NCBI GenBank assembly: GCA_944323255.1
Contig: CALURU010000011.1
Location: 1 to 64,000 of the forward strand
DNA from: Candidatus Gastranaerophilales bacterium
Lineage (GTDB): Bacteria > Cyanobacteriota > Vampirovibrionia > Gastranaerophilales > Gastranaerophilaceae
Length of the DNA: 64,000 nucleotides
Direction: 5' to 3'
A program made the translations under genes and the position numbers. The notes below the pieces were generated by a model, which ran no database searches, had not been told where the DNA came from, and saw only the letters and a list, made by a program, of their open reading frames with translations. Below are positions 1 through 64,000 of the stretch, in pieces (positions within the stretch are counted from its first letter, which is position 1; each line of letters opens with the position of its first letter).

Positions 1-12
1 AAATAATCAAAT

Positions 13-80
13 TATCCGTACAGTTCAAATTTGGTGCGTATCTCACTGATAATATACAAATCTCAATCTATCCGTACAGT
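13..80. repeat. Paired TATCCGTACAGT repeats
   Basis: The 12-mer TATCCGTACAGT occurs exactly at 13-24 and again at 69-80, 56 bp apart. A weaker third copy (TAGCCGTACA) is at 181-190. The stretch from 1 to 310 holds no supported gene. It also contains a small perfect hairpin at 218-237 (8-bp arms GTTGGGCA/TGCCCAAC, loop AGTA) that recurs in other intergenic regions. The repeats could be protein-binding sites next to the tRNA-Ser gene; their function is unknown. Confidence 0.4.
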
Positions 81-310
81 CCAGAAAAAGTCCAGTTTTC
101 CAGTTTGATTTTTTTGGAACACTTAATTTTTCCGACCCGAAAACGCCCACACAAAGCCTACTTTACCAAAATAATCTATCTAGCCGTACAAATCAACCTG
201 GACAAAAAACTACAGTTGTTGGGCAAGTATGCCCAACTGACAGTTTATTATTAGTGTAACAAACTGGACGTTAAAGTATAGCTGTCAGGCAAAAAGTTAA
301 AATATAAAAA

Positions 311-397
311 CGGAGGGAGTGGGATTCGAACCCACGGTACAATTGCTTGCACACAGACTTTCGAGGTCCGCACCTTCAGCCGCTCGGACATCCCTCC
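311..397 (-). tRNA. tRNA-Ser (anticodon CGA)
   Basis: Read on the minus strand, 7-bp acceptor arms GGAGGGA/TCCCTCC close an 87-nt cloverleaf. It has a long variable arm typical of class II tRNAs, the T-loop GGTTCGAATCC and a discriminator G. The anticodon loop CTCGAAA gives CGA, reading the serine codon UCG. No CCA is encoded: the sequence after the discriminator is a run of T, which may aid termination. Confidence 0.95.
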
Positions 398-430
398 TTA
401 TGTATTAATCATAACACAATCAATACACAA

Positions 431-644
431 TAATCACTGCATAATAAAAAACTCTCGGAGATGGATTGTCTTGCTCGCCGGCGTTAAACGGGTCTACGTA
501 TGATTGCGGCAATACTTACGTATTTTGCAATCATAACTCCGCCCTCTGCCGGCTTGCGCTCGAACCACTAAAAGCCTGAAGGCTTGGTGGTTCTCATCCA
601 TCTACCATAATCAATGCATAATAAAAAACTCCCGGAGATGGATT
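431..644. repeat. 37-bp direct repeat carrying the tRNA-Gln 3' end
   Basis: The stretch 431-467 matches 608-644 at 35 of 37 positions. The right copy runs from the downstream flank into the 3' acceptor and T-arm of tRNA-Gln. The left copy is therefore a partial tRNA-3'-end duplicate that lacks the rest of the tRNA. Direct repeats of a tRNA 3' end are the usual scar of site-specific insertion or local duplication; no integrase is visible nearby. Confidence 0.75.
468..607. mobile_element. Structured non-coding insert between tRNA genes
   Basis: About 140 bp lie between the two tRNA-Gln 3' end copies and are rich in inverted repeats. They include TATGATTGC pairing with GCAATCATA, a nested hairpin built from AACCAC/GTGGTT and AGCCT/AGGCT around 560-592, and GCCGGC-containing ends. 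AGATGGAT at 459-466 and ATCCATCT at 596-603 form short terminal inverted repeats. No ORF of note is present. This looks like a miniature REP/MITE-like element; the family is not recognised. Confidence 0.45.
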
Positions 645-699
645 CGAACCACCGTTAAAAGAGTCAGAATCTTTCGTCCTGCCACTAGACGATCCGGGA
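629..699 (-). tRNA. tRNA-Gln (anticodon CTG)
   Basis: The minus strand folds into a 71-nt cloverleaf with acceptor arms TCCCGGA/TCCGGGA, T-loop GGTTCGAATCC and discriminator G. The anticodon stem AAAGA/TCTTT encloses the loop TTCTGAC, giving anticodon CTG (glutamine CAG). CCA is not encoded and a T-run follows. Its 3' portion is duplicated at 431-467. Confidence 0.95.
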
Positions 700-712
700 T
701 TGTTTTTTATTA

Positions 713-1225
713 TTACCAAATTTGCCAGAAACGTTTTTTACTTAAATCCTCTAATTGATTTTCATCTTTCTTTTGATAATCCACATTTGTATTACCAAAA
801 GTATAAGGATCGGATGCGTCCATAGCACCCTTATTAAACGTAAATGAACCTTTAGATTTATTTGTATGTCCTTTTTTGTCAGCTACGGGAGTTTCACCAT
901 TTGCAGGTTCTGCATTTACGGCAGGCGACTCATTACCTTCTATAGGAAGGGCTTCTTCTGACGGCTGCGAAATATTGTTACCATATTTTGCTGTAGGCTC
1001 ATTTGGATCGGTCTTTTGACCTTCCTTGAACATTACATTTGTTAAATCTTTTTGTGCCGGATTGTCATAATCTTCGATTTTTTGAAGAGTTTTTGCACCC
1101 GGATCTTTGCCTAAGAAGTGCAATCTGCCTAATTCATCAGTATATATTGTAGAATTTGCCTGCACCTGTGCCACAAAGCCCATCAACGCTATCAAACCTA
1201 ATGAAATTAACATTTTCTTTTGCAT
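713..1225 (-). CDS. Secreted hypothetical protein
   Basis: A 170-aa protein with a clear Sec signal peptide: Lys-rich start, a hydrophobic core and a likely cleavage site around residue 23 (VQA before NS). The mature part is polar, rich in Asn, Glu, Thr and Lys, and low in complexity between about residues 70 and 130, so it is probably largely disordered. The start at 1225 is preferred over an upstream in-frame ATG because an AAGGAGATGACAGT ribosome-binding site precedes it. The N-terminal mature motif (IYTDELGRLHFLGKDPG) could be a small fold, but no family is recognised. Probably periplasmic or envelope-associated. Confidence 0.7.
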   Translation of the reverse strand: MQKKMLISLGLIALMGFVAQVQANSTIYTDELGRLHFLGKDPGAKTLQKIEDYDNPAQKDLTNVMFKEGQKTDPNEPTAKYGNNISQPSEEALPIEGNESPAVNAEPANGETPVADKKGHTNKSKGSFTFNKGAMDASDPYTFGNTNVDYQKKDENQLEDLSKKRFWQIW

Positions 1226-1522
1226 ACTGTCATCTCCTTGAGCTATCAGTAATATTATTATAATACAAAACAATAAAAAAGAACAAGGGGGTATGTATTT
1301 TAATTAGTGAGTAATGAGTAGTGAATGGTGAGTAGAAGACAAAAACTCTTTTTTGGAGGGTGAAGAGTGAGGTGTGAAGGGGGAAGAGGTGCGCCGCATT
1401 TTTTCTTCGCAAGGATATTAAGTTTGTAATAATTCTATTCACTATTCACTACTCACTACTCACTAAATAACTACTCACTAGAAAATCATAGCCCAAACGC
1501 TGCATGACATTAACTTAACTTG
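1226..1522. repeat. Intergenic repeat cluster with an inverted GTGAGTA/TACTCAC pair
   Basis: This gene-free stretch holds a GTGAGTA-type repeat at 1305-1335 and its inverse (TTCACTACTCACTACTCACT type) at 1437-1480. Between them lies a purine-rich block (GGGTGAAGAGTGAGG type). The same words recur near 10020, 18680, 31142 (inside murD), 40600 and 47640. The two copies could pair as a long stem. I see no promoter or small gene here that I would defend. Confidence 0.6.
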
Positions 1523-1954
1523 CTACTTAACTTTTATATCATTTGTAATATCCTTACCCCCGTATAGCATAACGCTTTTCGCAAAAACGTAATCATAATG
1601 ATCCTGCTGCGCTTTTTTTGCAATCTCATCTTTTATACTCTTTTCAATTGCATTTAGTCTTGCGCTGTAATCTTTCTCCAACGCTGCTTTTTTAGTATTA
1701 AACTCATTTGTATATTTTTCTTCTAGCTGCAAAATCTTTGCACTGTCAGTTGTGTTTGAAATCTCACCTCTTGCATTAACAACTATCTTATTTAACTCTT
1801 CCATTTTCTTTTCATGTTCTTGTTTCAATTGCTTTACCTGTCCTGAATTACTTACAATCTTCTGCAAATCCACCACCGCAATATTATCAGCTGCCCATAC
1901 ACCGTTCATTGTCATAAAAACCCCCATTGCCAAAACTAATAAACTTTTTTTCAT
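1523..1954 (-). CDS. OmpH/Skp-family periplasmic chaperone
   Basis: This 143-aa protein has a signal peptide (cleavage near WAA-DN, residue 21-22), a short beta-strand motif (IAVVDLQKIVSNS) and a long charged coiled coil from about residue 38 to 115. It ends in a compact region containing VMLYGGKDITNDI. That layout and the closing GGKDIT motif are typical of OmpH/Skp proteins, which form trimeric tentacles that hold unfolded outer-membrane proteins in the periplasm. The presence of this family supports a diderm envelope. It faces the possible outer-membrane protein gene at 2076 divergently. Confidence 0.8.
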   Translation of the reverse strand: MKKSLLVLAMGVFMTMNGVWAADNIAVVDLQKIVSNSGQVKQLKQEHEKKMEELNKIVVNARGEISNTTDSAKILQLEEKYTNEFNTKKAALEKDYSARLNAIEKSIKDEIAKKAQQDHYDYVFAKSVMLYGGKDITNDIKVK

Positions 1955-2040
1955 ATATAATTCTCCTATCTATAAAACTCTCATATAATTTATCGTTTAA
2001 ATTTTTATAAAAAAATATTCTCCTGTCGGGTAAAAAATAA

Positions 2041-2069
2041 TTGAAAACAATATTTATTTAATTTAAAAT
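2041..2069 (+). promoter_or_regulatory. Sigma70-type promoter, apparently leaderless
   Basis: TTGAAA (2041-2046), a 17-bp spacer and TAAAAT (2064-2069) form a near-consensus promoter. Counting seven bases on from the -10 element puts transcription at 2076, the A of the next gene's ATG. There is no Shine-Dalgarno sequence. Confidence 0.6.
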
Positions 2070-2075
2070 ATAGCT

Positions 2076-2795
2076 ATGCGCAAATTATTATTAGTCATAG
2101 CCTTAATGTTTGTAAATTTCATGCCGGCTTTTTCCGAAGAAGAAGAGGTAAAACCGGTTGTAGAAACTTACAAGCTGCAGGGTCAGGTTGAATATGACGA
2201 CAATCCGGTTGAAACAATTTATCTTGATGATGATATCGAAAAACCACAGGTAAACATACCCCAGCGCTCTGTTACAATACCGGTAAAAATTCTGAATATC
2301 ACATCAAATACAAACACGCCCAGGAGCGCCCTCTCAAGGGCGGCAATAACAAGGAATAATTTGAAGGACATTCTCCCGCTTAGCGGAACTTTGTCTGAAA
2401 GTTTTAAAGGAATTACATATGGAACTCTCTGGGGTGAAGAGCTTTCTTTATCCCAAATGGAATCGTCAACCGGCGTTTTTTTAAGATATGATGCTCCTAA
2501 ATACTTTTCTCTGGACACAAAATTCAAACAAGCTGCCACACAGGATATTGGTACACAATACGGAACAGTTTGTGTAACTCCTGAATGGCATATTACGGAT
2601 AAACTTACGCTTAAAGACAGCTTTACAAACTATGTTAATGCCCCAAAAAATAAAAATGAAATAACCCTTGTTTATAGCCCTGCACTGAAAAAATATGCCG
2701 AATCTCTAAAGTTTGAACTTGGAGTTGCGCAGTCTTATTATGCCAACGGAGGCAGAAGCTCTGCTGTAAGTTTTACTACCGGTTTTAAGTTGTAA
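2076..2795 (+). CDS. Signal-peptide protein, possible outer-membrane beta-barrel
   Basis: A 239-aa protein beginning with a Sec signal peptide (cleavage near FS-EEEE, residue 20). An acidic, Pro/Val-rich linker to about residue 80 follows. The C-terminal 120 residues show alternating polar/hydrophobic stretches (FLRYDAPKYFSLDTKFKQ, ITLVYSP, VSFTTGFKL) that look like amphipathic beta-strands. The alternation and the aromatic/hydrophobic last strand suggest a small outer-membrane barrel; this is inference only. No ribosome-binding site is present and the gene seems to be read from a leaderless promoter. The FtsB-like gene follows after 29 bp. Confidence 0.6.
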   Translation: MRKLLLVIALMFVNFMPAFSEEEEVKPVVETYKLQGQVEYDDNPVETIYLDDDIEKPQVNIPQRSVTIPVKILNITSNTNTPRSALSRAAITRNNLKDILPLSGTLSESFKGITYGTLWGEELSLSQMESSTGVFLRYDAPKYFSLDTKFKQAATQDIGTQYGTVCVTPEWHITDKLTLKDSFTNYVNAPKNKNEITLVYSPALKKYAESLKFELGVAQSYYANGGRSSAVSFTTGFKL

Positions 2796-2824
2796 TTCAT
2801 TAGAAATTTTTATATAATTAACTT

Positions 2825-3256
2825 ATGAGATTCAAACAGGAGCAAAAACGACAGGTTAAAGTTGTAAACACAGATAAAAAGAAGCAGGATGAAAAGAAAG
2901 TCCGAAAAACTTCACCCTCTAACGGGTTTTATTACTCTTTTCTTACAATAATACTGCTCCTATGTCTTATTCAAATTACCATAAGCGCAGTCTTAAATAT
3001 CTCAAAAATTGTTTCGTATAAAGCAAAAATTGTCCAAATTACTAAAACAAGAAATGCTGCAAAAGCTTTGAACGAACAATTGCAGGATAACATCAAGAAT
3101 TTTTCAAATGTTACCGGTCTGGAGGCTATTGCCAGAAATAACCTGAAAATGTCAAGCGAAGATGAGGTTCTGGTAATTATCAATACAAAACCGGAAGAAG
3201 AAAAAACTCAAAAGGACGCAGTTTCAAAACTGATGAAATTAACAAAACATGATTAA
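2825..3256 (+). CDS. FtsB/DivIC-like septum formation protein
   Basis: The 143-aa protein has a basic cytoplasmic N-terminus of about 35 residues, one transmembrane helix (about 38-60) and an extracytoplasmic coiled coil (about 65-95). A short motif then resembles the FtsB/DivIC region after the coiled coil (GLEAIARNNLKMSSEDEVLVII). Proteins of this family bridge FtsL and FtsQ in the divisome and help activate septal peptidoglycan synthesis. The gene overlaps the next TPR gene by 8 bp, implying translational coupling. It is remote from the murD-ftsW-murG group at 28-32 kb. Confidence 0.75.
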   Translation: MRFKQEQKRQVKVVNTDKKKQDEKKVRKTSPSNGFYYSFLTIILLLCLIQITISAVLNISKIVSYKAKIVQITKTRNAAKALNEQLQDNIKNFSNVTGLEAIARNNLKMSSEDEVLVIINTKPEEEKTQKDAVSKLMKLTKHD

Positions 3257-4286
3257 AAATTTATTACAAGAGGGCTTTACCTTAAAAAACAGAGGTCATT
3301 ACAAACACGCTATTGAAGTTTTCTACAAAGCACTTGAAGAAGACAACAACAGTACAGAGCTTTTGCTTGAAATTGCTGATTTGTACTACAAAATGCAAAA
3401 CGAAGAGAAAGCCCTGAATTATATTGAGCAAGTTTTGAATAAAAATCCGGAACACATTGAGGCTCTGCAATTACTGGAAAAAATATTTATTGACAAAAAT
3501 GCGTATGCAGAAGCCGAACAAACCGCTAAAAACATTTATTGCATTTCACACAATATAAATGACCTTGTAAAAATATTTCAATTACTCAACTTGCAGGGTA
3601 AATATGATGAAATCTTTGAATACCATGTAGAAAATCCAAACGGCTTTATATATTTGGAGCAGGCAAAGGCGCTTTATTATAAAAAAGAACTCGAAAAATC
3701 AGAAGAAATTTTGCACAAAGCTCTGGAGATCAGTCCGGATAATCAAGATATTCTTCTTATGTTGGGTCAGGTTTATTATGCACAGAACAAAAAAGACCAT
3801 TGCGTAGAGCTTCTTACACGTCTTAGCCGGGACAATGAAAACCCTGAATTATTAAACTTTTGCGGGGCAGTTGAAAGTTATCAAAATAATTTTAAAGCAG
3901 CAAAGGATTATGTACTAAGAGCAATAAAACTTGATCCGAAAAATGATGAGTACTATTTTAATCTTGCAAATATTTATTTTAAACAGGGCGATACAGTATA
4001 TGCAAAACAATATTATAACCACGCAATATCACTAAAGCCTGAAAATAGAAATTATCATTTTGCGCTTGCAAATTTATACTATTCCGAAAAACATTACAAA
4101 AGGGCTCTTGAAGAACTTCAGGAGGATTTTTTCGAAGCCAATCTTCTGAAAGCTATTATCCTTTATGATACCGGATATCTTGCACTTGCAAGAAAAGAAT
4201 TAAACCAACTGGCAAAAGATCAACCGCAAAATCCGATTCTTATGGACTATCAAGCAAAAATAAACAATGAACTTGGGATTAATTAA
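3249..4286 (+). CDS. TPR-repeat protein
   Basis: The 345-aa product is built almost entirely of tetratricopeptide repeats: an N-terminal pair (about 1-75), then further repeats at about 150-180 and 195-300. Conserved TPR positions are visible in motifs such as AIEVFYKALE, ALNYIEQVLNKNPEH and AKQYYNHAISLKPEN. There is no signal peptide or membrane helix, so it is probably cytoplasmic and acts as a protein-protein scaffold. Its 8-bp overlap with the FtsB-like gene suggests a common operon and perhaps a role near the division machinery, but the sequence does not show a partner. Confidence 0.85.
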   Translation: MIKNLLQEGFTLKNRGHYKHAIEVFYKALEEDNNSTELLLEIADLYYKMQNEEKALNYIEQVLNKNPEHIEALQLLEKIFIDKNAYAEAEQTAKNIYCISHNINDLVKIFQLLNLQGKYDEIFEYHVENPNGFIYLEQAKALYYKKELEKSEEILHKALEISPDNQDILLMLGQVYYAQNKKDHCVELLTRLSRDNENPELLNFCGAVESYQNNFKAAKDYVLRAIKLDPKNDEYYFNLANIYFKQGDTVYAKQYYNHAISLKPENRNYHFALANLYYSEKHYKRALEELQEDFFEANLLKAIILYDTGYLALARKELNQLAKDQPQNPILMDYQAKINNELGIN

Positions 4287-4418
4287 GCCCGAAATTCAGA
4301 TTTAAAAACCTTTTTGAACGAAAGTTAATTTTTAGTTAAGAAATCAATGTTCTTTGTAAAACAGAGTAATAATATAAGTGTTGAAAGTAACAGATATGAA
4401 ATATGAAAGGAGAACATC

Positions 4419-4874
4419 ATGAAATTCTTAATTAAAAAATCACCGGACGGGTTTATTAAATCAGTAAATGATGAAATCAGTTCTATTCTAAACAGAAACT
4501 TTGACAGCTTTTTTCCTGAATACATTTATAATGAAGAAATAGATAAACTGGCAATGCCTGTTGAATTACACGAAAAAGATACAGAATATACGGTAAAAGC
4601 AGAGCTTCCTGGCGTTAAGAAAGAAGATCTTGATATTGATATCGACAAAAACCACATTACAATTAACGCTAAGAAAGAAGAAGAGAACAAGGAAGACACA
4701 AAAGGTTATAGAAAATCAGAATTCAGATACGGCGAATTCTCAAGAACCGTTTACTTCCCTCAGGAAATCGATGTTGAAAAAACAACCGCTAAGTTGGAAC
4801 ACGGTATTTTGCACATAGACGCTCCGAAACTCGCTGCTGAAAAAGGCGATATAAAGAAATTAACTGTTCAATAA
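4419..4874 (+). CDS. Hsp20/alpha-crystallin small heat-shock protein
   Basis: This 151-aa protein has a short N-terminal region and a complete alpha-crystallin domain (about 45-140). Diagnostic motifs are YTVKAELPGVKKEDLDI, FSRTVYFPQEIDVEKTTAKLEHGILHI and a terminal LTVQ. Such proteins form oligomers that bind unfolding proteins independently of ATP. The start is fixed by a strong GAAAGGAGAACATC ribosome-binding site. A strong symmetrical terminator follows immediately, so the gene is probably monocistronic. I saw no CIRCE element upstream. Confidence 0.95.
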   Translation: MKFLIKKSPDGFIKSVNDEISSILNRNFDSFFPEYIYNEEIDKLAMPVELHEKDTEYTVKAELPGVKKEDLDIDIDKNHITINAKKEEENKEDTKGYRKSEFRYGEFSRTVYFPQEIDVEKTTAKLEHGILHIDAPKLAAEKGDIKKLTVQ

Positions 4875-4882
4875 TTAATATG

Positions 4883-4915
4883 AAGTGCGGGCGCTCAGAA
4901 TGAGCGCCCGCACTT
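4883..4915. terminator. Bidirectional terminator between hsp20 and hxlR-type gene
   Basis: A perfect 15-bp stem (4883-4897 with 4901-4915) with a GAA loop is GC-rich in the middle and ends in AA/TT tracts. It can stop the + strand Hsp20 transcript and the minus-strand regulator transcript, which converge here. Confidence 0.85.
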
Positions 4916-4921
4916 TTATGT

Positions 4922-5245
4922 TTATTGTGCAAGACTCCTGTAATATTCACCCCACTTTGCCATCTCCTGCAAGACAGGATTCAATGACATTCCAAGTTCG
5001 CTCAAAGAGTATTCGACTCTTGGCGGAACTTCCGGATAAATTTTACGTTCGACAAGCCCGTTACCTTCCAGTTCACGCAAATTATCGGTCAGAACTTTTT
5101 GTGAGCAGCCGACGCTTCTTTGCAGTTCGCCAAATCGCTTTGTCCCTCCGAGTAAATCACGGATTATTAAAATTTTCCACTTATTTCCGATTAGTTTAAG
5201 CAATATTGCTACCGGACATAACGGCAAATTATTTTTGTCTATCAT
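4922..5245 (-). CDS. HxlR-family transcriptional regulator
   Basis: At 107 aa it has the size and motifs of HxlR winged-helix regulators: CPVAILLKLIGNKWKILIIRDLL at about 10-32, KRFGELQRSVGCSQKVLTDNLRELE (recognition helix, about 36-60), and VEYSLSELGMSL in the wing. The first Cys (residue 10) is in the position where many family members sense electrophiles, quinones or oxidants. A second Cys (about 46) lies in the recognition region. It is divergent from a cupin gene, which is the obvious candidate target; regulators of this family usually bind the shared intergenic region. Confidence 0.9.
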   Translation of the reverse strand: MIDKNNLPLCPVAILLKLIGNKWKILIIRDLLGGTKRFGELQRSVGCSQKVLTDNLRELEGNGLVERKIYPEVPPRVEYSLSELGMSLNPVLQEMAKWGEYYRSLAQ

Positions 5246-5358
5246 TCAATAATACTCCAATAGTTACTTTTTTAATACTACATTACTAAATAGTGCCTAC
5301 TTTACTTTATCTCTGTTACATTTTAACATAACAATATGGAAAAAGAAAGGAGCTTGAT

Positions 5359-5781
5359 ATGCAAGAAATTATTGTTAAAAATTACAACGAGATAAAAGGA
5401 GAAATTCAAGGTGCGGATAATAATACATTTACGGTTAAACCAATTGCAGCAGGAAAATGCAACGCAAATTTTGTAGAACTTGAACCGGGAAATACAGCTT
5501 ACGGATACCATTGGCACGAAGAAAACGAAGAAGTTTTTTATATAATCTCGGGCGAAGCAAGCGTTAAGACTGTAGACGGCAATATCAGACTTAAAGCCGG
5601 TGATGCAATTTATTTCCCTTCAAACGAAAAAGGTTCGCATGTTATTTCCAATCCTTCAAAGACAGAAAAGCTTGTATATTTAGATTTTGGGACTGCAAAT
5701 CTTCCTGATATCGTTCACTTTACGGGAACAAATGCAGGCTGGGCAGTTACAAAAAACGGGATTCACAACTTGGAGTTTTAG
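5359..5781 (+). CDS. Single-domain cupin protein
   Basis: This 140-aa protein is a small beta-barrel cupin. Motif 1 is seen at GYHWHEENEEVFYIISGEASV (about 49-69), with the His/His/Glu metal ligands, and motif 2 follows around GDAIYFPSNEKGSHVISN (about 79-96), with the last His. It probably binds a divalent metal and may act as an isomerase, dioxygenase or sugar-binding protein; the substrate cannot be read from the sequence. The start follows GAAAGGAGCTTGAT. The HxlR gene is transcribed divergently and probably controls it. Confidence 0.85.
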   Translation: MQEIIVKNYNEIKGEIQGADNNTFTVKPIAAGKCNANFVELEPGNTAYGYHWHEENEEVFYIISGEASVKTVDGNIRLKAGDAIYFPSNEKGSHVISNPSKTEKLVYLDFGTANLPDIVHFTGTNAGWAVTKNGIHNLEF

Positions 5782-5852
5782 CAGAAGGCATGATTGCGAT
5801 ATTAAGAGGAATCGGCGCATTAAGCTGCTAAGTTATTTCAAATATTGGTATT

Positions 5853-5886
5853 GGGGCGAAATTTACCGAACGGTAAATTTCGCCCC
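5853..5886 (+). terminator. Perfect 16-bp hairpin containing ACCGaaCGGT, terminator-like
   Basis: Positions 5853-5868 pair perfectly with 5871-5886 around a two-base AA spacer, and a short T-run (5890-5894) follows, as in an intrinsic terminator for the cupin gene. The core TTTACCGAACGGTAAA is also a dyad of the type bound by TetR-family repressors, and a second related dyad lies 23 bp further on. Confidence 0.65.
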
Positions 5887-5908
5887 CGATTTTTGTCCAA
5901 TCATACTA

Positions 5909-5930
5909 AATTTTACCGGACGGTAAAATT
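5909..5930. promoter_or_regulatory. Palindrome AATTTTACCG-ga-CGGTAAAATT, operator-like
   Basis: A perfect 10-bp dyad with a 2-bp centre lies 57 bp upstream of the 744-aa orphan gene. It shares TTTACCGnnCGGTAAA with the hairpin at 5853-5886 but has no T-run and a weaker stem, so an operator is more likely than a terminator. No TetR-type gene is in the window. Confidence 0.45.
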
Positions 5931-5987
5931 ATGGCACATACTAGCAAATTTTTTTTTCTTGTGTTTTGCTATTAATCGGAGGAAAAC

Positions 5988-8222
5988 ATGAGAATAGCAA
6001 AAATTACACTATCGGAATATAAACCATTTATCCAAAATAAAAACCAAAATAATAAAACAGAGCAGAAAACTATAGTTTCAAATACAATACAGAGCGGATA
6101 CAGAGATTTTAACATAAATTTCAGGAGCAGAACTCCCGAGAACTTTTACGAGCAGGAATTTAACGTAAAATTTATGCCTGATACAATGAAAAAGTTTCTG
6201 GAGGCAAATTATGAAGAGAGAAAGCACATTCCGCCGGAGCAAGTTATGAGCGAAAGCTTCAAATACCTTGCGGTTACGGATAATTTTGCTGACGTAAAAT
6301 CGACTTATCCTGATGAAGCTTTATTTTCTAACCTTCATGAAGCGAGTCTGAAAGGACGTTCCGGAATTTTATCCGACATAAAACTTGCAAAAGAAATGTC
6401 CGACAAACCGCTGTTAAATGATGATAACGACCATTTAGGCATTTATCTTTTGAGAAAAATTTATCTTGAAGGTAAAACCATCAAAGAGATTAATAGGGAT
6501 TTCTACGAAAAAGATCTTAATCCTGAATATAAAGGTATTGTAACCCAGCCAATTACTTATGGCACAACTTCTGCTTACGGAATCCGTTATCCTAAAACAG
6601 ATTTTTGGAATTCTTTTATTGCAACAAGAGATGAATATAGAAAATTCTTTGTAAATCTTCCAAAACAAAATAAAGCCGAATTAAAAAAAGAACTTTCCCA
6701 AATGCATTCGGGAAAACCTGGAAATTCCGTCATCATTACTAAAACTAAAACTGAAAAAGATGTAAAACCGAGAAAATATACAATTAAAAAATATCAGAAA
6801 GATCTGATCAAAAATGATATTATAAAATCAAGAGGTGATGAAAAAGCAATTAAAAACGCAATTGTAAAACGTTTCAAAAAAGATGACCCGGAAGCTGCAT
6901 TTATCGTTAAATATTTAAGTCCTGTAATGACTGTCGCAGCAGATAGAATCCACCTTTCTGAAGAAATGAAGTATTTTGTTCAGACAACGAAAGATGAGGG
7001 TAAAAAAATTGACAATCTTTTTGCCCAGTTCTGGAAAGCACGCCCAGAACTATTAGCACATTATTCAACAGCAATTACCGATACAATTGATTTATTTGAG
7101 GAAACTTATTCAAGCGGCGGTCTTTTACCAATAAATAATGAATACCGGTTAATTACAAAAAATACTGAAAACCAAAAACCGATTGATTTTGTACCTCAAC
7201 AATTTGTTGAACTTTTAGACTATGTACAGACAATTGTTCCTGAACGTGAAAAAATCTATGCTTTACACAATGAAGAACAAGCAAAATGGAACGAACACTT
7301 TCTATGGCGTTATGGCGAAATCGAAACCAAGAAAGCCATAGAACAACCGGAAGTAAATCAAGATCCTCTAGAGCTTCTTGAAGAAACTGCCAGAGAAAAT
7401 AATGCAAAAGTTTATACTCTTAAAGGGATAAATGGCGATATATTCCACATAACAGCAAATCTTGATGAGACTCTTGGAGATTATCTCCGCAGAGAATTTA
7501 CCGGTTTTCCGTCAAAATTTGTAAATCAGCTTATAAATAAAGCTCTCAAAAACCCGTTTATGACTGAAGAGGCAAAATTGAGTTTTGCCACATCACAAAT
7601 GGCAGACAAAATTGATGATGATAGGATTCTCGGTGAAACAGAAAGAAAAATCATAATGAACTCCATAACTTCCGAATTAAATTCAGAAATATCAGCAGCA
7701 AGTATGGCAACACTTGATATACTTGCATCCAAATCTAATGCCCCGCAAAAAATCTATAGAACCCTGTTTTCTGATCATAGTGAGGAGGATATTACAGAAT
7801 ACAGCGAAATTCTTATCAATAATTGTGGAAATTCTGATTTTGAAAAAGAACTAAACCGCTTGTATGATCTGTACAAACAGCCTTTAACAAATTCAGAGAT
7901 AAACAAAATTACGCATACTGTTATGGATTACATAAGGAATTTTGATTATAAATTTGCAAATTCAGAACAATCTATCTTTTACCAGAAACCTGAATTAATC
8001 AAAGGTCTTTCTAATTTCAGAGAGCAAATGAATAATAAAGAATTTAAACAGACATTAAAAAATGGAATAGCTTCTCGAGTTTCACATTTACATTATGGAA
8101 AAGCACTGTTATCTAAAACAGATAATACTGTACAATTGAAAGCAAAAACAGAAATATTTGTGAATGCTATCTTTAATAATATGTTTGATATGGCAAAGAA
8201 AAACAGAAATTCAATTATTTAA
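5988..8222 (+). CDS. Large orphan protein with lineage-type N-terminal leader
   Basis: A 744-aa protein that I cannot assign to a family. It starts with the Ile/Asn/Thr-rich leader seen on several proteins of this window (MRIAKITL, with aromatic motifs at about residues 41-48, DFNINFRSR). The body is mostly helical and charged, with a basic segment at about 250-300. It has no signal peptide or membrane helix. The ribosome-binding site is AATCGGAGGAAAAC. It is flanked upstream by two ACCGnnCGGT dyads and downstream by a strong terminator, so it is a single-gene unit. Function unknown. Confidence 0.7.
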   Translation: MRIAKITLSEYKPFIQNKNQNNKTEQKTIVSNTIQSGYRDFNINFRSRTPENFYEQEFNVKFMPDTMKKFLEANYEERKHIPPEQVMSESFKYLAVTDNFADVKSTYPDEALFSNLHEASLKGRSGILSDIKLAKEMSDKPLLNDDNDHLGIYLLRKIYLEGKTIKEINRDFYEKDLNPEYKGIVTQPITYGTTSAYGIRYPKTDFWNSFIATRDEYRKFFVNLPKQNKAELKKELSQMHSGKPGNSVIITKTKTEKDVKPRKYTIKKYQKDLIKNDIIKSRGDEKAIKNAIVKRFKKDDPEAAFIVKYLSPVMTVAADRIHLSEEMKYFVQTTKDEGKKIDNLFAQFWKARPELLAHYSTAITDTIDLFEETYSSGGLLPINNEYRLITKNTENQKPIDFVPQQFVELLDYVQTIVPEREKIYALHNEEQAKWNEHFLWRYGEIETKKAIEQPEVNQDPLELLEETARENNAKVYTLKGINGDIFHITANLDETLGDYLRREFTGFPSKFVNQLINKALKNPFMTEEAKLSFATSQMADKIDDDRILGETERKIIMNSITSELNSEISAASMATLDILASKSNAPQKIYRTLFSDHSEEDITEYSEILINNCGNSDFEKELNRLYDLYKQPLTNSEINKITHTVMDYIRNFDYKFANSEQSIFYQKPELIKGLSNFREQMNNKEFKQTLKNGIASRVSHLHYGKALLSKTDNTVQLKAKTEIFVNAIFNNMFDMAKKNRNSII

Positions 8223-8227
8223 ATAAC

Positions 8228-8258
8228 AAAAAACAGCAGATATAATCTGCTGTTTTTT
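8228..8258. terminator. Bidirectional terminator between orphan gene and fabF
   Basis: The arms 8228-8241 and 8245-8258 pair perfectly (AAAAAACAGCAGAT/ATCTGCTGTTTTTT) around an ATA loop. A-tracts and T-tracts on both sides allow it to end transcription from both converging genes. Confidence 0.9.
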
Positions 8259-8275
8259 TATTTATAAAACAATTA

Positions 8276-9529
8276 TTATACTTCTTTGAAAATCAAAGTT
8301 GCATTGTGACCGCCAAACCCGAAAGAATTTGATAATGCTGCACGAACTTTTTTATCTCTTGCCTTATGCGGAACATAATCAAGGTTTGCAACGTGTTCAT
8401 CCTGATTGTCTAAATTGATTGTCGGCGGAACTTTTCCGTCTGTAATAGCTTTAATACAAACGATACCTTCAACCGCACCTGTTGCGCCGAGCATATGCCC
8501 GTGCATACTCTTTGTTGAGCTTACAACAAGATTTTTGTTGTGTTCCTTATCGCCAAAAATCTTAGCGATAGCTTGAGATTCTGCGACATCACCCAATCCT
8601 GTGCTTGTTCCGTGCGGGTTAATGTAATCGATATCTTCCGGTTTGAGCCCAGCATCAGCCATAGCAAGTTCCATTGACTTAATTGCGCCATTGCCTTCAG
8701 GATCCGGAGCTACCATATCATAAGCATCGGCAGACTGACCATAACCTACTATTTCTGCATAAATATGAGCACCACGTTTTTTTGCAAGTTCATATTCTTC
8801 AAGAACAAGAACTCCGGCACCTTCGCCCATTACAAAACCGTCTCTGTCTTTGTCGTAAGGTCTTGATGCTTTTTCCGGCTCATCATTTCTCTTGGATAAA
8901 GTTCTTGCGGCAGTAAAAGCCCCGATACCTAATGTAGTAATTGTAGCTTCGCATCCGCCTGCAACCATTACATCCGCATCGCCGTACTGAATTGTTCTAA
9001 AAGCATCACCAATTGAATGTGATCCTGTTGCACAAGCAGAAACTACTGCTTTGTTTACACCTTTATAACCGTGTTTCATTGAAACCCTTCCGGATGCCAT
9101 ATCAACAATCAGCATCGGAACAGTAAATGGAGAACCTTTAGTAGGTCCTTTTTCTATCATAGCGATATGGTTTTTTTCAAAAGTTTTAAAACCGCCGGCT
9201 GCAGAACTAACAATTACACCGATTCTATATGGATCAATTTCTGCTTCATCTAGTTTTGCATCAGCAATAGCTTCATCTGCTGCTACCATAGCAAACTGGG
9301 TGAATCTATCCATTCTCTTTGCATCTTTTGAATCCATATAATCTTCAGGATTAAAATCTTTGTCTTTGATTTCGGCAGCTATTTTTACAGTATGTCTTTC
9401 CGTATCAATTGCTTCGATTAATGAAACACCGCTTTTACCGTTCAGCATTGATTTCCAGAACTTATCTACACCAATACCGCAAGGTGTAACTGCTCCCATC
9501 CCTGTTATTACAACTCTTCGTTTTGTCAT
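8276..9529 (-). CDS. fabF: 3-oxoacyl-ACP synthase II (FabF)
   Basis: FabF condenses malonyl-ACP with acyl-ACP in each elongation round of type II fatty-acid synthesis, in the cytosol. The 417-aa length is normal. The thiolase-fold catalytic triad is intact: Cys about 166 (VVSACATGSHS), His about 306 (INPHGTSTGLGD) and His about 343 (SMHGHMLGATGA). The C-terminal SNSFGFGGHNATLIF motif is also present. It is the last gene of the fab cluster, about 130 bp after acpP with a weak hairpin in between. The start has a GGGAATAGGAAT ribosome-binding site. Confidence 0.97.
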   Translation of the reverse strand: MTKRRVVITGMGAVTPCGIGVDKFWKSMLNGKSGVSLIEAIDTERHTVKIAAEIKDKDFNPEDYMDSKDAKRMDRFTQFAMVAADEAIADAKLDEAEIDPYRIGVIVSSAAGGFKTFEKNHIAMIEKGPTKGSPFTVPMLIVDMASGRVSMKHGYKGVNKAVVSACATGSHSIGDAFRTIQYGDADVMVAGGCEATITTLGIGAFTAARTLSKRNDEPEKASRPYDKDRDGFVMGEGAGVLVLEEYELAKKRGAHIYAEIVGYGQSADAYDMVAPDPEGNGAIKSMELAMADAGLKPEDIDYINPHGTSTGLGDVAESQAIAKIFGDKEHNKNLVVSSTKSMHGHMLGATGAVEGIVCIKAITDGKVPPTINLDNQDEHVANLDYVPHKARDKKVRAALSNSFGFGGHNATLIFKEV

Positions 9530-9607
9530 ATTCCTATTCCCTTAAAATACAAATGTTTAACCTTATTTAAAAAATAAATTATTAAGACACCGGTTAATAC
9601 ATATAAT

Positions 9608-9642
9608 AAGAGGGCGGAAATATACAAAATTCTCACCCTCTT
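9608..9642 (-). terminator. Weak hairpin between acpP and fabF
   Basis: AAGAGGG (9608-9614) pairs with CCCTCTT (9636-9642) with a 21-nt loop. On the minus strand it is followed by an AT-rich stretch without a clean T-run. It may partly end the acpP transcript, which is often made in excess, or stabilise its 3' end. Confidence 0.4.
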
Positions 9643-9661
9643 AATAAAAATTCAAATATTA

Positions 9662-9892
9662 CTATGAGTGTGAATCGATGTAGTTTACTGCATCTTGAAC
9701 TGTTTGAATTTTTTCAGCTTCTTCATCAGGAATTTCGCAGCCGAATTCTTCTTCGAAAGCCATAACTAATTCAACAGTGTCTAAAGAATCAGCACCCAAA
9801 TCAGCAGTGAAGCTTGCTTCAGGAGTAACTAAAGCTTCATCGCAGCTTAATTGGTCAACTACAACTTTTTTAACTTTCTCAAATGTGCTCAT
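9662..9892 (-). CDS. acpP: Acyl carrier protein
   Basis: This 76-aa acidic four-helix protein carries growing acyl chains on a phosphopantetheine arm. The attachment site is Ser36 in [18 protein letters not shown], the classic ACP signature. The start at 9892 is chosen over an in-frame ATG six codons upstream because GAAGAGGATAAAAAAC forms the ribosome-binding site before it and the protein then has normal ACP length. It lies between fabF and the remodelled interval that separates it from fabG. Confidence 0.97.
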
Positions 9893-10672
9893 GTTTTTTA
9901 TCCTCTTCATTTATGTGTAATACACTATTCTATTAAATTATACTATTTAAAGATAATTTTGCAATAAATTTGAAAAATTGTTACACTTTTGGAGGTAAAT
10001 GTAACAAAATAAAAAGGTGATTAAGTGACCGGGTGACTAAGAGGAAGAGCGTGAAGACAAAAACTTTTTTGTCATTGCGAGGGAATAGCCAAAATAACCC
10101 GAAGCAATCTTGAAACCCCTCACCCGAATCCGTAACTTTCGCCTTCCGGCTCAAGAACGGCTTTTCCCTCTCCCTCAAGGGGCGAGGGAAAAAAGAGAGT
10201 AGGGTGTGCATACTTGCGCACCTTATTTTAAAATTGTAGGTCAGAGTAAGTAGGTTGAGCATACCTGTCCAACAATAAAAAGTTATTGTCAGGTAAAACC
10301 TGACCTACAATTCTAACCCAAATATTTACCCCCGCAATGACAACAAGCTGGTAGTCTCTCCTGACAATCTAAATACATTTACCCCTGCTGTTATTCTGAA
10401 CCCGACAACAATTCAGGGGTGAAGAATCCCTTAAACCTCTAAATATATCAAGCTCCCGGCTACTTCGATTGCCAGACCGGTTAGATAATAAAATAAATTT
10501 CTGCACCTTATGTTAAGATTTGTAAACCCAACTTTCAAATACCTGTAATCCAGTTGCGGCGCTTATAGAATGAGGTAGCGAAGGAAGTTACGGAGGAGGT
10601 GGTACCGCAATTTTTTGCTTGCCCGATACTTTATTAAAATATAAATACAAAAAATTGATTGGAGGAAAAGAG
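9893..10672. repeat. 780-bp gene-free interval of composite dispersed repeats
   Basis: No gene is supported here. The stretch is a mosaic of words seen elsewhere in the window. At 10075-10195 lie a GTCATTGCGAGGG...GAAGCAATCTT-type repeat and a CCCTCACCC...GGGGCGAGGG block. At 10200-10330 is a TTGTAGGTCAG/CTGACCTACAA hairpin region. At 10380-10440 is a TTATTCTGAACCCGAC...GAAGAATCC-type repeat. An apparent 93-codon reading frame on the minus strand at 9981-10262 is an artefact of these repeats. A fabG remnant is at 10444-10490. Confidence 0.7.
10444..10490 (-). pseudogene. Decayed second copy of the fabG 3' end
   Basis: Positions 10456-10487 match 12094-12125, the last codons of fabG, at 27 of 32 bases in the same orientation. 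The minus-strand translation reads YLTGLAIEVAG, against YVTGQAIEVAG in fabG. The weaker flanks (ATATATCA at 10444) also resemble the fabG end. The IEVAG wording is unusual among short-chain dehydrogenases, where VDGG is common, which argues for origin from this fabG. The fragment sits on the acpP side of the inserted opposite-strand gene. Confidence 0.65.
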
Positions 10673-12010
10673 ATGGGAAAAGTATCATTGGGACTAGAAT
10701 TTGGGACAAAGTTGGCAAAAAGATTTTTTGGAAAAGGTACAAAAACCGCTGTTGAAGCTGCACAAACTGTTCCTGCAAAAATTCAACCTATGACAAGAAC
10801 TTTAACAGATCCTATAACAGGTGCTGTCACAGGTCTTGAAAGAGAAATTACACTGGAGGGAGGAGAAAAAGGACTTGCTAGACTTGATTATTTAGGTGAA
10901 GGCAAAAGAAAGATCACAATATTTGATAAAGAAAACCGTCCATTTCTCTGGGAAACCAAAACTATTACCAGAGAAGATGGCGCAAGCGTTTTTGGCGGCA
11001 ACAGAATTAATATTGATAAAGATAAGACAAAATACTGGTGTTACGGCGAAAACATACATTTACAAAAAGATTATAGCAAAGCAGGCACACTTGAGCATAA
11101 AGAATTGCGTTTTAACCATGTCTCCGGCAACGGATTAAATGACTATTCCTACCAGGCTTCTATGGATAGAGTTTATGCGGAATATCCGTTGAAAAGCGGT
11201 TATCAGGACATGCGGACAAGACCTTATGATACAGTCGGAGTTCAGCACTCATTAACACGTGGAAACGGATATACTGAAACTAACTACGGAGAATTTACTC
11301 AAAAAGGAACTAATTACCAAAATACTATTGATGCCAAAAAAGCCGCAGAACAGGCTAGAATTGCAGAAGCAGAAGCTGCAAAAGCTGCTGCAATAAAAGC
11401 CGAACAAGAAGCTGCGGAAAGACTTGCCGCATCACGCCCGAAAGTAAATACAAGTAAACTATTCAATAAAAACATTGAAGAATTTAAATGCATTGAAGAA
11501 ACAAAAGCCGACGGAAGTATCGTAAGACGATATTTTGACCCGTATGCTTCGAATGGAAAATCAAATCCTATGATAACAACGATTGACAGAGGAAACTATC
11601 ATGAAGAAATTATTTATGATCCAAGAAAAGATATCAAACTGACATATAAACAAATAGGCAGTGAGCAGCCTGAAATAGAAATGAAAAAGGGATTACGTTT
11701 TAGATACACTTCTGAATATCACAAAGGTGACTATGCATATAGAGAAAATATGGTACACTATAATGATGGACAAAATTATGTAAAATCATATTCCGAAAAC
11801 CACTTTGACGTAAAACATATCGTCACTAAAAATCCGCATTCGCCGGAACTTCAAGCTCAGCGTGGAGAGTCTGAATACATAGATAATTTACGTACTCTCC
11901 ATACATATGAACAACACATGGCACTACGTAAACGCTATGATGAAATAAAACAAGAGATTGATAATAACAGAGTTGATTTAATGGATTTATTTACACCATA
12001 TCAAGCGTAA
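10673..12010 (+). CDS. Orphan protein inserted between fabG and acpP
   Basis: A 445-aa protein of unknown function on the strand opposite to the surrounding fab genes. The start at 10673 is chosen for its TTGGAGGAAAAGAG ribosome-binding site; an earlier in-frame ATG at 10619 lacks one. The N-terminus (MGKVSLGLEFGTKL) resembles the F-G-x leader found on other orphans here. An Ala/Glu-rich coiled coil at about residues 222-255 separates two regions rich in charged and aromatic residues (Tyr, Lys, Asp). There is no signal peptide or membrane helix. A strong terminator follows. Its position between a fabG remnant and fabG itself suggests insertion into the operon. Confidence 0.7.
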   Translation: MGKVSLGLEFGTKLAKRFFGKGTKTAVEAAQTVPAKIQPMTRTLTDPITGAVTGLEREITLEGGEKGLARLDYLGEGKRKITIFDKENRPFLWETKTITREDGASVFGGNRINIDKDKTKYWCYGENIHLQKDYSKAGTLEHKELRFNHVSGNGLNDYSYQASMDRVYAEYPLKSGYQDMRTRPYDTVGVQHSLTRGNGYTETNYGEFTQKGTNYQNTIDAKKAAEQARIAEAEAAKAAAIKAEQEAAERLAASRPKVNTSKLFNKNIEEFKCIEETKADGSIVRRYFDPYASNGKSNPMITTIDRGNYHEEIIYDPRKDIKLTYKQIGSEQPEIEMKKGLRFRYTSEYHKGDYAYRENMVHYNDGQNYVKSYSENHFDVKHIVTKNPHSPELQAQRGESEYIDNLRTLHTYEQHMALRKRYDEIKQEIDNNRVDLMDLFTPYQA

Positions 12011-12018
12011 TTTTAAGT

Positions 12019-12056
12019 ATAGAAGCAGGGTAGACTGAAGTCTACCCTGCTTCTAT
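12019..12056. terminator. Bidirectional terminator between orphan gene and fabG
   Basis: An 18-bp perfect stem (12019-12036 with 12039-12056) with a GA loop. The two converging genes end within 22 bp on either side. It would also block fabG transcripts from reaching acpP and fabF. Confidence 0.9.
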
Positions 12057-12077
12057 TTATTGTATCATTAACCTTGA

Positions 12078-12809
12078 CTATATCATCAAACCGCCAGCTA
12101 CTTCAATTGCCTGACCTGTTACATAGTCAGTATCAAGAGCTAAGAACTTAACAACTTTTGCGATATCTTCAGGAGTTCCGAGTCTTTTCATCGGAATAGC
12201 CTTCAAATATTCATCAATGTTAGCCAAATCGTGAGTCATAGCTGTCTGAATGAAACCAGGGCATACTGCGTTAACTCTGATGCCGCGAGATCCGAATTCT
12301 TTTGCAAGAGTTTGTGTCAAACCGATTAAACCAGCTTTTGAAGCTGAATAGTTTGCCTGACCGGCATTACCGTGACGTCCTACAATACTTGACATATTGA
12401 TGATTGAACCCTGACGAGCTTTCATCATATACTTAATTACAGCGTGAGTTACGCAATAAGCAGAAGTTAAGTTTATCTTGATAACTCTCTCCCACTGTTC
12501 CATATCCATTCTTACAAACAAACCGTCTTTTGTGATACCTGCGTTGTTTAACAAAATATCAATTTTACCGTGTTCAGCTATCATTTTGTCAACATTTTCC
12601 TGAACAGCTTTGTCATCTGAAACATCAAAACTGTAGAAAAACGCATCAACTCCGCAAGCCTTGATTTCATCCAAAGCCGGTTTAGCTTTTTCAGCATCAC
12701 AAATATCATTGATAATAATATCGCATCCTGCCTTTGCAAGTTCAATAGCACAAGCCAATCCAATACCGCGTGATCCGCCTGTAATTAACGCAATTTTTCT
12801 TTCACTCAT
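12078..12809 (-). CDS. fabG: 3-oxoacyl-ACP reductase (FabG)
   Basis: FabG reduces 3-oxoacyl-ACP with NADPH in the elongation cycle. The 243-aa protein is a classical short-chain dehydrogenase. It has the Rossmann motif TGGSRGIG (about 10-17), the structural NNAG at about 89-92, and the catalytic Ser141, Tyr154 and Lys158 (INMSS, YSASK). It ends IEVAGGLMI, an unusual variant of the usual VDGG ending. The ribosome-binding site is AAGGAGAAAGATTA. A decayed duplicate of its last codons lies at 10444-10490. Confidence 0.96.
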   Translation of the reverse strand: MSERKIALITGGSRGIGLACAIELAKAGCDIIINDICDAEKAKPALDEIKACGVDAFFYSFDVSDDKAVQENVDKMIAEHGKIDILLNNAGITKDGLFVRMDMEQWERVIKINLTSAYCVTHAVIKYMMKARQGSIINMSSIVGRHGNAGQANYSASKAGLIGLTQTLAKEFGSRGIRVNAVCPGFIQTAMTHDLANIDEYLKAIPMKRLGTPEDIAKVVKFLALDTDYVTGQAIEVAGGLMI

Positions 12810-12909
12810 TAATCTTTCTCCTTATTATACTTTCGCCGAATTTATAAAACCCGACATACTATTTCTCTTGTTATTCTTTATTTTTGATTAAATTTATTAA
12901 GCATTTGGC

Positions 12910-13461
12910 TCATTTTTCTTCCATTTCTTTTTTGCGATTTTCCATAGCCGCCAACGCTTCCTGAGACGAGTTGTTAACGGTTATAGTTTTGCCGGATAAT
13001 AAAATAAATGATACGATAATAAAGAGTATCCCGACAATGCCATACGTAATTCTACTTAAAATATTGTCAGAGAGTCTCTTTTTGTATTGCATTTGAGATT
13101 TATCTTGGACAAATTCAGCTATTCTTGTAGCATCAGACTTACATGAATTTTCGGTTGGATAGATATGTATATCAAAAAAATCATCAACTCTCAATGTATA
13201 TACATATTCATACCTATTCCTTTCTCCGGTTTTTTTACGCCTTTCCGTGATACACTGTATTTGAGAAGGTTCATCTAACGAAAACTTTCTTTCAATACGA
13301 TTCTTCCTTAGTAAAGCATTTACTTCATGCAACTCGCATTTTACTGACATTTCTTGTGAATTGCTGTCTTTACTGCATGTTATATACTGGTTAGAAAATG
13401 AATTTGCCGTAAGCAAACATCCTATAGCAAAAAAGACTACAAAGAAAATTATTTTATCCAT
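12910..13461 (-). CDS. Membrane-anchored orphan protein
   Basis: A 183-aa protein with an N-terminal signal/anchor helix (about 4-22), an extracytoplasmic region with four or more Cys residues (about 25-120) and a second transmembrane helix (about 137-158). A short charged tail ends EALAAMENRKKEMEEK. The Cys content suggests disulfides outside the membrane. I do not recognise the family. It lies in the fab operon between fabD and fabG, with a GAGGAGAAACTCAATA ribosome-binding site. It is probably co-transcribed with its neighbour at 13489, which has a similar layout. Confidence 0.65.
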   Translation of the reverse strand: MDKIIFFVVFFAIGCLLTANSFSNQYITCSKDSNSQEMSVKCELHEVNALLRKNRIERKFSLDEPSQIQCITERRKKTGERNRYEYVYTLRVDDFFDIHIYPTENSCKSDATRIAEFVQDKSQMQYKKRLSDNILSRITYGIVGILFIIVSFILLSGKTITVNNSSQEALAAMENRKKEMEEK

Positions 13462-13488
13462 TATTGAGTTTCTCCTCGAAGCTTAATC

Positions 13489-14001
13489 CTATTTTTTTGT
13501 CTCACCAGTTTTTTCTGCTTTTTTAGCAGCATTCTTCTGAATTTCTTTTTCTGTCTTTTTCATATCTCCTGCGTATACTATCTTACAATACTTTGGATCG
13601 TTATTTACATCGTTCATAAATACAGGGTTTGACTCACCGGAAATTGCATATTTTTTTGCAACATCCATCGGAACTTTGCATTCAAGACGATAAGAAATAC
13701 TAAACTTTTCAAAAGAACATTTATTTCCGTCTTTTCCATATACTACATAATTTGTATTATCTTCTGTCGAAACATTTACCGGTGTACAACTTGCAAGGTT
13801 TGGATAAAATTCTTTTGCAAGCTGGGTCGTATCCTCTACCATCTGAACCTTAGGACCACCTTTAAAATCAACATCTTTTTGACGTTCCATAAAACGGGCG
13901 TGCGCTGCAAGCTCTTCTTTATGAAGCTGATATTCGTATACAGCTCTGGTAATCCCTACAACTACCAATATTGCTAATAAAACATAAATAACTTTTTTCA
14001 T
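13489..14001 (-). CDS. Membrane-anchored orphan protein
   Basis: A 170-aa protein with an N-terminal transmembrane anchor or uncleaved signal (about 4-22). A soluble domain of about 120 residues follows, with four Cys residues (around CTPVNV, KCSFEK, LECKV and YCKIV), then a Lys/Ala/Glu-rich tail. It starts 4 bp after the fabD stop and its ribosome-binding site (GCAGGAGTTTAAAAAT) lies inside the fabD end, so it is translated from the fab transcript. Cys spacing suggests two disulfide pairs in an extracytoplasmic domain. Family not recognised. Confidence 0.65.
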   Translation of the reverse strand: MKKVIYVLLAILVVVGITRAVYEYQLHKEELAAHARFMERQKDVDFKGGPKVQMVEDTTQLAKEFYPNLASCTPVNVSTEDNTNYVVYGKDGNKCSFEKFSISYRLECKVPMDVAKKYAISGESNPVFMNDVNNDPKYCKIVYAGDMKKTEKEIQKNAAKKAEKTGETKK

Positions 14002-14005
14002 ATTT

Positions 14006-14953
14006 TTAAACTCCTGCCATTTGTTCTTTTAATGCTGAAACTGTTGACTCAAGAGAAGCTTTATCAAAAATATTGTAACAAAAAGCTTCCGGAGCAATCT
14101 TTTTGTTTAAACCTGCAAGAACCTTGCCCGGTCCGATTTCGATAAAAGTATCAACACCTTCTTCTGCCATTTTTTGAATAGTTTGAGTCCAGTGGACTGA
14201 TGATGAAATTTGTTTTGGCATTTTTGCCCTGAAATCTTCCGAACTTGTAGTAATTTGCGCATCAACATTTGTTATAACAGGAGTTTTTGCATCATTTAAT
14301 TCGAGAGTTGAAACAAATGAAGCAAATTCCTCACCGGCTTTTTCCATAAACTTAGAATGAAAAGCTCCTGAAACTGCAAGCGGAACGACTCTTCTAACAC
14401 CATTTGCAAGCATATAATCGCCTGCAGCTTTTACAGCTTCTGAATCGCCTGTAATTACAACCTGAGCCGGTGAGTTATAATTTGCAACATCAACGTAGCC
14501 GACCTTTGAACCGGCTTCTAATCCTGCTTTTAATTGTTCTTCACTTGCATTTAAAATTGCAGCCATACTTCCGCCTTTTGTCTGCCCCATCAAATCCGCA
14601 CGTTTCTGAATAGCTTTAAGCGTAGTATCAAGGCTCATAACTCCTGCCGTATACATTGCGCAGTATTCACCCAAACTGTGACCTGCAACAAAATCAGGTG
14701 TAATATTCAATTGTGACTTGAAAGCCTCAAGAGCTGCAATTGAAGTTGTTACAATTGCAGGCTGCGTATTAACAGTTTGCTTCAAATCCTCTTCAGGACC
14801 TTCAAAACAAATTGCTGAAATGCTTTTGCCTAAAACTCTGTCAGCAGAATCATAAACACTCTTAGCTTCCGCAAAACTCTCATACAAATCTTTTCCCATT
14901 CCGACAGACTGTGAACCCTGTCCCGGAAATAAAAACGCAATCTTTTTAACCAT
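14006..14953 (-). CDS. fabD: Malonyl-CoA:ACP transacylase (FabD)
   Basis: FabD loads malonyl groups from CoA onto ACP for fatty-acid elongation. The 315-aa protein has the oxyanion motif FPGQGSQ (about 9-15), the nucleophile Ser93 in AGHSLGEY and the catalytic His199 in SGAFHSKFM, plus the conserved Gln-containing ISSSVHW region. The ribosome-binding site is AATAAGGAGTATAAT. It lies downstream of fabH, separated by 323 bp of repeat-laden DNA. Confidence 0.97.
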   Translation of the reverse strand: MVKKIAFLFPGQGSQSVGMGKDLYESFAEAKSVYDSADRVLGKSISAICFEGPEEDLKQTVNTQPAIVTTSIAALEAFKSQLNITPDFVAGHSLGEYCAMYTAGVMSLDTTLKAIQKRADLMGQTKGGSMAAILNASEEQLKAGLEAGSKVGYVDVANYNSPAQVVITGDSEAVKAAGDYMLANGVRRVVPLAVSGAFHSKFMEKAGEEFASFVSTLELNDAKTPVITNVDAQITTSSEDFRAKMPKQISSSVHWTQTIQKMAEEGVDTFIEIGPGKVLAGLNKKIAPEAFCYNIFDKASLESTVSALKEQMAGV

Positions 14954-15276
14954 ATTATACTCCTTATTAATTTTTTCTTCTCTTTCCCCTCGCCCCGTTT
15001 CCTGCTTGTAATCTTACCTCAGATTTTGTTGTATTTACTACGGAAGCTGGTCTAATTTATTGTCAGGCAAAGCCTGACCTACAATTCTTACCGGTGTGCT
15101 GTCATTCTGAGGGCATAAGACCAAAGAATCACCTAACAACGTAATAGAGATTCTTCACCCCAAATTAAATATTGGGTTCAGACTGACAACCACTTAGTCA
15201 CTTATTTATTCCATTTTCAAAGTACATTTTTTCATTGTAGGTCGGGTTTACCAACCCGACAATAATTTCTTACTCC
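14954..15276. repeat. Dispersed-repeat interval between fabH and fabD
   Basis: There is no gene in this 323-bp gap. It holds a GTCAGGC...GCCTGAC hairpin with the ACCTACAATTCTTA word (about 15058-15095), a GTCATTCTGAGGG...AGATTCTTCACCCC repeat (about 15110-15165) and a TTGTAGGTCGGGTTTACCAACCCGACAA hairpin (about 15235-15262). The same three words occur near 10300, 18800 and 23350. Promoter elements for fabD could hide here but none is convincing. Confidence 0.65.
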
Positions 15277-16287
15277 TTAGCAGATGCCTTCTCTAAGTCT
15301 TACAATAGCACCGCCCCAGGTCATGCCTGCACCGAAGCCGCAAAGTACGGCAGTTGTTCCGAGCTTAACTTTGCCTTTCTCTACACTTTCTGCAAGTGCA
15401 AGAGGAATTGAAGCAGCAGAAGTGTTTCCGTAGTACTTGATATTTGTTACAACCTTGTCATCAGAATATCCGAGCCTTTCCTGCACAGCCTGAATAATTC
15501 TTATGTTTGCCTGATGCGGTATAAGATAATCAATATCTTCAGCCTTCATTCCTGCATTTGCGATAAGATTTTCCACATAATGCGGAAGAATTTTTGCAAC
15601 AAAAGCATAAACGCCTTTACCGTTCATTCTGATTCCCTTTGGTTTCGGCTCGTACTGCTCAACAAGCGGACAATTTTTGCCGTCGAAAGAAAGTTCGATT
15701 AGGTCACCAATGCTTCCGTCAGATTTAATATCAATTGCAATAACATCATCGACTCCGTCATCTGATGCTGTTACAACCATTGCACCTGCGGCGTCGCCAA
15801 AAAGAATTGAAGTCGCTCTGTCCTCCCAGTTTACAAGACGGGAATTATTGTCAGTAGCAACAATCAAAATCTTTTTATACATGCCTGATGCAATATATGC
15901 TCTGGCAATACTTAAACCGTAAATTAAACCGGTACAGGCAGCCGTAATATCAAAAGCAGGAATTTGAGAGGAAATCCCGAGTCTTGCCTGTATATGACAA
16001 GCTATTGCAGGATATAAATCCGGCGGCGCAGAAGAAGCTGCCAAAATTAAATCAAGCTCTTCCGGCTTAATTTTTGCCTTATCCAAAGCCTTCTTTGCTG
16101 CTTCAAATCCCAGATCAATAGCATTTTGTTCACCAGAAACCACACGTCTTTCTTTGATTCCTGTTCTTGTGTAAATCCATTCATCTGAAGTCTCATACAA
16201 TTTTGTTAAATCGTCGTTAGTAATAACCGTTTCAGGCAAACTGTACCCGACACCGGCAATTTTTAAAGGAATTAAATTATTTCCCAT
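15277..16287 (-). CDS. fabH: 3-oxoacyl-ACP synthase III (FabH)
   Basis: FabH starts fatty-acid synthesis by condensing acetyl-CoA or another primer with malonyl-ACP. The 336-aa protein has the Cys-His-Asn triad at about C118 (ITAACTGLIYGL), H258 (IPHQANIRI) and N288 (YYGNTSAAS). The TRTGIKERR motif near residue 41 and the GFGAGMTWG ending are typical. The ribosome-binding site is AGAGGAGTAATTAATA. It is preceded by plsX in the same direction, the order found in many bacteria. Confidence 0.97.
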   Translation of the reverse strand: MGNNLIPLKIAGVGYSLPETVITNDDLTKLYETSDEWIYTRTGIKERRVVSGEQNAIDLGFEAAKKALDKAKIKPEELDLILAASSAPPDLYPAIACHIQARLGISSQIPAFDITAACTGLIYGLSIARAYIASGMYKKILIVATDNNSRLVNWEDRATSILFGDAAGAMVVTASDDGVDDVIAIDIKSDGSIGDLIELSFDGKNCPLVEQYEPKPKGIRMNGKGVYAFVAKILPHYVENLIANAGMKAEDIDYLIPHQANIRIIQAVQERLGYSDDKVVTNIKYYGNTSAASIPLALAESVEKGKVKLGTTAVLCGFGAGMTWGGAIVRLREGIC

Positions 16288-16363
16288 TTATTAATTACTC
16301 CTCTTACCTTTCAGAAATAAAGTTAATCCGGCGCACAAGCATGCCGGAATTACACTTATAAAA

Positions 16364-17419
16364 CTATACGCCGATTGATTCGGAAATCTTGCTGTTCACT
16401 CCCTTTTCAACCGCTTCTTTTGCAACTCTTACAGCCTTTTTGATAGCGTAAGCTCTGCTTCTTCCGTGAGAAATTACTGTAATACCCTTAACGCCTAAAA
16501 GTAGTGCGCCGCCATATTCTTCGTAATTGATTTTCTCATAAATTCTTTTCATAAATGGTTTTGCCAGAAGTCCGATTACCATACCAAGGAAATCTGACTT
16601 AAATTCGCTCTTAATCATTTTGAACAATAATGAAGAAGTGCCTTCGGTAACTTTCAATACAACGTTACCCACAAAACCGTCGCAAACAACAACATCACAA
16701 ACATTGAGGAACAATTCTCTTCCCTCAACATTGCCCATAAAGTTAAATCTTTCTTTTTCTTCTTCAAGAATATTATACGTGCTCTGTGCGAGCTCGTTTC
16801 CTTTTCCAGCTTCCTCACCGATATTCAAAACACCTACACGGGGTTTTTCAATCCCGAGAACATTCTTAGAAAAAGTCATGCCCATAATTGCAAACTGTTT
16901 AAGCATTTGAGGCGTGCAGTTGCTGTTAGCACCAGCATCAATAATTACAATCGGCTTCTTCATCGTAGGAAGAGTAACTGCAATTGCAGGTCTGTCAATA
17001 CCAGGAATTCTTCCAAGACCAAACAGACTTGATGCCATAGCCGCACCGGTAGAACCGGCTGCAACAAGAGCATCAGAGCTACCTGTTGCAACTGAATTTA
17101 CCGATAAAACTATTGATGAGTTTTTCTTTTTACGAATAGCCTGACCGGGAGCCTCGCCCATTTCAATTATTTCGGAAGCGTGAGTTATTTTGATATCAAG
17201 TGATTTTACATCAACCCTGACCCTTCTTTTTCTGCCAGCTTTACCGCAGTCTGATAAAAATCCTTCCTGCTGTATCACTTCCAAACAGTGTTCAATTCGA
17301 TCCTGTTTGCCGACTAACTCTAACGCTACACCGTAATCTGCCGCAGCCCATACTGCACCTGCAACAATCTCAAACGGCGCATGATCGCCCCCCATTGCAT
17401 CTATAGCTATTCTTGTCAT
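16364..17419 (-). CDS. plsX: Phosphate acyltransferase PlsX
   Basis: PlsX converts acyl-ACP to acyl-phosphate for the PlsY branch of phospholipid synthesis, acting at the membrane surface. The protein begins IAIDAMGGDHAP, the family signature, and contains IIDAGAN (about residue 163), CDGFVGNVVLK and GVKGITVISHG motifs. The ATG at 17419 is preferred because the AGGGG Shine-Dalgarno is correctly spaced to it, while the ATG two codons earlier abuts it; the product is then 351 aa. Length is normal. It links fatty-acid and membrane lipid synthesis in this operon. Confidence 0.96.
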   Translation of the reverse strand: MTRIAIDAMGGDHAPFEIVAGAVWAAADYGVALELVGKQDRIEHCLEVIQQEGFLSDCGKAGRKRRVRVDVKSLDIKITHASEIIEMGEAPGQAIRKKKNSSIVLSVNSVATGSSDALVAAGSTGAAMASSLFGLGRIPGIDRPAIAVTLPTMKKPIVIIDAGANSNCTPQMLKQFAIMGMTFSKNVLGIEKPRVGVLNIGEEAGKGNELAQSTYNILEEEKERFNFMGNVEGRELFLNVCDVVVCDGFVGNVVLKVTEGTSSLLFKMIKSEFKSDFLGMVIGLLAKPFMKRIYEKINYEEYGGALLLGVKGITVISHGRSRAYAIKKAVRVAKEAVEKGVNSKISESIGV

Positions 17420-17457
17420 TCTCATCCCCTATATTCTTAACTTAAAAGCTGTCTTTA

Positions 17458-17835
17458 CTAAGCTTCAGGCTTTTCTTCCGTATCTGCCTTTTCTTCAACC
17501 TTAGTTTCTTCTACAGCTTCTTCAGCTTTTTCTTCAACAACTTCTGCTTTTGCTTCTTCTGTCTTTACTTCTTCTACAGGAGCTTCTGCTTTCTTTGTTG
17601 ATTTTTTAGCCTTTTTAGTTTCTTTTACTTCTTCTTTTTTTGTTTCTTCAACAAAACCTTCAGATTTTCTTGAAACAACTTTGCCCTTATACGTTCCGCA
17701 AGCGGTGCAAACTGTGTGAGTCAAAACTTTTGCTCCGCAGTTTGGACAAGTTGTTAATTCAGGCTTTGATGCCTTCCAATTTGATCTTCTTTTACCTTGA
17801 GCGCTATGCCCTGTTCTTTTCTTTGGTACTGCCAT
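17458..17835 (-). CDS. rpmF: Ribosomal protein bL32 with long acidic/basic C-terminal tail
   Basis: Residues 1-56 are a normal bL32: AVPKKRTGHSAQGKRRSNW and a zinc ribbon with Cys30, Cys33, Cys43 and Cys46. The protein continues for about 65 more residues of repeated Lys/Glu/Val/Ala segments (EEVKETKKAKKS, VEEVKTEEAKAEVVEE), roughly doubling the usual length of about 57-60 aa. The reading frame, ribosome-binding site and codon use are continuous with the core, so this is a real extension rather than a fused gene. yceD and plsX flank it in the standard order. Confidence 0.93.
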   Translation of the reverse strand: MAVPKKRTGHSAQGKRRSNWKASKPELTTCPNCGAKVLTHTVCTACGTYKGKVVSRKSEGFVEETKKEEVKETKKAKKSTKKAEAPVEEVKTEEAKAEVVEEKAEEAVEETKVEEKADTEEKPEA

Positions 17836-17881
17836 TTTTCCTATACCTTTCTATTCTTGAGTACTACTTATATATTCGGTT

Positions 17882-18391
17882 TTATTTGTTGTCTATATGA
17901 ATTGTTTTAAAAACATCCATCCTTTCGTCATGAACTTCTATATCTTCGTCAGATACAAACAGTCCCTCATTACAATTATTTATACCACAAACTTTTTTAT
18001 TTGGTAAAGCTAATATTACAGATTGATACAATAAGTCATAAATATCTATTTCCTTAGCGCCGTCCAAATCCGTAACAAATTGTCCTGACTTGAGTTCCAT
18101 CTCTTGCGAATACTCTTCATAAAGTGAATGCTTTGCAAATGTTTCATCGATATCAAAATCCAAATCGTAATTAAATTTATTCAAACAACGATCACATTCC
18201 AACTCTATTGTTCCGCAAACATTACCTTTGACCTCTATAAAATCGCCCAGTGATTTTAACTCTAAATCAGCCTGTATATTGCATCCGCTTAACTCGGAAA
18301 TTTCACCGTCATATTCATAATGCAGTGTTTTTCCGGGAGCTCTTTCAATATCTTCAATTTCAATTGTTTTTGTATTTTTACTATTGGACAT
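17882..18391 (-). CDS. yceD: DUF177/YceD-family protein
   Basis: The 169-aa protein has the DUF177 pattern: an N-terminal beta-rich region and the motif GTIELECDRCLNKF (about 70-83) with the paired Cys. A later Cys pair occurs near the end (VCGINNCNEGLF). In other bacteria this family sits directly before rpmF, as here, and is tied to large-subunit rRNA accumulation. The start at 18391 is chosen because GCAGGAAGAACCTT forms the ribosome-binding site. The gene overlaps the end of the preceding small gene by 11 bp. Confidence 0.88.
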   Translation of the reverse strand: MSNSKNTKTIEIEDIERAPGKTLHYEYDGEISELSGCNIQADLELKSLGDFIEVKGNVCGTIELECDRCLNKFNYDLDFDIDETFAKHSLYEEYSQEMELKSGQFVTDLDGAKEIDIYDLLYQSVILALPNKKVCGINNCNEGLFVSDEDIEVHDERMDVFKTIHIDNK

Positions 18392-18629
18392 AAGGTTCTT
18401 CCTGCAATACAAGACCTGCTATCTGGGTAGAAACAAAACAAAGTTTTTTTATCGGACCAACTGGTTCTTTTTCAACCAGTACCGGAGTCGGACTTTTCAT
18501 CAACTGTTTCAATTCGGCATATACTGCCTGCGGATTGTCAAAATACATTACAATCGGTGTTGCTGAACCTTTCAAAAACAAAATAACAGCCTGCCTTGTT
18601 TTTTGAGGTGTATTAAATTGCTGAACCAT
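18381..18629 (-). CDS. Small conserved-looking orphan at head of fab operon
   Basis: An 82-aa protein, unrecognised, with an alternating beta/alpha pattern (AVILFLKGSATPIVMYF, VYAELKQLMKS, IKKLCFVSTQIAGLVLQE) suggesting a small PH-like or ferredoxin-like fold. The start at 18629 is fixed by AAGGAGACCGAAA; the longer frame from 18656 lacks a ribosome-binding site. Its overlap with yceD shows it is the first gene of the yceD-rpmF-plsX-fab transcript. No signal peptide. Confidence 0.65.
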   Translation of the reverse strand: MVQQFNTPQKTRQAVILFLKGSATPIVMYFDNPQAVYAELKQLMKSPTPVLVEKEPVGPIKKLCFVSTQIAGLVLQEEPYVQ

Positions 18630-19131
18630 TTTCGGTCTCCTTATCTTTTTGCACATACTTATTATAATATAAAAAAGGGAATAGTGAGTAGGAGTTTAGT
18701 GACTAAGAGGAAAAGCGTGAAGTGTGAAGGGTGAGGAGTGAAGAGTGAAGGGAGGATTTTAAGAGTGAGGGTGTGCATCCTTGTGCGCCTTATTTTAAAA
18801 TTGTAGGTCGGTTGGACATACTTGCTCGACAATAGAAAGTAAAAACCGTTAAAGAGATTCTTCGCCCCTAGATTGTCGTCGGGCTCAGAATGACTGCAAG
18901 CTTGTAGGATACATTAAAGAATACGTAGGTCGGCTTAGTAAAGCCGACCTACTTTTATTTTTATTGTTGAACAGAGATACCCAATCAACCTACAAATCTA
19001 TAACCACTCCTCACCCACTTAGTCACCCAGTCACTTAATCACTTAGCCACTAACCACTAAAAAAGATTGTAAAATTTTCCGGTATATAATAACATAAAAT
19101 GTTGAAAGATATTTAAGGATTTAAATTAATT
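18630..19131. repeat. 500-bp dispersed-repeat interval upstream of tsaC
   Basis: No gene is supported. From left to right it holds GAGTAGGAGTTTAGTGACTAAG and GTGAAGGGTGAGGAGTG purine blocks (18680-18760), the GTGTGCATCCTTGTGCGCC...TTGTAGGTCGG words (18770-18830), an AGATTCTTCGCCCC...GGGCTCAGAATGAC repeat (about 18850-18895), a GTAGGTCGGCTTAGTAAAGCCGACCTAC hairpin (about 18925-18952) and CACTTAGTCAC-type words (19010-19060). It divides the minus-strand fab operon from the plus-strand tsaC gene. Confidence 0.7.
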
Positions 19132-19704
19132 ATGCTGGAAAAAATAAACGACATATTAAAAAATGACGGAGTTATAGCTTACGTAACAGATACCGTATGG
19201 GGTTTGGGCTGCCTGCCTTCAAGCGAAAAAGCCGTCAAAAAAATTTATGAAATCAAACACCGTGACGGAAACAAACCGCTTATACTTATGAGCAACGAGT
19301 TTTACAACCTTTTTGACTATCTGAAACAACCTGTAGAAAAAGAGGCACAGAAACTAATAAAAAAATTTTTTCCGGGAGCCCTGACACTTGTGCTTGAAAA
19401 ATCCGCCCAAACTCCGGATTATATAACTTCCGGTCTGCCTACAGTCGGAGTACGGATTCCGGATAATAAAACCTTTGCAGAAATTTGTAAAAACATAGAA
19501 GGGCACGTGCTTGCTACCACAAGTGCAAATATGTCGGGCGAAGCTCCGGCACTTACTTATGAAGAAGCGGTAAAATACATAGGAGACAAAGTAGATCTGG
19601 TTATTCCTGACTTCGGCAGTACCGCAAAAGGAAGAGCCTCAACAGTTGCAGGTTTCAAAGACGGCAAAACAATTATTTTCCGTCAGGGAGAAATTACTGT
19701 TTAA
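19132..19704 (+). CDS. tsaC: Threonylcarbamoyl-AMP synthase (TsaC/YrdC family)
   Basis: This enzyme makes threonylcarbamoyl-AMP from threonine, bicarbonate and ATP, the first step of the t6A37 modification of ANN-decoding tRNAs. The 190-aa single-domain protein has the YrdC motifs YVTDTVWGLGC (about 18-28), KHRDGNKPLILM (about 41-52), PGALTLVLEK (about 81-90), VGVRIPD and TTSANMSGE (about 125-133). It lacks the Sua5 C-terminal domain, so it is the short TsaC type. The next gene is convergent. Confidence 0.93.
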   Translation: MLEKINDILKNDGVIAYVTDTVWGLGCLPSSEKAVKKIYEIKHRDGNKPLILMSNEFYNLFDYLKQPVEKEAQKLIKKFFPGALTLVLEKSAQTPDYITSGLPTVGVRIPDNKTFAEICKNIEGHVLATTSANMSGEAPALTYEEAVKYIGDKVDLVIPDFGSTAKGRASTVAGFKDGKTIIFRQGEITV

Positions 19705-19736
19705 CAGGATAGCAGGTTCTGAAATACTTACTGAAC

Positions 19737-20222
19737 TTAGGCATTACGCTCAATCTTAGGTTCTGGAAAATTGACAGTATTATTGTGATAACTGGTTAGT
19801 GCTTTTCCGACATTGCGTATAATAAGCCCTGCTTCGTTTGTAATAATGTTTTCAGGTTTTATTGCTGCCTGCGTAGAAGGACTTGATACAGCATTTTCTT
19901 CACAATATTTTATATAATCATCATAAGACATTTCATTTCCGGATCTTGCCTCCGAAACCTGCTTTTCAATAGCAGAGTTGCCCATGCTCTGAACGGTTTG
20001 TGCCTGCTCATCAGTACTTATATTATTCTCTTCACAGTACTGCTGATACTCTTCCATCGTAACAACGCCGTCACCATCATAATCCATTGCCTCATCATAC
20101 TGCGGATCACCGTCTTTGGCATATACTGCCGGTTTATTTGTCTGCGCATGATTATTATTAAAACCGTTTGAAACAGCTAAATTTTGTAATAATTGTAAAT
20201 CAAGTGATAAACCATCAGTCAT
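19737..20222 (-). CDS. EF-hand calcium-binding protein
   Basis: A 161-aa protein with one clear canonical EF-hand loop (DYDGDGVVTMEE, about residues 48-59). A second related segment about 50 residues later has a degenerate loop. Both are followed by nearly the same helix (YQQYCEENNIS and YIKYCEENAVS). There is no signal peptide or membrane helix. The N-terminus is Leu/Asn/Gln-rich. Calcium binding is likely for the first loop; the role is unknown. It converges with tsaC. Confidence 0.75.
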   Translation of the reverse strand: MTDGLSLDLQLLQNLAVSNGFNNNHAQTNKPAVYAKDGDPQYDEAMDYDGDGVVTMEEYQQYCEENNISTDEQAQTVQSMGNSAIEKQVSEARSGNEMSYDDYIKYCEENAVSSPSTQAAIKPENIITNEAGLIIRNVGKALTSYHNNTVNFPEPKIERNA

Positions 20223-20343
20223 CTTCTGTTAGACCTTTCTTGTAGTATATAAAGATTATATCATACTTTTGAATAATTTCAAGCGCTCAAAAGAATGATT
20301 TTAATTGAATTCAGCTTATTTAAATATACTCCAAATCTAAAAA

Positions 20344-20365
20344 AGGGTGAGAAAATTCTCACCCT
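20344..20365 (-). terminator. Terminator of rubrerythrin gene
   Basis: AGGGTGAGAA (20344-20353) pairs with TTCTCACCCT (20356-20365). On the minus strand the stem is followed by six Ts, a good intrinsic terminator 24 bp after the rubrerythrin stop codon. Confidence 0.85.
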
Positions 20366-20388
20366 GAAAAATTGATTCGATTATCTTC

Positions 20389-20934
20389 TTACTTGCCGAA
20401 ATATCTTGCAAGTAATCCGTCAAAGCCTCGTCCGTGGCGAGCTTCGTCTTTTGCCATTTCGTGAACTGTATCGTGAACTGCATCAAGACCTAATTCTTTA
20501 GCACGTTTAGCAATTTTCATCTTGCCGTCGCATGCGCCAAATTCTGCTTCTGCACGAAGTTCAAGATTTTTCTTTGTAGAATTTGTAACAACTTCGCCAA
20601 GAAGTTCTGCAAATCTTGAAGCGTGATCAGCTTCTTCAAAAGCGTATCTCTTGAAAGCTTCTGCAATTTCCGGATAACCTTCTCTGTCAGCCTGTCTTGC
20701 CATTGCAATATACATACCGACTTCTGTGCATTCACCCATAAAGTTTGCTCTCAAACCTTCAAGGATTTCAGGATCTACATCCTTTGCTACACCAATTCTG
20801 TGTTCGTCAGCATAATTCTTTTCACCTTCTGCCATCATAGTAAAAGCTTCCTTGCCTGCACCGCAAACAGGGCACTTTTCAGGAGCTTCGCCTTCTGCTG
20901 TATAACCGCAAATTGTACATACGTATTTTGCCAT
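20389..20934 (-). CDS. Rubrerythrin with N-terminal rubredoxin domain
   Basis: Rubrerythrins reduce hydrogen peroxide in anaerobes. This 181-aa protein has the rubredoxin iron site first ([24 protein letters not shown], two CxxC pairs within residues 1-30). A ferritin-like diiron domain follows (about 40-180) with [22 protein letters not shown] and [11 protein letters not shown]. This is the reversed domain order known in several anaerobes. The start at 20934 follows AAAGGAAAGGAAGTAATT. The gene is monocistronic with its own terminator. Confidence 0.93.
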
Positions 20935-21200
20935 AATTACTTCCTTTCCTTTTAAAATAAAAATTCTTTGCACTTTCTTCTCTTTACAAAACAGATTATA
21001 GCATTTCCTTAAACCTACTTCAATTGTAATAACAACAAAATTGCAAATATTTATTTCAATTTGTAAATTTTTGTTAAATTACACATGCAAAAAGTATATG
21101 TTTATTCTAACATATTCCCATTATATTTTTTATATCTGAAGTCAATGGTGTGTTTATATAGAAAAAGGAAAGAAGAAAAGGATATTAAAAGGAGGCTATT

Positions 21201-22265
21201 ATGAAAATATCACCAATTAACATTAATTCAACAAAACCAAGTTTTGCAGGCAAGTACGTTTACACTGATCCAAATTCAGATCTTACCAGATTTCCGGAAT
21301 GGCACAGTACTTCTTATACAGAAACTACTCTGGGTTCTTACCATGCTGATAAGAAAAACAGAGTATACTTTGCTGATCCTCTGGAGCCTATAACTGACAA
21401 AATCAAAGAAAGTGCTGACAAAATAGTTTATGAAGCAGAGCCAAGCTATCCGGATGTTAACAAAGAAGTAAGCCGCAACTACTTTGGTACAGAAAGAAAG
21501 AATTACAAAGAAGATTTTGAAAATATCAGAATGTACAATTACAGAAAAGAAATGGGCGGTTTTGCAGATGTAAATGAAGCTAAATATCAACAATGGCAGG
21601 CTGCTGAATGTGTTCGTTTGTATGATAAAGGCGGTCATTTGAGATATGTTAAAGAACGTGCAGAAGATGCCATTAAAACACAAACAGCATACAATGAAGC
21701 AAATGCAGAAGATTTAAGAGCTATCGAAGACGAATTAAAACAACAAAAAAATATTAAATCGCAATTAGAAGAACATATCGAAAATTTAAACAAGATGACT
21801 AAACCGTATGCAGCAGTTATTAAAGCTGCAAATGCCGGTACAGAAAAAGAGCTTGCTCTTGGTGATTCTGCAAAACTCGGTTTAATCGGAATTGAACATA
21901 AACATAAGAAAAATAAAGGTGAATCTGCTACCTGGAACAGCGTAGTTAATGTTTATGAAGGAATTAAGAATGCGCAGGAGAAAGATTACACTTTAAGCAG
22001 TGCAGCAGAAAAGAATAAAGAAGAACAGAATGCTCTTAAAGCTGCTACTGAAAAATATACGGCATTAAAATCTAAATGCGAAGATGCTATTGCAGTTCTT
22101 AACAAACGTGTTGAAGGTCTCAAGGCAAGAATGAATAATACGAATAAAGAAATTGAGAACAGCAAAGCTCTTATTGAAGATTGCAAAGCTAAGCTTATTC
22201 CTATATTTGATGAACTTAAAAACTTCTATGCAAAACAGGGTATTAAAGTAATTAAGAATATATAG
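21201..22265 (+). CDS. Orphan coiled-coil protein with F-A-G leader
   Basis: A 354-aa protein that begins MKISPININSTKPSFAGKY, an example of the leader shared by several orphans in this window. After a Tyr/Asp-rich region (to about 160) come two coiled coils (about 165-205 and 265-345) rich in Glu, Lys and Asn. There is no signal peptide or membrane helix. AAAAGGAGGCTATT is a very strong ribosome-binding site. It is followed 11 bp later by a second leader-bearing gene, so the two form an operon closed by the terminator at 23201. Function unknown. Confidence 0.7.
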   Translation: MKISPININSTKPSFAGKYVYTDPNSDLTRFPEWHSTSYTETTLGSYHADKKNRVYFADPLEPITDKIKESADKIVYEAEPSYPDVNKEVSRNYFGTERKNYKEDFENIRMYNYRKEMGGFADVNEAKYQQWQAAECVRLYDKGGHLRYVKERAEDAIKTQTAYNEANAEDLRAIEDELKQQKNIKSQLEEHIENLNKMTKPYAAVIKAANAGTEKELALGDSAKLGLIGIEHKHKKNKGESATWNSVVNVYEGIKNAQEKDYTLSSAAEKNKEEQNALKAATEKYTALKSKCEDAIAVLNKRVEGLKARMNNTNKEIENSKALIEDCKAKLIPIFDELKNFYAKQGIKVIKNI

Positions 22266-22276
22266 GAGATAAGATA

Positions 22277-23179
22277 ATGAGAATACAGGCAATAAATACA
22301 AATACCGGTTTTAAAGGGCTTTTTACTGATAAAACAGCCCAGAACGGCGGAAATTGGCGAATGGAATATCAGCCGTACAGCTGGGAAAAAGATTACGATC
22401 AGGAAATCGGAAGGATGGCAAACAAAGCTAAATTCAGTATTTATGATTCAATGCTTCCGGATAATGAGGAAATCTTTACACAATATGATGGTAATTATAA
22501 AGAACTTTCTACAGATATATACGGAACAAAGACATATTACCGGACTTACGATGACAGAATGCGCAAAACAATTACACAAATGCCTGCCATGAACAGAGAA
22601 GATTCTTTGAAAGTTGCAAACGACAAACTGGATACTTTTCTTGATGAAAAGCAAAAGCTCAGATCTCAATTGGAACAGAATTTTTACACCTTTCGCAACA
22701 ATGCGGTAACTGCTTCCCAGGAATATAATACCTGGTCAAGTGAGCATGAAAAAGGGGTCTTTGAAAGAGATTACAACAAATCTCAATCAAGATACTATAT
22801 GGATCAAAAGAAAGCTAAGCTTTTGGAAAATACAGAGAATTTGTTTGACAATTCCCAAAAATACATACGTCTTGTAAATTCGATTGATGCGGTAAAAGAA
22901 ACAAAGGCAAGAAATAACAAAGAAATCAATCAATTGAAAGAATTGAGGGAAGCAGGTAAGTTGATTGATATTAGCAGCCGTACTGCTCCAAATAAAAATG
23001 GCGCACTGGAAGCTGCACTGCAAAACATTGGATCTGCTGCAGAAAAGTTCATTTGTTTGCCAAAGAAAATTCTCAGCATGCAAGAAATTTTCAAAATGCT
23101 TGGTCCAAATCACCTTGATGGCAAGCATAACAGTGAAATTATTCGTTATGTTGAAAACTTAATCACGGCTATGAGATAA
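22277..23179 (+). CDS. Orphan coiled-coil protein with F-K-G leader
   Basis: A 300-aa protein starting MRIQAINTNTGFKGLF, again the leader type. It has a Trp/Tyr-rich segment (about 25-60) and coiled coils at about 120-150 and 175-235, then a C-terminal helical part. Its architecture parallels the preceding gene: leader, then a short aromatic region with a Y-x3-W or W-x3-Y pattern, then coiled coil. They may be distant paralogues. The ribosome-binding site is AGGAGATAAGATA. No family recognised. Confidence 0.7.
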   Translation: MRIQAINTNTGFKGLFTDKTAQNGGNWRMEYQPYSWEKDYDQEIGRMANKAKFSIYDSMLPDNEEIFTQYDGNYKELSTDIYGTKTYYRTYDDRMRKTITQMPAMNREDSLKVANDKLDTFLDEKQKLRSQLEQNFYTFRNNAVTASQEYNTWSSEHEKGVFERDYNKSQSRYYMDQKKAKLLENTENLFDNSQKYIRLVNSIDAVKETKARNNKEINQLKELREAGKLIDISSRTAPNKNGALEAALQNIGSAAEKFICLPKKILSMQEIFKMLGPNHLDGKHNSEIIRYVENLITAMR

Positions 23180-23200
23180 CAGGGTAATGTATTTTACAAA

Positions 23201-23230
23201 AAATCCTCCTAATGTAATTTAGGAGGATTT
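23201..23230 (+). terminator. Intrinsic terminator of the two-gene orphan operon
   Basis: AAATCCTCCTAA (23201-23212) pairs with TTAGGAGGATTT (23219-23230), loop TGTAAT, and the T-run continues to 23234. Confidence 0.9.
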
Positions 23231-23269
23231 TTTTATGTTAATGCAATTATATATGGGAAAAGTTATTGT

Positions 23270-23445
23270 CTGCAAATTTGAAGGGGGCAGTTGCACATAC
23301 TTGCCAGACAATTCGTGAAGCGTGAGGAATGAGGGGTGAAGGGTAGAATATGTAGGTCGGCTTTACTAAGCCGACAAAAACTATTTTGGGAGGGTGAGTT
23401 ATCCTGTCGGTTGGGCATACCTGCCCAACAAAATAAACGATAATA
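23270..23445. repeat. Dispersed repeats upstream of DJ-1 gene
   Basis: The stretch holds ACATACTTGCC, GTGAAGCGTGAGGAATGAGGGGTGAAGGG-type purine words, a GTAGGTCGGCTTTACTAAGCCGAC hairpin (about 23352-23375) and GGTTGGGCATACCTGCCCAAC (about 23408-23428). These are members of the same families found at 218-237, 10200-10330, 15055-15262 and 18760-18952. No gene is visible between 23180 and 23477. Confidence 0.65.
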
Positions 23446-23477
23446 ACTTTTAAAATTATACAATCAAAGGAGAAAAA

Positions 23478-24158
23478 ATGAAAAATTTACTAATTATAAC
23501 TACTAATTATGCGGGCTGCGAATGCAAAGAGCCGGAATGCAATTGTATTCAAAATACCGGTGTTTATTTGGAAGAATTTGCAGTACCTTATCTTGTTTTT
23601 CAAAAATCGAATGTCAATACCGTTGTAGCCAGCCCAAAAGGAGGTTTATCACCGGTTGATGAAAATTCTATGTCCTGTTCAAATCCGGAAGAATGGGATG
23701 AGTGCATAAAAGTTTTGAGAGAGACAAAAAAACTTTCTGACATAAATCCTGATGAATTTGACGGCGTATATTTTCCGGGCGGTCACGGACCTATGTTTGA
23801 CCTTGCAAAGTGTCAGGAAACAGCAAATATTGTAAGTAACTTCTTTAACAAAGGTAAACTTGTAAGTGCCGTATGCCATGGTCCTGCAGGACTTATCAAC
23901 GCAAAGACTCCGGAGGGTGATTCTATTTTGAAAGGCAGGCGTGTAACTTGTTTTACAGATGAAGAAGAAGGAATCGTAAAACTAAAAGAGCTTGTGCCAT
24001 TTTTGCTGGAGACAAAAATACGGGAGCTTGGCGGAAACTTTATAGCAGAAAAACCTTGGTCAGAACACGTTGAAATTGACGGGAATTTAATAACAGGACA
24101 GAACCAGAATTCCGCACTCCTTATCGCAGAAAAAATTCTGGAGTTTTTTGATAAATAA
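23478..24158 (+). CDS. DJ-1/PfpI-family protein (Hsp31-like)
   Basis: The 226-aa protein is a class I glutamine-amidotransferase-like fold. The nucleophile elbow AVCHGPAGL (Cys about 133, His about 134) and FPGGHGPMFDL (about 98-108) are diagnostic, and the late SEHVEIDGNLITGQNQNS supplies the rest of the pocket. Relatives act as chaperones, glyoxalase III or deglycases; which one cannot be told. The N-terminal part is unusually Cys-rich (AGCECKEPECNCI), which could bind a metal. The ribosome-binding site is AAAGGAGAAAAA. Its probable terminator lies inside the convergent neighbour's coding sequence. Confidence 0.88.
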   Translation: MKNLLIITTNYAGCECKEPECNCIQNTGVYLEEFAVPYLVFQKSNVNTVVASPKGGLSPVDENSMSCSNPEEWDECIKVLRETKKLSDINPDEFDGVYFPGGHGPMFDLAKCQETANIVSNFFNKGKLVSAVCHGPAGLINAKTPEGDSILKGRRVTCFTDEEEGIVKLKELVPFLLETKIRELGGNFIAEKPWSEHVEIDGNLITGQNQNSALLIAEKILEFFDK

Positions 24159-24173
24159 ACATTTTTATTTTTG

Positions 24174-25013
24174 TTATTTGTTCAGCTTGCGTAAAACAAA
24201 ACTTTTCCCAAAAATTACCAGTAATTTTTGGGAATTTTTGTTATACACAGAAAAAATCTTCTGCCAGAATGTAAGAGGTCTATCCGGAAGCTTTAGCATC
24301 ATTCTTATCTGATCCTGCAATTTTTTATCTGACGTCAAAAAATTCAGCATGTTATTTTGAACTTTTCTTGTATCACTGAACAACACATCTCTCTTGCGTT
24401 GTGTTATATTTTGCCCTTCAACCCTGTATTTTAATAATACTTCCGGTAAATTTGCAATCTTAACATACCTGATCGCTCTTGACCATAAGTCATAATCTTG
24501 ACTACATTCATATTGCGAGTCATATTTTAAATCATATTTCCTAAAATCGCTAATTCGAAGCATAGCAGCCGGATGCGTAACTCTACAACATTGTAGTAAG
24601 TCCAAATATGTTACATTTTCTGGATGTACTGCAACTTCCCTTTTGGGAAATGCCTCATACCCCGTACTCAAAACCGAGACTTCCGGATGAGAATCCATAT
24701 ACGCAACCTGTTTTTCTAATCTTTCAGGCAGTGAAATATCATCACTATCCATTACTGCTGCATATTCACCATTTGCCAAATCCATCAACTTGTTTCTGGA
24801 AGCAGCAATTCCCAAATTCTTTTCATTTCTGTAAAATCTTATTCTATTATCATTATAAGATTGTATGATTGGCGCAATGTCCCTATCAGAACAATCATCC
24901 AAAATAATAAACTCAAAATCCTTAAATGTTTGATTCAAAATACTCTCAACAGCTTTTCTCAAATATTCCTCTTTTACATTATAAGCAGGCATTAACACAG
25001 AAACCTTAGGCAT
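24174..25013 (-). CDS. Family 2 glycosyltransferase
   Basis: A 279-aa GT-A fold transferase. It starts PKVSVLMPAYNVKEEYLRKAV and has the nucleotide-sugar motif FIILDDCSD (about 34-42), AASRNKLMD and the metal-binding DSDD (about 88-91). CSQDYDLWSRA (about 171-181) is the acceptor/ED-like region. It lacks membrane helices. Such enzymes add sugars to polysaccharides, glycolipids or glycoproteins. It lies 5 bp after the stop of a second GT2 gene, so both are one transcript. Confidence 0.9.
   Translation of the reverse strand: MPKVSVLMPAYNVKEEYLRKAVESILNQTFKDFEFIILDDCSDRDIAPIIQSYNDNRIRFYRNEKNLGIAASRNKLMDLANGEYAAVMDSDDISLPERLEKQVAYMDSHPEVSVLSTGYEAFPKREVAVHPENVTYLDLLQCCRVTHPAAMLRISDFRKYDLKYDSQYECSQDYDLWSRAIRYVKIANLPEVLLKYRVEGQNITQRKRDVLFSDTRKVQNNMLNFLTSDKKLQDQIRMMLKLPDRPLTFWQKIFSVYNKNSQKLLVIFGKSFVLRKLNK
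24205..24234 (+). terminator. Terminator-like hairpin inside the glycosyltransferase 3' end
   Basis: TTCCCAAAAATTAC (24205-24218) pairs with GTAATTTTTGGGAA (24221-24234), followed on the plus strand by TTTTTG. It lies 47 bp past the DJ-1 gene stop and is a credible terminator for it, though it codes for the last residues of the convergent glycosyltransferase. Confidence 0.65.
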
Positions 25014-25018
25014 AAAAT

Positions 25019-25870
25019 CTATCCTTTTATTAATAGCAACATAATTACTATAAATTCTACTATAGAAATAACCAAAAATATATTAAACAATCTGCGGTAT
25101 TTCTTTTTATTTTTCTGAACACTAAATACTCTGTCATAAAATTCTTCGTTATTAATATACAAATTAATGTGATTTAAAAACAGATTCTTTAGTATACTAT
25201 CCAGCGAATTATCCGCATAATCAGTGCGTGTTTTGGTATTGTATTTTCTATAGAAAAACATTTCTTCTTTGAGTTTATAAACTTCAAATCCGTGTTCGAC
25301 AAAAGAAAGCCATAAATCCCAATCTTCGCAGCCACCGTGCATATTTGTATTATACTTTCCGCAGGTTAAGAAATCTTTCTTCCTGAACATTGCACAATTA
25401 AAAATACAATTCTCAAATAAAATCTTATTTTTATCAAACACAGGCAGTTTCCATCTGCGCTTTTTCCGCCCGAAATATCTTGCACCACAATACACAATTC
25501 CGACTTCCGGTTTTGAGTTCAAAACTTCAACGGCTTTTCCCACATATTCCTTATCAATAATATCATCTGCATCAAGAGGTAAAATATATTCTCCCAAGCA
25601 TGCGTCAATTGCACGATTCCTTGCGGCACAAACTCCACTGTTTACACTCTGGCGGATAAATTTCACATTCTCATGCCGGTCTGCATACTCCCGAATAACT
25701 TCTGCACTGTTATCTGTTGAACAATCATCAACACAAACTATTTCTATGTTTTTGTAAGTTTGTCCCAAAGCGGATTCTATCGCCTCTCCAGCGTACAAAC
25801 CCTGATTGTAACAGGGAATAATTACAGAAACTAAAGGGCTACTTTTATCTTTTACATTATCTTTAGTCAT
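25019..25870 (-). CDS. Family 2 glycosyltransferase with C-terminal membrane anchor
   Basis: A 283-aa GT2 enzyme with PLVSVIIPCYNQGLYAGEAIE at the N-terminus, IVCVDDCSTDNS (about 45-56), VCAARNRAID and the catalytic LPLDADDII (about 96-104). The GGCEDWDLWLSF acceptor motif (about 178-189) is complete. The last 20 residues form a single hydrophobic helix that would anchor it to the membrane. It precedes a second GT2 gene in the same direction. The acceptor may be a surface glycan. Confidence 0.9.
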   Translation of the reverse strand: MTKDNVKDKSSPLVSVIIPCYNQGLYAGEAIESALGQTYKNIEIVCVDDCSTDNSAEVIREYADRHENVKFIRQSVNSGVCAARNRAIDACLGEYILPLDADDIIDKEYVGKAVEVLNSKPEVGIVYCGARYFGRKKRRWKLPVFDKNKILFENCIFNCAMFRKKDFLTCGKYNTNMHGGCEDWDLWLSFVEHGFEVYKLKEEMFFYRKYNTKTRTDYADNSLDSILKNLFLNHINLYINNEEFYDRVFSVQKNKKKYRRLFNIFLVISIVEFIVIMLLLIKG

Positions 25871-26005
25871 TCAATACAAATCCAAAAATCATATTATTTT
25901 TACTAATTTTATTTCATATAGTTATACAATATTATAGTTATATAATATTAGTCAAGCTTTTTTAAATCAGCCCTCTGTTTAATATTTTTTCTTTCCTAAA
26001 ATAAT

Positions 26006-28246
26006 CTATTTTTCTCTTGTCATAGAAAGCAAAATTTCCTGCGGAATATAAGTATTCTTCACTCCGGAATCCGTATTAGCAAGGAAAAATTCCACCGTCT
26101 CACCGGATTGTATTCCGAGTTTTTCAAACGGAATACAAATATCTATAACATCTTCATATACTATTTTTATTCCATCGGGATTGTCCAGAGTCCACATATT
26201 AGGGTGCAAGACAGACGCAAGCCTCGGCGGATAAAGCGTATCACTTACCAGCGTAAGAGTTAGTTCATGTTCAAATTTTTCCAGCAATATAGGATAAGGA
26301 TTATCAGTCTTGCTGATTAGACGTATATACGCCCTATTTTCAACGTTAGAAGCATTCCTTGTATAAATATAAAACTGGTTTATTCTGTCAACAAAACTAA
26401 TCTCCCCTGAACCTTTATTAACGTGAAGTCTGAAATAAATATTATTACTGTCACACCCGAAATTAATCTTATCCACATTTTTATTTTCTCTATAAACAGG
26501 ACCGTCAAGAAGTGTGAGCGAACCGGCATTTTCCCATTCATAAGAACTGTCGCTGCTGCCGTCCATACACGGAGTAATAGCGCACTTAGGAAGAGCAAAA
26601 GGAACTTCTACCGTCGTAATCAAAGTTTTATCAAGATATTCAGGATATTGTCTGCCCAAAATAACATACACATTTTTCAAGCGCTCTCTGAACATATAAT
26701 CAAACACATAATCCTGCCCCGAATTATTCGGCTCACCGTACCACCAGAACCAGTCGCTGCCTTCTGCAATCAAAAGCTCCCGCCTTGCATATTTTATATT
26801 AGGATTATTGCTGTCCTGTTTTACAAATTCATCAAAATCATCTTTTGTTTTCTTTAAATACTCCCACGCTTTATTTTTCTCCGGCTCGCCTATCCAGAAC
26901 TGGAATGTTTTATCAATCCAGGAGCCAGGATGAATCTTCTTTAAAAGTTTTTTATGTTTATCCTCTTTTATATAATCACTTATCAAAACGGTCTCAAGAG
27001 AATCATCTTTTTCTATAAGCGAATATATATTCTCTAAAAAATCACGTCCGTCATTTTGATAATTTTCCCAGCAGTTTTCACAATCTGACGCAATTGTAAG
27101 CAGATGTGTCTCATCCGGAGAAACGAGCAGTTTATTCTGAATCATCTTAATCTTTTCATACAAATCACCTGCCGCCATAGCGGAATTAATCCCCGCATAT
27201 TCAAAGTTAATAAGATTCGGAATCGAGCGGTCTCTAAATATTATACCAATCGGCGCTTCCTTAGTCTCATACGTATAAACTTTAAGCAAATGGTACGGAT
27301 CATTAAGATTACCCTTAAAATCCCTCACAAAATCAAAATTAATAGAACTGGAAAGTATTCCCTCATCGGAAATTGTCCATTCAATTCCCTCTTTCGCCAT
27401 CAGATTCAAAGTTTTTGCGCCAAGACAAAGCTCCGGAGGCCACATACCTTTAGGACGGACTCCAAATATTTCTTCAATTCTATCCAGACCGCTCTTTACC
27501 TGATATTTTGCATCATCATACATTCCAAGAGATTGCGGCAAGCCTTCAGTTGTAATTACCGACTTTAATGATGCTTTCAAGTCAATTAATATAGGTAAAA
27601 TTGCATGATAATAAGGGCTTGTCGTCAGCTCTATTCTGCCTGAGTGAATATATTTTTTGTAAGCAGGTATTATCTCTCTTATTATTTGTTTCTGAATATC
27701 AATAATTTCAATTCTATCCTGCATCGTGTATCCGGCTTGCTTTTCCCACAACTCCCGCAATCTCGGATATCTCTCAAAATGAACAGGGTCAATCCAAACA
27801 AGATTAAACAATGCCATTAAATCAGAAAGTTCCTGCGCAGAAAAGTCATCATATGAAAAGTTTTCATTTGCAAAACGTTTCTGAAACAAATTTTTATACG
27901 TTTCACTTCTATATATCATTGTCTCGTATTGAGAACTAAAAAAATTATTAATGATAAACGCTCTTTCTTCATCAGTTAACTTTTCCGTATCAGAAACCGT
28001 TAACTCCGAATGAATATCGTGATACCCGTTTTGGGAGTAGTCAATAATTGCATCCAGAAGCGCCGGAACTATATTGAAATTCAATTTTAACTTGGGAAAC
28101 TTTTCAAGAACCAGAACCATGTCAAGATAGTCTTTAACCGCATGCAGCCTTACCCAAGGCATCAGATAAGTGCCTTCAAGTTCATAGACCGGTTGATGCA
28201 TATGCCAGTAAATAGCAAGCGAAAGTTTCTTTACACGCTTATTCAT
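26006..28246 (-). CDS. Glycoside hydrolase family 57 protein
   Basis: GH57 enzymes are amylases, branching enzymes or 4-alpha-glucanotransferases acting on alpha-glucans. The 746-aa protein opens with the conserved WHMHQPVYE (about 14-22). It has the nucleophile region GMWPPELCLG (Glu about 272) and the acid/base region TIASDCENCWE (Asp about 388). The last 200 residues are a beta-rich accessory domain. No signal peptide is present, so it probably works on internal glycogen-like polymer. murG starts 84 bp upstream in the same direction. Confidence 0.9.
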   Translation of the reverse strand: MNKRVKKLSLAIYWHMHQPVYELEGTYLMPWVRLHAVKDYLDMVLVLEKFPKLKLNFNIVPALLDAIIDYSQNGYHDIHSELTVSDTEKLTDEERAFIINNFFSSQYETMIYRSETYKNLFQKRFANENFSYDDFSAQELSDLMALFNLVWIDPVHFERYPRLRELWEKQAGYTMQDRIEIIDIQKQIIREIIPAYKKYIHSGRIELTTSPYYHAILPILIDLKASLKSVITTEGLPQSLGMYDDAKYQVKSGLDRIEEIFGVRPKGMWPPELCLGAKTLNLMAKEGIEWTISDEGILSSSINFDFVRDFKGNLNDPYHLLKVYTYETKEAPIGIIFRDRSIPNLINFEYAGINSAMAAGDLYEKIKMIQNKLLVSPDETHLLTIASDCENCWENYQNDGRDFLENIYSLIEKDDSLETVLISDYIKEDKHKKLLKKIHPGSWIDKTFQFWIGEPEKNKAWEYLKKTKDDFDEFVKQDSNNPNIKYARRELLIAEGSDWFWWYGEPNNSGQDYVFDYMFRERLKNVYVILGRQYPEYLDKTLITTVEVPFALPKCAITPCMDGSSDSSYEWENAGSLTLLDGPVYRENKNVDKINFGCDSNNIYFRLHVNKGSGEISFVDRINQFYIYTRNASNVENRAYIRLISKTDNPYPILLEKFEHELTLTLVSDTLYPPRLASVLHPNMWTLDNPDGIKIVYEDVIDICIPFEKLGIQSGETVEFFLANTDSGVKNTYIPQEILLSMTREK

Positions 28247-28330
28247 ACAACTAGAGTATACAGGAAAGTAAAAATGTTAGCAACATTCTTGCTAAACATC
28301 ACTTTTCAAAGTATTGTTGTACAAATATAT

Positions 28331-29443
28331 TTATAAACTTTTAAGAAGTTCTACAATCCGCTTTGTAGCATCGAATTTTGCAAGATGAGAAGAATTCTGT
28401 TTCAAATAATTCATCTTTACAGGATTTTCGACAAGGCTTACAACAGCTTCTCTTATTTTGTTTGGCTCAAGTTCTTTGTCCTCAAGATAAATGCAAGCTC
28501 CAACTTCCAGCAGGTATTTTGCATTAATTCTCTGGTGGTTTGCGGCTGCATATGGATAAGGTATAAGAATTGGCGCAGCGCCTGATGCACAAATTTCTGA
28601 TATACTCAAGGATCCGGCACGTGAGATAACAATATCACTGGATTTTAAAACAGATATCATATCCATAAAATACGGTTGGATTATAAGGTTTTTATCCTGT
28701 TCAAATGTCGGATAAATCTGTCTTAAACGCTCAAGTACATTATCATAATTCTTTTTGCCTGTCTGAAATATTACCTGTAAGTTTAACTCCTGCGTAAACT
28801 CTTTTAAAAGTTCGATAGTGGAGTTGTTAATAGATTTTGCGCCTTGCGAACCACCCATTATGCATAAAGTAAGCTTCCTCGGATCAAGCCCCATATTAGA
28901 AGCTGCATGCGATCTTGTTATTAGTTCAAACTCTTCTCTTATAGGATTTCCGGTAACAACAGTGTGTTTGTTCGGAATATATTTTTTTGCTTTTTCAAAA
29001 GCCAGAGTTACATACTTTGCTCTCTTTGACAATTTTTTAGTAACCAGCCCCGGCATTGCATCGCAGTCGTGCATAATATATGGTGTTCCGGTAAGTATGC
29101 AGGCAAATATCATAGGAGCTGAAACATAACCGCCTGTTGCAAAAACAGCATTAGGTTTGTATTTTTTTATATATCTGATTGAGCGTATTATAGCTTTAAC
29201 AAGTTTTACTCCCCAGACGAAAATCTTAGGATTCAAACCTCTCGGCATACCTTTGATACTTACGTGCAAAAATTTGTATCCCTTTTTTGTTGCAAGTTCA
29301 AATTCCATGTTGCGCTTGTTGCCAACATAATAAACCTTGGCGTCGCCTGCCGTTAAAGCATCGGCTATTGCAAGCGCAGGATAAATGTGTCCGCCGGTGC
29401 CTCCGCCGGTGACAAAATAAATGCTATTGTATACTTCTGACAT
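28331..29443 (-). CDS. murG: UDP-GlcNAc:lipid I transferase MurG
   Basis: MurG adds GlcNAc to lipid I to make lipid II at the inner membrane face. The 370-aa GT-B protein has the first glycine loop TGGGTGGHIYPALA (about 12-25), GGYVSAP in the N-domain, GGSQGA, and the donor pocket motif SRAGSLSISEI. The start at 29443 (ATG) is preferred; a TTG two codons earlier is also in frame. The gene overlaps the end of ftsW by 20 bp, so the genes are coupled. Confidence 0.96.
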   Translation of the reverse strand: MSEVYNSIYFVTGGGTGGHIYPALAIADALTAGDAKVYYVGNKRNMEFELATKKGYKFLHVSIKGMPRGLNPKIFVWGVKLVKAIIRSIRYIKKYKPNAVFATGGYVSAPMIFACILTGTPYIMHDCDAMPGLVTKKLSKRAKYVTLAFEKAKKYIPNKHTVVTGNPIREEFELITRSHAASNMGLDPRKLTLCIMGGSQGAKSINNSTIELLKEFTQELNLQVIFQTGKKNYDNVLERLRQIYPTFEQDKNLIIQPYFMDMISVLKSSDIVISRAGSLSISEICASGAAPILIPYPYAAANHQRINAKYLLEVGACIYLEDKELEPNKIREAVVSLVENPVKMNYLKQNSSHLAKFDATKRIVELLKSL

Positions 29444-30572
29444 TACCAAACCTTACCCTTTTTACATTATCTTTCGAAATATTTAAAATAATTCCAACCA
29501 TCCAGAGAGATACCATAACGGAAGAACCGCCATAGCTTATGAATGGCATTGGAACACCGGTTGCAGGTACAAATGAACTTGCAACCCACATATTTAAGAA
29601 ACCTTGAAAACATATAGAAAACGTTAGCCCCAGAGCCAGTAATTTTCCGTACATATCCTGACATTTGCACGCAATCAGAAAACCTCTTTGCAGAATTGTC
29701 CAGAATAAGCATATAATAAGCAAACATCCGATAAATCCGTGTTCTTCACCAATTACAGCATAGATAAAATCCGTGTGCGCCTCCGGAAGCCACGCCAATT
29801 TTTGTTTAGAACTTCCGTAACCTACCCCGTACAGCCCGCCTGACGCAAAAGCAACAAGTGATTGAATAATGTTGTATCCCGCACCGAGCGGATCGGCTTC
29901 AGGATGAAGCCAGGTCGTAATTCTTGAAGATTGATACCCCTTCAAACCTTTCCACAGCAAGAGCGGAATAAATGCGCACATTCCGTATACAATTAACATT
30001 ATTGAGCCGCCCGCACATATATAAATTGCTGTTGACATAGCAAGCAAAAGCAGCACCATACTGAGGTTTGGCTGGGTAAAGATAAGTCCGACCATAATAA
30101 GTATTGGAATAAACGCTGTTACTATTTTATTTGAATCAAATAGATTTGCATCTTTATAAAATACCCCCGCAAGAAGCATTGCAACGGCGGGTTTAGCAAA
30201 CTCTGACGGCTGCAGACTTAAAGGTCCGAGATTAATCCATCTTTGAGCTCCGTTGACAGTAGTACCCGCAACTTTAACCATCACAAGCATAATTATTACA
30301 AACACTGCAAACGGAAGGGTGTAGGTCATCAGTTTTTTGTAATGAAAATTCGCCAGAAATTTCATGCCGACAAGTCCGACTACTACGCCCAATATCTGTT
30401 GGATTAAGAATCTTGCAGGATTTAGCCCCATATCAATACATTTAGGGGCACTTGCAGAGAATATTGCCATCAATCCTATAACAACAAGAAAAATTACAGC
30501 AATGAAGAGCGGTCTGTCCGCCTGCATACTTTGCATAGTAATTTTATCCGGATTATTATTTGGATAAGACAT
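29424..30572 (-). CDS. ftsW: Septal peptidoglycan polymerase FtsW (SEDS)
   Basis: FtsW polymerises lipid II during division. The 382-aa protein has about ten membrane helices and the SEDS signatures: QRWINLGPLSLQPSEFAKPA, the pore loop region HTDFIYAVIGEEHGFIG, and GVPMPFISYGGSSVM near the end. The start at 30572 (MSYPNNNPDK) is chosen because it overlaps the murD stop by 17 bp and gives a normal length; a longer frame runs into murD. The gene order is murD-ftsW-murG. Confidence 0.95.
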   Translation of the reverse strand: MSYPNNNPDKITMQSMQADRPLFIAVIFLVVIGLMAIFSASAPKCIDMGLNPARFLIQQILGVVVGLVGMKFLANFHYKKLMTYTLPFAVFVIIMLVMVKVAGTTVNGAQRWINLGPLSLQPSEFAKPAVAMLLAGVFYKDANLFDSNKIVTAFIPILIMVGLIFTQPNLSMVLLLLAMSTAIYICAGGSIMLIVYGMCAFIPLLLWKGLKGYQSSRITTWLHPEADPLGAGYNIIQSLVAFASGGLYGVGYGSSKQKLAWLPEAHTDFIYAVIGEEHGFIGCLLIICLFWTILQRGFLIACKCQDMYGKLLALGLTFSICFQGFLNMWVASSFVPATGVPMPFISYGGSSVMVSLWMVGIILNISKDNVKRVRFGNVRSIQ

Positions 30573-31899
30573 AGTTCTTGAAAACTTCTCCCCTATGTTC
30601 ATAACTTTTAAACATATCAAAACTTGCACATGCCGGTGAAAGAAGTACGACATCAGGCTTCAAACTTATCGCCTCATCTATAGCATCTTCCAAGGAGTGT
30701 TCTTTTATTATATTACTAAAACCATTTTTTTTCAGATTTTTTTCAAATCTTTCTGTAGCTTCACCGATTAGCAGAACTGTTGTTATGTGTTTGTTTATGG
30801 AATGGCACATTTCAGTAAGGTCTGTATTCTTGTCTCTGCCGCCGAGAATCAAAGCCACGTTTTGATTGTTGAAGGAATCTATTGCAACGATTGACGCCTC
30901 CGGATTCGTTGCTTTGGAATCATTGTAGAAAGTTATTCCATTCAGTTCTCTGACTTTTTCCAGACGGTGTTCCGGCGCATTGAAGGACATTATTCTTTCT
31001 CGGATATCGTTGTTATTCATACCGACAAGTTTAGCAATAATAATTGCGCACATAATGTTCTGGTAGTTGTGGTGACCGACAAGCGGACAGTCTTTGAGGT
31101 CGATAATTTTTTCGCTGCCGCAGTAGATTGCGTTATCTTTTATTAGTGAATAGTGAGTAGTGAGTAGTGAATCGGAAGTTTCATCCGTATCAAAAAATAT
31201 CACGTTCTTGCACTTCTTCGAAAACTCAACCAACTTTTCGTCTTTTGCATTTAAAATTACATATTCAGGCTCTTGAGGCGGCAGGAATATTTTGGCTTTT
31301 GCGTTGAAATAATTCTCCAGCCCGCCGTGCCAATCAATGTGATCAGGAGTAAAATTAGTCCAGCAGGCATATTTTGCTTTGAATTTCTCCGTCATTTGCG
31401 CCTGATAAGAACTAATTTCACATACTAAAAAATCGTGTTTTTCTTCTATCAAAGAAGTTGGCGGAACTCCAATATTGCCGCAAACCGGTGCTGAAAACTT
31501 TTTGCTCAAAATATGTGACACAAGCGCTGTCGTAGTTGTTTTTCCGTTTGTTCCGGTTATTGCAACAAAAGGAATATCAGTATTCAAATATGCAAGCTCA
31601 ATTTCGGAAATAATTTTGATATTCTTTTCACCCAGACGTCTGAATATCTCTGACTTAGGCGGAATGCCCGGACTCGTTACGGCAAAAGAAGCACCATCAA
31701 TAAATTCGTCACTATGTCCGCCACATTCGACCCTAATTCCCAGCGCTTCAAGTTCTTTTATCTGCGGGCGATACTCTTCTCTGACTTCACCTGTACTCTT
31801 AGATTCGGTTAAATAAACGCTGTAACCTTTTCCAGCAAGAAACTTTGCTGCCGCTATTCCGCTTTTTGATAATCCCAAAATTAAAACTTTTTCTGACAT
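30556..31899 (-). CDS. murD: UDP-MurNAc-L-Ala:D-Glu ligase (MurD) with captured repeat
   Basis: MurD adds D-glutamate to the peptidoglycan precursor using ATP. The 447-aa protein has the Rossmann start VLILGLSKSGIA, the P-loop ITGTNGKTTTTALV (about 110-123), HHNYQNIMCA and NDSKATNPEAS. The start at 31899 has a GGAGAGTTTAGT ribosome-binding site; a longer frame to 31938 lacks one. Residues about 243-253 (LLTTHYSLI) are encoded by a copy of an intergenic repeat also found at 1444 and 40609. It falls in a loop before KDNAIYCG and does not break the frame. Confidence 0.95.
   Translation of the reverse strand: MSEKVLILGLSKSGIAAAKFLAGKGYSVYLTESKSTGEVREEYRPQIKELEALGIRVECGGHSDEFIDGASFAVTSPGIPPKSEIFRRLGEKNIKIISEIELAYLNTDIPFVAITGTNGKTTTTALVSHILSKKFSAPVCGNIGVPPTSLIEEKHDFLVCEISSYQAQMTEKFKAKYACWTNFTPDHIDWHGGLENYFNAKAKIFLPPQEPEYVILNAKDEKLVEFSKKCKNVIFFDTDETSDSLLTTHYSLIKDNAIYCGSEKIIDLKDCPLVGHHNYQNIMCAIIIAKLVGMNNNDIRERIMSFNAPEHRLEKVRELNGITFYNDSKATNPEASIVAIDSFNNQNVALILGGRDKNTDLTEMCHSINKHITTVLLIGEATERFEKNLKKNGFSNIIKEHSLEDAIDEAISLKPDVVLLSPACASFDMFKSYEHRGEVFKNYVLSK
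31142..31172. repeat. Intergenic-type repeat inside murD
   Basis: Read on the minus strand, the first 27 bases are identical to 40609-40635, and 22 of them are identical to 1444-1465. Both other copies are intergenic. The unit is built of (T)TCACTAC steps. In murD it is translated in frame. Confidence 0.85.
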
Positions 31900-31979
31900 A
31901 CTAAACTCTCCGTCCGGTTTTAATTTTACACCAAACACGGATTTGTGATAATCAAAATCTCAGAAAATGATTGAAAAAA

Positions 31980-32198
31980 TCAGCCCTCTATAATTTGCGG
32001 GAGTTCAACATTAGGTGCGCCGATAGTTCTGACAAGTTCTAAAACCGCAGCTTTCATCTGGCATTTGTGAGCAGTTGCGCTGAAAAAGTCACTATAAAAG
32101 CAGCCTTCACATACACATCCTCTTTTATAACACTCCAATGCCGTTGGAGTCCATCTCTTTACGGCAATAGCTCTTCCCATATCACGACTCTTAAACAC
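31980..32198 (-). CDS. Small Cys-rich protein
   Basis: This 72-aa protein has a basic start (MGRAIAVKRWTPTA) and a compact Cys cluster, C-x5-C-x-C-x2-C, followed by another Cys 14 residues on (ECYKRGCVCEGCFY, HKC). That suggests a zinc or iron-sulfur site, perhaps in a nucleic-acid-binding or regulatory mini-protein. The start is probably GTG at 32198, since GGGAGGAATAA lies five bases before it. The ATG six codons later has no correctly spaced site. It is upstream of murD in the same direction, 80 bp away. Family not named. Confidence 0.65.
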   Translation of the reverse strand: MFKSRDMGRAIAVKRWTPTALECYKRGCVCEGCFYSDFFSATAHKCQMKAAVLELVRTIGAPNVELPQIIEG

Positions 32199-32616
32199 TT
32201 ATTCCTCCCAAAAAATTATTTTAATTTATTATTTGCCTCTATGCTATGCTAAGGAAATCCCCAAAACTCCTTAACATATTTCTATTATATTGCTTCAGAT
32301 AGCTTTTACAAGCCATAATCGGGCAATTGTAACATTTTCTTAATCAAGTTGCTAATAACCGAATTTATTGATTCTTCTATGTTTTAGACATACTAAGCAG
32401 GCATGATTGCATGGTTTTGGCGATTTAAATCATGAAAAACCATGCGCCTTGCATGTTTGCATGGAATTAAAACACGATTAAGTTTTGTAACGATGTTGGC
32501 ATGGTAACATTATTTTGTACGCAAACTGATGAATGATTGAAATTTTTGTTTGATTGTTTACAATATAAGTGTAAAAATAACACTAGACGAAATAATAAAG
32601 AATAGGGATTGGAAAT
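32199..32616. promoter_or_regulatory. typA upstream region with GCATG-rich stem
   Basis: There is no gene in this 418-bp stretch. It contains GCATGGTTTT (32409-32418) pairing perfectly with AAAACCATGC (32436-32445) across a 17-nt loop. More GCATG words follow at 32450-32465. A promoter for typA lies closer to the gene. The stem ends about 90 bp upstream of the promoter, so it is not in the inferred typA leader; it may be an operator region or a small transcript. Confidence 0.45.
32537..32564 (+). promoter_or_regulatory. Probable typA promoter
   Basis: TTGAAA at 32537-32542 and TACAAT at 32559-32564 are separated by 16 bp, giving a start of transcription near 32571 and a leader of about 46 nt containing the ribosome-binding site AATAGGGATTGG. 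Confidence 0.55.
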
Positions 32617-34410
32617 ATGACTAATAAAAATATACGTAATATAGCGATAATAGCACACGTTGACCATGGCAAGACTACTCTTGTCGATTGTATGCTTAAA
32701 CAAAGCGGAGTTTTCAGAGAAAACCAGCAGGTTCAGGAGCGTGTACTTGACAGCAACGATCTCGAACGTGAACGCGGTATTACTATTCTTTCTAAAAATA
32801 TTTCCATTAACTATAAAGGTACAAAAATTAATGTTGTAGATACCCCGGGGCACGCAGATTTTGGCGGCGAAGTTGAACGTGTTTTGGGTATGGTTGACGG
32901 AGCGCTCTTGATTGTTGATGCTGCAGAAGGACCTATGCCGCAGACAAGGTTTGTGCTTTCAAAAGCGCTGGAGTTGGGAATCAAAATTATTGTTGTAATC
33001 AATAAAATCGATAAACCGGCGGCAGATCCGGACGGAACTCTTGATAAAGTTTTTGACCTGTTTACAGAACTTACGGACAGAGAAGATTTGATTGATTTTC
33101 CGTATATTTACGCAAGCAGCCTTCACGGATTTGCGATTAAGCATCTTGAAGATGAAAAGAAAGACATGATACCGCTTCTTGATTGTATAGTAGAAAATAT
33201 TCAACCACCGACGGGTGATGCGGATAAACCGTTCCAGTTTAGAGCAACAACTCTTGATTACAATGAATATGTCGGAAGAATTGTTATCGGACGTATTGCA
33301 AACGGAAGAATTCATTCGCAGGATCAGGTTGCGTGGGTTAAAGCTGACGGGAGCATTGAAAGAGGTAAAATTACAAAACTTTTCGGGTTCAAAGATCTTG
33401 GAAGAGTTGAAATTCAGGAGTCTGAAGCAGGCGATATCATAGGAATTGCAGGCTTTTCAGAAATTCATATCGGAGAAACTTTGTGCGACCCGAATAACAT
33501 TAATCCGCTTCCTCTGATCCACGTTGACGAACCGACTCTGCAGATGAATTTTTCAGTAAACGACAGCCCGTTTGCAGGTCAGGAAGGTAAATTTGTAACT
33601 TCCCGCCAGCTTAGAAAAAGACTTTATGACGAATTAGAAAAAAATGTAAGTTTAAGAGTAGAAGATACCGATTCTACCGATTGTTTTAAAGTGAGCGGCA
33701 GAGGCGAACTGCACTTGGGAATTCTTATTGAGACAATGAGAAGAGAAGGTTACGAATTTCAGGTTTCCAAGCCGGAAGTTATTTATAAAGAAATTAACGG
33801 CGAACAATATGAGCCGTTTGAAAACCTTCTTGTCGATGTTCCTGAAGAATACGCTGGCTCTTGTATTGACAGACTTTCCGGTAGAAAAGCAACAATGCTT
33901 GAGATGCAGAATAACGGTAACAGAACTTCAATGAAATTTTCAATTCCCGCAAGAGGCTTAATCGGTTTCAGAACTGAATTTATTCGTATGACAAGAGGCG
34001 AAGGTATTATGTATCATACTTTTGACGAGTACAAACCTTATGCCGGAGATATTCCAAAACAAAGAAGCGGATCAATCCTGGCACACGAACAGGGTGAGGC
34101 TATTCCTTATGCTCTTGCACAGTTTGAGGATCGAGGCGTGTTTTTTGTAACTCCTAAGACAAAGGTTTACAGAGGAATGATAATCGGTGAAGGCAACAGA
34201 CCGCAGGATATTGTTGTTAATATTTGCAAAACCAAGAAGTTAACCAATATGAGAAGCGCAACAGCAGATGTTATGGTAACTTTGCAGGCGCACAAAGAGC
34301 TTTCACTTGAGGACTGCCTTGAATATATCGGAGACGATGAGCTGGTTGAAATTACTCCGCAAAATATTAGAATGAGAAAACAGGATCTGGTTAAATTCAA
34401 AAGTATTTAG
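32617..34410 (+). CDS. typA: Ribosome-binding GTPase TypA/BipA
   Basis: TypA is a translational GTPase that assists 50S assembly and stress growth. The 597-aa length is standard. The G motifs are intact: [15 protein letters not shown] (G1, about 12-26), RGITILSKN (G2), [15 protein letters not shown] (G3, about 72-86) and [10 protein letters not shown] (G4, about 129-138). EF-G-like domains III and V and the TypA-specific C-terminal domain follow ([14 protein letters not shown]-like [12 protein letters not shown]). It has its own promoter and is convergent with a small secreted-protein gene 5 bp past its stop. Confidence 0.97.
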
Positions 34411-34415
34411 ATTCA

Positions 34416-34718
34416 TCAGCGTGGAATGATATAACCCCATATAGGCGGTTTGTCGCAGCTTTCCAGAAGGCAAATGTAAGTAACTCTGATTTTCTTACAT
34501 TTAGGTCGCTTCATGTAACCGACTCCGTATACTATTGATGAGATAAAACAATCGCCGATTTTTTGTTCATACTTATCAATATGTTCTTCCTTTGAGGTAA
34601 TTTTGACCTTTGTGTTGTATTCTTTTGAATACAACTCCTCAAGATAGCTGCTGCAACAGGTTGCATTTGCACTTAAAGTTGAAAATAAAATCAAGGTTAA
34701 TAATAAAAGCTTTCTCAT
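34416..34718 (-). CDS. Small secreted Cys-containing protein
   Basis: A 100-aa protein with a signal peptide (hydrophobic core at 3-15, cleavage near ANA-TCC at 19-20). The mature part of about 80 residues has six Cys (CCSS, GDC, KCKK, ICLLESC), enough for three disulfides in the periplasm. No good ribosome-binding site precedes the ATG; the preceding TATTTT at the right distance could be the -10 of a leaderless promoter, which is uncertain. Family not recognised. Confidence 0.6.
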   Translation of the reverse strand: MRKLLLLTLILFSTLSANATCCSSYLEELYSKEYNTKVKITSKEEHIDKYEQKIGDCFISSIVYGVGYMKRPKCKKIRVTYICLLESCDKPPIWGYIIPR

Positions 34719-34928
34719 AATAATAAAATAATATCATGAAAAAAAAGTTATACATTCAACTGATCAATAAGAGCTGTAGGCAATGCTATATTAATTTTTG
34801 TAAAGCTCTAAAAACCTTTATTTTAGTAGATAAGTATAATTTTTCTACAACTAAAGTATAAAATTTAAAAAAAACATTAAAGTTTTTGAAAAATGTGCCG
34901 TTATATAAAATATACGAGCTAGTAGTTT

Positions 34929-34970
34929 GACAGTTGAAAAATTAGAAGTGTTAGTTTAGAGACAACTGTC
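34929..34970 (+). promoter_or_regulatory. Inverted repeat upstream of GAF/HD-GYP gene
   Basis: GACAGTTG (34929-34936) pairs with CAACTGTC (34963-34970) 30 bp before the start codon, and CTGCTGCGCAG follows. The pair may form a 5' leader stem. The rest of the gap 34719-35000 shows only AT-rich sequence. Confidence 0.3.
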
Positions 34971-35000
34971 TGCTGCGCAGAACATTTAGGAAGGAAAATT

Positions 35001-36371
35001 ATGACAGATAAAGAAGAAATGGGTGCTTCACTCTTCAGCCGCTCAATAGATTTAATGGAAGATGATCCTTTAGAAGAAATTTTTGCATTAAACATTGGCG
35101 ACTTTGTATCTGAATATCTAATTTCTGAAGATTTGGCTAATAAAATAGGAAGAGATGTCAAGGATAAGACAACAAGGCTTAAATCACAGCTCAAGGAATT
35201 AATATCTATATATTCTCTTGATAACACACTCTGTGTTTTAGGCTTCAGCTCTCAGGATGAGTATGTAGTATACAATTCTATTGCAAAAACATTGACCCAG
35301 ATTCTTGATGTTGATGCATGCCATATTTATCTTACAGGAGAATTTACAAAAGGATTGAACTTTGAAGATAAAATCTTAGGTCTTGTCGGCTCTTCCGTTG
35401 ATTTTGACGAAGACATTTACGCTAAGAGACTCGGGTATACAAAAGACGATAAATCAATTGTAGTTAAAGCTTTTAAAACTCTTGAAAAAGTTCAGATAAA
35501 AGATGTATCAAAAATTGATAATTTTATTCCTAAATACGAACTAAAAGAATATGATGTAAAATCGCTTGCAGTAGTTCCTATGCATAACAATGCGCATGTG
35601 GTTGGTGTTATTGTAATTGAAAACTATAAGGAAAAAACAATCAAGCGTGCTTATATGAATCTTCTTGAAACTATAGGCAGGTTGTTCGGAACTTCTATGC
35701 ATCTTCAAAAAACTATTGAAGAGACCGAAACATTGATAAATGAAGATACAATCTTTGCGGAAGAACTTCAGCACAAAAGAGCTGAGTTAACTTCTTTAAT
35801 TGGAGATCTTGGCGCAAATCAGCAGGCTTTTGTCGAAAAACTTGCTAAAGCAGTAGATGAAAAAGGACAATATAAAGTTGCCCATTCACAAAACACTGCT
35901 GATTTATCAAGAAAATTATGCAAACAGCTTGGCTTGAACGAAAAAACAACAGATCTGGTATATTATGCAGGTCTATTGCAAAATATCGGGAAAATTACTC
36001 TTCCGGAATCTTTGTTTGCAAACAAGGGCAAACTTTCTAAAGAAGAGTGGGAAAAGCTTCAAAACCACCCGAATGTCGGCGTAAATCTGCTGATGAATAT
36101 AAATTTCTTATCAGAAGTAATACCTTATATTCATTACCATAGAGAACGTTGGGACGGGCATGGCGAACCTGAGGGCTTGAAAGGTAACTCAATTCCTTTT
36201 GGTTCAAGAATTATAGCTGTTGCAGACGCTTATACAGCCATGACCTCAGACAGATCATACAGAAAAGCTATGAGCAAAGAGCAAGCTCTGGAAATTATAA
36301 AAGAAGAAGCCGGAATAAAATGGGATCCGGTAGTTGTAAATGCACTATTCGAAGTAGTAAATGCAAATTAG
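35001..36371 (+). CDS. GAF-domain protein with degenerate HD-GYP domain
   Basis: A 456-aa protein with an N-terminal helical part, a GAF-like sensor (about 75-235), a linker coiled coil and a C-terminal HD-GYP-type domain (about 275-455). The HD metal pair is replaced: where the family has LLHDIGKI this protein has LLQNIGKI (Q327, N328). The HHE and GYP motifs read YHRERWDGHGEP. The fold-defining NHP, VADAYTAM and RSYRKAM motifs remain. It is therefore unlikely to hydrolyse cyclic di-nucleotides and may bind a ligand or partner instead. The next gene, convergent, encodes a canonical HD-GYP. Confidence 0.85.
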   Translation: MTDKEEMGASLFSRSIDLMEDDPLEEIFALNIGDFVSEYLISEDLANKIGRDVKDKTTRLKSQLKELISIYSLDNTLCVLGFSSQDEYVVYNSIAKTLTQILDVDACHIYLTGEFTKGLNFEDKILGLVGSSVDFDEDIYAKRLGYTKDDKSIVVKAFKTLEKVQIKDVSKIDNFIPKYELKEYDVKSLAVVPMHNNAHVVGVIVIENYKEKTIKRAYMNLLETIGRLFGTSMHLQKTIEETETLINEDTIFAEELQHKRAELTSLIGDLGANQQAFVEKLAKAVDEKGQYKVAHSQNTADLSRKLCKQLGLNEKTTDLVYYAGLLQNIGKITLPESLFANKGKLSKEEWEKLQNHPNVGVNLLMNINFLSEVIPYIHYHRERWDGHGEPEGLKGNSIPFGSRIIAVADAYTAMTSDRSYRKAMSKEQALEIIKEEAGIKWDPVVVNALFEVVNAN

Positions 36372-36380
36372 ATGAAATAT

Positions 36381-36407
36381 CGGGCGGGTTCATTCTGAAC
36401 CCGCCCG
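36381..36407. terminator. Terminator between the two HD-GYP-type genes
   Basis: CGGGCGGGTTCA (36381-36392) pairs with TGAACCCGCCCG (36396-36407), loop TTC, followed by TTT. It serves the plus-strand gene; a second function for the converging gene is possible. Confidence 0.8.
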
Positions 36408-36464
36408 TTTAGTATCCGTTCAATTTCAGATTTACACAATTAATACACACTTAAAATCAGGGTT

Positions 36465-37217
36465 TTAAATGCTTTTTTCAAGTGCATTATACACTTCCTG
36501 CGAAATCAATCCTTTTTCAACATCCTCTTTAATCATATTTAGAGCTTCGTCTCTTGAGAGAGCATCTTTATAACTTCGTTTTTCTCTAAGTGCAGAATAT
36601 TTGTCTGCTGCCGTTATAATCTCAGATGAAATTCCCGGTTTAAATCCATTTTTAATTTCCGGATATCCGCTGCCATCAGGAGTCTGGTGATGATACCTGA
36701 CAAGATTTAATACATTTTCTTTCACACCTTGATCTTTCAAAAGTTCGTATCCGAGTTCTGAATGCAATTCCATAATCTTTCGCTCTTTGTCATTCAATTT
36801 ACTGGATTTATTCAGAATTTTATCAGGAATCAGAACTTTTCCGTAATCGTGAAGCATTGCTGCCTGCTGAAGGTCACTTAGATTAATATTTGATTTAATT
36901 TCTTGCGGAAGCGCAGAATACATTTTTGCAGCTGTAACACGTGTATCCATCAAATGCCCGTGTTTAAGTTTGTCCAATTCCTGCGAATTTACATTGAGAC
37001 GTATGTTATTCTCTTTCAGAATTTGCATTATTCTCTGGTTCGATTTTGCAATTCGGCTAAGCGTTTCTCTATCAACAAAATTGGCATACAAAGGATTGGA
37101 AGCAAAAGAGTCCTGTACCCGTTCACCAGGTTCTATATAACTTGCTGTTGCCTGCCGGAATTGCAAGTTTGGTATGTTGATTCTGTTAAGTATAGGGGTA
37201 TTGTATATTAAATTCAT
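36465..37217 (-). CDS. HD-GYP domain phosphodiesterase-like protein
   Basis: The 250-aa protein has a complete HD-GYP domain (about 85-250): KHGHLMDTRVTAAK, AMLHDYGKVLIP (H123, D124), ELHSELGYELL, RYHHQTPDGSGYP and TAADKYSALREKRSY. Proteins of this kind hydrolyse cyclic-di-GMP or similar second messengers. The N-terminal 60 residues carry no sensor domain but open with an Asn/Ile-rich leader ending in LQFRQA, similar to other proteins in this window. It converges on the degenerate HD-GYP gene. Confidence 0.87.
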   Translation of the reverse strand: MNLIYNTPILNRINIPNLQFRQATASYIEPGERVQDSFASNPLYANFVDRETLSRIAKSNQRIMQILKENNIRLNVNSQELDKLKHGHLMDTRVTAAKMYSALPQEIKSNINLSDLQQAAMLHDYGKVLIPDKILNKSSKLNDKERKIMELHSELGYELLKDQGVKENVLNLVRYHHQTPDGSGYPEIKNGFKPGISSEIITAADKYSALREKRSYKDALSRDEALNMIKEDVEKGLISQEVYNALEKSI

Positions 37218-37366
37218 ACTTTTTTCACAACCACACTTCTATCTTCCCGAATGAAGAATCCTAACTAATTTAAAAGTAGTATAGTTATTTAAAGTATTTT
37301 TTTAATGAAAAATTGACTAAGTGGCTAATATTGTTTTACAAAATTTTACAAACACGGGATAACATC

Positions 37367-37936
37367 TTATCTATTTTGCCAAATAAACTTATTTTTTTCT
37401 TTATCAATACAAATAAATCCATTTTTTATGTAAAAATTCTTTACACTTCCTCTGGCTGAAGTAAGTGTAATGTTATTGTACATATTTTTCAACGCATCAA
37501 GCATTTTCGTGCCGATATATTTATATTTGCGCTCAATATACCGGTTTGTGCTGTTTGGTTTTACTTGAAGGTGGTTTAATACAATAGAATCGTTATCAAT
37601 ATTTTCAATATCGGCGAGGGCAAGCAGCTGAAATTCATCTAGAGTTTGAAAGCGGTCTTTTTGTGACGTAATAGCGTAAATTTTGTTTTTTGTGCAATCT
37701 AGAGTTTTATTAAATAATAATGTTGCATTGTATGCAATATTTGAAGCATAATCTTCCGGAAACCAATTTTTTGCAGCTTGTGAAAGAGCCCAGACATCTT
37801 CAAAATTATCAGGTTCAATTTCTATAAATGAGACCTGCTCGGGTTGGTACAATTTCTTGTTATTTAACTTTTGTATCTGAATAGATTTAATAAATTTTGC
37901 TTTAAAATCCGTGTTTGTATTTGTTTGTATTTTCAT
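37367..37936 (-). CDS. GNAT-like protein with F-K-A leader
   Basis: A 189-aa protein whose leader is MKIQTNTNTDFKAKF (start at 37936, with AAAGGATGAATATCAA before it). The rest resembles a GNAT acetyltransferase: LALADIENI beta-strand (about 105-115), a degenerate acetyl-CoA loop around KYIGTKMLDALKNMY (about 140-155) and a closing NFYIKNGF (about 169-176). It is a tandem paralogue of the next gene, which has the same strand order. The degenerate CoA loop means activity is uncertain. Confidence 0.7.
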   Translation of the reverse strand: MKIQTNTNTDFKAKFIKSIQIQKLNNKKLYQPEQVSFIEIEPDNFEDVWALSQAAKNWFPEDYASNIAYNATLLFNKTLDCTKNKIYAITSQKDRFQTLDEFQLLALADIENIDNDSIVLNHLQVKPNSTNRYIERKYKYIGTKMLDALKNMYNNITLTSARGSVKNFYIKNGFICIDKEKNKFIWQNR

Positions 37937-37943
37937 TTGATAT

Positions 37944-38513
37944 TCATCCTTTAAACGGAAACCAGAAGTATTCAAGTTTGCCGGGTTCTAAGATAGTAAA
38001 GCCGTTTTTTTCATAAAAAGGTATAGCTTTGTAATCTGAACGAAGTGTTATGATTTTATTATATGTATTTTTCAAAAAATCCAGCATACATTTTCCTATG
38101 CCTTTAAATTTTTTATTTTTTGACAGATACATAAAATTTGGATTAACTTGCAAATAATCCAGATTTATTCTGTCATCTTTACTTGTATTAACTTCTGCAA
38201 GTGCAAGAATTTTTTTGTTATTTAACTTTCCATGATTTTTATTCTGCGTGGTAATTGCATAGATTGCATGTTCTTTTTTATCTATAAAATGTGCAAAGAT
38301 AGAATGAACAATTCCGCTTATATAAGCTACATATTGGGTATCGTGCCAATTTTCTGCAACTTTTTTGACTGCCTGCAAATCCGTATAATCCGTTGGATCA
38401 AGTTCTACTATGCTGACTTTTTGGGGATGATATGACTTTCTTATCCAGTCAAGTTGTTTTATGTTACCGGTACTTACAAGTCTTGCACCGAAAGTAATTG
38501 AATTATTTATCAT
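37944..38513 (-). CDS. GNAT-like protein with F-G-A leader
   Basis: A 189-aa protein beginning MINNSITFGARL, the shortest version of the shared leader. The body matches the neighbouring gene in layout: VSIVELDPTDYTDLQAV near 33-50, AIYAITTQ, LALAEVN, DYLQVNPNF, FKGIGKCMLDFLKN (acetyl-CoA loop region) and AIPFYEKNGF. A GNAT fold is likely, with the substrate unknown. It ends 7 bp before the paralogue's start, so both are co-transcribed, downstream of the cyclase gene. Confidence 0.72.
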   Translation of the reverse strand: MINNSITFGARLVSTGNIKQLDWIRKSYHPQKVSIVELDPTDYTDLQAVKKVAENWHDTQYVAYISGIVHSIFAHFIDKKEHAIYAITTQNKNHGKLNNKKILALAEVNTSKDDRINLDYLQVNPNFMYLSKNKKFKGIGKCMLDFLKNTYNKIITLRSDYKAIPFYEKNGFTILEPGKLEYFWFPFKG

Positions 38514-38545
38514 AGTGTTGATAAAACCGCTGAAAATAAAATTTG

Positions 38546-40528
38546 TCAGTTTATAACTTTTAAAACTTCATAAATATTCATTCTATGAGATTTACCCCTG
38601 ATTTCCACATCAGAAATCTTCATCACATCAATGATACTTTTTGTTGCTTCATACGTCGAACTACTTATGAGCATTTTTGTCTTGTAAACTTTATTATAAC
38701 TTTCCAGCCTGCTTGCAAGGTTTACGGTATCTCCAATAACAGTATATTCCATACGGTTGACCGAACCTATATTGCCGACAAATACTTCTCCGGTATTTAT
38801 ACCGATACCAATTTCTATTTTAGGCTTTCCTTCCCCTGCCCATTTTTTTTGAAGTTCTTTAACTTTGAGAAGCATTTCATAACCGCAGCGGACAGCATTT
38901 GAAGGATGGTTTTTGTCTTGTATCGGCTCTCCAAATATTGCCATAACCGCATCACCGATAAATTTATTAATAATACCGTTGTATTTTGAAATAATAGGCT
39001 CCATCTCCGTAAAGTATTCATTGAGAATTTCAGAAACCTGCTGGGCAGACATTGTCTCTGACATCGAAGTAAAACCTCTTATGTCTGCAAAAAGAACGGT
39101 AACAGTTGCTTTTTTCCCGCCAAGCCCGAGGTTATCTATGTTTTGTATAACTCTTTTCATAACATCTTCAGACATGTATTTCCCCATAGCGGACTTAACT
39201 TTTTCTTTGCTTCTGTTCTCAAGCACAAATTTATGAGTATACGCAACAAGCATTGTTACAATGAACATTACCGGCGGAGTGATTACATTTACTACAATAC
39301 CTGAATAAAAACAAATTGATGCAGCAATAATATAGGCTGCAACTAAGCCGATTGACAATCCTATAGATTTAAACAGGTCGCATATTCTTATTATGCAGTA
39401 CACAGTGAGCATTCCAAAAATAGTAATCAGAATATTCAGCCAGTGCGGAGCGACTTTTAGAAAATCATTATGAAATATATTGTCTATAGCTGTTGCCTGA
39501 ATATCAACTCCGGGATGGTTAGAAATCATCGGAGTGTTTTTATTATCGTTCAGACCTGTTCCTGACGGAACGTTTGCACCGATTACTACAATTTTATTTT
39601 TAAACAACTCCGGATTAATAACCGGAGATTGTTTACGGTTAAGATTGTCATACGAATCCATTATATCAACTGCAGAGATTTTCGGATGGGAATAGCCTTC
39701 ACTGTCCAGTTTGTAAAACCTGAGCGGAACAATAGATTGGTATTTGGTTGTTTTTTGCCGGATTCTGTAATTAAGCTCCGGAAAATAGATTTGAGAATTT
39801 GTAAAAACAATTTCCGGATTGTTATTTTTAACGAGAAAAGCTTTCATCGCAACAGAAGGATAAATATTTCCGTTATATTTTAGTAAATATTCGTGGTTTC
39901 GAAAAACTTCATCAATTGAATAAGAAGCAATATTTCCGTTAATAAATCCTGGAAGCATGGTAACTGAGCCGGCATATTTTACGGAATCAAAATACGGTTT
40001 TGGATATGGCATTATACTTGAATAAAAGTTAGGCATAGAAGTCGTTTTATCTTCTGCTTTTATGGCAAATTTGCGGAAAGCACTGTCATATATATTGCCA
40101 AAAGTCTTATTTTCCCAGCCCAAAACTCCAGGCATAAATCCTACAATAAGATTATCAAGTTTACTGATTGAATTGAAAAACTTTTTATCAGATTCCGGAT
40201 TTTCACTGTCAAGAGTTGCCACGATTGAATCGTGTACGACTATATCTGGATGAGCGTATTTTTGAAAATAATCAAAAATTTTACAGTTAAGTTCACGCTT
40301 CCAGGGCCAGCGGTATTTATCAACAGTTTTGGCATCAATTACAACCAGAACAATGTCTTTTGAGCCATAAACCTGTTTCTTATTATCAAACGGAAGTTTT
40401 TCGGTAAGCGTATGTCTCACCATAAAGTCATATCCTTTTGGTTCGACAAAATTGTAAGTTACAAAATATACAAATATTAAACTTAGAAAAACGATAATAA
40501 AAAATAATGCCGCTTTAATTTTATTCAA
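38546..40528 (-). CDS. CHASE2-domain adenylate/guanylate cyclase
   Basis: A 660-aa class III nucleotide cyclase. A membrane helix (about 7-28) is followed by a large extracytoplasmic CHASE2 sensor (about 40-360), three close membrane helices (about 365-435) and a cytoplasmic cyclase domain (about 470-655). Both metal Asp motifs are intact (VLFADIRGFTSMSE and NKFIGDAVMAIFGE), as are GINTGEVFVGNIG and YTVIGDTVNLASRLE. This is the common membrane-sensor cyclase architecture of cyanobacteria. The start is TTG at 40528, supported by GAGGAGCAAAAAA just upstream. Confidence 0.92.
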   Translation of the reverse strand: MNKIKAALFFIIVFLSLIFVYFVTYNFVEPKGYDFMVRHTLTEKLPFDNKKQVYGSKDIVLVVIDAKTVDKYRWPWKRELNCKIFDYFQKYAHPDIVVHDSIVATLDSENPESDKKFFNSISKLDNLIVGFMPGVLGWENKTFGNIYDSAFRKFAIKAEDKTTSMPNFYSSIMPYPKPYFDSVKYAGSVTMLPGFINGNIASYSIDEVFRNHEYLLKYNGNIYPSVAMKAFLVKNNNPEIVFTNSQIYFPELNYRIRQKTTKYQSIVPLRFYKLDSEGYSHPKISAVDIMDSYDNLNRKQSPVINPELFKNKIVVIGANVPSGTGLNDNKNTPMISNHPGVDIQATAIDNIFHNDFLKVAPHWLNILITIFGMLTVYCIIRICDLFKSIGLSIGLVAAYIIAASICFYSGIVVNVITPPVMFIVTMLVAYTHKFVLENRSKEKVKSAMGKYMSEDVMKRVIQNIDNLGLGGKKATVTVLFADIRGFTSMSETMSAQQVSEILNEYFTEMEPIISKYNGIINKFIGDAVMAIFGEPIQDKNHPSNAVRCGYEMLLKVKELQKKWAGEGKPKIEIGIGINTGEVFVGNIGSVNRMEYTVIGDTVNLASRLESYNKVYKTKMLISSSTYEATKSIIDVMKISDVEIRGKSHRMNIYEVLKVIN

Positions 40529-40572
40529 TTTTTTGCTCCTCTACGAAGTCTATATTATTTCTTGTTGTTCAA

Positions 40573-40635
40573 ATTATTGTCAGACAGAGCCTGACTTGCT
40601 AAATCACTATTCACTACTCACTACTCACTATTCAC
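40573..40635. repeat. Dispersed repeats upstream of KDPG aldolase gene
   Basis: ATTGTCAGACAGAGCCTGAC is a variant of the GTCAGGC hairpin family. It is followed by the TTCACTACTCACTACTCACT-type repeat at 40605-40635, identical over 27 bases to the copy inside murD. Confidence 0.7.
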
Positions 40636-40703
40636 CAATCCAATACATTTACCCCCCCTGCCTATTCATGATATAATAAATTATTAGAAAAGGATACATA
40701 CAA

Positions 40704-41333
40704 ATGAGTGAAAATTATATTGGAATTATAAAGGAAGATAAAGTATATCCCATAATCAGATGCAAAGAGCCGGAATTAGCAATAGAAACAGCAAAAGCAC
40801 TGGTGGATGGAGGAATAAGAGTTCTGGAAATAAATGTTGAAAATCCTTCTATATACAAAGCAATAGCAGAAGTATCAAAGTTTGCATACGTATGCGCAGG
40901 AGGAATTATTACTTCAATGCAGGCGGATGCAGCGTTTGAAAGCGGCGCAAAATTAATAGCATCACCTATTTTCCAGATGAATATGGTTAAGATAGCAAAA
41001 AACAGAAGAGTACCGTTTATTGCCGGTGCATCTACTGCCAATGAAGCATACAACGCCTGGAAATCCAGGATTCCTCTTATAAAATTGTATCCGACAGATG
41101 CAATGGGCGGGGTTCAGTATATTGAGGATATTTTAAGACAGATGCCGTTCTTGAATCTTATGCCGATGGGGAATATTAAGTTAAGTGAAGTTGTTACATA
41201 TATAAAATCAGGCGCAGCAGCAGTCGGAGTCGGCAGAGATTTCTATCTTGGCTTTACGCCAAAGGAAATTACGCAGCGTGCTAAAGAAATTTTAGAAGAA
41301 GTTAAGGATTTCACACAATGGATTCAAAAATAG
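40704..41333 (+). CDS. KDPG/KHG-family aldolase
   Basis: A 209-aa TIM-barrel aldolase of the Eda family, which splits 2-keto-3-deoxy-6-phosphogluconate or related keto-acids into pyruvate and an aldehyde. Family motifs seen are VYPIIRCKEPE, GGIRVLEINVEN (Glu about 45), VCAGGIITSMQADAA, IASPIFQMNMV and the Schiff-base Lys in IPLIKLYPTDAMGG (about 128-141). It overlaps the following sugar kinase gene by 16 bp. Together the two could degrade 2-keto-3-deoxy sugar acids. Confidence 0.9.
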   Translation: MSENYIGIIKEDKVYPIIRCKEPELAIETAKALVDGGIRVLEINVENPSIYKAIAEVSKFAYVCAGGIITSMQADAAFESGAKLIASPIFQMNMVKIAKNRRVPFIAGASTANEAYNAWKSRIPLIKLYPTDAMGGVQYIEDILRQMPFLNLMPMGNIKLSEVVTYIKSGAAAVGVGRDFYLGFTPKEITQRAKEILEEVKDFTQWIQK

Positions 41334-42253
41334 ATATAGCAATAATTGGTGAGTGTCTCATAGAGCTTTCTGCAAACGGCACTCTTGCAGAGACTTCCAC
41401 CCTCAATAAATACTTTGGCGGAGATACAGTCACAACCGCAGTTGCAATTGCAAGATTAGGCGGCAGCGTCACTTATCTCACAAGAGTTGGAAATGACGGA
41501 TTCAGCGAATTTATTATATCGAGTCTGCAAAAAGAAGGAATTGATACTTCGTTAATTAAAACCGGCGATGAACAGAACGGAATGTATATTGTATCAAGAA
41601 CTCCGGAAAAACAAGAACTTCTGTACTATAAGAGAAAAACCGCCGCAGCTAAGCTTTCTATAGAAGATATCACAGAAGATTGTATCAAAAAATTAAAGGT
41701 TGTGTATTCAACAGGAGTTGTGCAGTCGCTTAGCGCTAGCTCAAGAGAACTTATCAGAGAAACGTTTAAGATTGCAAAAGAAAACGGAGTCTTAACGGCT
41801 TATGATCCGAATTACACTTCCTGCTTTATGAACTCAGCTGATACAAGAGAGTTTTTTGAAGAAATAGCGGACTATACTGATATTATCTTTTTAAGTCTGA
41901 AAAATGATGCAGGCAAACTTTATGAAATTGATTCTATGGAAAAGGTAATGAAATATTTCTGGGATAAGGGAGTTAAGATTGTTGTTATAAAATCCCATGT
42001 GGATAACGGATATTATACCGGCTATAACGGCGAGATAAGTTTTACTAATTTTTACAATACCCAGAAAGCAATAGATATAACTGCTTCCGGAGATGTTTTT
42101 AATGGAGCATTTTTATACGCAGTAACAAACGGTTACACACCTGCGGAAGCAATGAAATTTGCAGCTGTGGATGCGGGACTTCAAACTCAAAATTATGGAG
42201 CAATTCAGGCTATTCCATATAAAGATGCTGTATTGGAGAATCTTCAACAATGA
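41318..42253 (+). CDS. PfkB-family sugar kinase (KDG kinase-like)
   Basis: A 311-aa ribokinase-fold kinase. The N-terminal sugar-binding GGDTVTTAVAIARLG (about 34-48) resembles 2-keto-3-deoxygluconate kinases. The catalytic loop reads DITASGDVFNGAFLYA (about 251-266), an ASGD variant of the usual GAGD/AAGD anion hole with the catalytic Asp kept. It overlaps the aldolase gene by 16 bp and the pyruvyltransferase gene by 4 bp (ATGA), so all three are translationally coupled. KDG is the likely substrate from context. Confidence 0.87.
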   Translation: MDSKIDIAIIGECLIELSANGTLAETSTLNKYFGGDTVTTAVAIARLGGSVTYLTRVGNDGFSEFIISSLQKEGIDTSLIKTGDEQNGMYIVSRTPEKQELLYYKRKTAAAKLSIEDITEDCIKKLKVVYSTGVVQSLSASSRELIRETFKIAKENGVLTAYDPNYTSCFMNSADTREFFEEIADYTDIIFLSLKNDAGKLYEIDSMEKVMKYFWDKGVKIVVIKSHVDNGYYTGYNGEISFTNFYNTQKAIDITASGDVFNGAFLYAVTNGYTPAEAMKFAAVDAGLQTQNYGAIQAIPYKDAVLENLQQ

Positions 42254-43185
42254 CAAAGTACGTAGTGTCCGGATATATCGGATTTGATAATTTCGGGGAC
42301 GAAGCAATAGCAAGAGTTTTGACTGATAAACTGAAGCGGGAGGGTGCAGAAAAAATTACGCTGATTTCTTCCAATCCTGAAAGAACTTCTGAAATTCACG
42401 GTGTGGATTCTTGCGGAATGCTGGATTTTTTCAAGAGTATCAAAGAGGCTGATGTTTTAATCTCCGGCGGCGGAAGCTTGCTGCAAGATGTAACAAGTTT
42501 AAAAAGTCTTATGTATTATCTTGGAGTAATATTCACGGCACTTTTGCTTGGCAAAAAGGTTGAGATTTTTGCTCAAGGTATCGGACCTATTTACTCAAAA
42601 TTCGGGCGAAATCTAACAAAATTGGCACTAAAAAGAGCAAGCAAAATTTCCGTCAGAGACAAAAAATCGCAAGAGATGCTAGCAGGCTGGGGAATTTCTT
42701 CCGATTTAGTGCCCGATCCGGTTTTGGCTCTGGAACTGCCTGTAAAAAACAAAAAAGGAGTTACAGGAATTCAATTGAGAAATTTTCCGACTCTTTCCGA
42801 CAGTTTTTTGAACGCTCTTGCAGATGAGGTTATTAAAAGATTTTCCGATAAAAAAATTCAGATAATCTCGCTTCAAGACAGCGTTGATCTTGAAGTTTGT
42901 GAAAAGTTCTGCAGAATACTTGCCAAAAAGGGGCGCAGTGAAAATGTAGAAATTTTAGGCGGTCTTTCTATTAATGATGTTTTTGAAAAAATTTCCGATC
43001 TGGAATTTTTGGTCGGAATGCGATTTCACGCATTGGTTGTTGGAATAAAATCAAATGTAAAATCGCTTGCAATTGATTATGATATAAAAATAAAAAAACT
43101 TGCGGATGAATATAATCTTCCGATAATTGAGCTTAATTCTACAGATTTTGATAAAGAATTTGAAAAGCTGCTTTTTAGTATATAG
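42250..43185 (+). CDS. csaB: CsaB-like polysaccharide pyruvyl transferase
   Basis: A 311-aa protein of the polysaccharide pyruvyl transferase family, which transfers pyruvate from phosphoenolpyruvate to sugars of the cell surface. Motifs are SGYIGFDNFGDEAI (about 7-20), DVLISGGGSLLQDVTS (about 69-84), AQGIGPI, ISVRDKKSQEML and VGMRFHALVVG (about 257-267). CsaB pyruvylates wall polymers that anchor S-layer (SLH) proteins in bacilli and cyanobacteria-like cells. No SLH protein is in the window, so the acceptor is unknown. Confidence 0.88.
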   Translation: MTKYVVSGYIGFDNFGDEAIARVLTDKLKREGAEKITLISSNPERTSEIHGVDSCGMLDFFKSIKEADVLISGGGSLLQDVTSLKSLMYYLGVIFTALLLGKKVEIFAQGIGPIYSKFGRNLTKLALKRASKISVRDKKSQEMLAGWGISSDLVPDPVLALELPVKNKKGVTGIQLRNFPTLSDSFLNALADEVIKRFSDKKIQIISLQDSVDLEVCEKFCRILAKKGRSENVEILGGLSINDVFEKISDLEFLVGMRFHALVVGIKSNVKSLAIDYDIKIKKLADEYNLPIIELNSTDFDKEFEKLLFSI

Positions 43186-43220
43186 GTAATAATGTAGAGT
43201 GTTTATAGAAAGCGGGGGCT

Positions 43221-43379
43221 ATGATTACAAGGGAAGTAAGAGAATGGATGCAAAAGGTTAAGCGCAGACAGTATTCGTATGACGATGCTATGTATGAATT
43301 TATGAGGTTTTCTTCTTTTTTAACAAGAGAAGAAATGAAAATGATTAAGACTAAGCTTAGCGATTCTTATAAAATATAG
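43221..43379 (+). CDS. 52-aa small protein
   Basis: An intact 52-codon ORF starting MITREVREWMQKV and ending SDSYKI, in the 228-bp gap between csaB and the SIS gene and in the same direction. It is highly charged and helical with a Tyr/Asp-rich middle (RQYSYDDAMYEFMRF). GCGGGGG lies 3-8 bases before the ATG as a possible ribosome-binding site. The amphipathic helices and gene order suggest a real small protein, perhaps a regulator, but no family is recognised. Confidence 0.55.
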   Translation: MITREVREWMQKVKRRQYSYDDAMYEFMRFSSFLTREEMKMIKTKLSDSYKI

Positions 43380-43413
43380 AAAAACATGTTAAAATAAAAA
43401 TACAGGTGAGAGC

Positions 43414-44493
43414 ATGTTGAAAAATAACGTAAAAACAAACATGGAATCAGAAATAGTCGAACAGACCAAAATAATTCCGTATATTTTGATGAAGTACATA
43501 AACTCACAAACCGGTGAGATAAATATTGAACTTCCGGATAATATTACAAAAATTGTGCTGGTTGCAAGCGGTTCATCATATCATTGCGCAAGATTTGCTG
43601 TTGATCTACTTGAAAAGTTTTCAAAGATTGAATCCAGAGCAATATATTCAAGTGAATTTTTATTAAAGAATGTTATCCCACACGACGATAACACGCTTTA
43701 TATATTCATAACCCAATCCGGTGAAACAAGTGATACTGTGAAATCCGCCGAACGGGTCAGGGAACTTAGCAATGTTTCTACACTCTGTATTACAAACAAT
43801 GAAGATTCTGCCATTTGGAATATTTGCGATTACAAAGTTGCCTGCCGTGCAGGAGAGGAAAAAGGTATCGCCGCAACAAAATCTTTTACTTCTCAAATGC
43901 TTTGCCTATTGTTAATATCATTAAAACTAATCGAAAAAATTCATGGCAGCGAAGCTGCCAGAGTTTACAAAAAATCGCTTTTCCATCTGCCTGCAATAGT
44001 TGAAAAAGCTCTGGCAAAAAGGGTTGAAATCAAAAAACTTGCTAAAATTTTAACAAAAGAAGAGCTTATTGTCATAACTGCAGACGGAATTTCATATTCT
44101 CTGGCAAAAGAAGCTGCTCTAAAAATAAAAGAAACATCTTATAAAAACATTAGTGCTGCAATTCTTGGTGAATTTATGCACGGTCATGTTGCCGTATTTA
44201 ACAACAAAGGAACTTTGATTTATATTGCAATAGACAATATTTCAAAACGCTCTGTTGCAAATCTTGCAAAAATAAAAGCAGATTATAACCCAAAACTTGT
44301 TATAATAGGTCCAATTGGCGAAGTGAAAGGTTTTGATTTTAATATTCATGTTAGCTGTGAAAATGAAATTCAGCAAATGTTTGCCAATGTTGTTGTCTTG
44401 CAGCAGCTTGCTCTGGAAATTGCACTCAAATTAAAACGCAATGTCGACCATCCAAAAGGTTTGCACAAGGTAGTAGTTGATAAAAATATTTAG
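43414..44493 (+). CDS. Double-SIS sugar isomerase/deaminase (GlmS C-domain-like)
   Basis: A 359-aa protein with two SIS domains and no glutaminase domain. It resembles the isomerase half of GlmS and the NagB-II/AgaS deaminases. Motifs are VASGSSYHCARFA (about 50-62), FITQSGETSDTVKSA (about 100-114), CITNNEDSAIW, EEKGIAATKSFTSQ and LGEFMHGHVAVF (about 250-261), ending NVDHPKGLHKVV like GlmS. It probably interconverts an amino-sugar phosphate and a keto-sugar phosphate. The ribosome-binding site is AGGTGAGAGC. Its stop overlaps the convergent small gene by 4 bp. Confidence 0.85.
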   Translation: MLKNNVKTNMESEIVEQTKIIPYILMKYINSQTGEINIELPDNITKIVLVASGSSYHCARFAVDLLEKFSKIESRAIYSSEFLLKNVIPHDDNTLYIFITQSGETSDTVKSAERVRELSNVSTLCITNNEDSAIWNICDYKVACRAGEEKGIAATKSFTSQMLCLLLISLKLIEKIHGSEAARVYKKSLFHLPAIVEKALAKRVEIKKLAKILTKEELIVITADGISYSLAKEAALKIKETSYKNISAAILGEFMHGHVAVFNNKGTLIYIAIDNISKRSVANLAKIKADYNPKLVIIGPIGEVKGFDFNIHVSCENEIQQMFANVVVLQQLALEIALKLKRNVDHPKGLHKVVVDKNI

Positions 44494-44732
44494 CCTTCAT
44501 TAATTTCTTTTTTCTGATATCTTGCAGATTTTGCATTGATTGCATAGCAAACATTAGAAAGTTTTTGAGAAAGCATAAACATATTTCTTTGAATTGTTGC
44601 CACGTCATTCATCGCTTCAAGCATCTTGTTCGGGTCAACCATTGATTCCATTGCATCATGGTTATCAACTTTTTCATCTGCATACTTTTTTACAAGTAGT
44701 TTGTCAATATAATCTCTTGCTCCGACTGCCAT
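44490..44732 (-). CDS. Small helical orphan protein
   Basis: An 80-aa protein, mainly alpha-helical and charged (ARDYIDKLLVKKYADEKVDNHDAM; IQRNMFMLSQKLSNVCYAINAKS), without signal peptide or membrane helix. The ribosome-binding site GAATTAGGAGATATAATT is good and supports a real gene. The pattern of Met- and Gln-rich amphipathic helices suggests a small coiled-coil or export-apparatus-like protein, but I cannot name a family. It ends 4 bp inside the convergent SIS gene. Confidence 0.6.
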   Translation of the reverse strand: MAVGARDYIDKLLVKKYADEKVDNHDAMESMVDPNKMLEAMNDVATIQRNMFMLSQKLSNVCYAINAKSARYQKKEINEG

Positions 44733-44936
44733 AATTATATCTCCTAATTCCTATTATAAATTTCCCTTACTTATATAAAGAAATTTTGTAGCAAAAAATT
44801 GCCTTTTTGTTACAATGTTACAATTTTTAGCAGACAGTTAAACCCTCGTCAAAAGTGAAGCAAATAAAAGAATAACAAGAACATCACGTTATTCTAAACC
44901 TGACAGCAATTCGGGACAAATAATCATTTGCTTATT

Positions 44937-45584
44937 TTATTCAATCGGCATAACTCTTGGCACTTTACCAATTTCTCTTGTCTGACGTTCAAACTCCGAA
45001 ATATCAACATTAATCGCTTCAAAAGTATTGTAATGCATAGGTATAATTTCACTTGCTTCGAGCCATTCAGCCGCCTTAACCGCTTGTTCAATATCCATTG
45101 TGTACTTTCCACCTATAGGCAGCATTGCAATATCCGGACGATAAACCTCACCAATCATCTTCATCTCGGAGCTTAAACCCGTATCGCCTGCATGATAAAC
45201 CGTTTTACCCTCTATTTCAAAAATAAATCCACAAGGTGCACCACCGTATACTCCATCCGGTGTTGAACTTGAATGAAAAGCCGGAACAGCAATTGCTCTT
45301 CCCCAACTGAATTCACACCATGCTCCTATTCCTATATCATTAACTTTTGCACCATTTTTCTTACAATAATTTGCAAGTTCATAAATTGCAGTAATAGGAG
45401 CTCCCGTTTGTTTGGAAATATCAATTGCACTTCCCAGATGATCCCCGTGTGCGTGGGTTACAAAAATATCATAAATGTTTTCTATCTTATAGTGTGGACA
45501 ACATACTAAAAAAGGATCTATTAAAATCTTTTTTCCTGTTGTTTCTATTTCAAATGCGCTGTGACCCAAATATTTAATTTCCAT
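44937..45584 (-). CDS. UPF0173-type metal-dependent hydrolase (metallo-beta-lactamase fold)
   Basis: A 215-aa stand-alone metallo-beta-lactamase-fold hydrolase. The dinuclear metal site is seen at THAHGDHLG (H44, H46, D48, H49), with later ligands in VPAFHSSS, YHAGDTGL and IIPMHYNTF. Start MEIKYLGHSAFEI is diagnostic of the UPF0173/YtkL group, whose physiological substrate is uncertain. The ribosome-binding site is GTAAAAGGAGAAATGGT. It stands alone on the minus strand. Confidence 0.92.
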   Translation of the reverse strand: MEIKYLGHSAFEIETTGKKILIDPFLVCCPHYKIENIYDIFVTHAHGDHLGSAIDISKQTGAPITAIYELANYCKKNGAKVNDIGIGAWCEFSWGRAIAVPAFHSSSTPDGVYGGAPCGFIFEIEGKTVYHAGDTGLSSEMKMIGEVYRPDIAMLPIGGKYTMDIEQAVKAAEWLEASEIIPMHYNTFEAINVDISEFERQTREIGKVPRVMPIE

Positions 45585-45715
45585 ACCATTTCTCCTTTTA
45601 CATAAGTTAATTATAACTTAAATTTATAAATTATGCTATTTATTTTGTTTACATTGCGAATTAACAGGGGTTTGGATTATAATTTGATTAACAATAGTTT
45701 ATAAAAAGAGGTTCT

Positions 45716-47620
45716 ATGCAGATAAATCCTATAAATAGCAGAGTTAGTGTTAATACAAAAGGTTTACAATATACACCGGGTGTTAAGCCGGAAAACGGCG
45801 AAGAAGATAAGTCCAGAAATTTGATAAAGGAGCTTGATAAGATGAGTATGATGAATAATATAAATATCGGTAAGAAAGATTACGAAATGAATCTTTCTAT
45901 GGAAGAGCTTGAAAAGAGAACTCATAAAGATTATTTAACGACAAAGAAAATGTTAGCAGCTGACGCCACGGAATATCTTGAACTTGCAGACGGTGACAAA
46001 GAAGCATTGAAACACCTTGTTAAAGCAGCGGCAGTTCTGGATAAAGTTAATATGCAGCTTGATAATCCTAACAATTTGCCTTTCAAAGAATATCTTGAAT
46101 CAGAAATCACAAAAGGGAATAAAAAAGCAGAATTAACAAAAATTCTTTTTGATGCACAAAAAGGTGTCTGCTCTCTTGATAGAGAAAGCAACATGATTGA
46201 ACTTGCAAAAGGTGTGTCGGAAAGACCCGGGAAGGGAGTTTACCCGCAGGATTTGGAGAAAGAAGAATTTCATCAGATTTTGATTAATATGCTTAAAAGC
46301 GGCAAAGTTGACGATGTCGCAAAAATTCTTAATCAGCGCTCTGTTGTTGAAAGAGTCGGTAACGAACTTGTTGCGACTGATTATGTTGACAAATTTAAAG
46401 ACGACTTTGCTTATATGGCGTCAGAACTTGAAAAGGCAGCAGAAACTTCTACAAATGCTGATTTTAACGAGTTTTTAAAACTTCAGGCAAAAGCATTAAG
46501 AACGGCAGATCCTATGCTTGATGCTTATGCTGACAAAAAATGGGCAACGCTTCAGGATACACCTCTCGAGTTTACAATAACAAGAGAAAATTATTCCGAC
46601 GAATTAACTGAAACTGTTGTTGAGAATCCGGAGCTTAAAAAACTTCTTGACGAAAACGGTATTGTACCGACTGCTAAAGATTTTCTCGGCGGCAGGGTTG
46701 GAATTGTTAACAAAAAAGGTACGGAAGCAATTTTGAATGTGAAAAAATTCCTTCCTCTTATGGCACAAAATATGCCATTTAAGGATGATTATATTCAAAA
46801 TATTACCCCTGACTGCAAGGATTCCAAACAAACAATGGTTGATGCGGATCTGGTTGCAGTAACAGGAGATGTCGGAGAATTCAGAGCGGGAATTACACTT
46901 GCTGAAAATCTTCCTAACGATGACAAACTTTCCATAAAAGAGCTTGACGGCGGAAGAAGAAATGTTTATCACAGACAAATCCGCTTAATAACCTCGGAAG
47001 ACGCCAGAGAAAAAATGAGAAAAAGACTTAATGCGACCCTAAATCCGGATTTGCATAAATACTATAATGATGAAGCAGACCACTGGTTCACTGTAGGACA
47101 CGAAAACGGACATTCACTCGGCCCAAAATCAGGAACTGAAGGGCTTGGAAAATATAAATCAATTATTGAAGAAAACAAAGCTGACATGGTTTCTCTTGCG
47201 ATGCTCGATATTCTGACAGAAGCCGGCATGTACACTCCAGAGCAGAGAAAACAAATTATTGTAACTTACGCCGCAGATAATATGATGACTTCAAAGCCTA
47301 CTTTAAGTCAGGCGCACAGAGTCCGCTCCGTTATGCAGAATTACTATTTTATAAAAGAAGGTGCAATGGAAATTTCGCCCGATGGAATATTAAATGTAAA
47401 TATAGACAAAATGATTCCGACTGCAAGAAAGATGCTTGAAGAAATTATTCAGGTTCAAATGAAGGGCGATTTTTCAAGAGGCGAAAAATACGTTATGGAT
47501 AATTTTGTCTGGACGCCTGAAATGCAAACTATGGCAGATAACATTAAGAAAGTTTCCAAAACTCTTAACGGCAGGGTAGAATCACCGCTTGCAGATAAAC
47601 TTCTTGCCGAAGGGGGGTAA
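45716..47620 (+). CDS. Putative zinc metallopeptidase, DPP III-like (M49-related)
   Basis: A 634-aa protein with a probable zinc site: VGHENGHSLGP (H462, E463, H466) followed 20 residues later by IIEENKADMVSL, which offers the third (Glu) ligand. This pair, HExxH-x-LGP and EExKAD, resembles bacterial dipeptidyl-peptidase III-like enzymes. Human-type M49 has HExxxH, so it would be a divergent subgroup. The first 20 residues (MQINPINSRVSVNTKG) are like the leaders on other orphans here. There is no signal peptide. The ribosome-binding site is AAAAAGAGGTTCT. Substrate unknown, probably small peptides. Confidence 0.75.
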   Translation: MQINPINSRVSVNTKGLQYTPGVKPENGEEDKSRNLIKELDKMSMMNNINIGKKDYEMNLSMEELEKRTHKDYLTTKKMLAADATEYLELADGDKEALKHLVKAAAVLDKVNMQLDNPNNLPFKEYLESEITKGNKKAELTKILFDAQKGVCSLDRESNMIELAKGVSERPGKGVYPQDLEKEEFHQILINMLKSGKVDDVAKILNQRSVVERVGNELVATDYVDKFKDDFAYMASELEKAAETSTNADFNEFLKLQAKALRTADPMLDAYADKKWATLQDTPLEFTITRENYSDELTETVVENPELKKLLDENGIVPTAKDFLGGRVGIVNKKGTEAILNVKKFLPLMAQNMPFKDDYIQNITPDCKDSKQTMVDADLVAVTGDVGEFRAGITLAENLPNDDKLSIKELDGGRRNVYHRQIRLITSEDAREKMRKRLNATLNPDLHKYYNDEADHWFTVGHENGHSLGPKSGTEGLGKYKSIIEENKADMVSLAMLDILTEAGMYTPEQRKQIIVTYAADNMMTSKPTLSQAHRVRSVMQNYYFIKEGAMEISPDGILNVNIDKMIPTARKMLEEIIQVQMKGDFSRGEKYVMDNFVWTPEMQTMADNIKKVSKTLNGRVESPLADKLLAEGG

Positions 47621-47629
47621 ATATATTAT

Positions 47630-47760
47630 TGGTAAAGTGTGAAAGGTGAAGAGTGAAGGGAGGTTTAGCGACTAAGAAGGTGTACAACTACAACTCTGGC
47701 ATCATTAAGGGGTAAATGCCTTTCTGAACTCAATATCAATTCGAAGGTGAAGAATCACTA
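47630..47760. repeat. Purine-rich dispersed repeat remnants
   Basis: GTGAAAGGTGAAGAGTGAAGGG, AGCGACTAAGAAGG and TTTCTGAACTC...GAAGGTGAAGAATC are decayed members of the families at 1336-1400, 10380-10440 and 18680-18760. No gene is seen between 47621 and 47874. Confidence 0.55.
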
Positions 47761-47796
47761 TAATTTTAATATTTTTGTAAACTTTTGTAACACAAT

Positions 47797-47834
47797 AAAA
47801 CTCCTGATGGCAATTTTACGCAGTCAGGAGTTTT
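47797..47834 (+). terminator. Intrinsic terminator after the metallopeptidase gene
   Basis: AAAACTCCTGA (47797-47807) pairs with TCAGGAGTTTT (47824-47834) around a 16-nt loop, with Ts at the end. It lies about 180 bp past the stop codon. Confidence 0.7.
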
Positions 47835-47874
47835 ACTTATAACATAAATAGTGTAGAAGAAGTGAAATTGTATT

Positions 47875-48666
47875 ATGAATATTTCAGAAACTAAAACCTC
47901 GTATTTGAATTATCAAAAACCAACATCTTTTAAGGCAAACGGAACTGCGGGAGGACAAACCGGAGGCAGCGGAGTATTATTACCTGGAGCTATAGCTGTT
48001 GCATCTGCGGCTGTTGCAGGTGTTGCTCTTTATAAGAACCGTAAAACAGGTAAAGCTCTGGAAGAGGCTTTAACCAAGTTAAAAAATACGGAGAATGAGC
48101 TTAAACAAAACAAAGATAAGATTGAAGAAACAACAAGAAAACTTGAAGAGATGAGTTCTAAACAAACTTCTAAGGTTGATGATGAAACTGCGGAAAAAGG
48201 AACTGCCGTAAAGGAATGGCTTAAACGCCAGGGTAAAAAAGGCGGAAAATGTTTGTATAAATTTGGTCGTTTTCTAAATAAAAAATTTAATTCAATGAAA
48301 ACTGCGGGAAAATCAAGCAGTAAAGTTAAAAAGAATAAAACCAGAGCACAGGATAATGTCCAAATAGGAATTAACGACAATTGGCTTCGGGAACAAATGG
48401 AGATCAGACAGAAATCTGGCGAGGAGTTAGCAAAAACTCTTGAGGATTTAAACCAGCTCAAGACTTTGTATAAACAATATCGGGAAACTGCAAAGAAGTT
48501 GGAAAAAATTAACAATCGTACACAAAAAATAAAATCCAAAAATGACATAACAAAGTCTGATGCTGAAGAAAAAATTAAGAATTTAACAAAGCGTATTGAA
48601 GAATTGACAAACGAACTTAATGCTAAATTTCAAGGAAGAAGCGGCAATTCCGGTAGCGCCGCTTAA
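47875..48666 (+). CDS. Membrane-associated coiled-coil orphan with F-K-A leader
   Basis: A 263-aa protein starting with the leader MNISETKTSYLNYQKPTSFKANG. A Gly-rich stretch is followed by one Ala/Val-rich membrane helix (about 33-50), then long Lys/Glu coiled coils (about 57-95 and 180-255) separated by a basic region (about 105-150). The layout suggests a single-pass membrane protein with a cytoplasmic coiled-coil stalk. No enzymatic motif. Function unknown. Confidence 0.7.
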   Translation: MNISETKTSYLNYQKPTSFKANGTAGGQTGGSGVLLPGAIAVASAAVAGVALYKNRKTGKALEEALTKLKNTENELKQNKDKIEETTRKLEEMSSKQTSKVDDETAEKGTAVKEWLKRQGKKGGKCLYKFGRFLNKKFNSMKTAGKSSSKVKKNKTRAQDNVQIGINDNWLREQMEIRQKSGEELAKTLEDLNQLKTLYKQYRETAKKLEKINNRTQKIKSKNDITKSDAEEKIKNLTKRIEELTNELNAKFQGRSGNSGSAA

Positions 48667-48684
48667 ATCAGGCAGATTTAATAA

Positions 48685-49479
48685 TTAAGAGCTTTTAATA
48701 TAAGTTAATTCATTCAGTTTTTGATAGATTACTGCATTAAAAACAAACAAAATGTCTGAATCTAAGACCGGAAAGTCCAGATTAAAACCGATATTATAAA
48801 TATGTGTTCCTGCGAATATGATTTTAGAGTTTATGTATCCGATAAATCCGGCCTGCTCTTTGAGGAGCATGTTCTCAAGTTTTTTATTATATGCTCTAAT
48901 AGTATCTGGCGGAATTTCTTTAAGAGGAATACTTACAAGAGTTTTGCCGTCAAAAAGTGAGGTTAGTATATAATTTTTGCCCTGTATATATTTTTCTAAA
49001 AAAACTGTTTCAATAATTTCCGGTGAATAATTATTTATTTCCTGCCGTATACTGACAAGTTCCGGAATTGAATTTGCAACCCTTGTAAATCCGTCGGTTT
49101 TTACTATGAGTGGAAAACTTTTCGGGTAAGAATATTTTTCCGGAACATTAATTTGGTATTTTTGACACATATCTCTTGCAAACTTGTTTGAAAGTACAAG
49201 ATTTGTCCAGAAGGCAGTAAGTCCGATACAGTTAACGAAGTTTTTTCTCAAAACGTCGACTATTCCTTGCAGAATCATTTTTTCATCTTCTACAAAAACT
49301 ATATCAATTTTCAGCACTTTGCATTTTAGCGCCAGTTCACGAAACGTGTTGAATCTTATATCGGTAGCATTTTCTGTTTCAAAATTTGCAAACAATCTTC
49401 CCAGATACTTAGATTCAATTATACTGCTCAAAGCTTTCGAGCTCTTATCGCCGATAATCAGTACATTTAATTCAGGCAT
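48685..49479 (-). CDS. Degenerate PurD-like (phosphoribosylamine-glycine ligase-like) protein
   Basis: A 264-aa protein whose layout follows the PurD N-terminal and ATP-grasp domains: LNVLIIGDKSSKALSSII where PurD has the GsGgREHA motif, IDIVFVEDEKMILQGIVDVLRK (PurD: DLvvvGPE.PL..GivD), TAFWTNLVLSNKFARDMCQKY and FPLIVKTDGFTRV (PurD: P.VvKaDGL..GKG). The GREHA, GPE and GKG catalytic motifs are lost and the protein is about 150 residues shorter than PurD. The start at 49479 has GCGGAGCAAACC and lies within the end of the upstream ATPase gene (8-bp overlap). Probably a repurposed pseudo-enzyme. Confidence 0.7.
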   Translation of the reverse strand: MPELNVLIIGDKSSKALSSIIESKYLGRLFANFETENATDIRFNTFRELALKCKVLKIDIVFVEDEKMILQGIVDVLRKNFVNCIGLTAFWTNLVLSNKFARDMCQKYQINVPEKYSYPKSFPLIVKTDGFTRVANSIPELVSIRQEINNYSPEIIETVFLEKYIQGKNYILTSLFDGKTLVSIPLKEIPPDTIRAYNKKLENMLLKEQAGFIGYINSKIIFAGTHIYNIGFNLDFPVLDSDILFVFNAVIYQKLNELTYIKSS

Positions 49480-50170
49480 GGTTTGCTCCGCAAGGTTCCG
49501 GCATGAGACCTTCGCATAGGACAAAACGTCCCAAAAGTACTACTTCGCAGTAATTTCGCAGCGAATCAACAAGACATTTATTTTCGCAAAAACCGCCGGA
49601 AAGATAAATTTTGTCAGGTTTTTTGCAAAAATTCCATGCGTTGTATGCAATTCCGTGTACAAACTTTGATATTGCAACCGCAGGTGTTATCCCTGACGAA
49701 ATCGAGTCCATAATTTTTTCCATGCCAAAAATTCCGCACGTAACCGCAAACTTTTCTTTTTCAAAGCTTAATTCTTCTGCCTGTGTGTTATAGAACTTCA
49801 AAAGCATTTCAACCGTTGCACCCGTTGAACTTGCACAGGAGGTATTCCAGTCCATATCATGAAACTTACCGCCCCGAAACTTTATCCATTTTGCATCACG
49901 GCTGCCCAAATCCAGCACTGTTGCATGCTCATCTTGTAGTATATTCTCGTTTCTTCTGGCTCCCTGTGCAAGTGCTATAATCTCGTTTTCGCTTGCAAGC
50001 GCCATGTGCCCGCACGAGCGGTCAGCTGCGATGCTGCGGGCTTTTACCAGAGATGACGGCAGTATATAATAATATTTTTGACCGTGTACCCCCATCAGGT
50101 ATGACTTTTCCAGAAGTTCCCCGTCAGCTATTATTTTAGAATAAGTTGTTCCGGCGTCCAAATAAATCAT
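49472..50170 (-). CDS. BadF/BadG/HgdC-type ASKHA ATPase
   Basis: A 232-aa protein of the sugar kinase/Hsp70/actin fold. It has the phosphate-1 loop YLDAGTTYSKII, phosphate-2-like TVLDLGSRDAKWI (about 84-96) and the family Cys motif WNTSCASSTGATVEMLL (about 108-124). The adenosine motif is KIYLSGGFCENKCLVDSL. Relatives hold a [4Fe-4S] cluster between two subunits and activate 2-hydroxyacyl-CoA dehydratases or reductases. No dehydratase gene is here. The gene overlaps the PurD-like gene by 8 bp, so the pair is co-translated. Confidence 0.83.
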   Translation of the reverse strand: MIYLDAGTTYSKIIADGELLEKSYLMGVHGQKYYYILPSSLVKARSIAADRSCGHMALASENEIIALAQGARRNENILQDEHATVLDLGSRDAKWIKFRGGKFHDMDWNTSCASSTGATVEMLLKFYNTQAEELSFEKEKFAVTCGIFGMEKIMDSISSGITPAVAISKFVHGIAYNAWNFCKKPDKIYLSGGFCENKCLVDSLRNYCEVVLLGRFVLCEGLMPEPCGANHA

Positions 50171-50214
50171 ACTAAAAGTTTATGGTAGGAGCAACAATAA
50201 GTCAACCTTATTAT

Positions 50215-50439
50215 CTATTCTGTAATTCCTTCGTCCGGATCGGTTCCGTCCACGAGTATTGAAAAATTACAAAATACGCTGTCGCTTAAACTGCATAATT
50301 GCTTTGTAAGAGGCAAAAGATCATTAATCTCTTCGCAATGATTGTTCTGTAAGCAATACTGGTGAAGTATCTTTGCTATTTTATAAATATCTTCTGCTTT
50401 TGTCGATAATTCCTGTTTTAATTCATTTTTAGTTGACAT
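50215..50439 (-). CDS. Small helical orphan protein
   Basis: A 74-aa cytoplasmic protein, helical and charged, with four Cys (YCLQNNHCEE, LCSLSDSVFC) and an acidic tail (DGTDPDEGITE). AATAGGGAGAAATT is a good ribosome-binding site. It lies 44 bp upstream of the ATPase gene in the same direction and may belong to the same transcript. It is not recognised; the heptad-like Ile/Leu pattern suggests a small helical bundle of the MazG or chaperone-accessory kind, without evidence for either. Confidence 0.55.
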   Translation of the reverse strand: MSTKNELKQELSTKAEDIYKIAKILHQYCLQNNHCEEINDLLPLTKQLCSLSDSVFCNFSILVDGTDPDEGITE

Positions 50440-50567
50440 AATTTCTCCCTATTTTTTACTATCAAAATATAGCACATATGTACAATATAATTATAATGGA
50501 ATTTGCAGATAATACATAGTAATTTTTTTTTAATAGTAAAAATAATTTAATTGTATTATTATTTATA

Positions 50568-51245
50568 ATGATGGAACGTTTAGAAAAGTATTACAATCAA
50601 ATAAAAAATTCCCCGATATTTTACGGCATGAATGACGAGGAACTAAGAGGGCTGCTGGATTGTTTCAATGCCCGTGTGCGCAAATATGAAAAAGAGGAGA
50701 TGATAATACGCCAAGGTGATATGATTTCTAATATTTATCTTATTCTTGACGGCGAGGTTAATATTGAAAAAGATTCTTATTGGGGGAGAAGAATAATTAT
50801 CTCAAGGCTCGGCAGAAACGATAACCTTGCGCTTTCTTTTGTCGGCTCTAAAGACGTTGAATCAAGTATTGATGCCATTGCTATTAAAGATACGCTTGTA
50901 CTGATTCTCGGTTATGAAAAATGTACTTCAATGTGCCAGAATGCTTGTACTAGACACAAGGTTTTGATTAACAATTTATTCCAAATTCTTTCTAAGGAAA
51001 ATATCGAATTGATACAAAAAATTGAAAATGTTTCTCAAAAGACTATCAGGGATAAACTTTTAACATATCTTTCCAACGAAGCGCAAAAAAGGCATTCCAA
51101 CAGTTTTGATATTCACTTCAATCGTCAGGATCTGGCGGATTATTTAAACGTTGACAGATCGGCAATGAGTTTTGAACTCTCGAAGCTCCAGAAGGAAGGG
51201 ATTATTGAGTATAATAAAAACCATTTTGAACTGTTGTCTAAATGA
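50568..51245 (+). CDS. Crp/Fnr-family transcriptional regulator
   Basis: A 225-aa regulator with an N-terminal cyclic-nucleotide-binding-type barrel (about 20-120), a long dimer helix (about 125-150) and a C-terminal winged helix (about 155-220). Helix-turn-helix residues are visible in RQDLADYLNVDRSAMSFELSKL. The phosphate-binding FGE..A...R(S/T)A motif of CRP is absent (GRNDNLALSF), so cAMP binding is unlikely. A CTSMCQNAC cluster near residue 125 could serve redox or gas sensing. No ribosome-binding site precedes the ATG ATG start; the first codon is used here. Confidence 0.87.
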   Translation: MMERLEKYYNQIKNSPIFYGMNDEELRGLLDCFNARVRKYEKEEMIIRQGDMISNIYLILDGEVNIEKDSYWGRRIIISRLGRNDNLALSFVGSKDVESSIDAIAIKDTLVLILGYEKCTSMCQNACTRHKVLINNLFQILSKENIELIQKIENVSQKTIRDKLLTYLSNEAQKRHSNSFDIHFNRQDLADYLNVDRSAMSFELSKLQKEGIIEYNKNHFELLSK

Positions 51246-51283
51246 TTGTGGAATAAAAAGTTTTTAGGAGATAAACTGATATT

Positions 51284-51543
51284 ATGAAAAAGATTTTGCT
51301 CGGGATATTTTGTTTTTTGTGTATAAATTCGGCTTATGCGCATTTGTAAAAGAAAATCCAAGGAAGAATACTTGTATTTCTGCCCTTTCTTACAATTATG
51401 GCAAAATCGGCACATTGTCGGCAGATGGTAATATTTTACTGAATCAGGATATGACAGAAAAATTGTCTTATTTTATCCTCTTGAGTGAAGATAAGAAGTT
51501 GAAATTAATCACATCTCCATCAACTGTTGTCAAAAATACCTGA
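51284..51543 (+). pseudogene. Broken gene for a secreted protein
   Basis: From 51284 an ATG with a distant AGGAG opens a textbook signal peptide (MKKILLGIFCFLC, ending SAYA) but a stop codon follows at 51347 after only 21 residues. In another frame the sequence continues without a stop to 51543 (KENPRKNTC, ALSYNYGKIGTLSADGN, LSEDKKLKLI). This is consistent with a frameshifted secreted protein of about 80 residues whose end overlaps the convergent AsmA-like gene. A genuine 21-aa peptide is the alternative. Confidence 0.4.
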
Positions 51544-54248
51544 CAGTCTTTGTCCTCGGCATCAATATCCGGAAGCTGTGAAAGTTCTGCTGCATAATAG
51601 TTGCTGTCATTTCTTCCGCTGTTAGAAATTCTGTTTGCCAAACTGTTCAGTGATATATTCCTCAAGAAACCGGCAAACCCCTCACCCTTATTAGACATTT
51701 TTGTGTAAATCCTAAGAGTTGCATCATTTGTCATCAAATCGTATCTTCCGACAATGAATGAGCTAAGCTGTGAAGCTCTTGATTTTATCATCATTTTCTC
51801 TATAACATTATCCTTGAGACTTAAATCGCCCTGAATAATATCGAAACTTCCGTCAGGAATGTTAACCAGATCACCAAATGTTGCTGGTGTTATCATAGCT
51901 AATGGGTTTCTAAAGAGTGAAGCGACTTTCAGAATATATTCAACATATCCGACTTTTTCAATTGTACCGTTTTTAATATCAAATTTAATAATACCGTTAA
52001 GTTTTAAAGATTCATCAGAATTAATTTCAATCAAACCTCTTGCTTTGCCGGAAATTTCTCTCGGCAAGCCCAAAACTGCTGCGGCCATAACATCAGAGTT
52101 AACATCTTTGATTCCCAATCTCAAATAGTATTGTTTTTTAATTAAATCAGCTTTAACTTTAAGTGTGGAAATACCTTCTGCAATATCAAATTTGTTGGAC
52201 TGAAGCTGTAATACGCCGTCCTTATCAAGCGTTAAATTAGCATAAAGGTTTCCAAAATTAACCTCTTTATATTTGCCCTTTTGAAGATTTAAGATACATT
52301 TTTCAACAATTACAAGCCCCTTTGAAAAAGTTGGAGTTTCGTCATTTTCTGCTGTTTGATCATCCTCTGTATAAGTTTTTTCATCTGCCACAAGAACTTC
52401 TTCCGCAGTCTGTTGAGTTGATTGTGCTGAATTTGCAGAAGCTAAAAGTTTTTCTACATCAATATTATCAACATTAAGATGAACACTCTTGACTATAATT
52501 GGGAGCTTTAATTCATTTACGATATAACCGTCAAAATGATATTTTGAACGTTTAAACCTTCCGTCTGCAATTGCTCCGAGTTTGTCACCTTTTGCACCGA
52601 TTTTTGCGGATTCAATATAGAGCCTTTGAGCCGGAATACGAACTTTACTAAACTCAATTACACCGTCCATTTTCGGAAATTCTCCGTGATTGTCAATGCT
52701 TAAATCACCGGAAATAGTTCCTTTTCTAAATATTTTCTGACAGGCAAGGAAGTTCAAAAATTCACTTGGAAGCGGACGAGGAATCTTTAAATTCAAATCA
52801 AGAAGCTTCATATTATCAGCCATGTCAATGTCGCCTTTGATTGCAAGAACCGGCGTCATATCCTTTTGAAGCTTGTCAGTTATATAGTAATCAATTGTGT
52901 TAATTTTTAAGATATTTTTAACAACACTTAAATCAACTTTAAAGAGTGTTTTGTATTTTTCAAGCACCATTGACTGCTCGCCAAGCTTAAACCCTTCGCC
53001 TTCGTTAAGCAGGAAGTACCATACGACATCACAAGAACCGTTTTTAGAAGTCAGTGTAAGCTGCGAACCGGCATCACCTACGAGCGAGATTGGTGCTCCG
53101 AGCAATTTTGATACATAATTTTTAAAGAAGTCATCATTAACAAAAATGTTAGAAACGATTGTCGTATCGCAGGTTTTCCAGTAATCTTTAACATCACCGG
53201 ACATTGTAAAATTATTTATTTCTTTATTGTTATAATACCCTTTAAAATCTTTGAGAGTAATTGTAGTATTTCCGATATCAATAAGCCCCTGCGTAACTTT
53301 TACAGGAAGATTTTCAAGATACAAAACTTTGAAATCCGTTTCATTTACATCAACATTCCCCCTGATACTGTCCTTGGTAAGATGCAGGTTAAAATCCACA
53401 CTTCCGTTAACTTCACCAATAGGCGCAAAAAGTTCTTTTCCGTTTGGAATAATTATATTGGATGTAAGGATATTAAAGATATCTCTTGCTTTAAAGTTGG
53501 TTGAAGAGATATTCATTTCCGCTCCGGTTTTTCTGGAAGCAAAAGCGTCAATTATTATTTTTGATTTATCAATAATAATCGGGAAACTATCAACGTGGAG
53601 CTCCCCATTCCCCATATAGATTCGGTTCTGGTCGTCTGCTGCGACAATAATTTTATCGCTGCCTTTTTGCATTTCAAATACAAAATCAAAATGCAGATAT
53701 TTTTTAGCCTTGGTTCTGTCAAGCAGCATACGCTCTGCATCAAATTTTATACCGATATCCGGGGTATTGTAAGTTACAAGACATTTTTTTACTCCGAGAA
53801 CTGCAGAAAAAATATCTAAATTAAATTCAGATGGTTTCTGCTCTTTTTTCTGTTCGGTTTTAGGAAGTAAAGCCAGCAAGTTTGCAGTATCTACATAGAT
53901 ATTATCCGCAAGAACTTTTTTTACTATAAGGCGTTTTTTAAAAATATCACTGAAAGAAAATTCTGTATCCAAATTCGTTAAATTCAAAAGTTCCTGACTA
54001 TCTTTAACAATTGCAAATTTATCAATAGAAAAGGCAATATCAGGATTTAAGCCTGTTTTTAATTCAGGTTTATTAATAACAACTTCTGCACCAAGAATTT
54101 TCTTCGCTTCTTTGGTAATTTTATCATTAACCCATTTGCTTGAAACAGCTGCAGGCAAAAGCCATAAATAAGAGGCTGCTGCAGCACCTGCAAGGATTAC
54201 TGCAGAACAAACCGCTGCGGTTAATATTTTCTTCGCTTTACTCTTCAT
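51468..54248 (-). CDS. AsmA-like inner-membrane protein
   Basis: This 926-aa protein has one N-terminal membrane helix (about 10-30) and a very long periplasmic beta-rich region. An AsmA-type N-terminal segment (VSSKWVNDKITKEAKKILGAEVVINKPELKT) and an AsmA/TamB-related C-terminal region (about 740-890; NGIIKFDIKNGTIEKVGYVEYIL, FDIIQGDLSLKDNVIEKM, GRYDLMTNDATLRI) are visible. Such proteins form lipid-transfer bridges between inner and outer membranes. A low-complexity acidic linker (about 615-640) divides it. The ATG at 54248 has no ribosome-binding site but sits right after an extended -10 element. Confidence 0.82.
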   Translation of the reverse strand: MKSKAKKILTAAVCSAVILAGAAAASYLWLLPAAVSSKWVNDKITKEAKKILGAEVVINKPELKTGLNPDIAFSIDKFAIVKDSQELLNLTNLDTEFSFSDIFKKRLIVKKVLADNIYVDTANLLALLPKTEQKKEQKPSEFNLDIFSAVLGVKKCLVTYNTPDIGIKFDAERMLLDRTKAKKYLHFDFVFEMQKGSDKIIVAADDQNRIYMGNGELHVDSFPIIIDKSKIIIDAFASRKTGAEMNISSTNFKARDIFNILTSNIIIPNGKELFAPIGEVNGSVDFNLHLTKDSIRGNVDVNETDFKVLYLENLPVKVTQGLIDIGNTTITLKDFKGYYNNKEINNFTMSGDVKDYWKTCDTTIVSNIFVNDDFFKNYVSKLLGAPISLVGDAGSQLTLTSKNGSCDVVWYFLLNEGEGFKLGEQSMVLEKYKTLFKVDLSVVKNILKINTIDYYITDKLQKDMTPVLAIKGDIDMADNMKLLDLNLKIPRPLPSEFLNFLACQKIFRKGTISGDLSIDNHGEFPKMDGVIEFSKVRIPAQRLYIESAKIGAKGDKLGAIADGRFKRSKYHFDGYIVNELKLPIIVKSVHLNVDNIDVEKLLASANSAQSTQQTAEEVLVADEKTYTEDDQTAENDETPTFSKGLVIVEKCILNLQKGKYKEVNFGNLYANLTLDKDGVLQLQSNKFDIAEGISTLKVKADLIKKQYYLRLGIKDVNSDVMAAAVLGLPREISGKARGLIEINSDESLKLNGIIKFDIKNGTIEKVGYVEYILKVASLFRNPLAMITPATFGDLVNIPDGSFDIIQGDLSLKDNVIEKMMIKSRASQLSSFIVGRYDLMTNDATLRIYTKMSNKGEGFAGFLRNISLNSLANRISNSGRNDSNYYAAELSQLPDIDAEDKDCQVFLTTVDGDVINFNFLSSLKRIK

Positions 54249-54255
54249 ACTCAAG

Positions 54256-54261
54256 ATTATA
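54256..54261 (-). promoter_or_regulatory. Extended -10 element, apparently leaderless start
   Basis: On the minus strand TGCTATAAT ends 7 bp before the ATG of the AsmA-like gene. Initiation seven bases after the -10 would fall one base upstream of the start codon, giving an essentially leaderless mRNA. Confidence 0.5.
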
Positions 54262-54343
54262 GCACAAAGATTCTTTTTAAAGTTAATAGGTAGAAGTTTT
54301 TATATTGTTCTATGACAAAATCTATCATTCAGAGTCTAAAAAC

Positions 54344-55978
54344 TTATACAGGCAGTCTTGAAGAACTCAAATTTTGTTCGGAATCTTTTAAGATTTCTTG
54401 ATATAAACTAATTCCGCCACATAAAGAATAAACATTATTAAAGCCTTGTTGTAAAAGTATTCTGGATGCTACATAACTGGTATATCCTGTGTTACAAAAC
54501 AAAATAACTTTTTGATCTTTCGGAAATTCATTTAATCTGTTCCTTATCTGATTAACAGGAATATTTATAGCACCTTTGATTGTATTTGTTTTATATGCTG
54601 TTTCGGGACGAACATCAATCAACAAATCATTTTCAACATCTTCCGGATATGCAGGTTTTATCAATCCTCTCAAAATATTATCCGCATTCATACCAAGAAT
54701 ATTGACAGCATCTTTTGCGGAAGAATACGGCGGAGCATAGCATAGCTCACAGTCTAGCAGATCTTGAACAATACCGTTACTACGCATTATAGAAGATATA
54801 ACATCAATTCTCTTTTCTACACCGTCCTTTCCAGCAGCCTGTGCTCCCAGAATTTTGCCTTCCGGTGAGAAAAGCAGCTTATAATAAACAGTCTGTGCAT
54901 TCGGATAATATCCTGCATGATTTTTAGAAAAAATAAAAGTTTTTCTGTATTCTATTTTGTTTGCCTTTAATTGTTTTTCATTATTTCCAACACTTGCCAG
55001 TGTATAATTAAAAACTTTTATTACAGAAGCACCTTGCGTATTTTTATAAACAGACTTTATACCGCATATATTATCAGCAATAATTCGCCCCTGCCTATTT
55101 GCCGGACCGGCTAAAGGTATTATGGTATTTTTTCCGCTAACAAAGTCTTTTATTTCAACGCTATCACCGCCTGCATATATATCAGGGTTAAAGGTCTGCA
55201 AGTTTTGATTAACAATAATCCCCATGCCCGTTTCCAGTCCTGCTTTTCGGGCAAGTTCAATTTCCGGTCTTACTCCAATTGACATTATGACAATATCGCA
55301 GTCAACTGTTCTTCCTGAATTTAAAATAATTTTGCCATTATCAAATTCTTTTACTCCGTCACTTAGAATTAAATTTACACCGCATTTTCGCATCTCATTT
55401 TGTGCAAAAGCAGTTGTTTCTGTATCAAAAGACGGCAAAATTTGAGCTTGTGCTTCTATAAGCGTAGTACTCAAGCCAAGCTTTAATAAATTCTCCGCCA
55501 TTTCTATACCTATAAATCCACCGCCGATTATTACAGCTTTTTTTACATGATTTTGCAGAATATAAGATTTTATATTATCTGCATCTAAAAGAGTTCTTAA
55601 AGTAAAAATTTTAACCTTATCTATACCGTAAATATCAGGAACAATCGGTTTTGCACCGGTTGCCAGTACAAGCTTGTCATAAGAAATTTTATCGCCATTA
55701 TAAAGCTCCACATATTTTTTTGAAGGATTAACGGAAATAACCTCTGAATTTAATCGAACATCTATATTAAACCAGTTTTTAAACTTTTCCGGAGACGAAA
55801 CAATCATATCTTTACGATCACTTATGACATTTGAAGTGTAATAAGGAAGTCCGCAATTCGCAATAGAAATTTCGCTAGTCCTTTCCAATATAATAATTTC
55901 AGCAGCTTCATCCAGCCTTCTTAATCTAGCAGCAGCACTTGCTCCACATGCACCCCCGCCTATTATAACAACTTTCAT
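54344..55978 (-). CDS. CoA-disulfide reductase fused to rhodanese
   Basis: The 544-aa protein is a flavin disulfide reductase of the CoADR/NADH-oxidase group. It starts VVIIGGGACGASAAARLRR (FAD site), has the redox Cys42 in IANCGLPYY, VIIGGGFIGIEMAE (NADH site), DIYAGGDSVEIKD and the dimerisation region LLDCELCYAPPYSSAKD. A C-terminal rhodanese domain (about 440-544) follows with catalytic Cys495 in FCNTGYTSY. Such fusions reduce CoA-disulfide, persulfide or polysulfide. It starts 18 bp after the gyrB stop and is probably co-transcribed with it. Confidence 0.92.
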   Translation of the reverse strand: MKVVIIGGGACGASAAARLRRLDEAAEIIILERTSEISIANCGLPYYTSNVISDRKDMIVSSPEKFKNWFNIDVRLNSEVISVNPSKKYVELYNGDKISYDKLVLATGAKPIVPDIYGIDKVKIFTLRTLLDADNIKSYILQNHVKKAVIIGGGFIGIEMAENLLKLGLSTTLIEAQAQILPSFDTETTAFAQNEMRKCGVNLILSDGVKEFDNGKIILNSGRTVDCDIVIMSIGVRPEIELARKAGLETGMGIIVNQNLQTFNPDIYAGGDSVEIKDFVSGKNTIIPLAGPANRQGRIIADNICGIKSVYKNTQGASVIKVFNYTLASVGNNEKQLKANKIEYRKTFIFSKNHAGYYPNAQTVYYKLLFSPEGKILGAQAAGKDGVEKRIDVISSIMRSNGIVQDLLDCELCYAPPYSSAKDAVNILGMNADNILRGLIKPAYPEDVENDLLIDVRPETAYKTNTIKGAINIPVNQIRNRLNEFPKDQKVILFCNTGYTSYVASRILLQQGFNNVYSLCGGISLYQEILKDSEQNLSSSRLPV

Positions 55979-55996
55979 GAATAAATATACCCGTGT

Positions 55997-58432
<2,436 letters not shown>

Positions 58433-58575
58433 TTATCCCCCTCAATATAATAAAAGTCTATTCTATACAAGCATTATAGCATAAAAATAAATTTAAGTAG
58501 AAATATTTCAACTTATAATATTTATCACAGTTATTTAAAGCAACATATCAGACTAATAACTACGCTCGCATAATT

Positions 58576-59922
58576 TTACTTCCCTATGCAGAAATGTTCA
58601 AAAATATTGTTTAAAATATCGTCTGTAATCAATTCTCCCGTGAGTTCGTCCAACGCAAGAATTGCAGATTTCACATCAATTGAGATTAAATCTTGTAATT
58701 CATTAAGCTGCGCTGCTAAAAGCGCCTGCTCCATTGCTGCACGTGCTTTTTTTAAACACTCCTGCTGACGAGTATTTGTTACAAAATCAAGATTCTCTGG
58801 ATTAATGTCGCAAACTTTTTCTTTTAAAAGTTCTTTTAACTCTTCAACTCCTTCGCCTTTGAGCGCTGAAATATAAAGGACATCCCCGTTTCGTTCCGGA
58901 ATTAAATCAGCTTTGTTTGCAATAATAATATGCTTTTTGTCCTCAAGAAGCTTTAAAACTTCCCTATCATCATTATCCAAGCCTTTTGATGCATCATAAA
59001 TAAACAAAACAAGATCCGCCTCATCAAGCGACTGTTTTGAATATTCAATCCCGATTTGTTCAACTCTTGAAACTTCTTCATCCTCTCTTATTCCCGCCGT
59101 ATCAACAAGTGTAATAGGAATACCCAGATCCAGAGTCTCTCTTAGGACATCTCTTGTTGTTCCTGCAATATCGGTTACAATGGCTCTGTCAAGACTCAAA
59201 AGCGCATTGAATAATGAGGATTTTCCTACATTTGGTTTCCCGATTATTGCAACAGATGCGCCTTGTCTGAAAATATTTGAAGTATTTGCCCCTTTCAAAA
59301 CCTTATCAATTTGAGAAATTATATTTTCAAAACACTTTCTTAAATAATCGTATTCAGGTTCTTTCACATCCTCCGGAAAATCAATTCCGGCAGTAATTTT
59401 AGACAAAACTTCAAAAATATCATTTCTGATATCATTGATTTTTTCTTTCAGAACACCTGATAAATTTTTCATGGAAACTTTTGCAAAATCTGAAGTTTTG
59501 GAGTGAATTATATCCGCAACGGACTCCGCCTGAGAAAGATCCATTCGCTTATTCAAAAATGCACGCTTGGTAAATTCACCTTTTTCAGCAAGCCTTGCTC
59601 CGTTTTTTAATACAAGGTTCAAGATATTTTTAACAACCTGCACCCCGCCGTGACACTGAATTTCTACAACATCTTCTCCTGTGTAGCTATTCGGTGCAAA
59701 AAACGGAAGTACTACAACTTCATCGATTTTAACCGGCGCATCTACAGTTTTATCCACAATCCAACCGTGTTTAAATCTTCCTTTTTCAAACTCCGGATTT
59801 GTAAAAATTCGGTTCATAATTTCAAACGCTTTTTCGCCGGAAATTCTTATTATCCCTACTCCGCCTGCTCCCATCGGAGTTGCAGGCGCTGCTATCGTAT
59901 CAAATTCATCTAAAATATTCAT
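58576..59922 (-). CDS. mnmE: tRNA modification GTPase MnmE
   Basis: MnmE with MnmG installs aminomethyl or carboxymethylaminomethyl groups at wobble uridine 34. The 448-aa protein has the folate-binding N-domain (APATPMGAGGVGIIRISG; YTGEDVVEIQCHGG), the inserted G domain with GKPNVGKSSLFNALL, DIAGTTRD, DTAGIRE and NKADL, and the C-terminal FCIGK motif whose Cys is essential in the family. The ATG at 59922 has no ribosome-binding site; a TACAAT element at the correct distance makes the mRNA leaderless. It diverges from murF. Confidence 0.96.
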   Translation of the reverse strand: MNILDEFDTIAAPATPMGAGGVGIIRISGEKAFEIMNRIFTNPEFEKGRFKHGWIVDKTVDAPVKIDEVVVLPFFAPNSYTGEDVVEIQCHGGVQVVKNILNLVLKNGARLAEKGEFTKRAFLNKRMDLSQAESVADIIHSKTSDFAKVSMKNLSGVLKEKINDIRNDIFEVLSKITAGIDFPEDVKEPEYDYLRKCFENIISQIDKVLKGANTSNIFRQGASVAIIGKPNVGKSSLFNALLSLDRAIVTDIAGTTRDVLRETLDLGIPITLVDTAGIREDEEVSRVEQIGIEYSKQSLDEADLVLFIYDASKGLDNDDREVLKLLEDKKHIIIANKADLIPERNGDVLYISALKGEGVEELKELLKEKVCDINPENLDFVTNTRQQECLKKARAAMEQALLAAQLNELQDLISIDVKSAILALDELTGELITDDILNNIFEHFCIGK

Positions 59923-59928
59923 AAGTTT

Positions 59929-59934
59929 ATTGTA
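59929..59934 (-). promoter_or_regulatory. -10 element of mnmE, leaderless
   Basis: TACAAT on the minus strand ends 6 bp before the mnmE ATG, so initiation would occur at the A of ATG. No good -35 hexamer is seen. It overlaps the -35 of the divergent murF promoter. Confidence 0.45.
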
Positions 59935-59958
59935 ACCCAAAAACATTCGGCATATAAT
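59930..59958 (+). promoter_or_regulatory. murF promoter, leaderless
   Basis: TTGTAA (59930-59935), a 17-bp spacer and a consensus TATAAT (59953-59958) place transcription initiation at 59965, the first base of murF. There is no Shine-Dalgarno. Confidence 0.65.
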
Positions 59959-59964
59959 AATCTT

Positions 59965-61296
59965 ATGAAAATAAGCGAATTAATAAAAGCTGCAAATGCA
60001 AAAGTTTTAAAAGAGCCGGAAGAAGATTTGGAAGTGAAAATTTCGACTGACACAAGAACGATTCAAAAAGGCGACTTCTACCTCCCTCTCAAAGGTGCAA
60101 GTTTTGACGGTGAAAAGTTTATAAAGCAGGCACTGGATAAGGGTGCAGCCGGTGCTTTCTGTACAGCCAGCCCCTTCGCCCTCAGAGAAATGGATGGAAA
60201 GAGGGCTCAAGCACTGCTACAAGTCGATGATACGCTAAAAACCTATCTTAAACTTGCAAATTACAGAAGAAACAAACAGAATTTTACAGTCGTTGCTATA
60301 ACCGGAAGTTCAGGAAAGACAACAACAAAAGAACTGGTTGCAGCGGTTTTATCAGAAAAATTTAAGACTTTTAAAACCCCGCTTAATCATAACAATGAAA
60401 TCGGACTTTGCCAAACTATATTTGAAGCTCCTGATGATACACAGGTTCTTGTACTTGAAATGGGAATGCGAGGACTTGGAGAAATTGAAATCTTATCTAA
60501 GTGTGCAGAACCTGATATTACAATTATTTCCAATGTCGGCACAGCTCATATCGGACGTCTCGGCTCAAGAGAAAATATTGCGAAAGCAAAATGCGAAATC
60601 GTTAAATACCAGAGGGGGAATGTTTTTATTGCGCACGATGATGAATTAATCAGAAAAACTGTAGAATTCTATGGAGAAAAGATTTTTTATTCATTAAAAG
60701 AGGTGAAGATTTTAGAAAAAAATGAACATCATTCAAAATTTGAGTACGGGAACAATGTTTATGAACTCAATGCCGGCGGAGATTACAATATTGAAAACGC
60801 ACTTGCGGCGATAAATACCGGCTTAAAGCTTAATATGACGGTAAGCGAAATTCAGGCAGGTTTGAAAAAATACGCTCCAATTGAAAAACGCTGGGAAGCA
60901 GTCAAAGCTGGCGGATTTGAAATAATTAACGACAGCTATAATGCCAATCCTGAATCCATGCGGGCTTTTGTGGATACGATTTTTGAATTGTATACAAAAC
61001 CTGTTCTTGTTCTAGGGGATATGGGTGAGCTTGGTGAAGATGAAATCCGTTATCATAAAGAACTTGGAGCTTATATCAACCTGCATAAAAACCTAAAACC
61101 CGAGGTTGTAGTAATTTCTATCGGGAATTTGTCAAAATATATTACAGATGAAATCAAAAACTGTAATTCCAAACACTTTGATACAATTGAAGCGGCAGTT
61201 GATTATATAAAAGAACAAATACCGCAGGATTCAAAAATATTTCTGAAGGCTTCACGAAGCATGAAATTTGAGAGAATAATTGAGGACTTAAATTAA
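59965..61296 (+). CDS. murF: UDP-MurNAc-tripeptide:D-Ala-D-Ala ligase MurF
   Basis: MurF completes the cytoplasmic peptidoglycan precursor by adding D-Ala-D-Ala. The 443-aa protein has the N-terminal substrate domain (STDTRTIQKGDFYLPLKG), ATP-binding AITGSSGKTTTKELV (about 112-126), NHNNEIGLCQ, ENALAAINTG, KRWEAV and NDSYNANPESM (about 321-331). It is apparently read from a leaderless promoter. Its stop overlaps the start of the PHP gene (TAATG), so the two are coupled. Confidence 0.96.
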   Translation: MKISELIKAANAKVLKEPEEDLEVKISTDTRTIQKGDFYLPLKGASFDGEKFIKQALDKGAAGAFCTASPFALREMDGKRAQALLQVDDTLKTYLKLANYRRNKQNFTVVAITGSSGKTTTKELVAAVLSEKFKTFKTPLNHNNEIGLCQTIFEAPDDTQVLVLEMGMRGLGEIEILSKCAEPDITIISNVGTAHIGRLGSRENIAKAKCEIVKYQRGNVFIAHDDELIRKTVEFYGEKIFYSLKEVKILEKNEHHSKFEYGNNVYELNAGGDYNIENALAAINTGLKLNMTVSEIQAGLKKYAPIEKRWEAVKAGGFEIINDSYNANPESMRAFVDTIFELYTKPVLVLGDMGELGEDEIRYHKELGAYINLHKNLKPEVVVISIGNLSKYITDEIKNCNSKHFDTIEAAVDYIKEQIPQDSKIFLKASRSMKFERIIEDLN

Positions 61297-62141
61297 TGTC
61301 AGATAAGTTTCTCAGAGCAGATTTACATATACACTCAAATTATTCTGATGGAAGCAATACGGTTTATGAACTTGCAGAAATTATGAAAAATGCAGGAATA
61401 AGTATTTTCGCACTTACAGATCACGATACGGTTGAAGGGTGCAGGGAACTTTCAGGCAAAACTGATTTTATTTGCGGAGTCGAATTAACTTCACTTTGCA
61501 GAAATATAAAATGTCACATTCTCGGATACAATGTTGATATTTATAATCAAGAATTGAACGATTTAATTGCTAGAGGAAAGATATTAAGACGGCAGAAACT
61601 CGAGACCAGAATCAAATATTTAAAAGAGGTTCATAATATTGAACTGACCTCTGATGAACTGAACTGGCTTTATTCAAGGAAAAGTGTTGTAAAAACACAT
61701 CTTGCAAATATACTTGTAAATCGAGGACTCGCTGACAATAATATAGAAGCAATGCAAAACTATCTTGATGCCTGCAAAACCGGCAACACAAGATTTGACG
61801 GCAAAGAATCCATAGAAACAATTATTAAAGCAGGCGGTATCCCTGTCTGGGCGCACCCGCTTGGCGGCGAAGGAGAAAGGCATCTTAAACAGGAAGAGTT
61901 TCTTCCAAAGCTCAACGAGATGATAAAATTCGGAATTCAGGGCTTAGAATGCTACTATTCCAGGTATAATTTTGAAGAAATAAATTTTCTCGTAAAATGT
62001 GCAGAGAAAAATAATCTTCTAATAAGCGGCGGAAGCGATTATCACGGTTCTAACAAAAACATTCCGCCAGGCAGGTTGAACGTTGAAGAAAAATTCATTG
62101 AACCGGAAAAATTAACAATTATCCAAGCATTGCAACGTTAG
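61296..62141 (+). CDS. PHP-domain phosphoesterase (RNase AM/TrpH-like)
   Basis: A 281-aa protein with the polymerase and histidinol phosphatase fold. Metal ligands are visible in RADLHIHSNYSDG (about 7-19), LTDHDTVEG (about 40-48), GVELTS, WAHPLGG (about 188-194) and SGGSDYHG (about 248-255). Members hydrolyse 3',5'-bisphosphonucleotides or trim RNA 5' ends. Translation is coupled to murF by TAATG. Its last 23 bp overlap the 3' end of the convergent YhaM-like gene. Confidence 0.9.
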   Translation: MSDKFLRADLHIHSNYSDGSNTVYELAEIMKNAGISIFALTDHDTVEGCRELSGKTDFICGVELTSLCRNIKCHILGYNVDIYNQELNDLIARGKILRRQKLETRIKYLKEVHNIELTSDELNWLYSRKSVVKTHLANILVNRGLADNNIEAMQNYLDACKTGNTRFDGKESIETIIKAGGIPVWAHPLGGEGERHLKQEEFLPKLNEMIKFGIQGLECYYSRYNFEEINFLVKCAEKNNLLISGGSDYHGSNKNIPPGRLNVEEKFIEPEKLTIIQALQR

Positions 62142-62949
62142 TTTTTCCAAACTTTGCAGACAAATCATCAATGTGGTGGATTAAATACACATAAGGCTCA
62201 AGATCTTTTTCATTCAAATCAATAATAGCCCCCCAGTCTGTTCTTCCATGGTGTGCAGCAATCATTTTTGCCACCCTTTTGAAACCTGCTGTCATGCATA
62301 TAGAAAACCCGTATTGCGAATGAGAAATCCAATCTTTACGGAAATTTTCGTCATAATCAATCAAACCGGATTCTGTATCAACCGTATATTCAAAAATCTT
62401 TCCAATATCATGCAGCAGACATGCCGCATATACTTCATCTCTGTTTACACGTTGAAAAAATAACCCCATATTTGTATCTGCATACCTTAAACATTCGTGA
62501 GTGTGAACCATTAGCCCGCCGATATAGTTGTGATGCATAAGTTTTGCAGCAGGCATAATAAGAATCTTTTCTCTGTTTTCTAAATAAATATTTCTAACAA
62601 AGTTTTTTAACTTTTCGTCTTTAATTTTTTCAATATACTCAACCAGCGCCGCAAACTCTTGTTCACGTTCCTCTTTATCCAGACCGGTTTTCGCCTCTTT
62701 GATAAGCTCAAGAGCTGATACAAGACAGTTATTATACTTTTCATTAAACGAACCGGAAACTATTCTCAACAGGTTTCCGCATCTGAACAATTTTGAATCC
62801 ATCCTGTTAAGCGCTTCTTCCCAGAGAATACAGTTTAAAAATTCACCATTCTCCGGATCTTTTAATTGGAGTTTTCCCATTTTGCTTCCGGACTTTGTGT
62901 CGCCTATTGAAAAAGTTACAACTTCGTATATTATATCGGTGCTGAACAT
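62119..62949 (-). CDS. OB-fold/HD 3'-5' exoribonuclease-like protein (YhaM family)
   Basis: A 276-aa protein with an N-terminal OB-fold-like region (about 10-90; MGKLQLKDPENGEFLNCILWEEA) and an HD domain (about 130-270): MHHNYIGGLMVHTHE, ACLLHDIGKIFEY and MIAAHHGRTDWG. This combination is found in YhaM/CBF1-type exonucleases that trim RNA or single-stranded DNA from the 3' end. The ribosome-binding site CAGGAGAAGATAA is strong. The 3' end overlaps that of the convergent PHP gene by 23 bp. Confidence 0.88.
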   Translation of the reverse strand: MFSTDIIYEVVTFSIGDTKSGSKMGKLQLKDPENGEFLNCILWEEALNRMDSKLFRCGNLLRIVSGSFNEKYNNCLVSALELIKEAKTGLDKEEREQEFAALVEYIEKIKDEKLKNFVRNIYLENREKILIMPAAKLMHHNYIGGLMVHTHECLRYADTNMGLFFQRVNRDEVYAACLLHDIGKIFEYTVDTESGLIDYDENFRKDWISHSQYGFSICMTAGFKRVAKMIAAHHGRTDWGAIIDLNEKDLEPYVYLIHHIDDLSAKFGKTNVAMLG

Positions 62950-63048
62950 TTATCTTCTCCTGATTGATATTACTTAATTATAGCACAAAAAAAGAATTGA
63001 ATAATTGTTCAATTCTTCATTTAGGCTCTTTTGTCGGAAAATACCGAC

Positions 63049-63072
63049 ATTGCTAATAGATTTTTTAGCAAT
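63049..63072 (-). terminator. Hairpin downstream of small membrane protein gene
   Basis: ATTGCTAA (63049-63056) pairs with TTAGCAAT (63065-63072). A second small stem, TGTCGG/CCGACA, follows on the minus strand. Together they could end the transcript of the 63093 gene, though no clear T-run is present. Confidence 0.4.
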
Positions 63073-63092
63073 GCGGCAATTTTTGATGAGTA

Positions 63093-63419
63093 TTAATTCT
63101 TCTTTTCCTCATCATCATCGTTTTTTCCGGTTGATTCAATAGCATTTCCGAGCATGCCTCCTGCAAGTCCACTAGCTGCTGCGTAAATCCCGCAAACAAG
63201 TGGAGCTGCAGCGCCGCCGCTTAGAATTGTTATTGCACCAAGACCAAGTAGAGCGCCAATACCAACACCCTTTGCTGTTTCATTTGCCTTGAAAGAAACG
63301 GTATCGGTTTGTGCTGCTGTGTCGTGTGAACGTAATACATTTGCTTTTACATTCTTTTTTTGATTCATTTTTGAGACAGCACGACCTGACTCATAATTTC
63401 GGATAGCAGTAATTCTCAT
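63093..63419 (-). CDS. Small glycine-zipper membrane protein with F-K-A leader
   Basis: A 108-aa protein with an unusually long leader (about 46 residues, MRITAIRNYESG to SFKANE). Two Gly/Ala-rich membrane-type helices follow (about 50-70 and 72-95; GIGALLGLGAITILSGG, AASGLAGGMLGNAI) and an acidic/basic tail (DDDEEKKN). The Gly spacing resembles glycine zippers that pack in membranes. The ribosome-binding site is AAAAAGAGGGTAAGACA. It carries the same SFKAN motif as the 47875 protein. Function unknown. Confidence 0.65.
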   Translation of the reverse strand: MRITAIRNYESGRAVSKMNQKKNVKANVLRSHDTAAQTDTVSFKANETAKGVGIGALLGLGAITILSGGAAAPLVCGIYAAASGLAGGMLGNAIESTGKNDDDEEKKN

Positions 63420-63567
63420 TGTCTTACCCTCTTTTTAACACACCCATGCACATTACTATAAATATAAGAATTTGTCAAGTATATCGTTAGAAAATTTTAC
63501 ATTATACTGCAAGATCCGACAACAAGAGAATTAAAAATTTTATCTATAAATTTATTATAGAGTTGCT

Positions 63568-64000
63568 ATGATTTATAACTACAATGACGATTATCAATAT
63601 GACAGCTGCGTTTCGCAGGGCGTTTGTTCAGTGAATCCGAGAACTTCTTCGCTTCAAGAGGTTTTGATTTTATATCTAAAACTCGCCTCATACTATGCAC
63701 TTAAACTCTATGAAAACGGAATTCAGGACGAGGAAATCCGGCTGCAGATTCTTAATACTATATCTATTCTGGTTTCAAATTTTGAATTTTCGGAAAGTGA
63801 TTTTAAAATAATTACATCAGGGTTTACCAAAATTCTACCTGAGTTAATAAAAAAATATGAATCTGTTTGTAAAGAGAATGACATCGTACCGGATTGCTTG
63901 AAATCAATTTTAAAATTTAAGCAAAGTTCGGATATTATTAAATCGATTCAGTTTGGCGAAAAAGAATTTTTGAAAAAAACAAAATCACTTTCTGCCCAAA
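63568..64000 (+). CDS. Truncated Cys-containing protein at window edge
   Basis: An open frame of at least 144 codons runs off the right edge. The protein starts MIYNYNDDYQYDSC and has an N-terminal motif C-x5-CSVNPRTSSLQEV (Cys14 and Cys20). A helical domain rich in Leu, Lys and Glu follows (LILYLKLASYYALKLYENG; ISILVSNFEFSESDF) with further Cys (about 106 and 115). The paired Cys near the start suggests a metal or cluster site. TATTATAG lies 10-15 bp upstream as a possible -10. I do not recognise the family; the C-terminal part is missing. Confidence 0.65.
   Translation, partial: MIYNYNDDYQYDSCVSQGVCSVNPRTSSLQEVLILYLKLASYYALKLYENGIQDEEIRLQILNTISILVSNFEFSESDFKIITSGFTKILPELIKKYESVCKENDIVPDCLKSILKFKQSSDIIKSIQFGEKEFLKKTKSLSAQ

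Follow-up and report, generated by a model that had tools for sequence, protein, structure and literature searches.

Structure and Relatives of the Two Gene Products

GAR synthetase (PurD; TIGR00877, PF02844, and PF01071) carries the motifs REHA, GPE, KADG..GKG, NTGGMG, and N-R-GDPE, which have catalytic or ligand-binding roles. The 264-residue protein described here, referred to below as the relic, has the fold of PurD, the same order of N-domain and ATP-grasp core, sequence kinship, and common descent with the intact PurD of its own genus, but differs in lacking the REHA, GPE, NTGGMG, and GDPE motifs, the glycine loop, and the C-domain and in the failure to find the pathway partners in the host genome. 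In 28 genomes of the genus, the gene upstream of the relic encodes an eroded form of PurN (TIGR00639), designated PurN', the model of which best matches GAR transformylase, but PurN' is only 158–169 residues long and lacks the DGG loop and part of the N-terminal half. The second protein of the locus, an ATPase, aligns with the 2-hydroxyacyl-CoA dehydratase activators (4eht and 1hux; PF01869 and TIGR00241) and with the activase 7yyl through the second phosphate motif and the CAAGTG and TC..F cysteine sites; in contrast to the dehydratase activators, it has just 232 residues, a TIGR00241 score below the cut-off, and no adjacent target gene.

Pseudoenzymes in general have likewise kept a fold and selection while their catalytic residues have gone. 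The relic differs from them in that it is the remnant of a lost pathway and not a surplus duplicate, in that it was stripped by loop deletion, and in that an intact operon persists in other species of the genus. Although pseudoenzymes are already known, one that is left from a lost purine pathway, is stripped of its loops yet under selection, and has an intact operon in congeneric species is new as far as the accessible portions of the literature extend: those on purine synthesis in Gastranaerophilales/Melainabacteria, on PurD pseudoenzymes, and on relics of pathway loss contain nothing on such a relic, and the word "purine" occurs 0 times in the accessible main text of PMC3787301 and of PMC4040986.

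Gene Arrangement at the Locus

The window is the whole 64,000-nucleotide stretch analysed, bases 1–64000 of contig 11 of a 2.23-Mb draft genome that is 98.47% complete. As originally predicted, open reading frames of 264 and 232 residues lie on its minus strand, and the list of reading frames and the junction DNA agree that they overlap by exactly 8 bp (Table 1). The AsmA-like label of the 928-residue gene product in the second synteny block was assigned by eye.

Table 1. Positions of features in the window
Feature	Position	Strand	Basis
Putative eroded PurD (GAR synthetase) pseudoenzyme, 264 aa: N-domain and trimmed ATP-grasp core, without C-domain	48685..49479	-	ORF; TIGR00877 38.8 bits; model; alignment to same-genus intact PurD
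HgdC/BadF-type ASKHA ATPase, 232 aa, short second paralog	49472..50170	-	PF01869 33.2 bits; alignment to 4eht/1hux/7yyl; C112 and C145 invariant
8-bp overlap ATGCCTGA of ATPase stop (TGA) and relic start (ATG)	49472..49479	-	Read on DNA; absent from both other ATPase-paired genomes
GGAG, Shine-Dalgarno-like, 6 nt ahead of relic ATG, within ATPase 3' end	49486..49489	-	Read from sequence
Synteny block 1: 634-aa gene (+), 263-aa gene (+), convergent relic (-)	45716..49479	.	Order matched in G108 contig 31, where the ATPase is missing
Synteny block 2: ATPase (-), 74-aa ORF (-), Crp-like gene (+), 928-aa AsmA-like gene (-), pyridine nucleotide-disulphide oxidoreductase (-)	49472..55978	.	G108 contig 7: equal set minus the 74-aa ORF, with fliF after the ATPase

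Similarity of the Relic to GAR Synthetase

Against the NCBIfam purD model (TIGR00877), the relic scores 38.8 bits (E 4.7e-10), below the curated cut-off of 288, and against Pfam GARS_N it scores 21.5 bits (cut-off 29.5); the best PurD in a profile search of the PDB with the relic has an E of 7.2e-19. An AlphaFold2 model built from a 32-row alignment has a pLDDT of 93.5 and a pTM of 0.87. When this model was compared with the PDB by Foldseek, ranks 1–14 were all GAR synthetases (top E 1.7e-17), and VIA-align gave a Z of 22.8 both with 3lp8 (rmsd 3.4, 263 aligned) and with 2qk4 (rmsd 3.1, 262 aligned), as compared with 17.4 for the top non-PurD structure, a biotin carboxylase. The kinship of the relic to PurD exceeds chance, and the PurD layout claimed for it in the original prediction is upheld by the profile, Foldseek, and VIA-align results alike; structure prediction against PurD and ATP-grasp folds, which had been proposed as a check, places PurD structures first. 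The model covers most PurD targets from their start to about residue 312–330, and the C-domain is therefore missing from what is otherwise the fold of a GAR synthetase.

Motifs Lost and Retained

The loss of the GREHA, GPE, and GKG motifs, also part of the original prediction, extends over all 32 rows of the relic alignment: no set of columns matches REHA, GPE has become V-E-x-E-K, and the glycine loop is deleted. The Glu of the metal motif is replaced by Gly in 28 of the 32 rows, and none of the 11 relics that were aligned with intact PurD has the NTGGMG segment. The window relic ends after IYQKLNE, where the C-domain is cut off. Judged by column counts over the 32 rows and by the alignments, the relic thus lacks the PurD motifs REHA, GPE, KADG..GKG, NTGGMG, and N-R-GDPE. 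Several other positions are retained, namely K127 (Lys in 25 rows and Arg in 7), E162 and D177 (32 of 32 each), and G178 (31 of 32), and therefore nucleotide binding or some residual chemistry may remain. Because the catalytic residues are missing, the relic is most likely unable to make GAR.

Descent from an Operon Still Present in the Genus

A PurD-type match is present in 64 of the 65 genomes of the genus, in 59 of them as the short form; G199 (94% complete) has no PurD-type match. An intact PurD of 396–409 residues with the sequences GSGGREHA, GPE, KADGLCGGKG, NTGGMG, and YNMRPGDPE is encoded in four genomes (G226, G227, G233, and G237), and in G236 a contig edge carries a PurD fragment that includes GGMG and GDPE. 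The gene order glgA-purM-purN-purD is visible in G226 (where glgA matches Pfam starch synthase), G233, and G237; the contig of G227 ends in purN. The purD of the intact operon scores 300.6 and 289.2 bits, above the NCBIfam cut-off, purM scores 195 bits, under its cut-off of 236.35, and purN scores 149.6, just under 150.1.

The helix IYQKL(N/D)E is common to the intact PurD and the relics, which end soon after it. When other genera serve as the outgroup, a branch (95/93) separates all the eroded forms sampled from the genus from the intact ones. The glgA gene is still upstream of the relic in G059 (with PurN' between them), in G086, and at three named loci, one of which is that of G086. Sequence and synteny are the basis for deriving the relic from the intact operon, and they indicate that it descends from the GAR synthetase encoded in the glgA-purM-purN-purD operon, which persists in some congeneric species.

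Selection on the Relic

The NG86 dN/dS of the relic is 0.156–0.242 within one three-member clade and 0.123 and 0.214 in two other pairs; these are five unsaturated pairs, three of which share rows, and the bootstrap upper 95% bounds are all below 0.41. Eleven other pairs were saturated, of which ten gave 0.06–0.12 and one no value. The corresponding values are 0.04–0.11 for intact PurD and 0.10–0.21 for PurN'. In the closest pairs, most neighbouring genes have values of 0.00–0.05, as compared with which the relic is several times higher; the convergent neighbouring open reading frames have values of 0.22–0.31 and one long frame 0.127. The ratio for the relic is low yet above that of most neighbours, and constraint is therefore present but loose.

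Of the positions that reach at least 85% conservation across the 29 rows of the main clade, 49 are ancestral, matching intact PurD, and 16 are newly fixed. The latter include two residues at the GPE site (E64 and K67) and three in the metal motif (N229, G231, and F232). No internal stop was found in any of the 59 short-form rows, with protein identities down to about 30%; in the nine rows where a stop had been flagged, it is the normal end past the Y(Q/R)KL helix, and the open frames extend for at least 260 residues. With its catalytic residues lost and its fold and purifying selection kept, the relic has the character of a putative pseudoenzyme.

Purine Pathway of the Host Genome

PurM scores of at least 209 bits were obtained in 11 of 51 genomes and in none of the nine genus genomes examined, where no PurM match exceeds 26 bits (three purM-bearing genomes of the genus are outside the 51). 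No frame of PurN size was found in the window genome, in which all PF00551 matches lie in frames of 311–329 codons, the size of Fmt. Full-length PurF is present in four of the 51 genomes, none of genus 1; the other 47 have a PurF match over only the first ~230 of 432 positions, in frames of 612–652 codons, as GlmS would give. PurF, PurM, and PurN partners were, in short, not found in the window genome, a draft of the completeness given above. Because PurM, a PurN-size frame, and full-length PurF are all missing, a GAR synthetase would be without a pathway in which to act.

A search for a true purD elsewhere in the genome had also been proposed. A second PurD-like protein does exist (L063:7653-8927, minus strand, on contig 17; 424 residues in a 430-codon frame, 212.8 bits), but it is itself motif-poor, lacking GPE, GKG, and GDPE, and was rejected as the true purD. 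The argument that the lack of a second PurD would make the relic a working divergent enzyme is not decisive: the other PurD-like protein is motif-poor, but the pathway partners are missing as well. Across the searches for PurD, PurM, PurN, and PurF, the window genome gives no apparent sign of a working GAR synthetase or pathway, and this gut bacterium seems unable to make its own purines.

The 424-residue motif-poor type also occurs at L101, L102, L103, and L105, and the five aligned proteins form one clade. Seven of the 11 purM-positive genomes (G002, G011, G015, G017, G037, G053, and G055) are without a full-length PurF match; phosphoribosylamine can be obtained from ammonia, for example, and these genomes may produce it by another way or have a PurF that the model missed. 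Two Fmt-like matches in G000 (G000:C6:517-879 and G000:C16:47374-47736) have equal scores (106.7 bits) and frame lengths, and one is near a contig start; they represent either an assembly duplicate or a recent copy.

PurN' and Erosion in Other Genera

Short-frame PurN' is encoded in 28 of the 65 genus genomes, and comparison of coordinates places it directly beside the PurD relic in all 28; full-size purN is present in four more. No PurN' apart from a relic was found in the 65 genomes, and the window genome has none. Two examples score 37.1 and 37.7 bits against TIGR00639, and the closest match of a model (pLDDT 85.3) is to GAR transformylase (E 3.3e-8). The length range and the deletions given above are those of 12 aligned rows, in which three C-terminal cysteines are invariant, in a tail with a pLDDT below 50. 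A Cys-rich C-terminal tail (C..GC..C) is found on many PurN (L134, L135, and L013) and is nearly invariant in the 12 purN' rows, from L143–L168, after loss of the catalytic loop; L133 is without the tail.

In other genera, erosion of the operon took different courses. Between an oxaloacetate decarboxylase beta gene and glgC (flanks identified by Pfam matches in G053 and by likeness in the other genomes), G053 has an intact purM-purN-purD, G035, G048, G094, and G114 have purN and a short purD, and G006, G010, and G050 have purN alone. G017 has an intact purM-purN-purD with the decarboxylase gene on one side, G027 has purN and a short purD with the decarboxylase gene and without glgC, and G022 has purN alone between birA and glgC. 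PurM is absent at the purN-purD site itself in G094 and G114. In the tree, the g35/g11 relics are separated from genus 1 and grouped (100/98) with full-length proteins from other genera, and PurD has therefore been eroded at least twice. Short PurD relics of ~250–300 residues are found in genera 1, 2, and 35/11. In G170 of genus 2 (L130:3015-4614), an eroded 174-residue PurN and a half-eroded 401-residue PurD lie beside birA, apparently a separate erosion.

The ATPase

The original identification of the 232-residue protein as an ASKHA ATPase with the CASSTGATVE motif of dehydratase activators stands: it scores 33.2 bits against Pfam BcrAD_BadFG (PF01869), above the cut-off of 31.5, and its CASSTGA sequence aligns with the CAAGTG of the solved activators. 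It is outside the TIGR00241 family as curated, with 52.3 bits against a cut-off of 125.4. C112 and C145 align with the CAAGTG and TC..F sites of 4eht and 1hux; in HgdC, the cysteines at these sites bind the cluster. Both cysteines and the phosphate motifs are invariant in 32 ATPase rows (31 distinct proteins). In a search of 191 family genomes, 97 were positive, and the orthologs in the other 96 are 52–76% identical (E 1.6e-66 or better).

Each of the 51 genomes examined encodes a PF01869 protein that is longer and scores higher than the window ATPase; in the window genome, this protein occupies a 342-codon frame and reaches 168.3 bits. All 51 also have DUF2229 matches (51 over the cut-off) and HGD-D matches (45 over the cut-off). 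The claim that the window contains no dehydratase or reductase target holds for the eight window proteins that were scanned; elsewhere, on contigs 2 and 3, the genome encodes two DUF2229 proteins (L169:6570-7646 and L170:5673-6800; 358 and 375 residues), of which the first also has an HGD-D match. Possible targets of the ATPase therefore exist, none of them adjacent to its gene. By eye, no activator-like gene was recognised beside these two DUF2229 genes, and their products might be acted on by either the long or the short activator. In related reductases, the ATP-binding dimer serves as an electron activator, according to the accessible part of one report (PMC11971306). Kinship would make the window ATPase a low-potential electron activator of the HgdC/DCCP-reductase type that works independently.

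Pairing of the ATPase and the Relic

The proposed check on conservation of the pair shows it to be rare. The ATPase adjoins the relic at three of 30 genus loci (L177–L205 and L004, the window included), those of the window, G225, and G230, within 1,500-base flanks some of which were ended by a contig edge; among 31 named loci with flanks of up to 4,000 bases, it does so at one, L139 of G230. The genes overlap in the window only, being separated by 1 nt in G225 (L178) and by 17 nt in G230. No genus-type PurD relic is present in 88 of the 97 ATPase-positive family genomes, and G147 has a relic and no ATPase. Among the other genes upstream of the relic at the 31 named loci are purN' and glgA, together with surE and a metallo-hydrolase gene, both recognised by eye. 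The original prediction had described a PurD-derived pseudoenzyme tied to an activator ATPase; the adjacency is real, but in view of this distribution and of the variable upstream genes the tie is unsupported. A conserved ATPase-relic operon was rejected on distribution and context.

The relics of the other two paired genomes, G225 and G230, are 62–65% identical to that of the window. In a 14-row tree, the three join those of L138, L140, L141, and L142, which have no ATPase, to make up a group of seven rows (86/89) whose neighbour is L143, where purN' is upstream; the three paired relics come together in 0% of 200 bootstrap trees. Because they differ to this extent and do not form one clade, the pairing is not brand-new; it has lasted some time in three lineages and counts among several local arrangements. 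Most simply, the ATPase gene would have taken the place of purN' in the ancestor of the seven-row group, and the link would have been broken again in four rows, G108 included.

Three other proposals were dropped. The pairing had appeared as a single young subclade (the window with L139, 93/80) in a tree without G225, and this was withdrawn when the addition of L178 broke the group. The separate blocks of G108 were no longer regarded as the ancestral state, since by the 14-row tree they may be a later separation. The extra C-terminal residues of the ATPase, PEPCGANHA, were considered as a remnant of the lost purN' tail, for which the junction DNA gave no support.

Interpretation of the Relic

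We regard the relic as a retained purine pseudoenzyme, an eroded GAR synthetase that is most likely non-catalytic, with the ATPase overlap as a local arrangement for which a joint function is unsupported, and we assign this reading a probability of about two in three. A non-catalytic protein is most likely because selection preserves the relic and new residues have been fixed at the former active site. The purine pathway would have been lost in the lineage of the window, to judge from the missing matches in near-complete drafts. As alignment and model show, small deletions took the phosphate, glycine, and metal-binding loops and truncation the C-domain, leaving the N-domain and ATP-grasp core in place. 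PurN', itself just as eroded, was probably the first partner of the relic, which now stands alone in many genomes, and in a small part of the genus the ATPase gene would have come to lie upstream of the relic. A shared mRNA for the two genes is plausible. The relic would probably be a regulator or scaffold that binds a nucleotide or phosphoribosyl ligand, a role favoured by the retention of the ATP-grasp core and of some residues of the nucleotide site, as against the loss of the metal site. That it acts in ligand sensing in particular is a tentative suggestion, to which we give somewhat less than even odds.

It is unlikely that the relic is instead a passively decaying pseudogene without current function, its frame kept by chance or by the cost of a misfolded product. 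Such decay would agree with the stepwise loss of the operon, with evolution of the relic much faster than that of most neighbours, with the lack of a relic in G199, and with the retention of purN without an adjacent purD in some other genera of the family (G006, G010, G022, and G050), but not with dN/dS ratios of 0.12–0.24 and their upper bounds, the uninterrupted frames of the 59 short-form rows at such low identities, the confident model, or the sixteen newly fixed positions. A functional ATP-grasp ligase that had diverged, whether it served GAR or a new substrate, might be expected to keep the fold and residues such as K127, E162, D177, and G178, as the relic does; we nevertheless consider this quite improbable, given the Gly in place of the metal-motif Glu, the loss of the glycine-rich loop and GPE, the missing NTGGMG segment and C-domain, and a host genome without PurM, PurN-size, or full-length PurF matches. 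The ATPase and relic might also form a functional unit in which, for example, the activator acts on the relic or uses it as an adaptor. The overlap in the window and the tight co-directional order in the window, G225, and G230, which has persisted among relics that are not one clade, are in keeping with such a unit, but within the flanks examined the pairing was not seen at 27 of the 30 genus loci or at 30 of the 31 named loci, each gene commonly or in one case occurs without the other (the 88 ATPase genomes and G147), the overlap is not common to the other paired genomes, and the solved relatives of the ATPase activate dehydratase-type proteins, for which the DUF2229 and HGD-D matches in all 51 genomes provide candidates. 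A functional unit is accordingly very improbable, and this tempting lead to an ATPase partnership is weakened.

Automated annotation of the 264-residue relic and of the 424-residue motif-poor paralog as "purD" could wrongly imply purine prototrophy in these gut bacteria. It is conceivable, although we hold it to be doubtful, that loss of purine synthesis in gut Gastranaerophilales repeatedly made PurD, and in the genus of the window PurN too, into loop-stripped binding proteins; if true, purine auxotrophs would recurrently have recruited enzymes of a dead pathway to sense purines or phosphoribosyl compounds, and a single genus would contain both intact and stripped forms. That genus offers a series from an intact biosynthetic operon to relics that retain only the fold, in which the question of what survives under selection after the death of a pathway can be asked.
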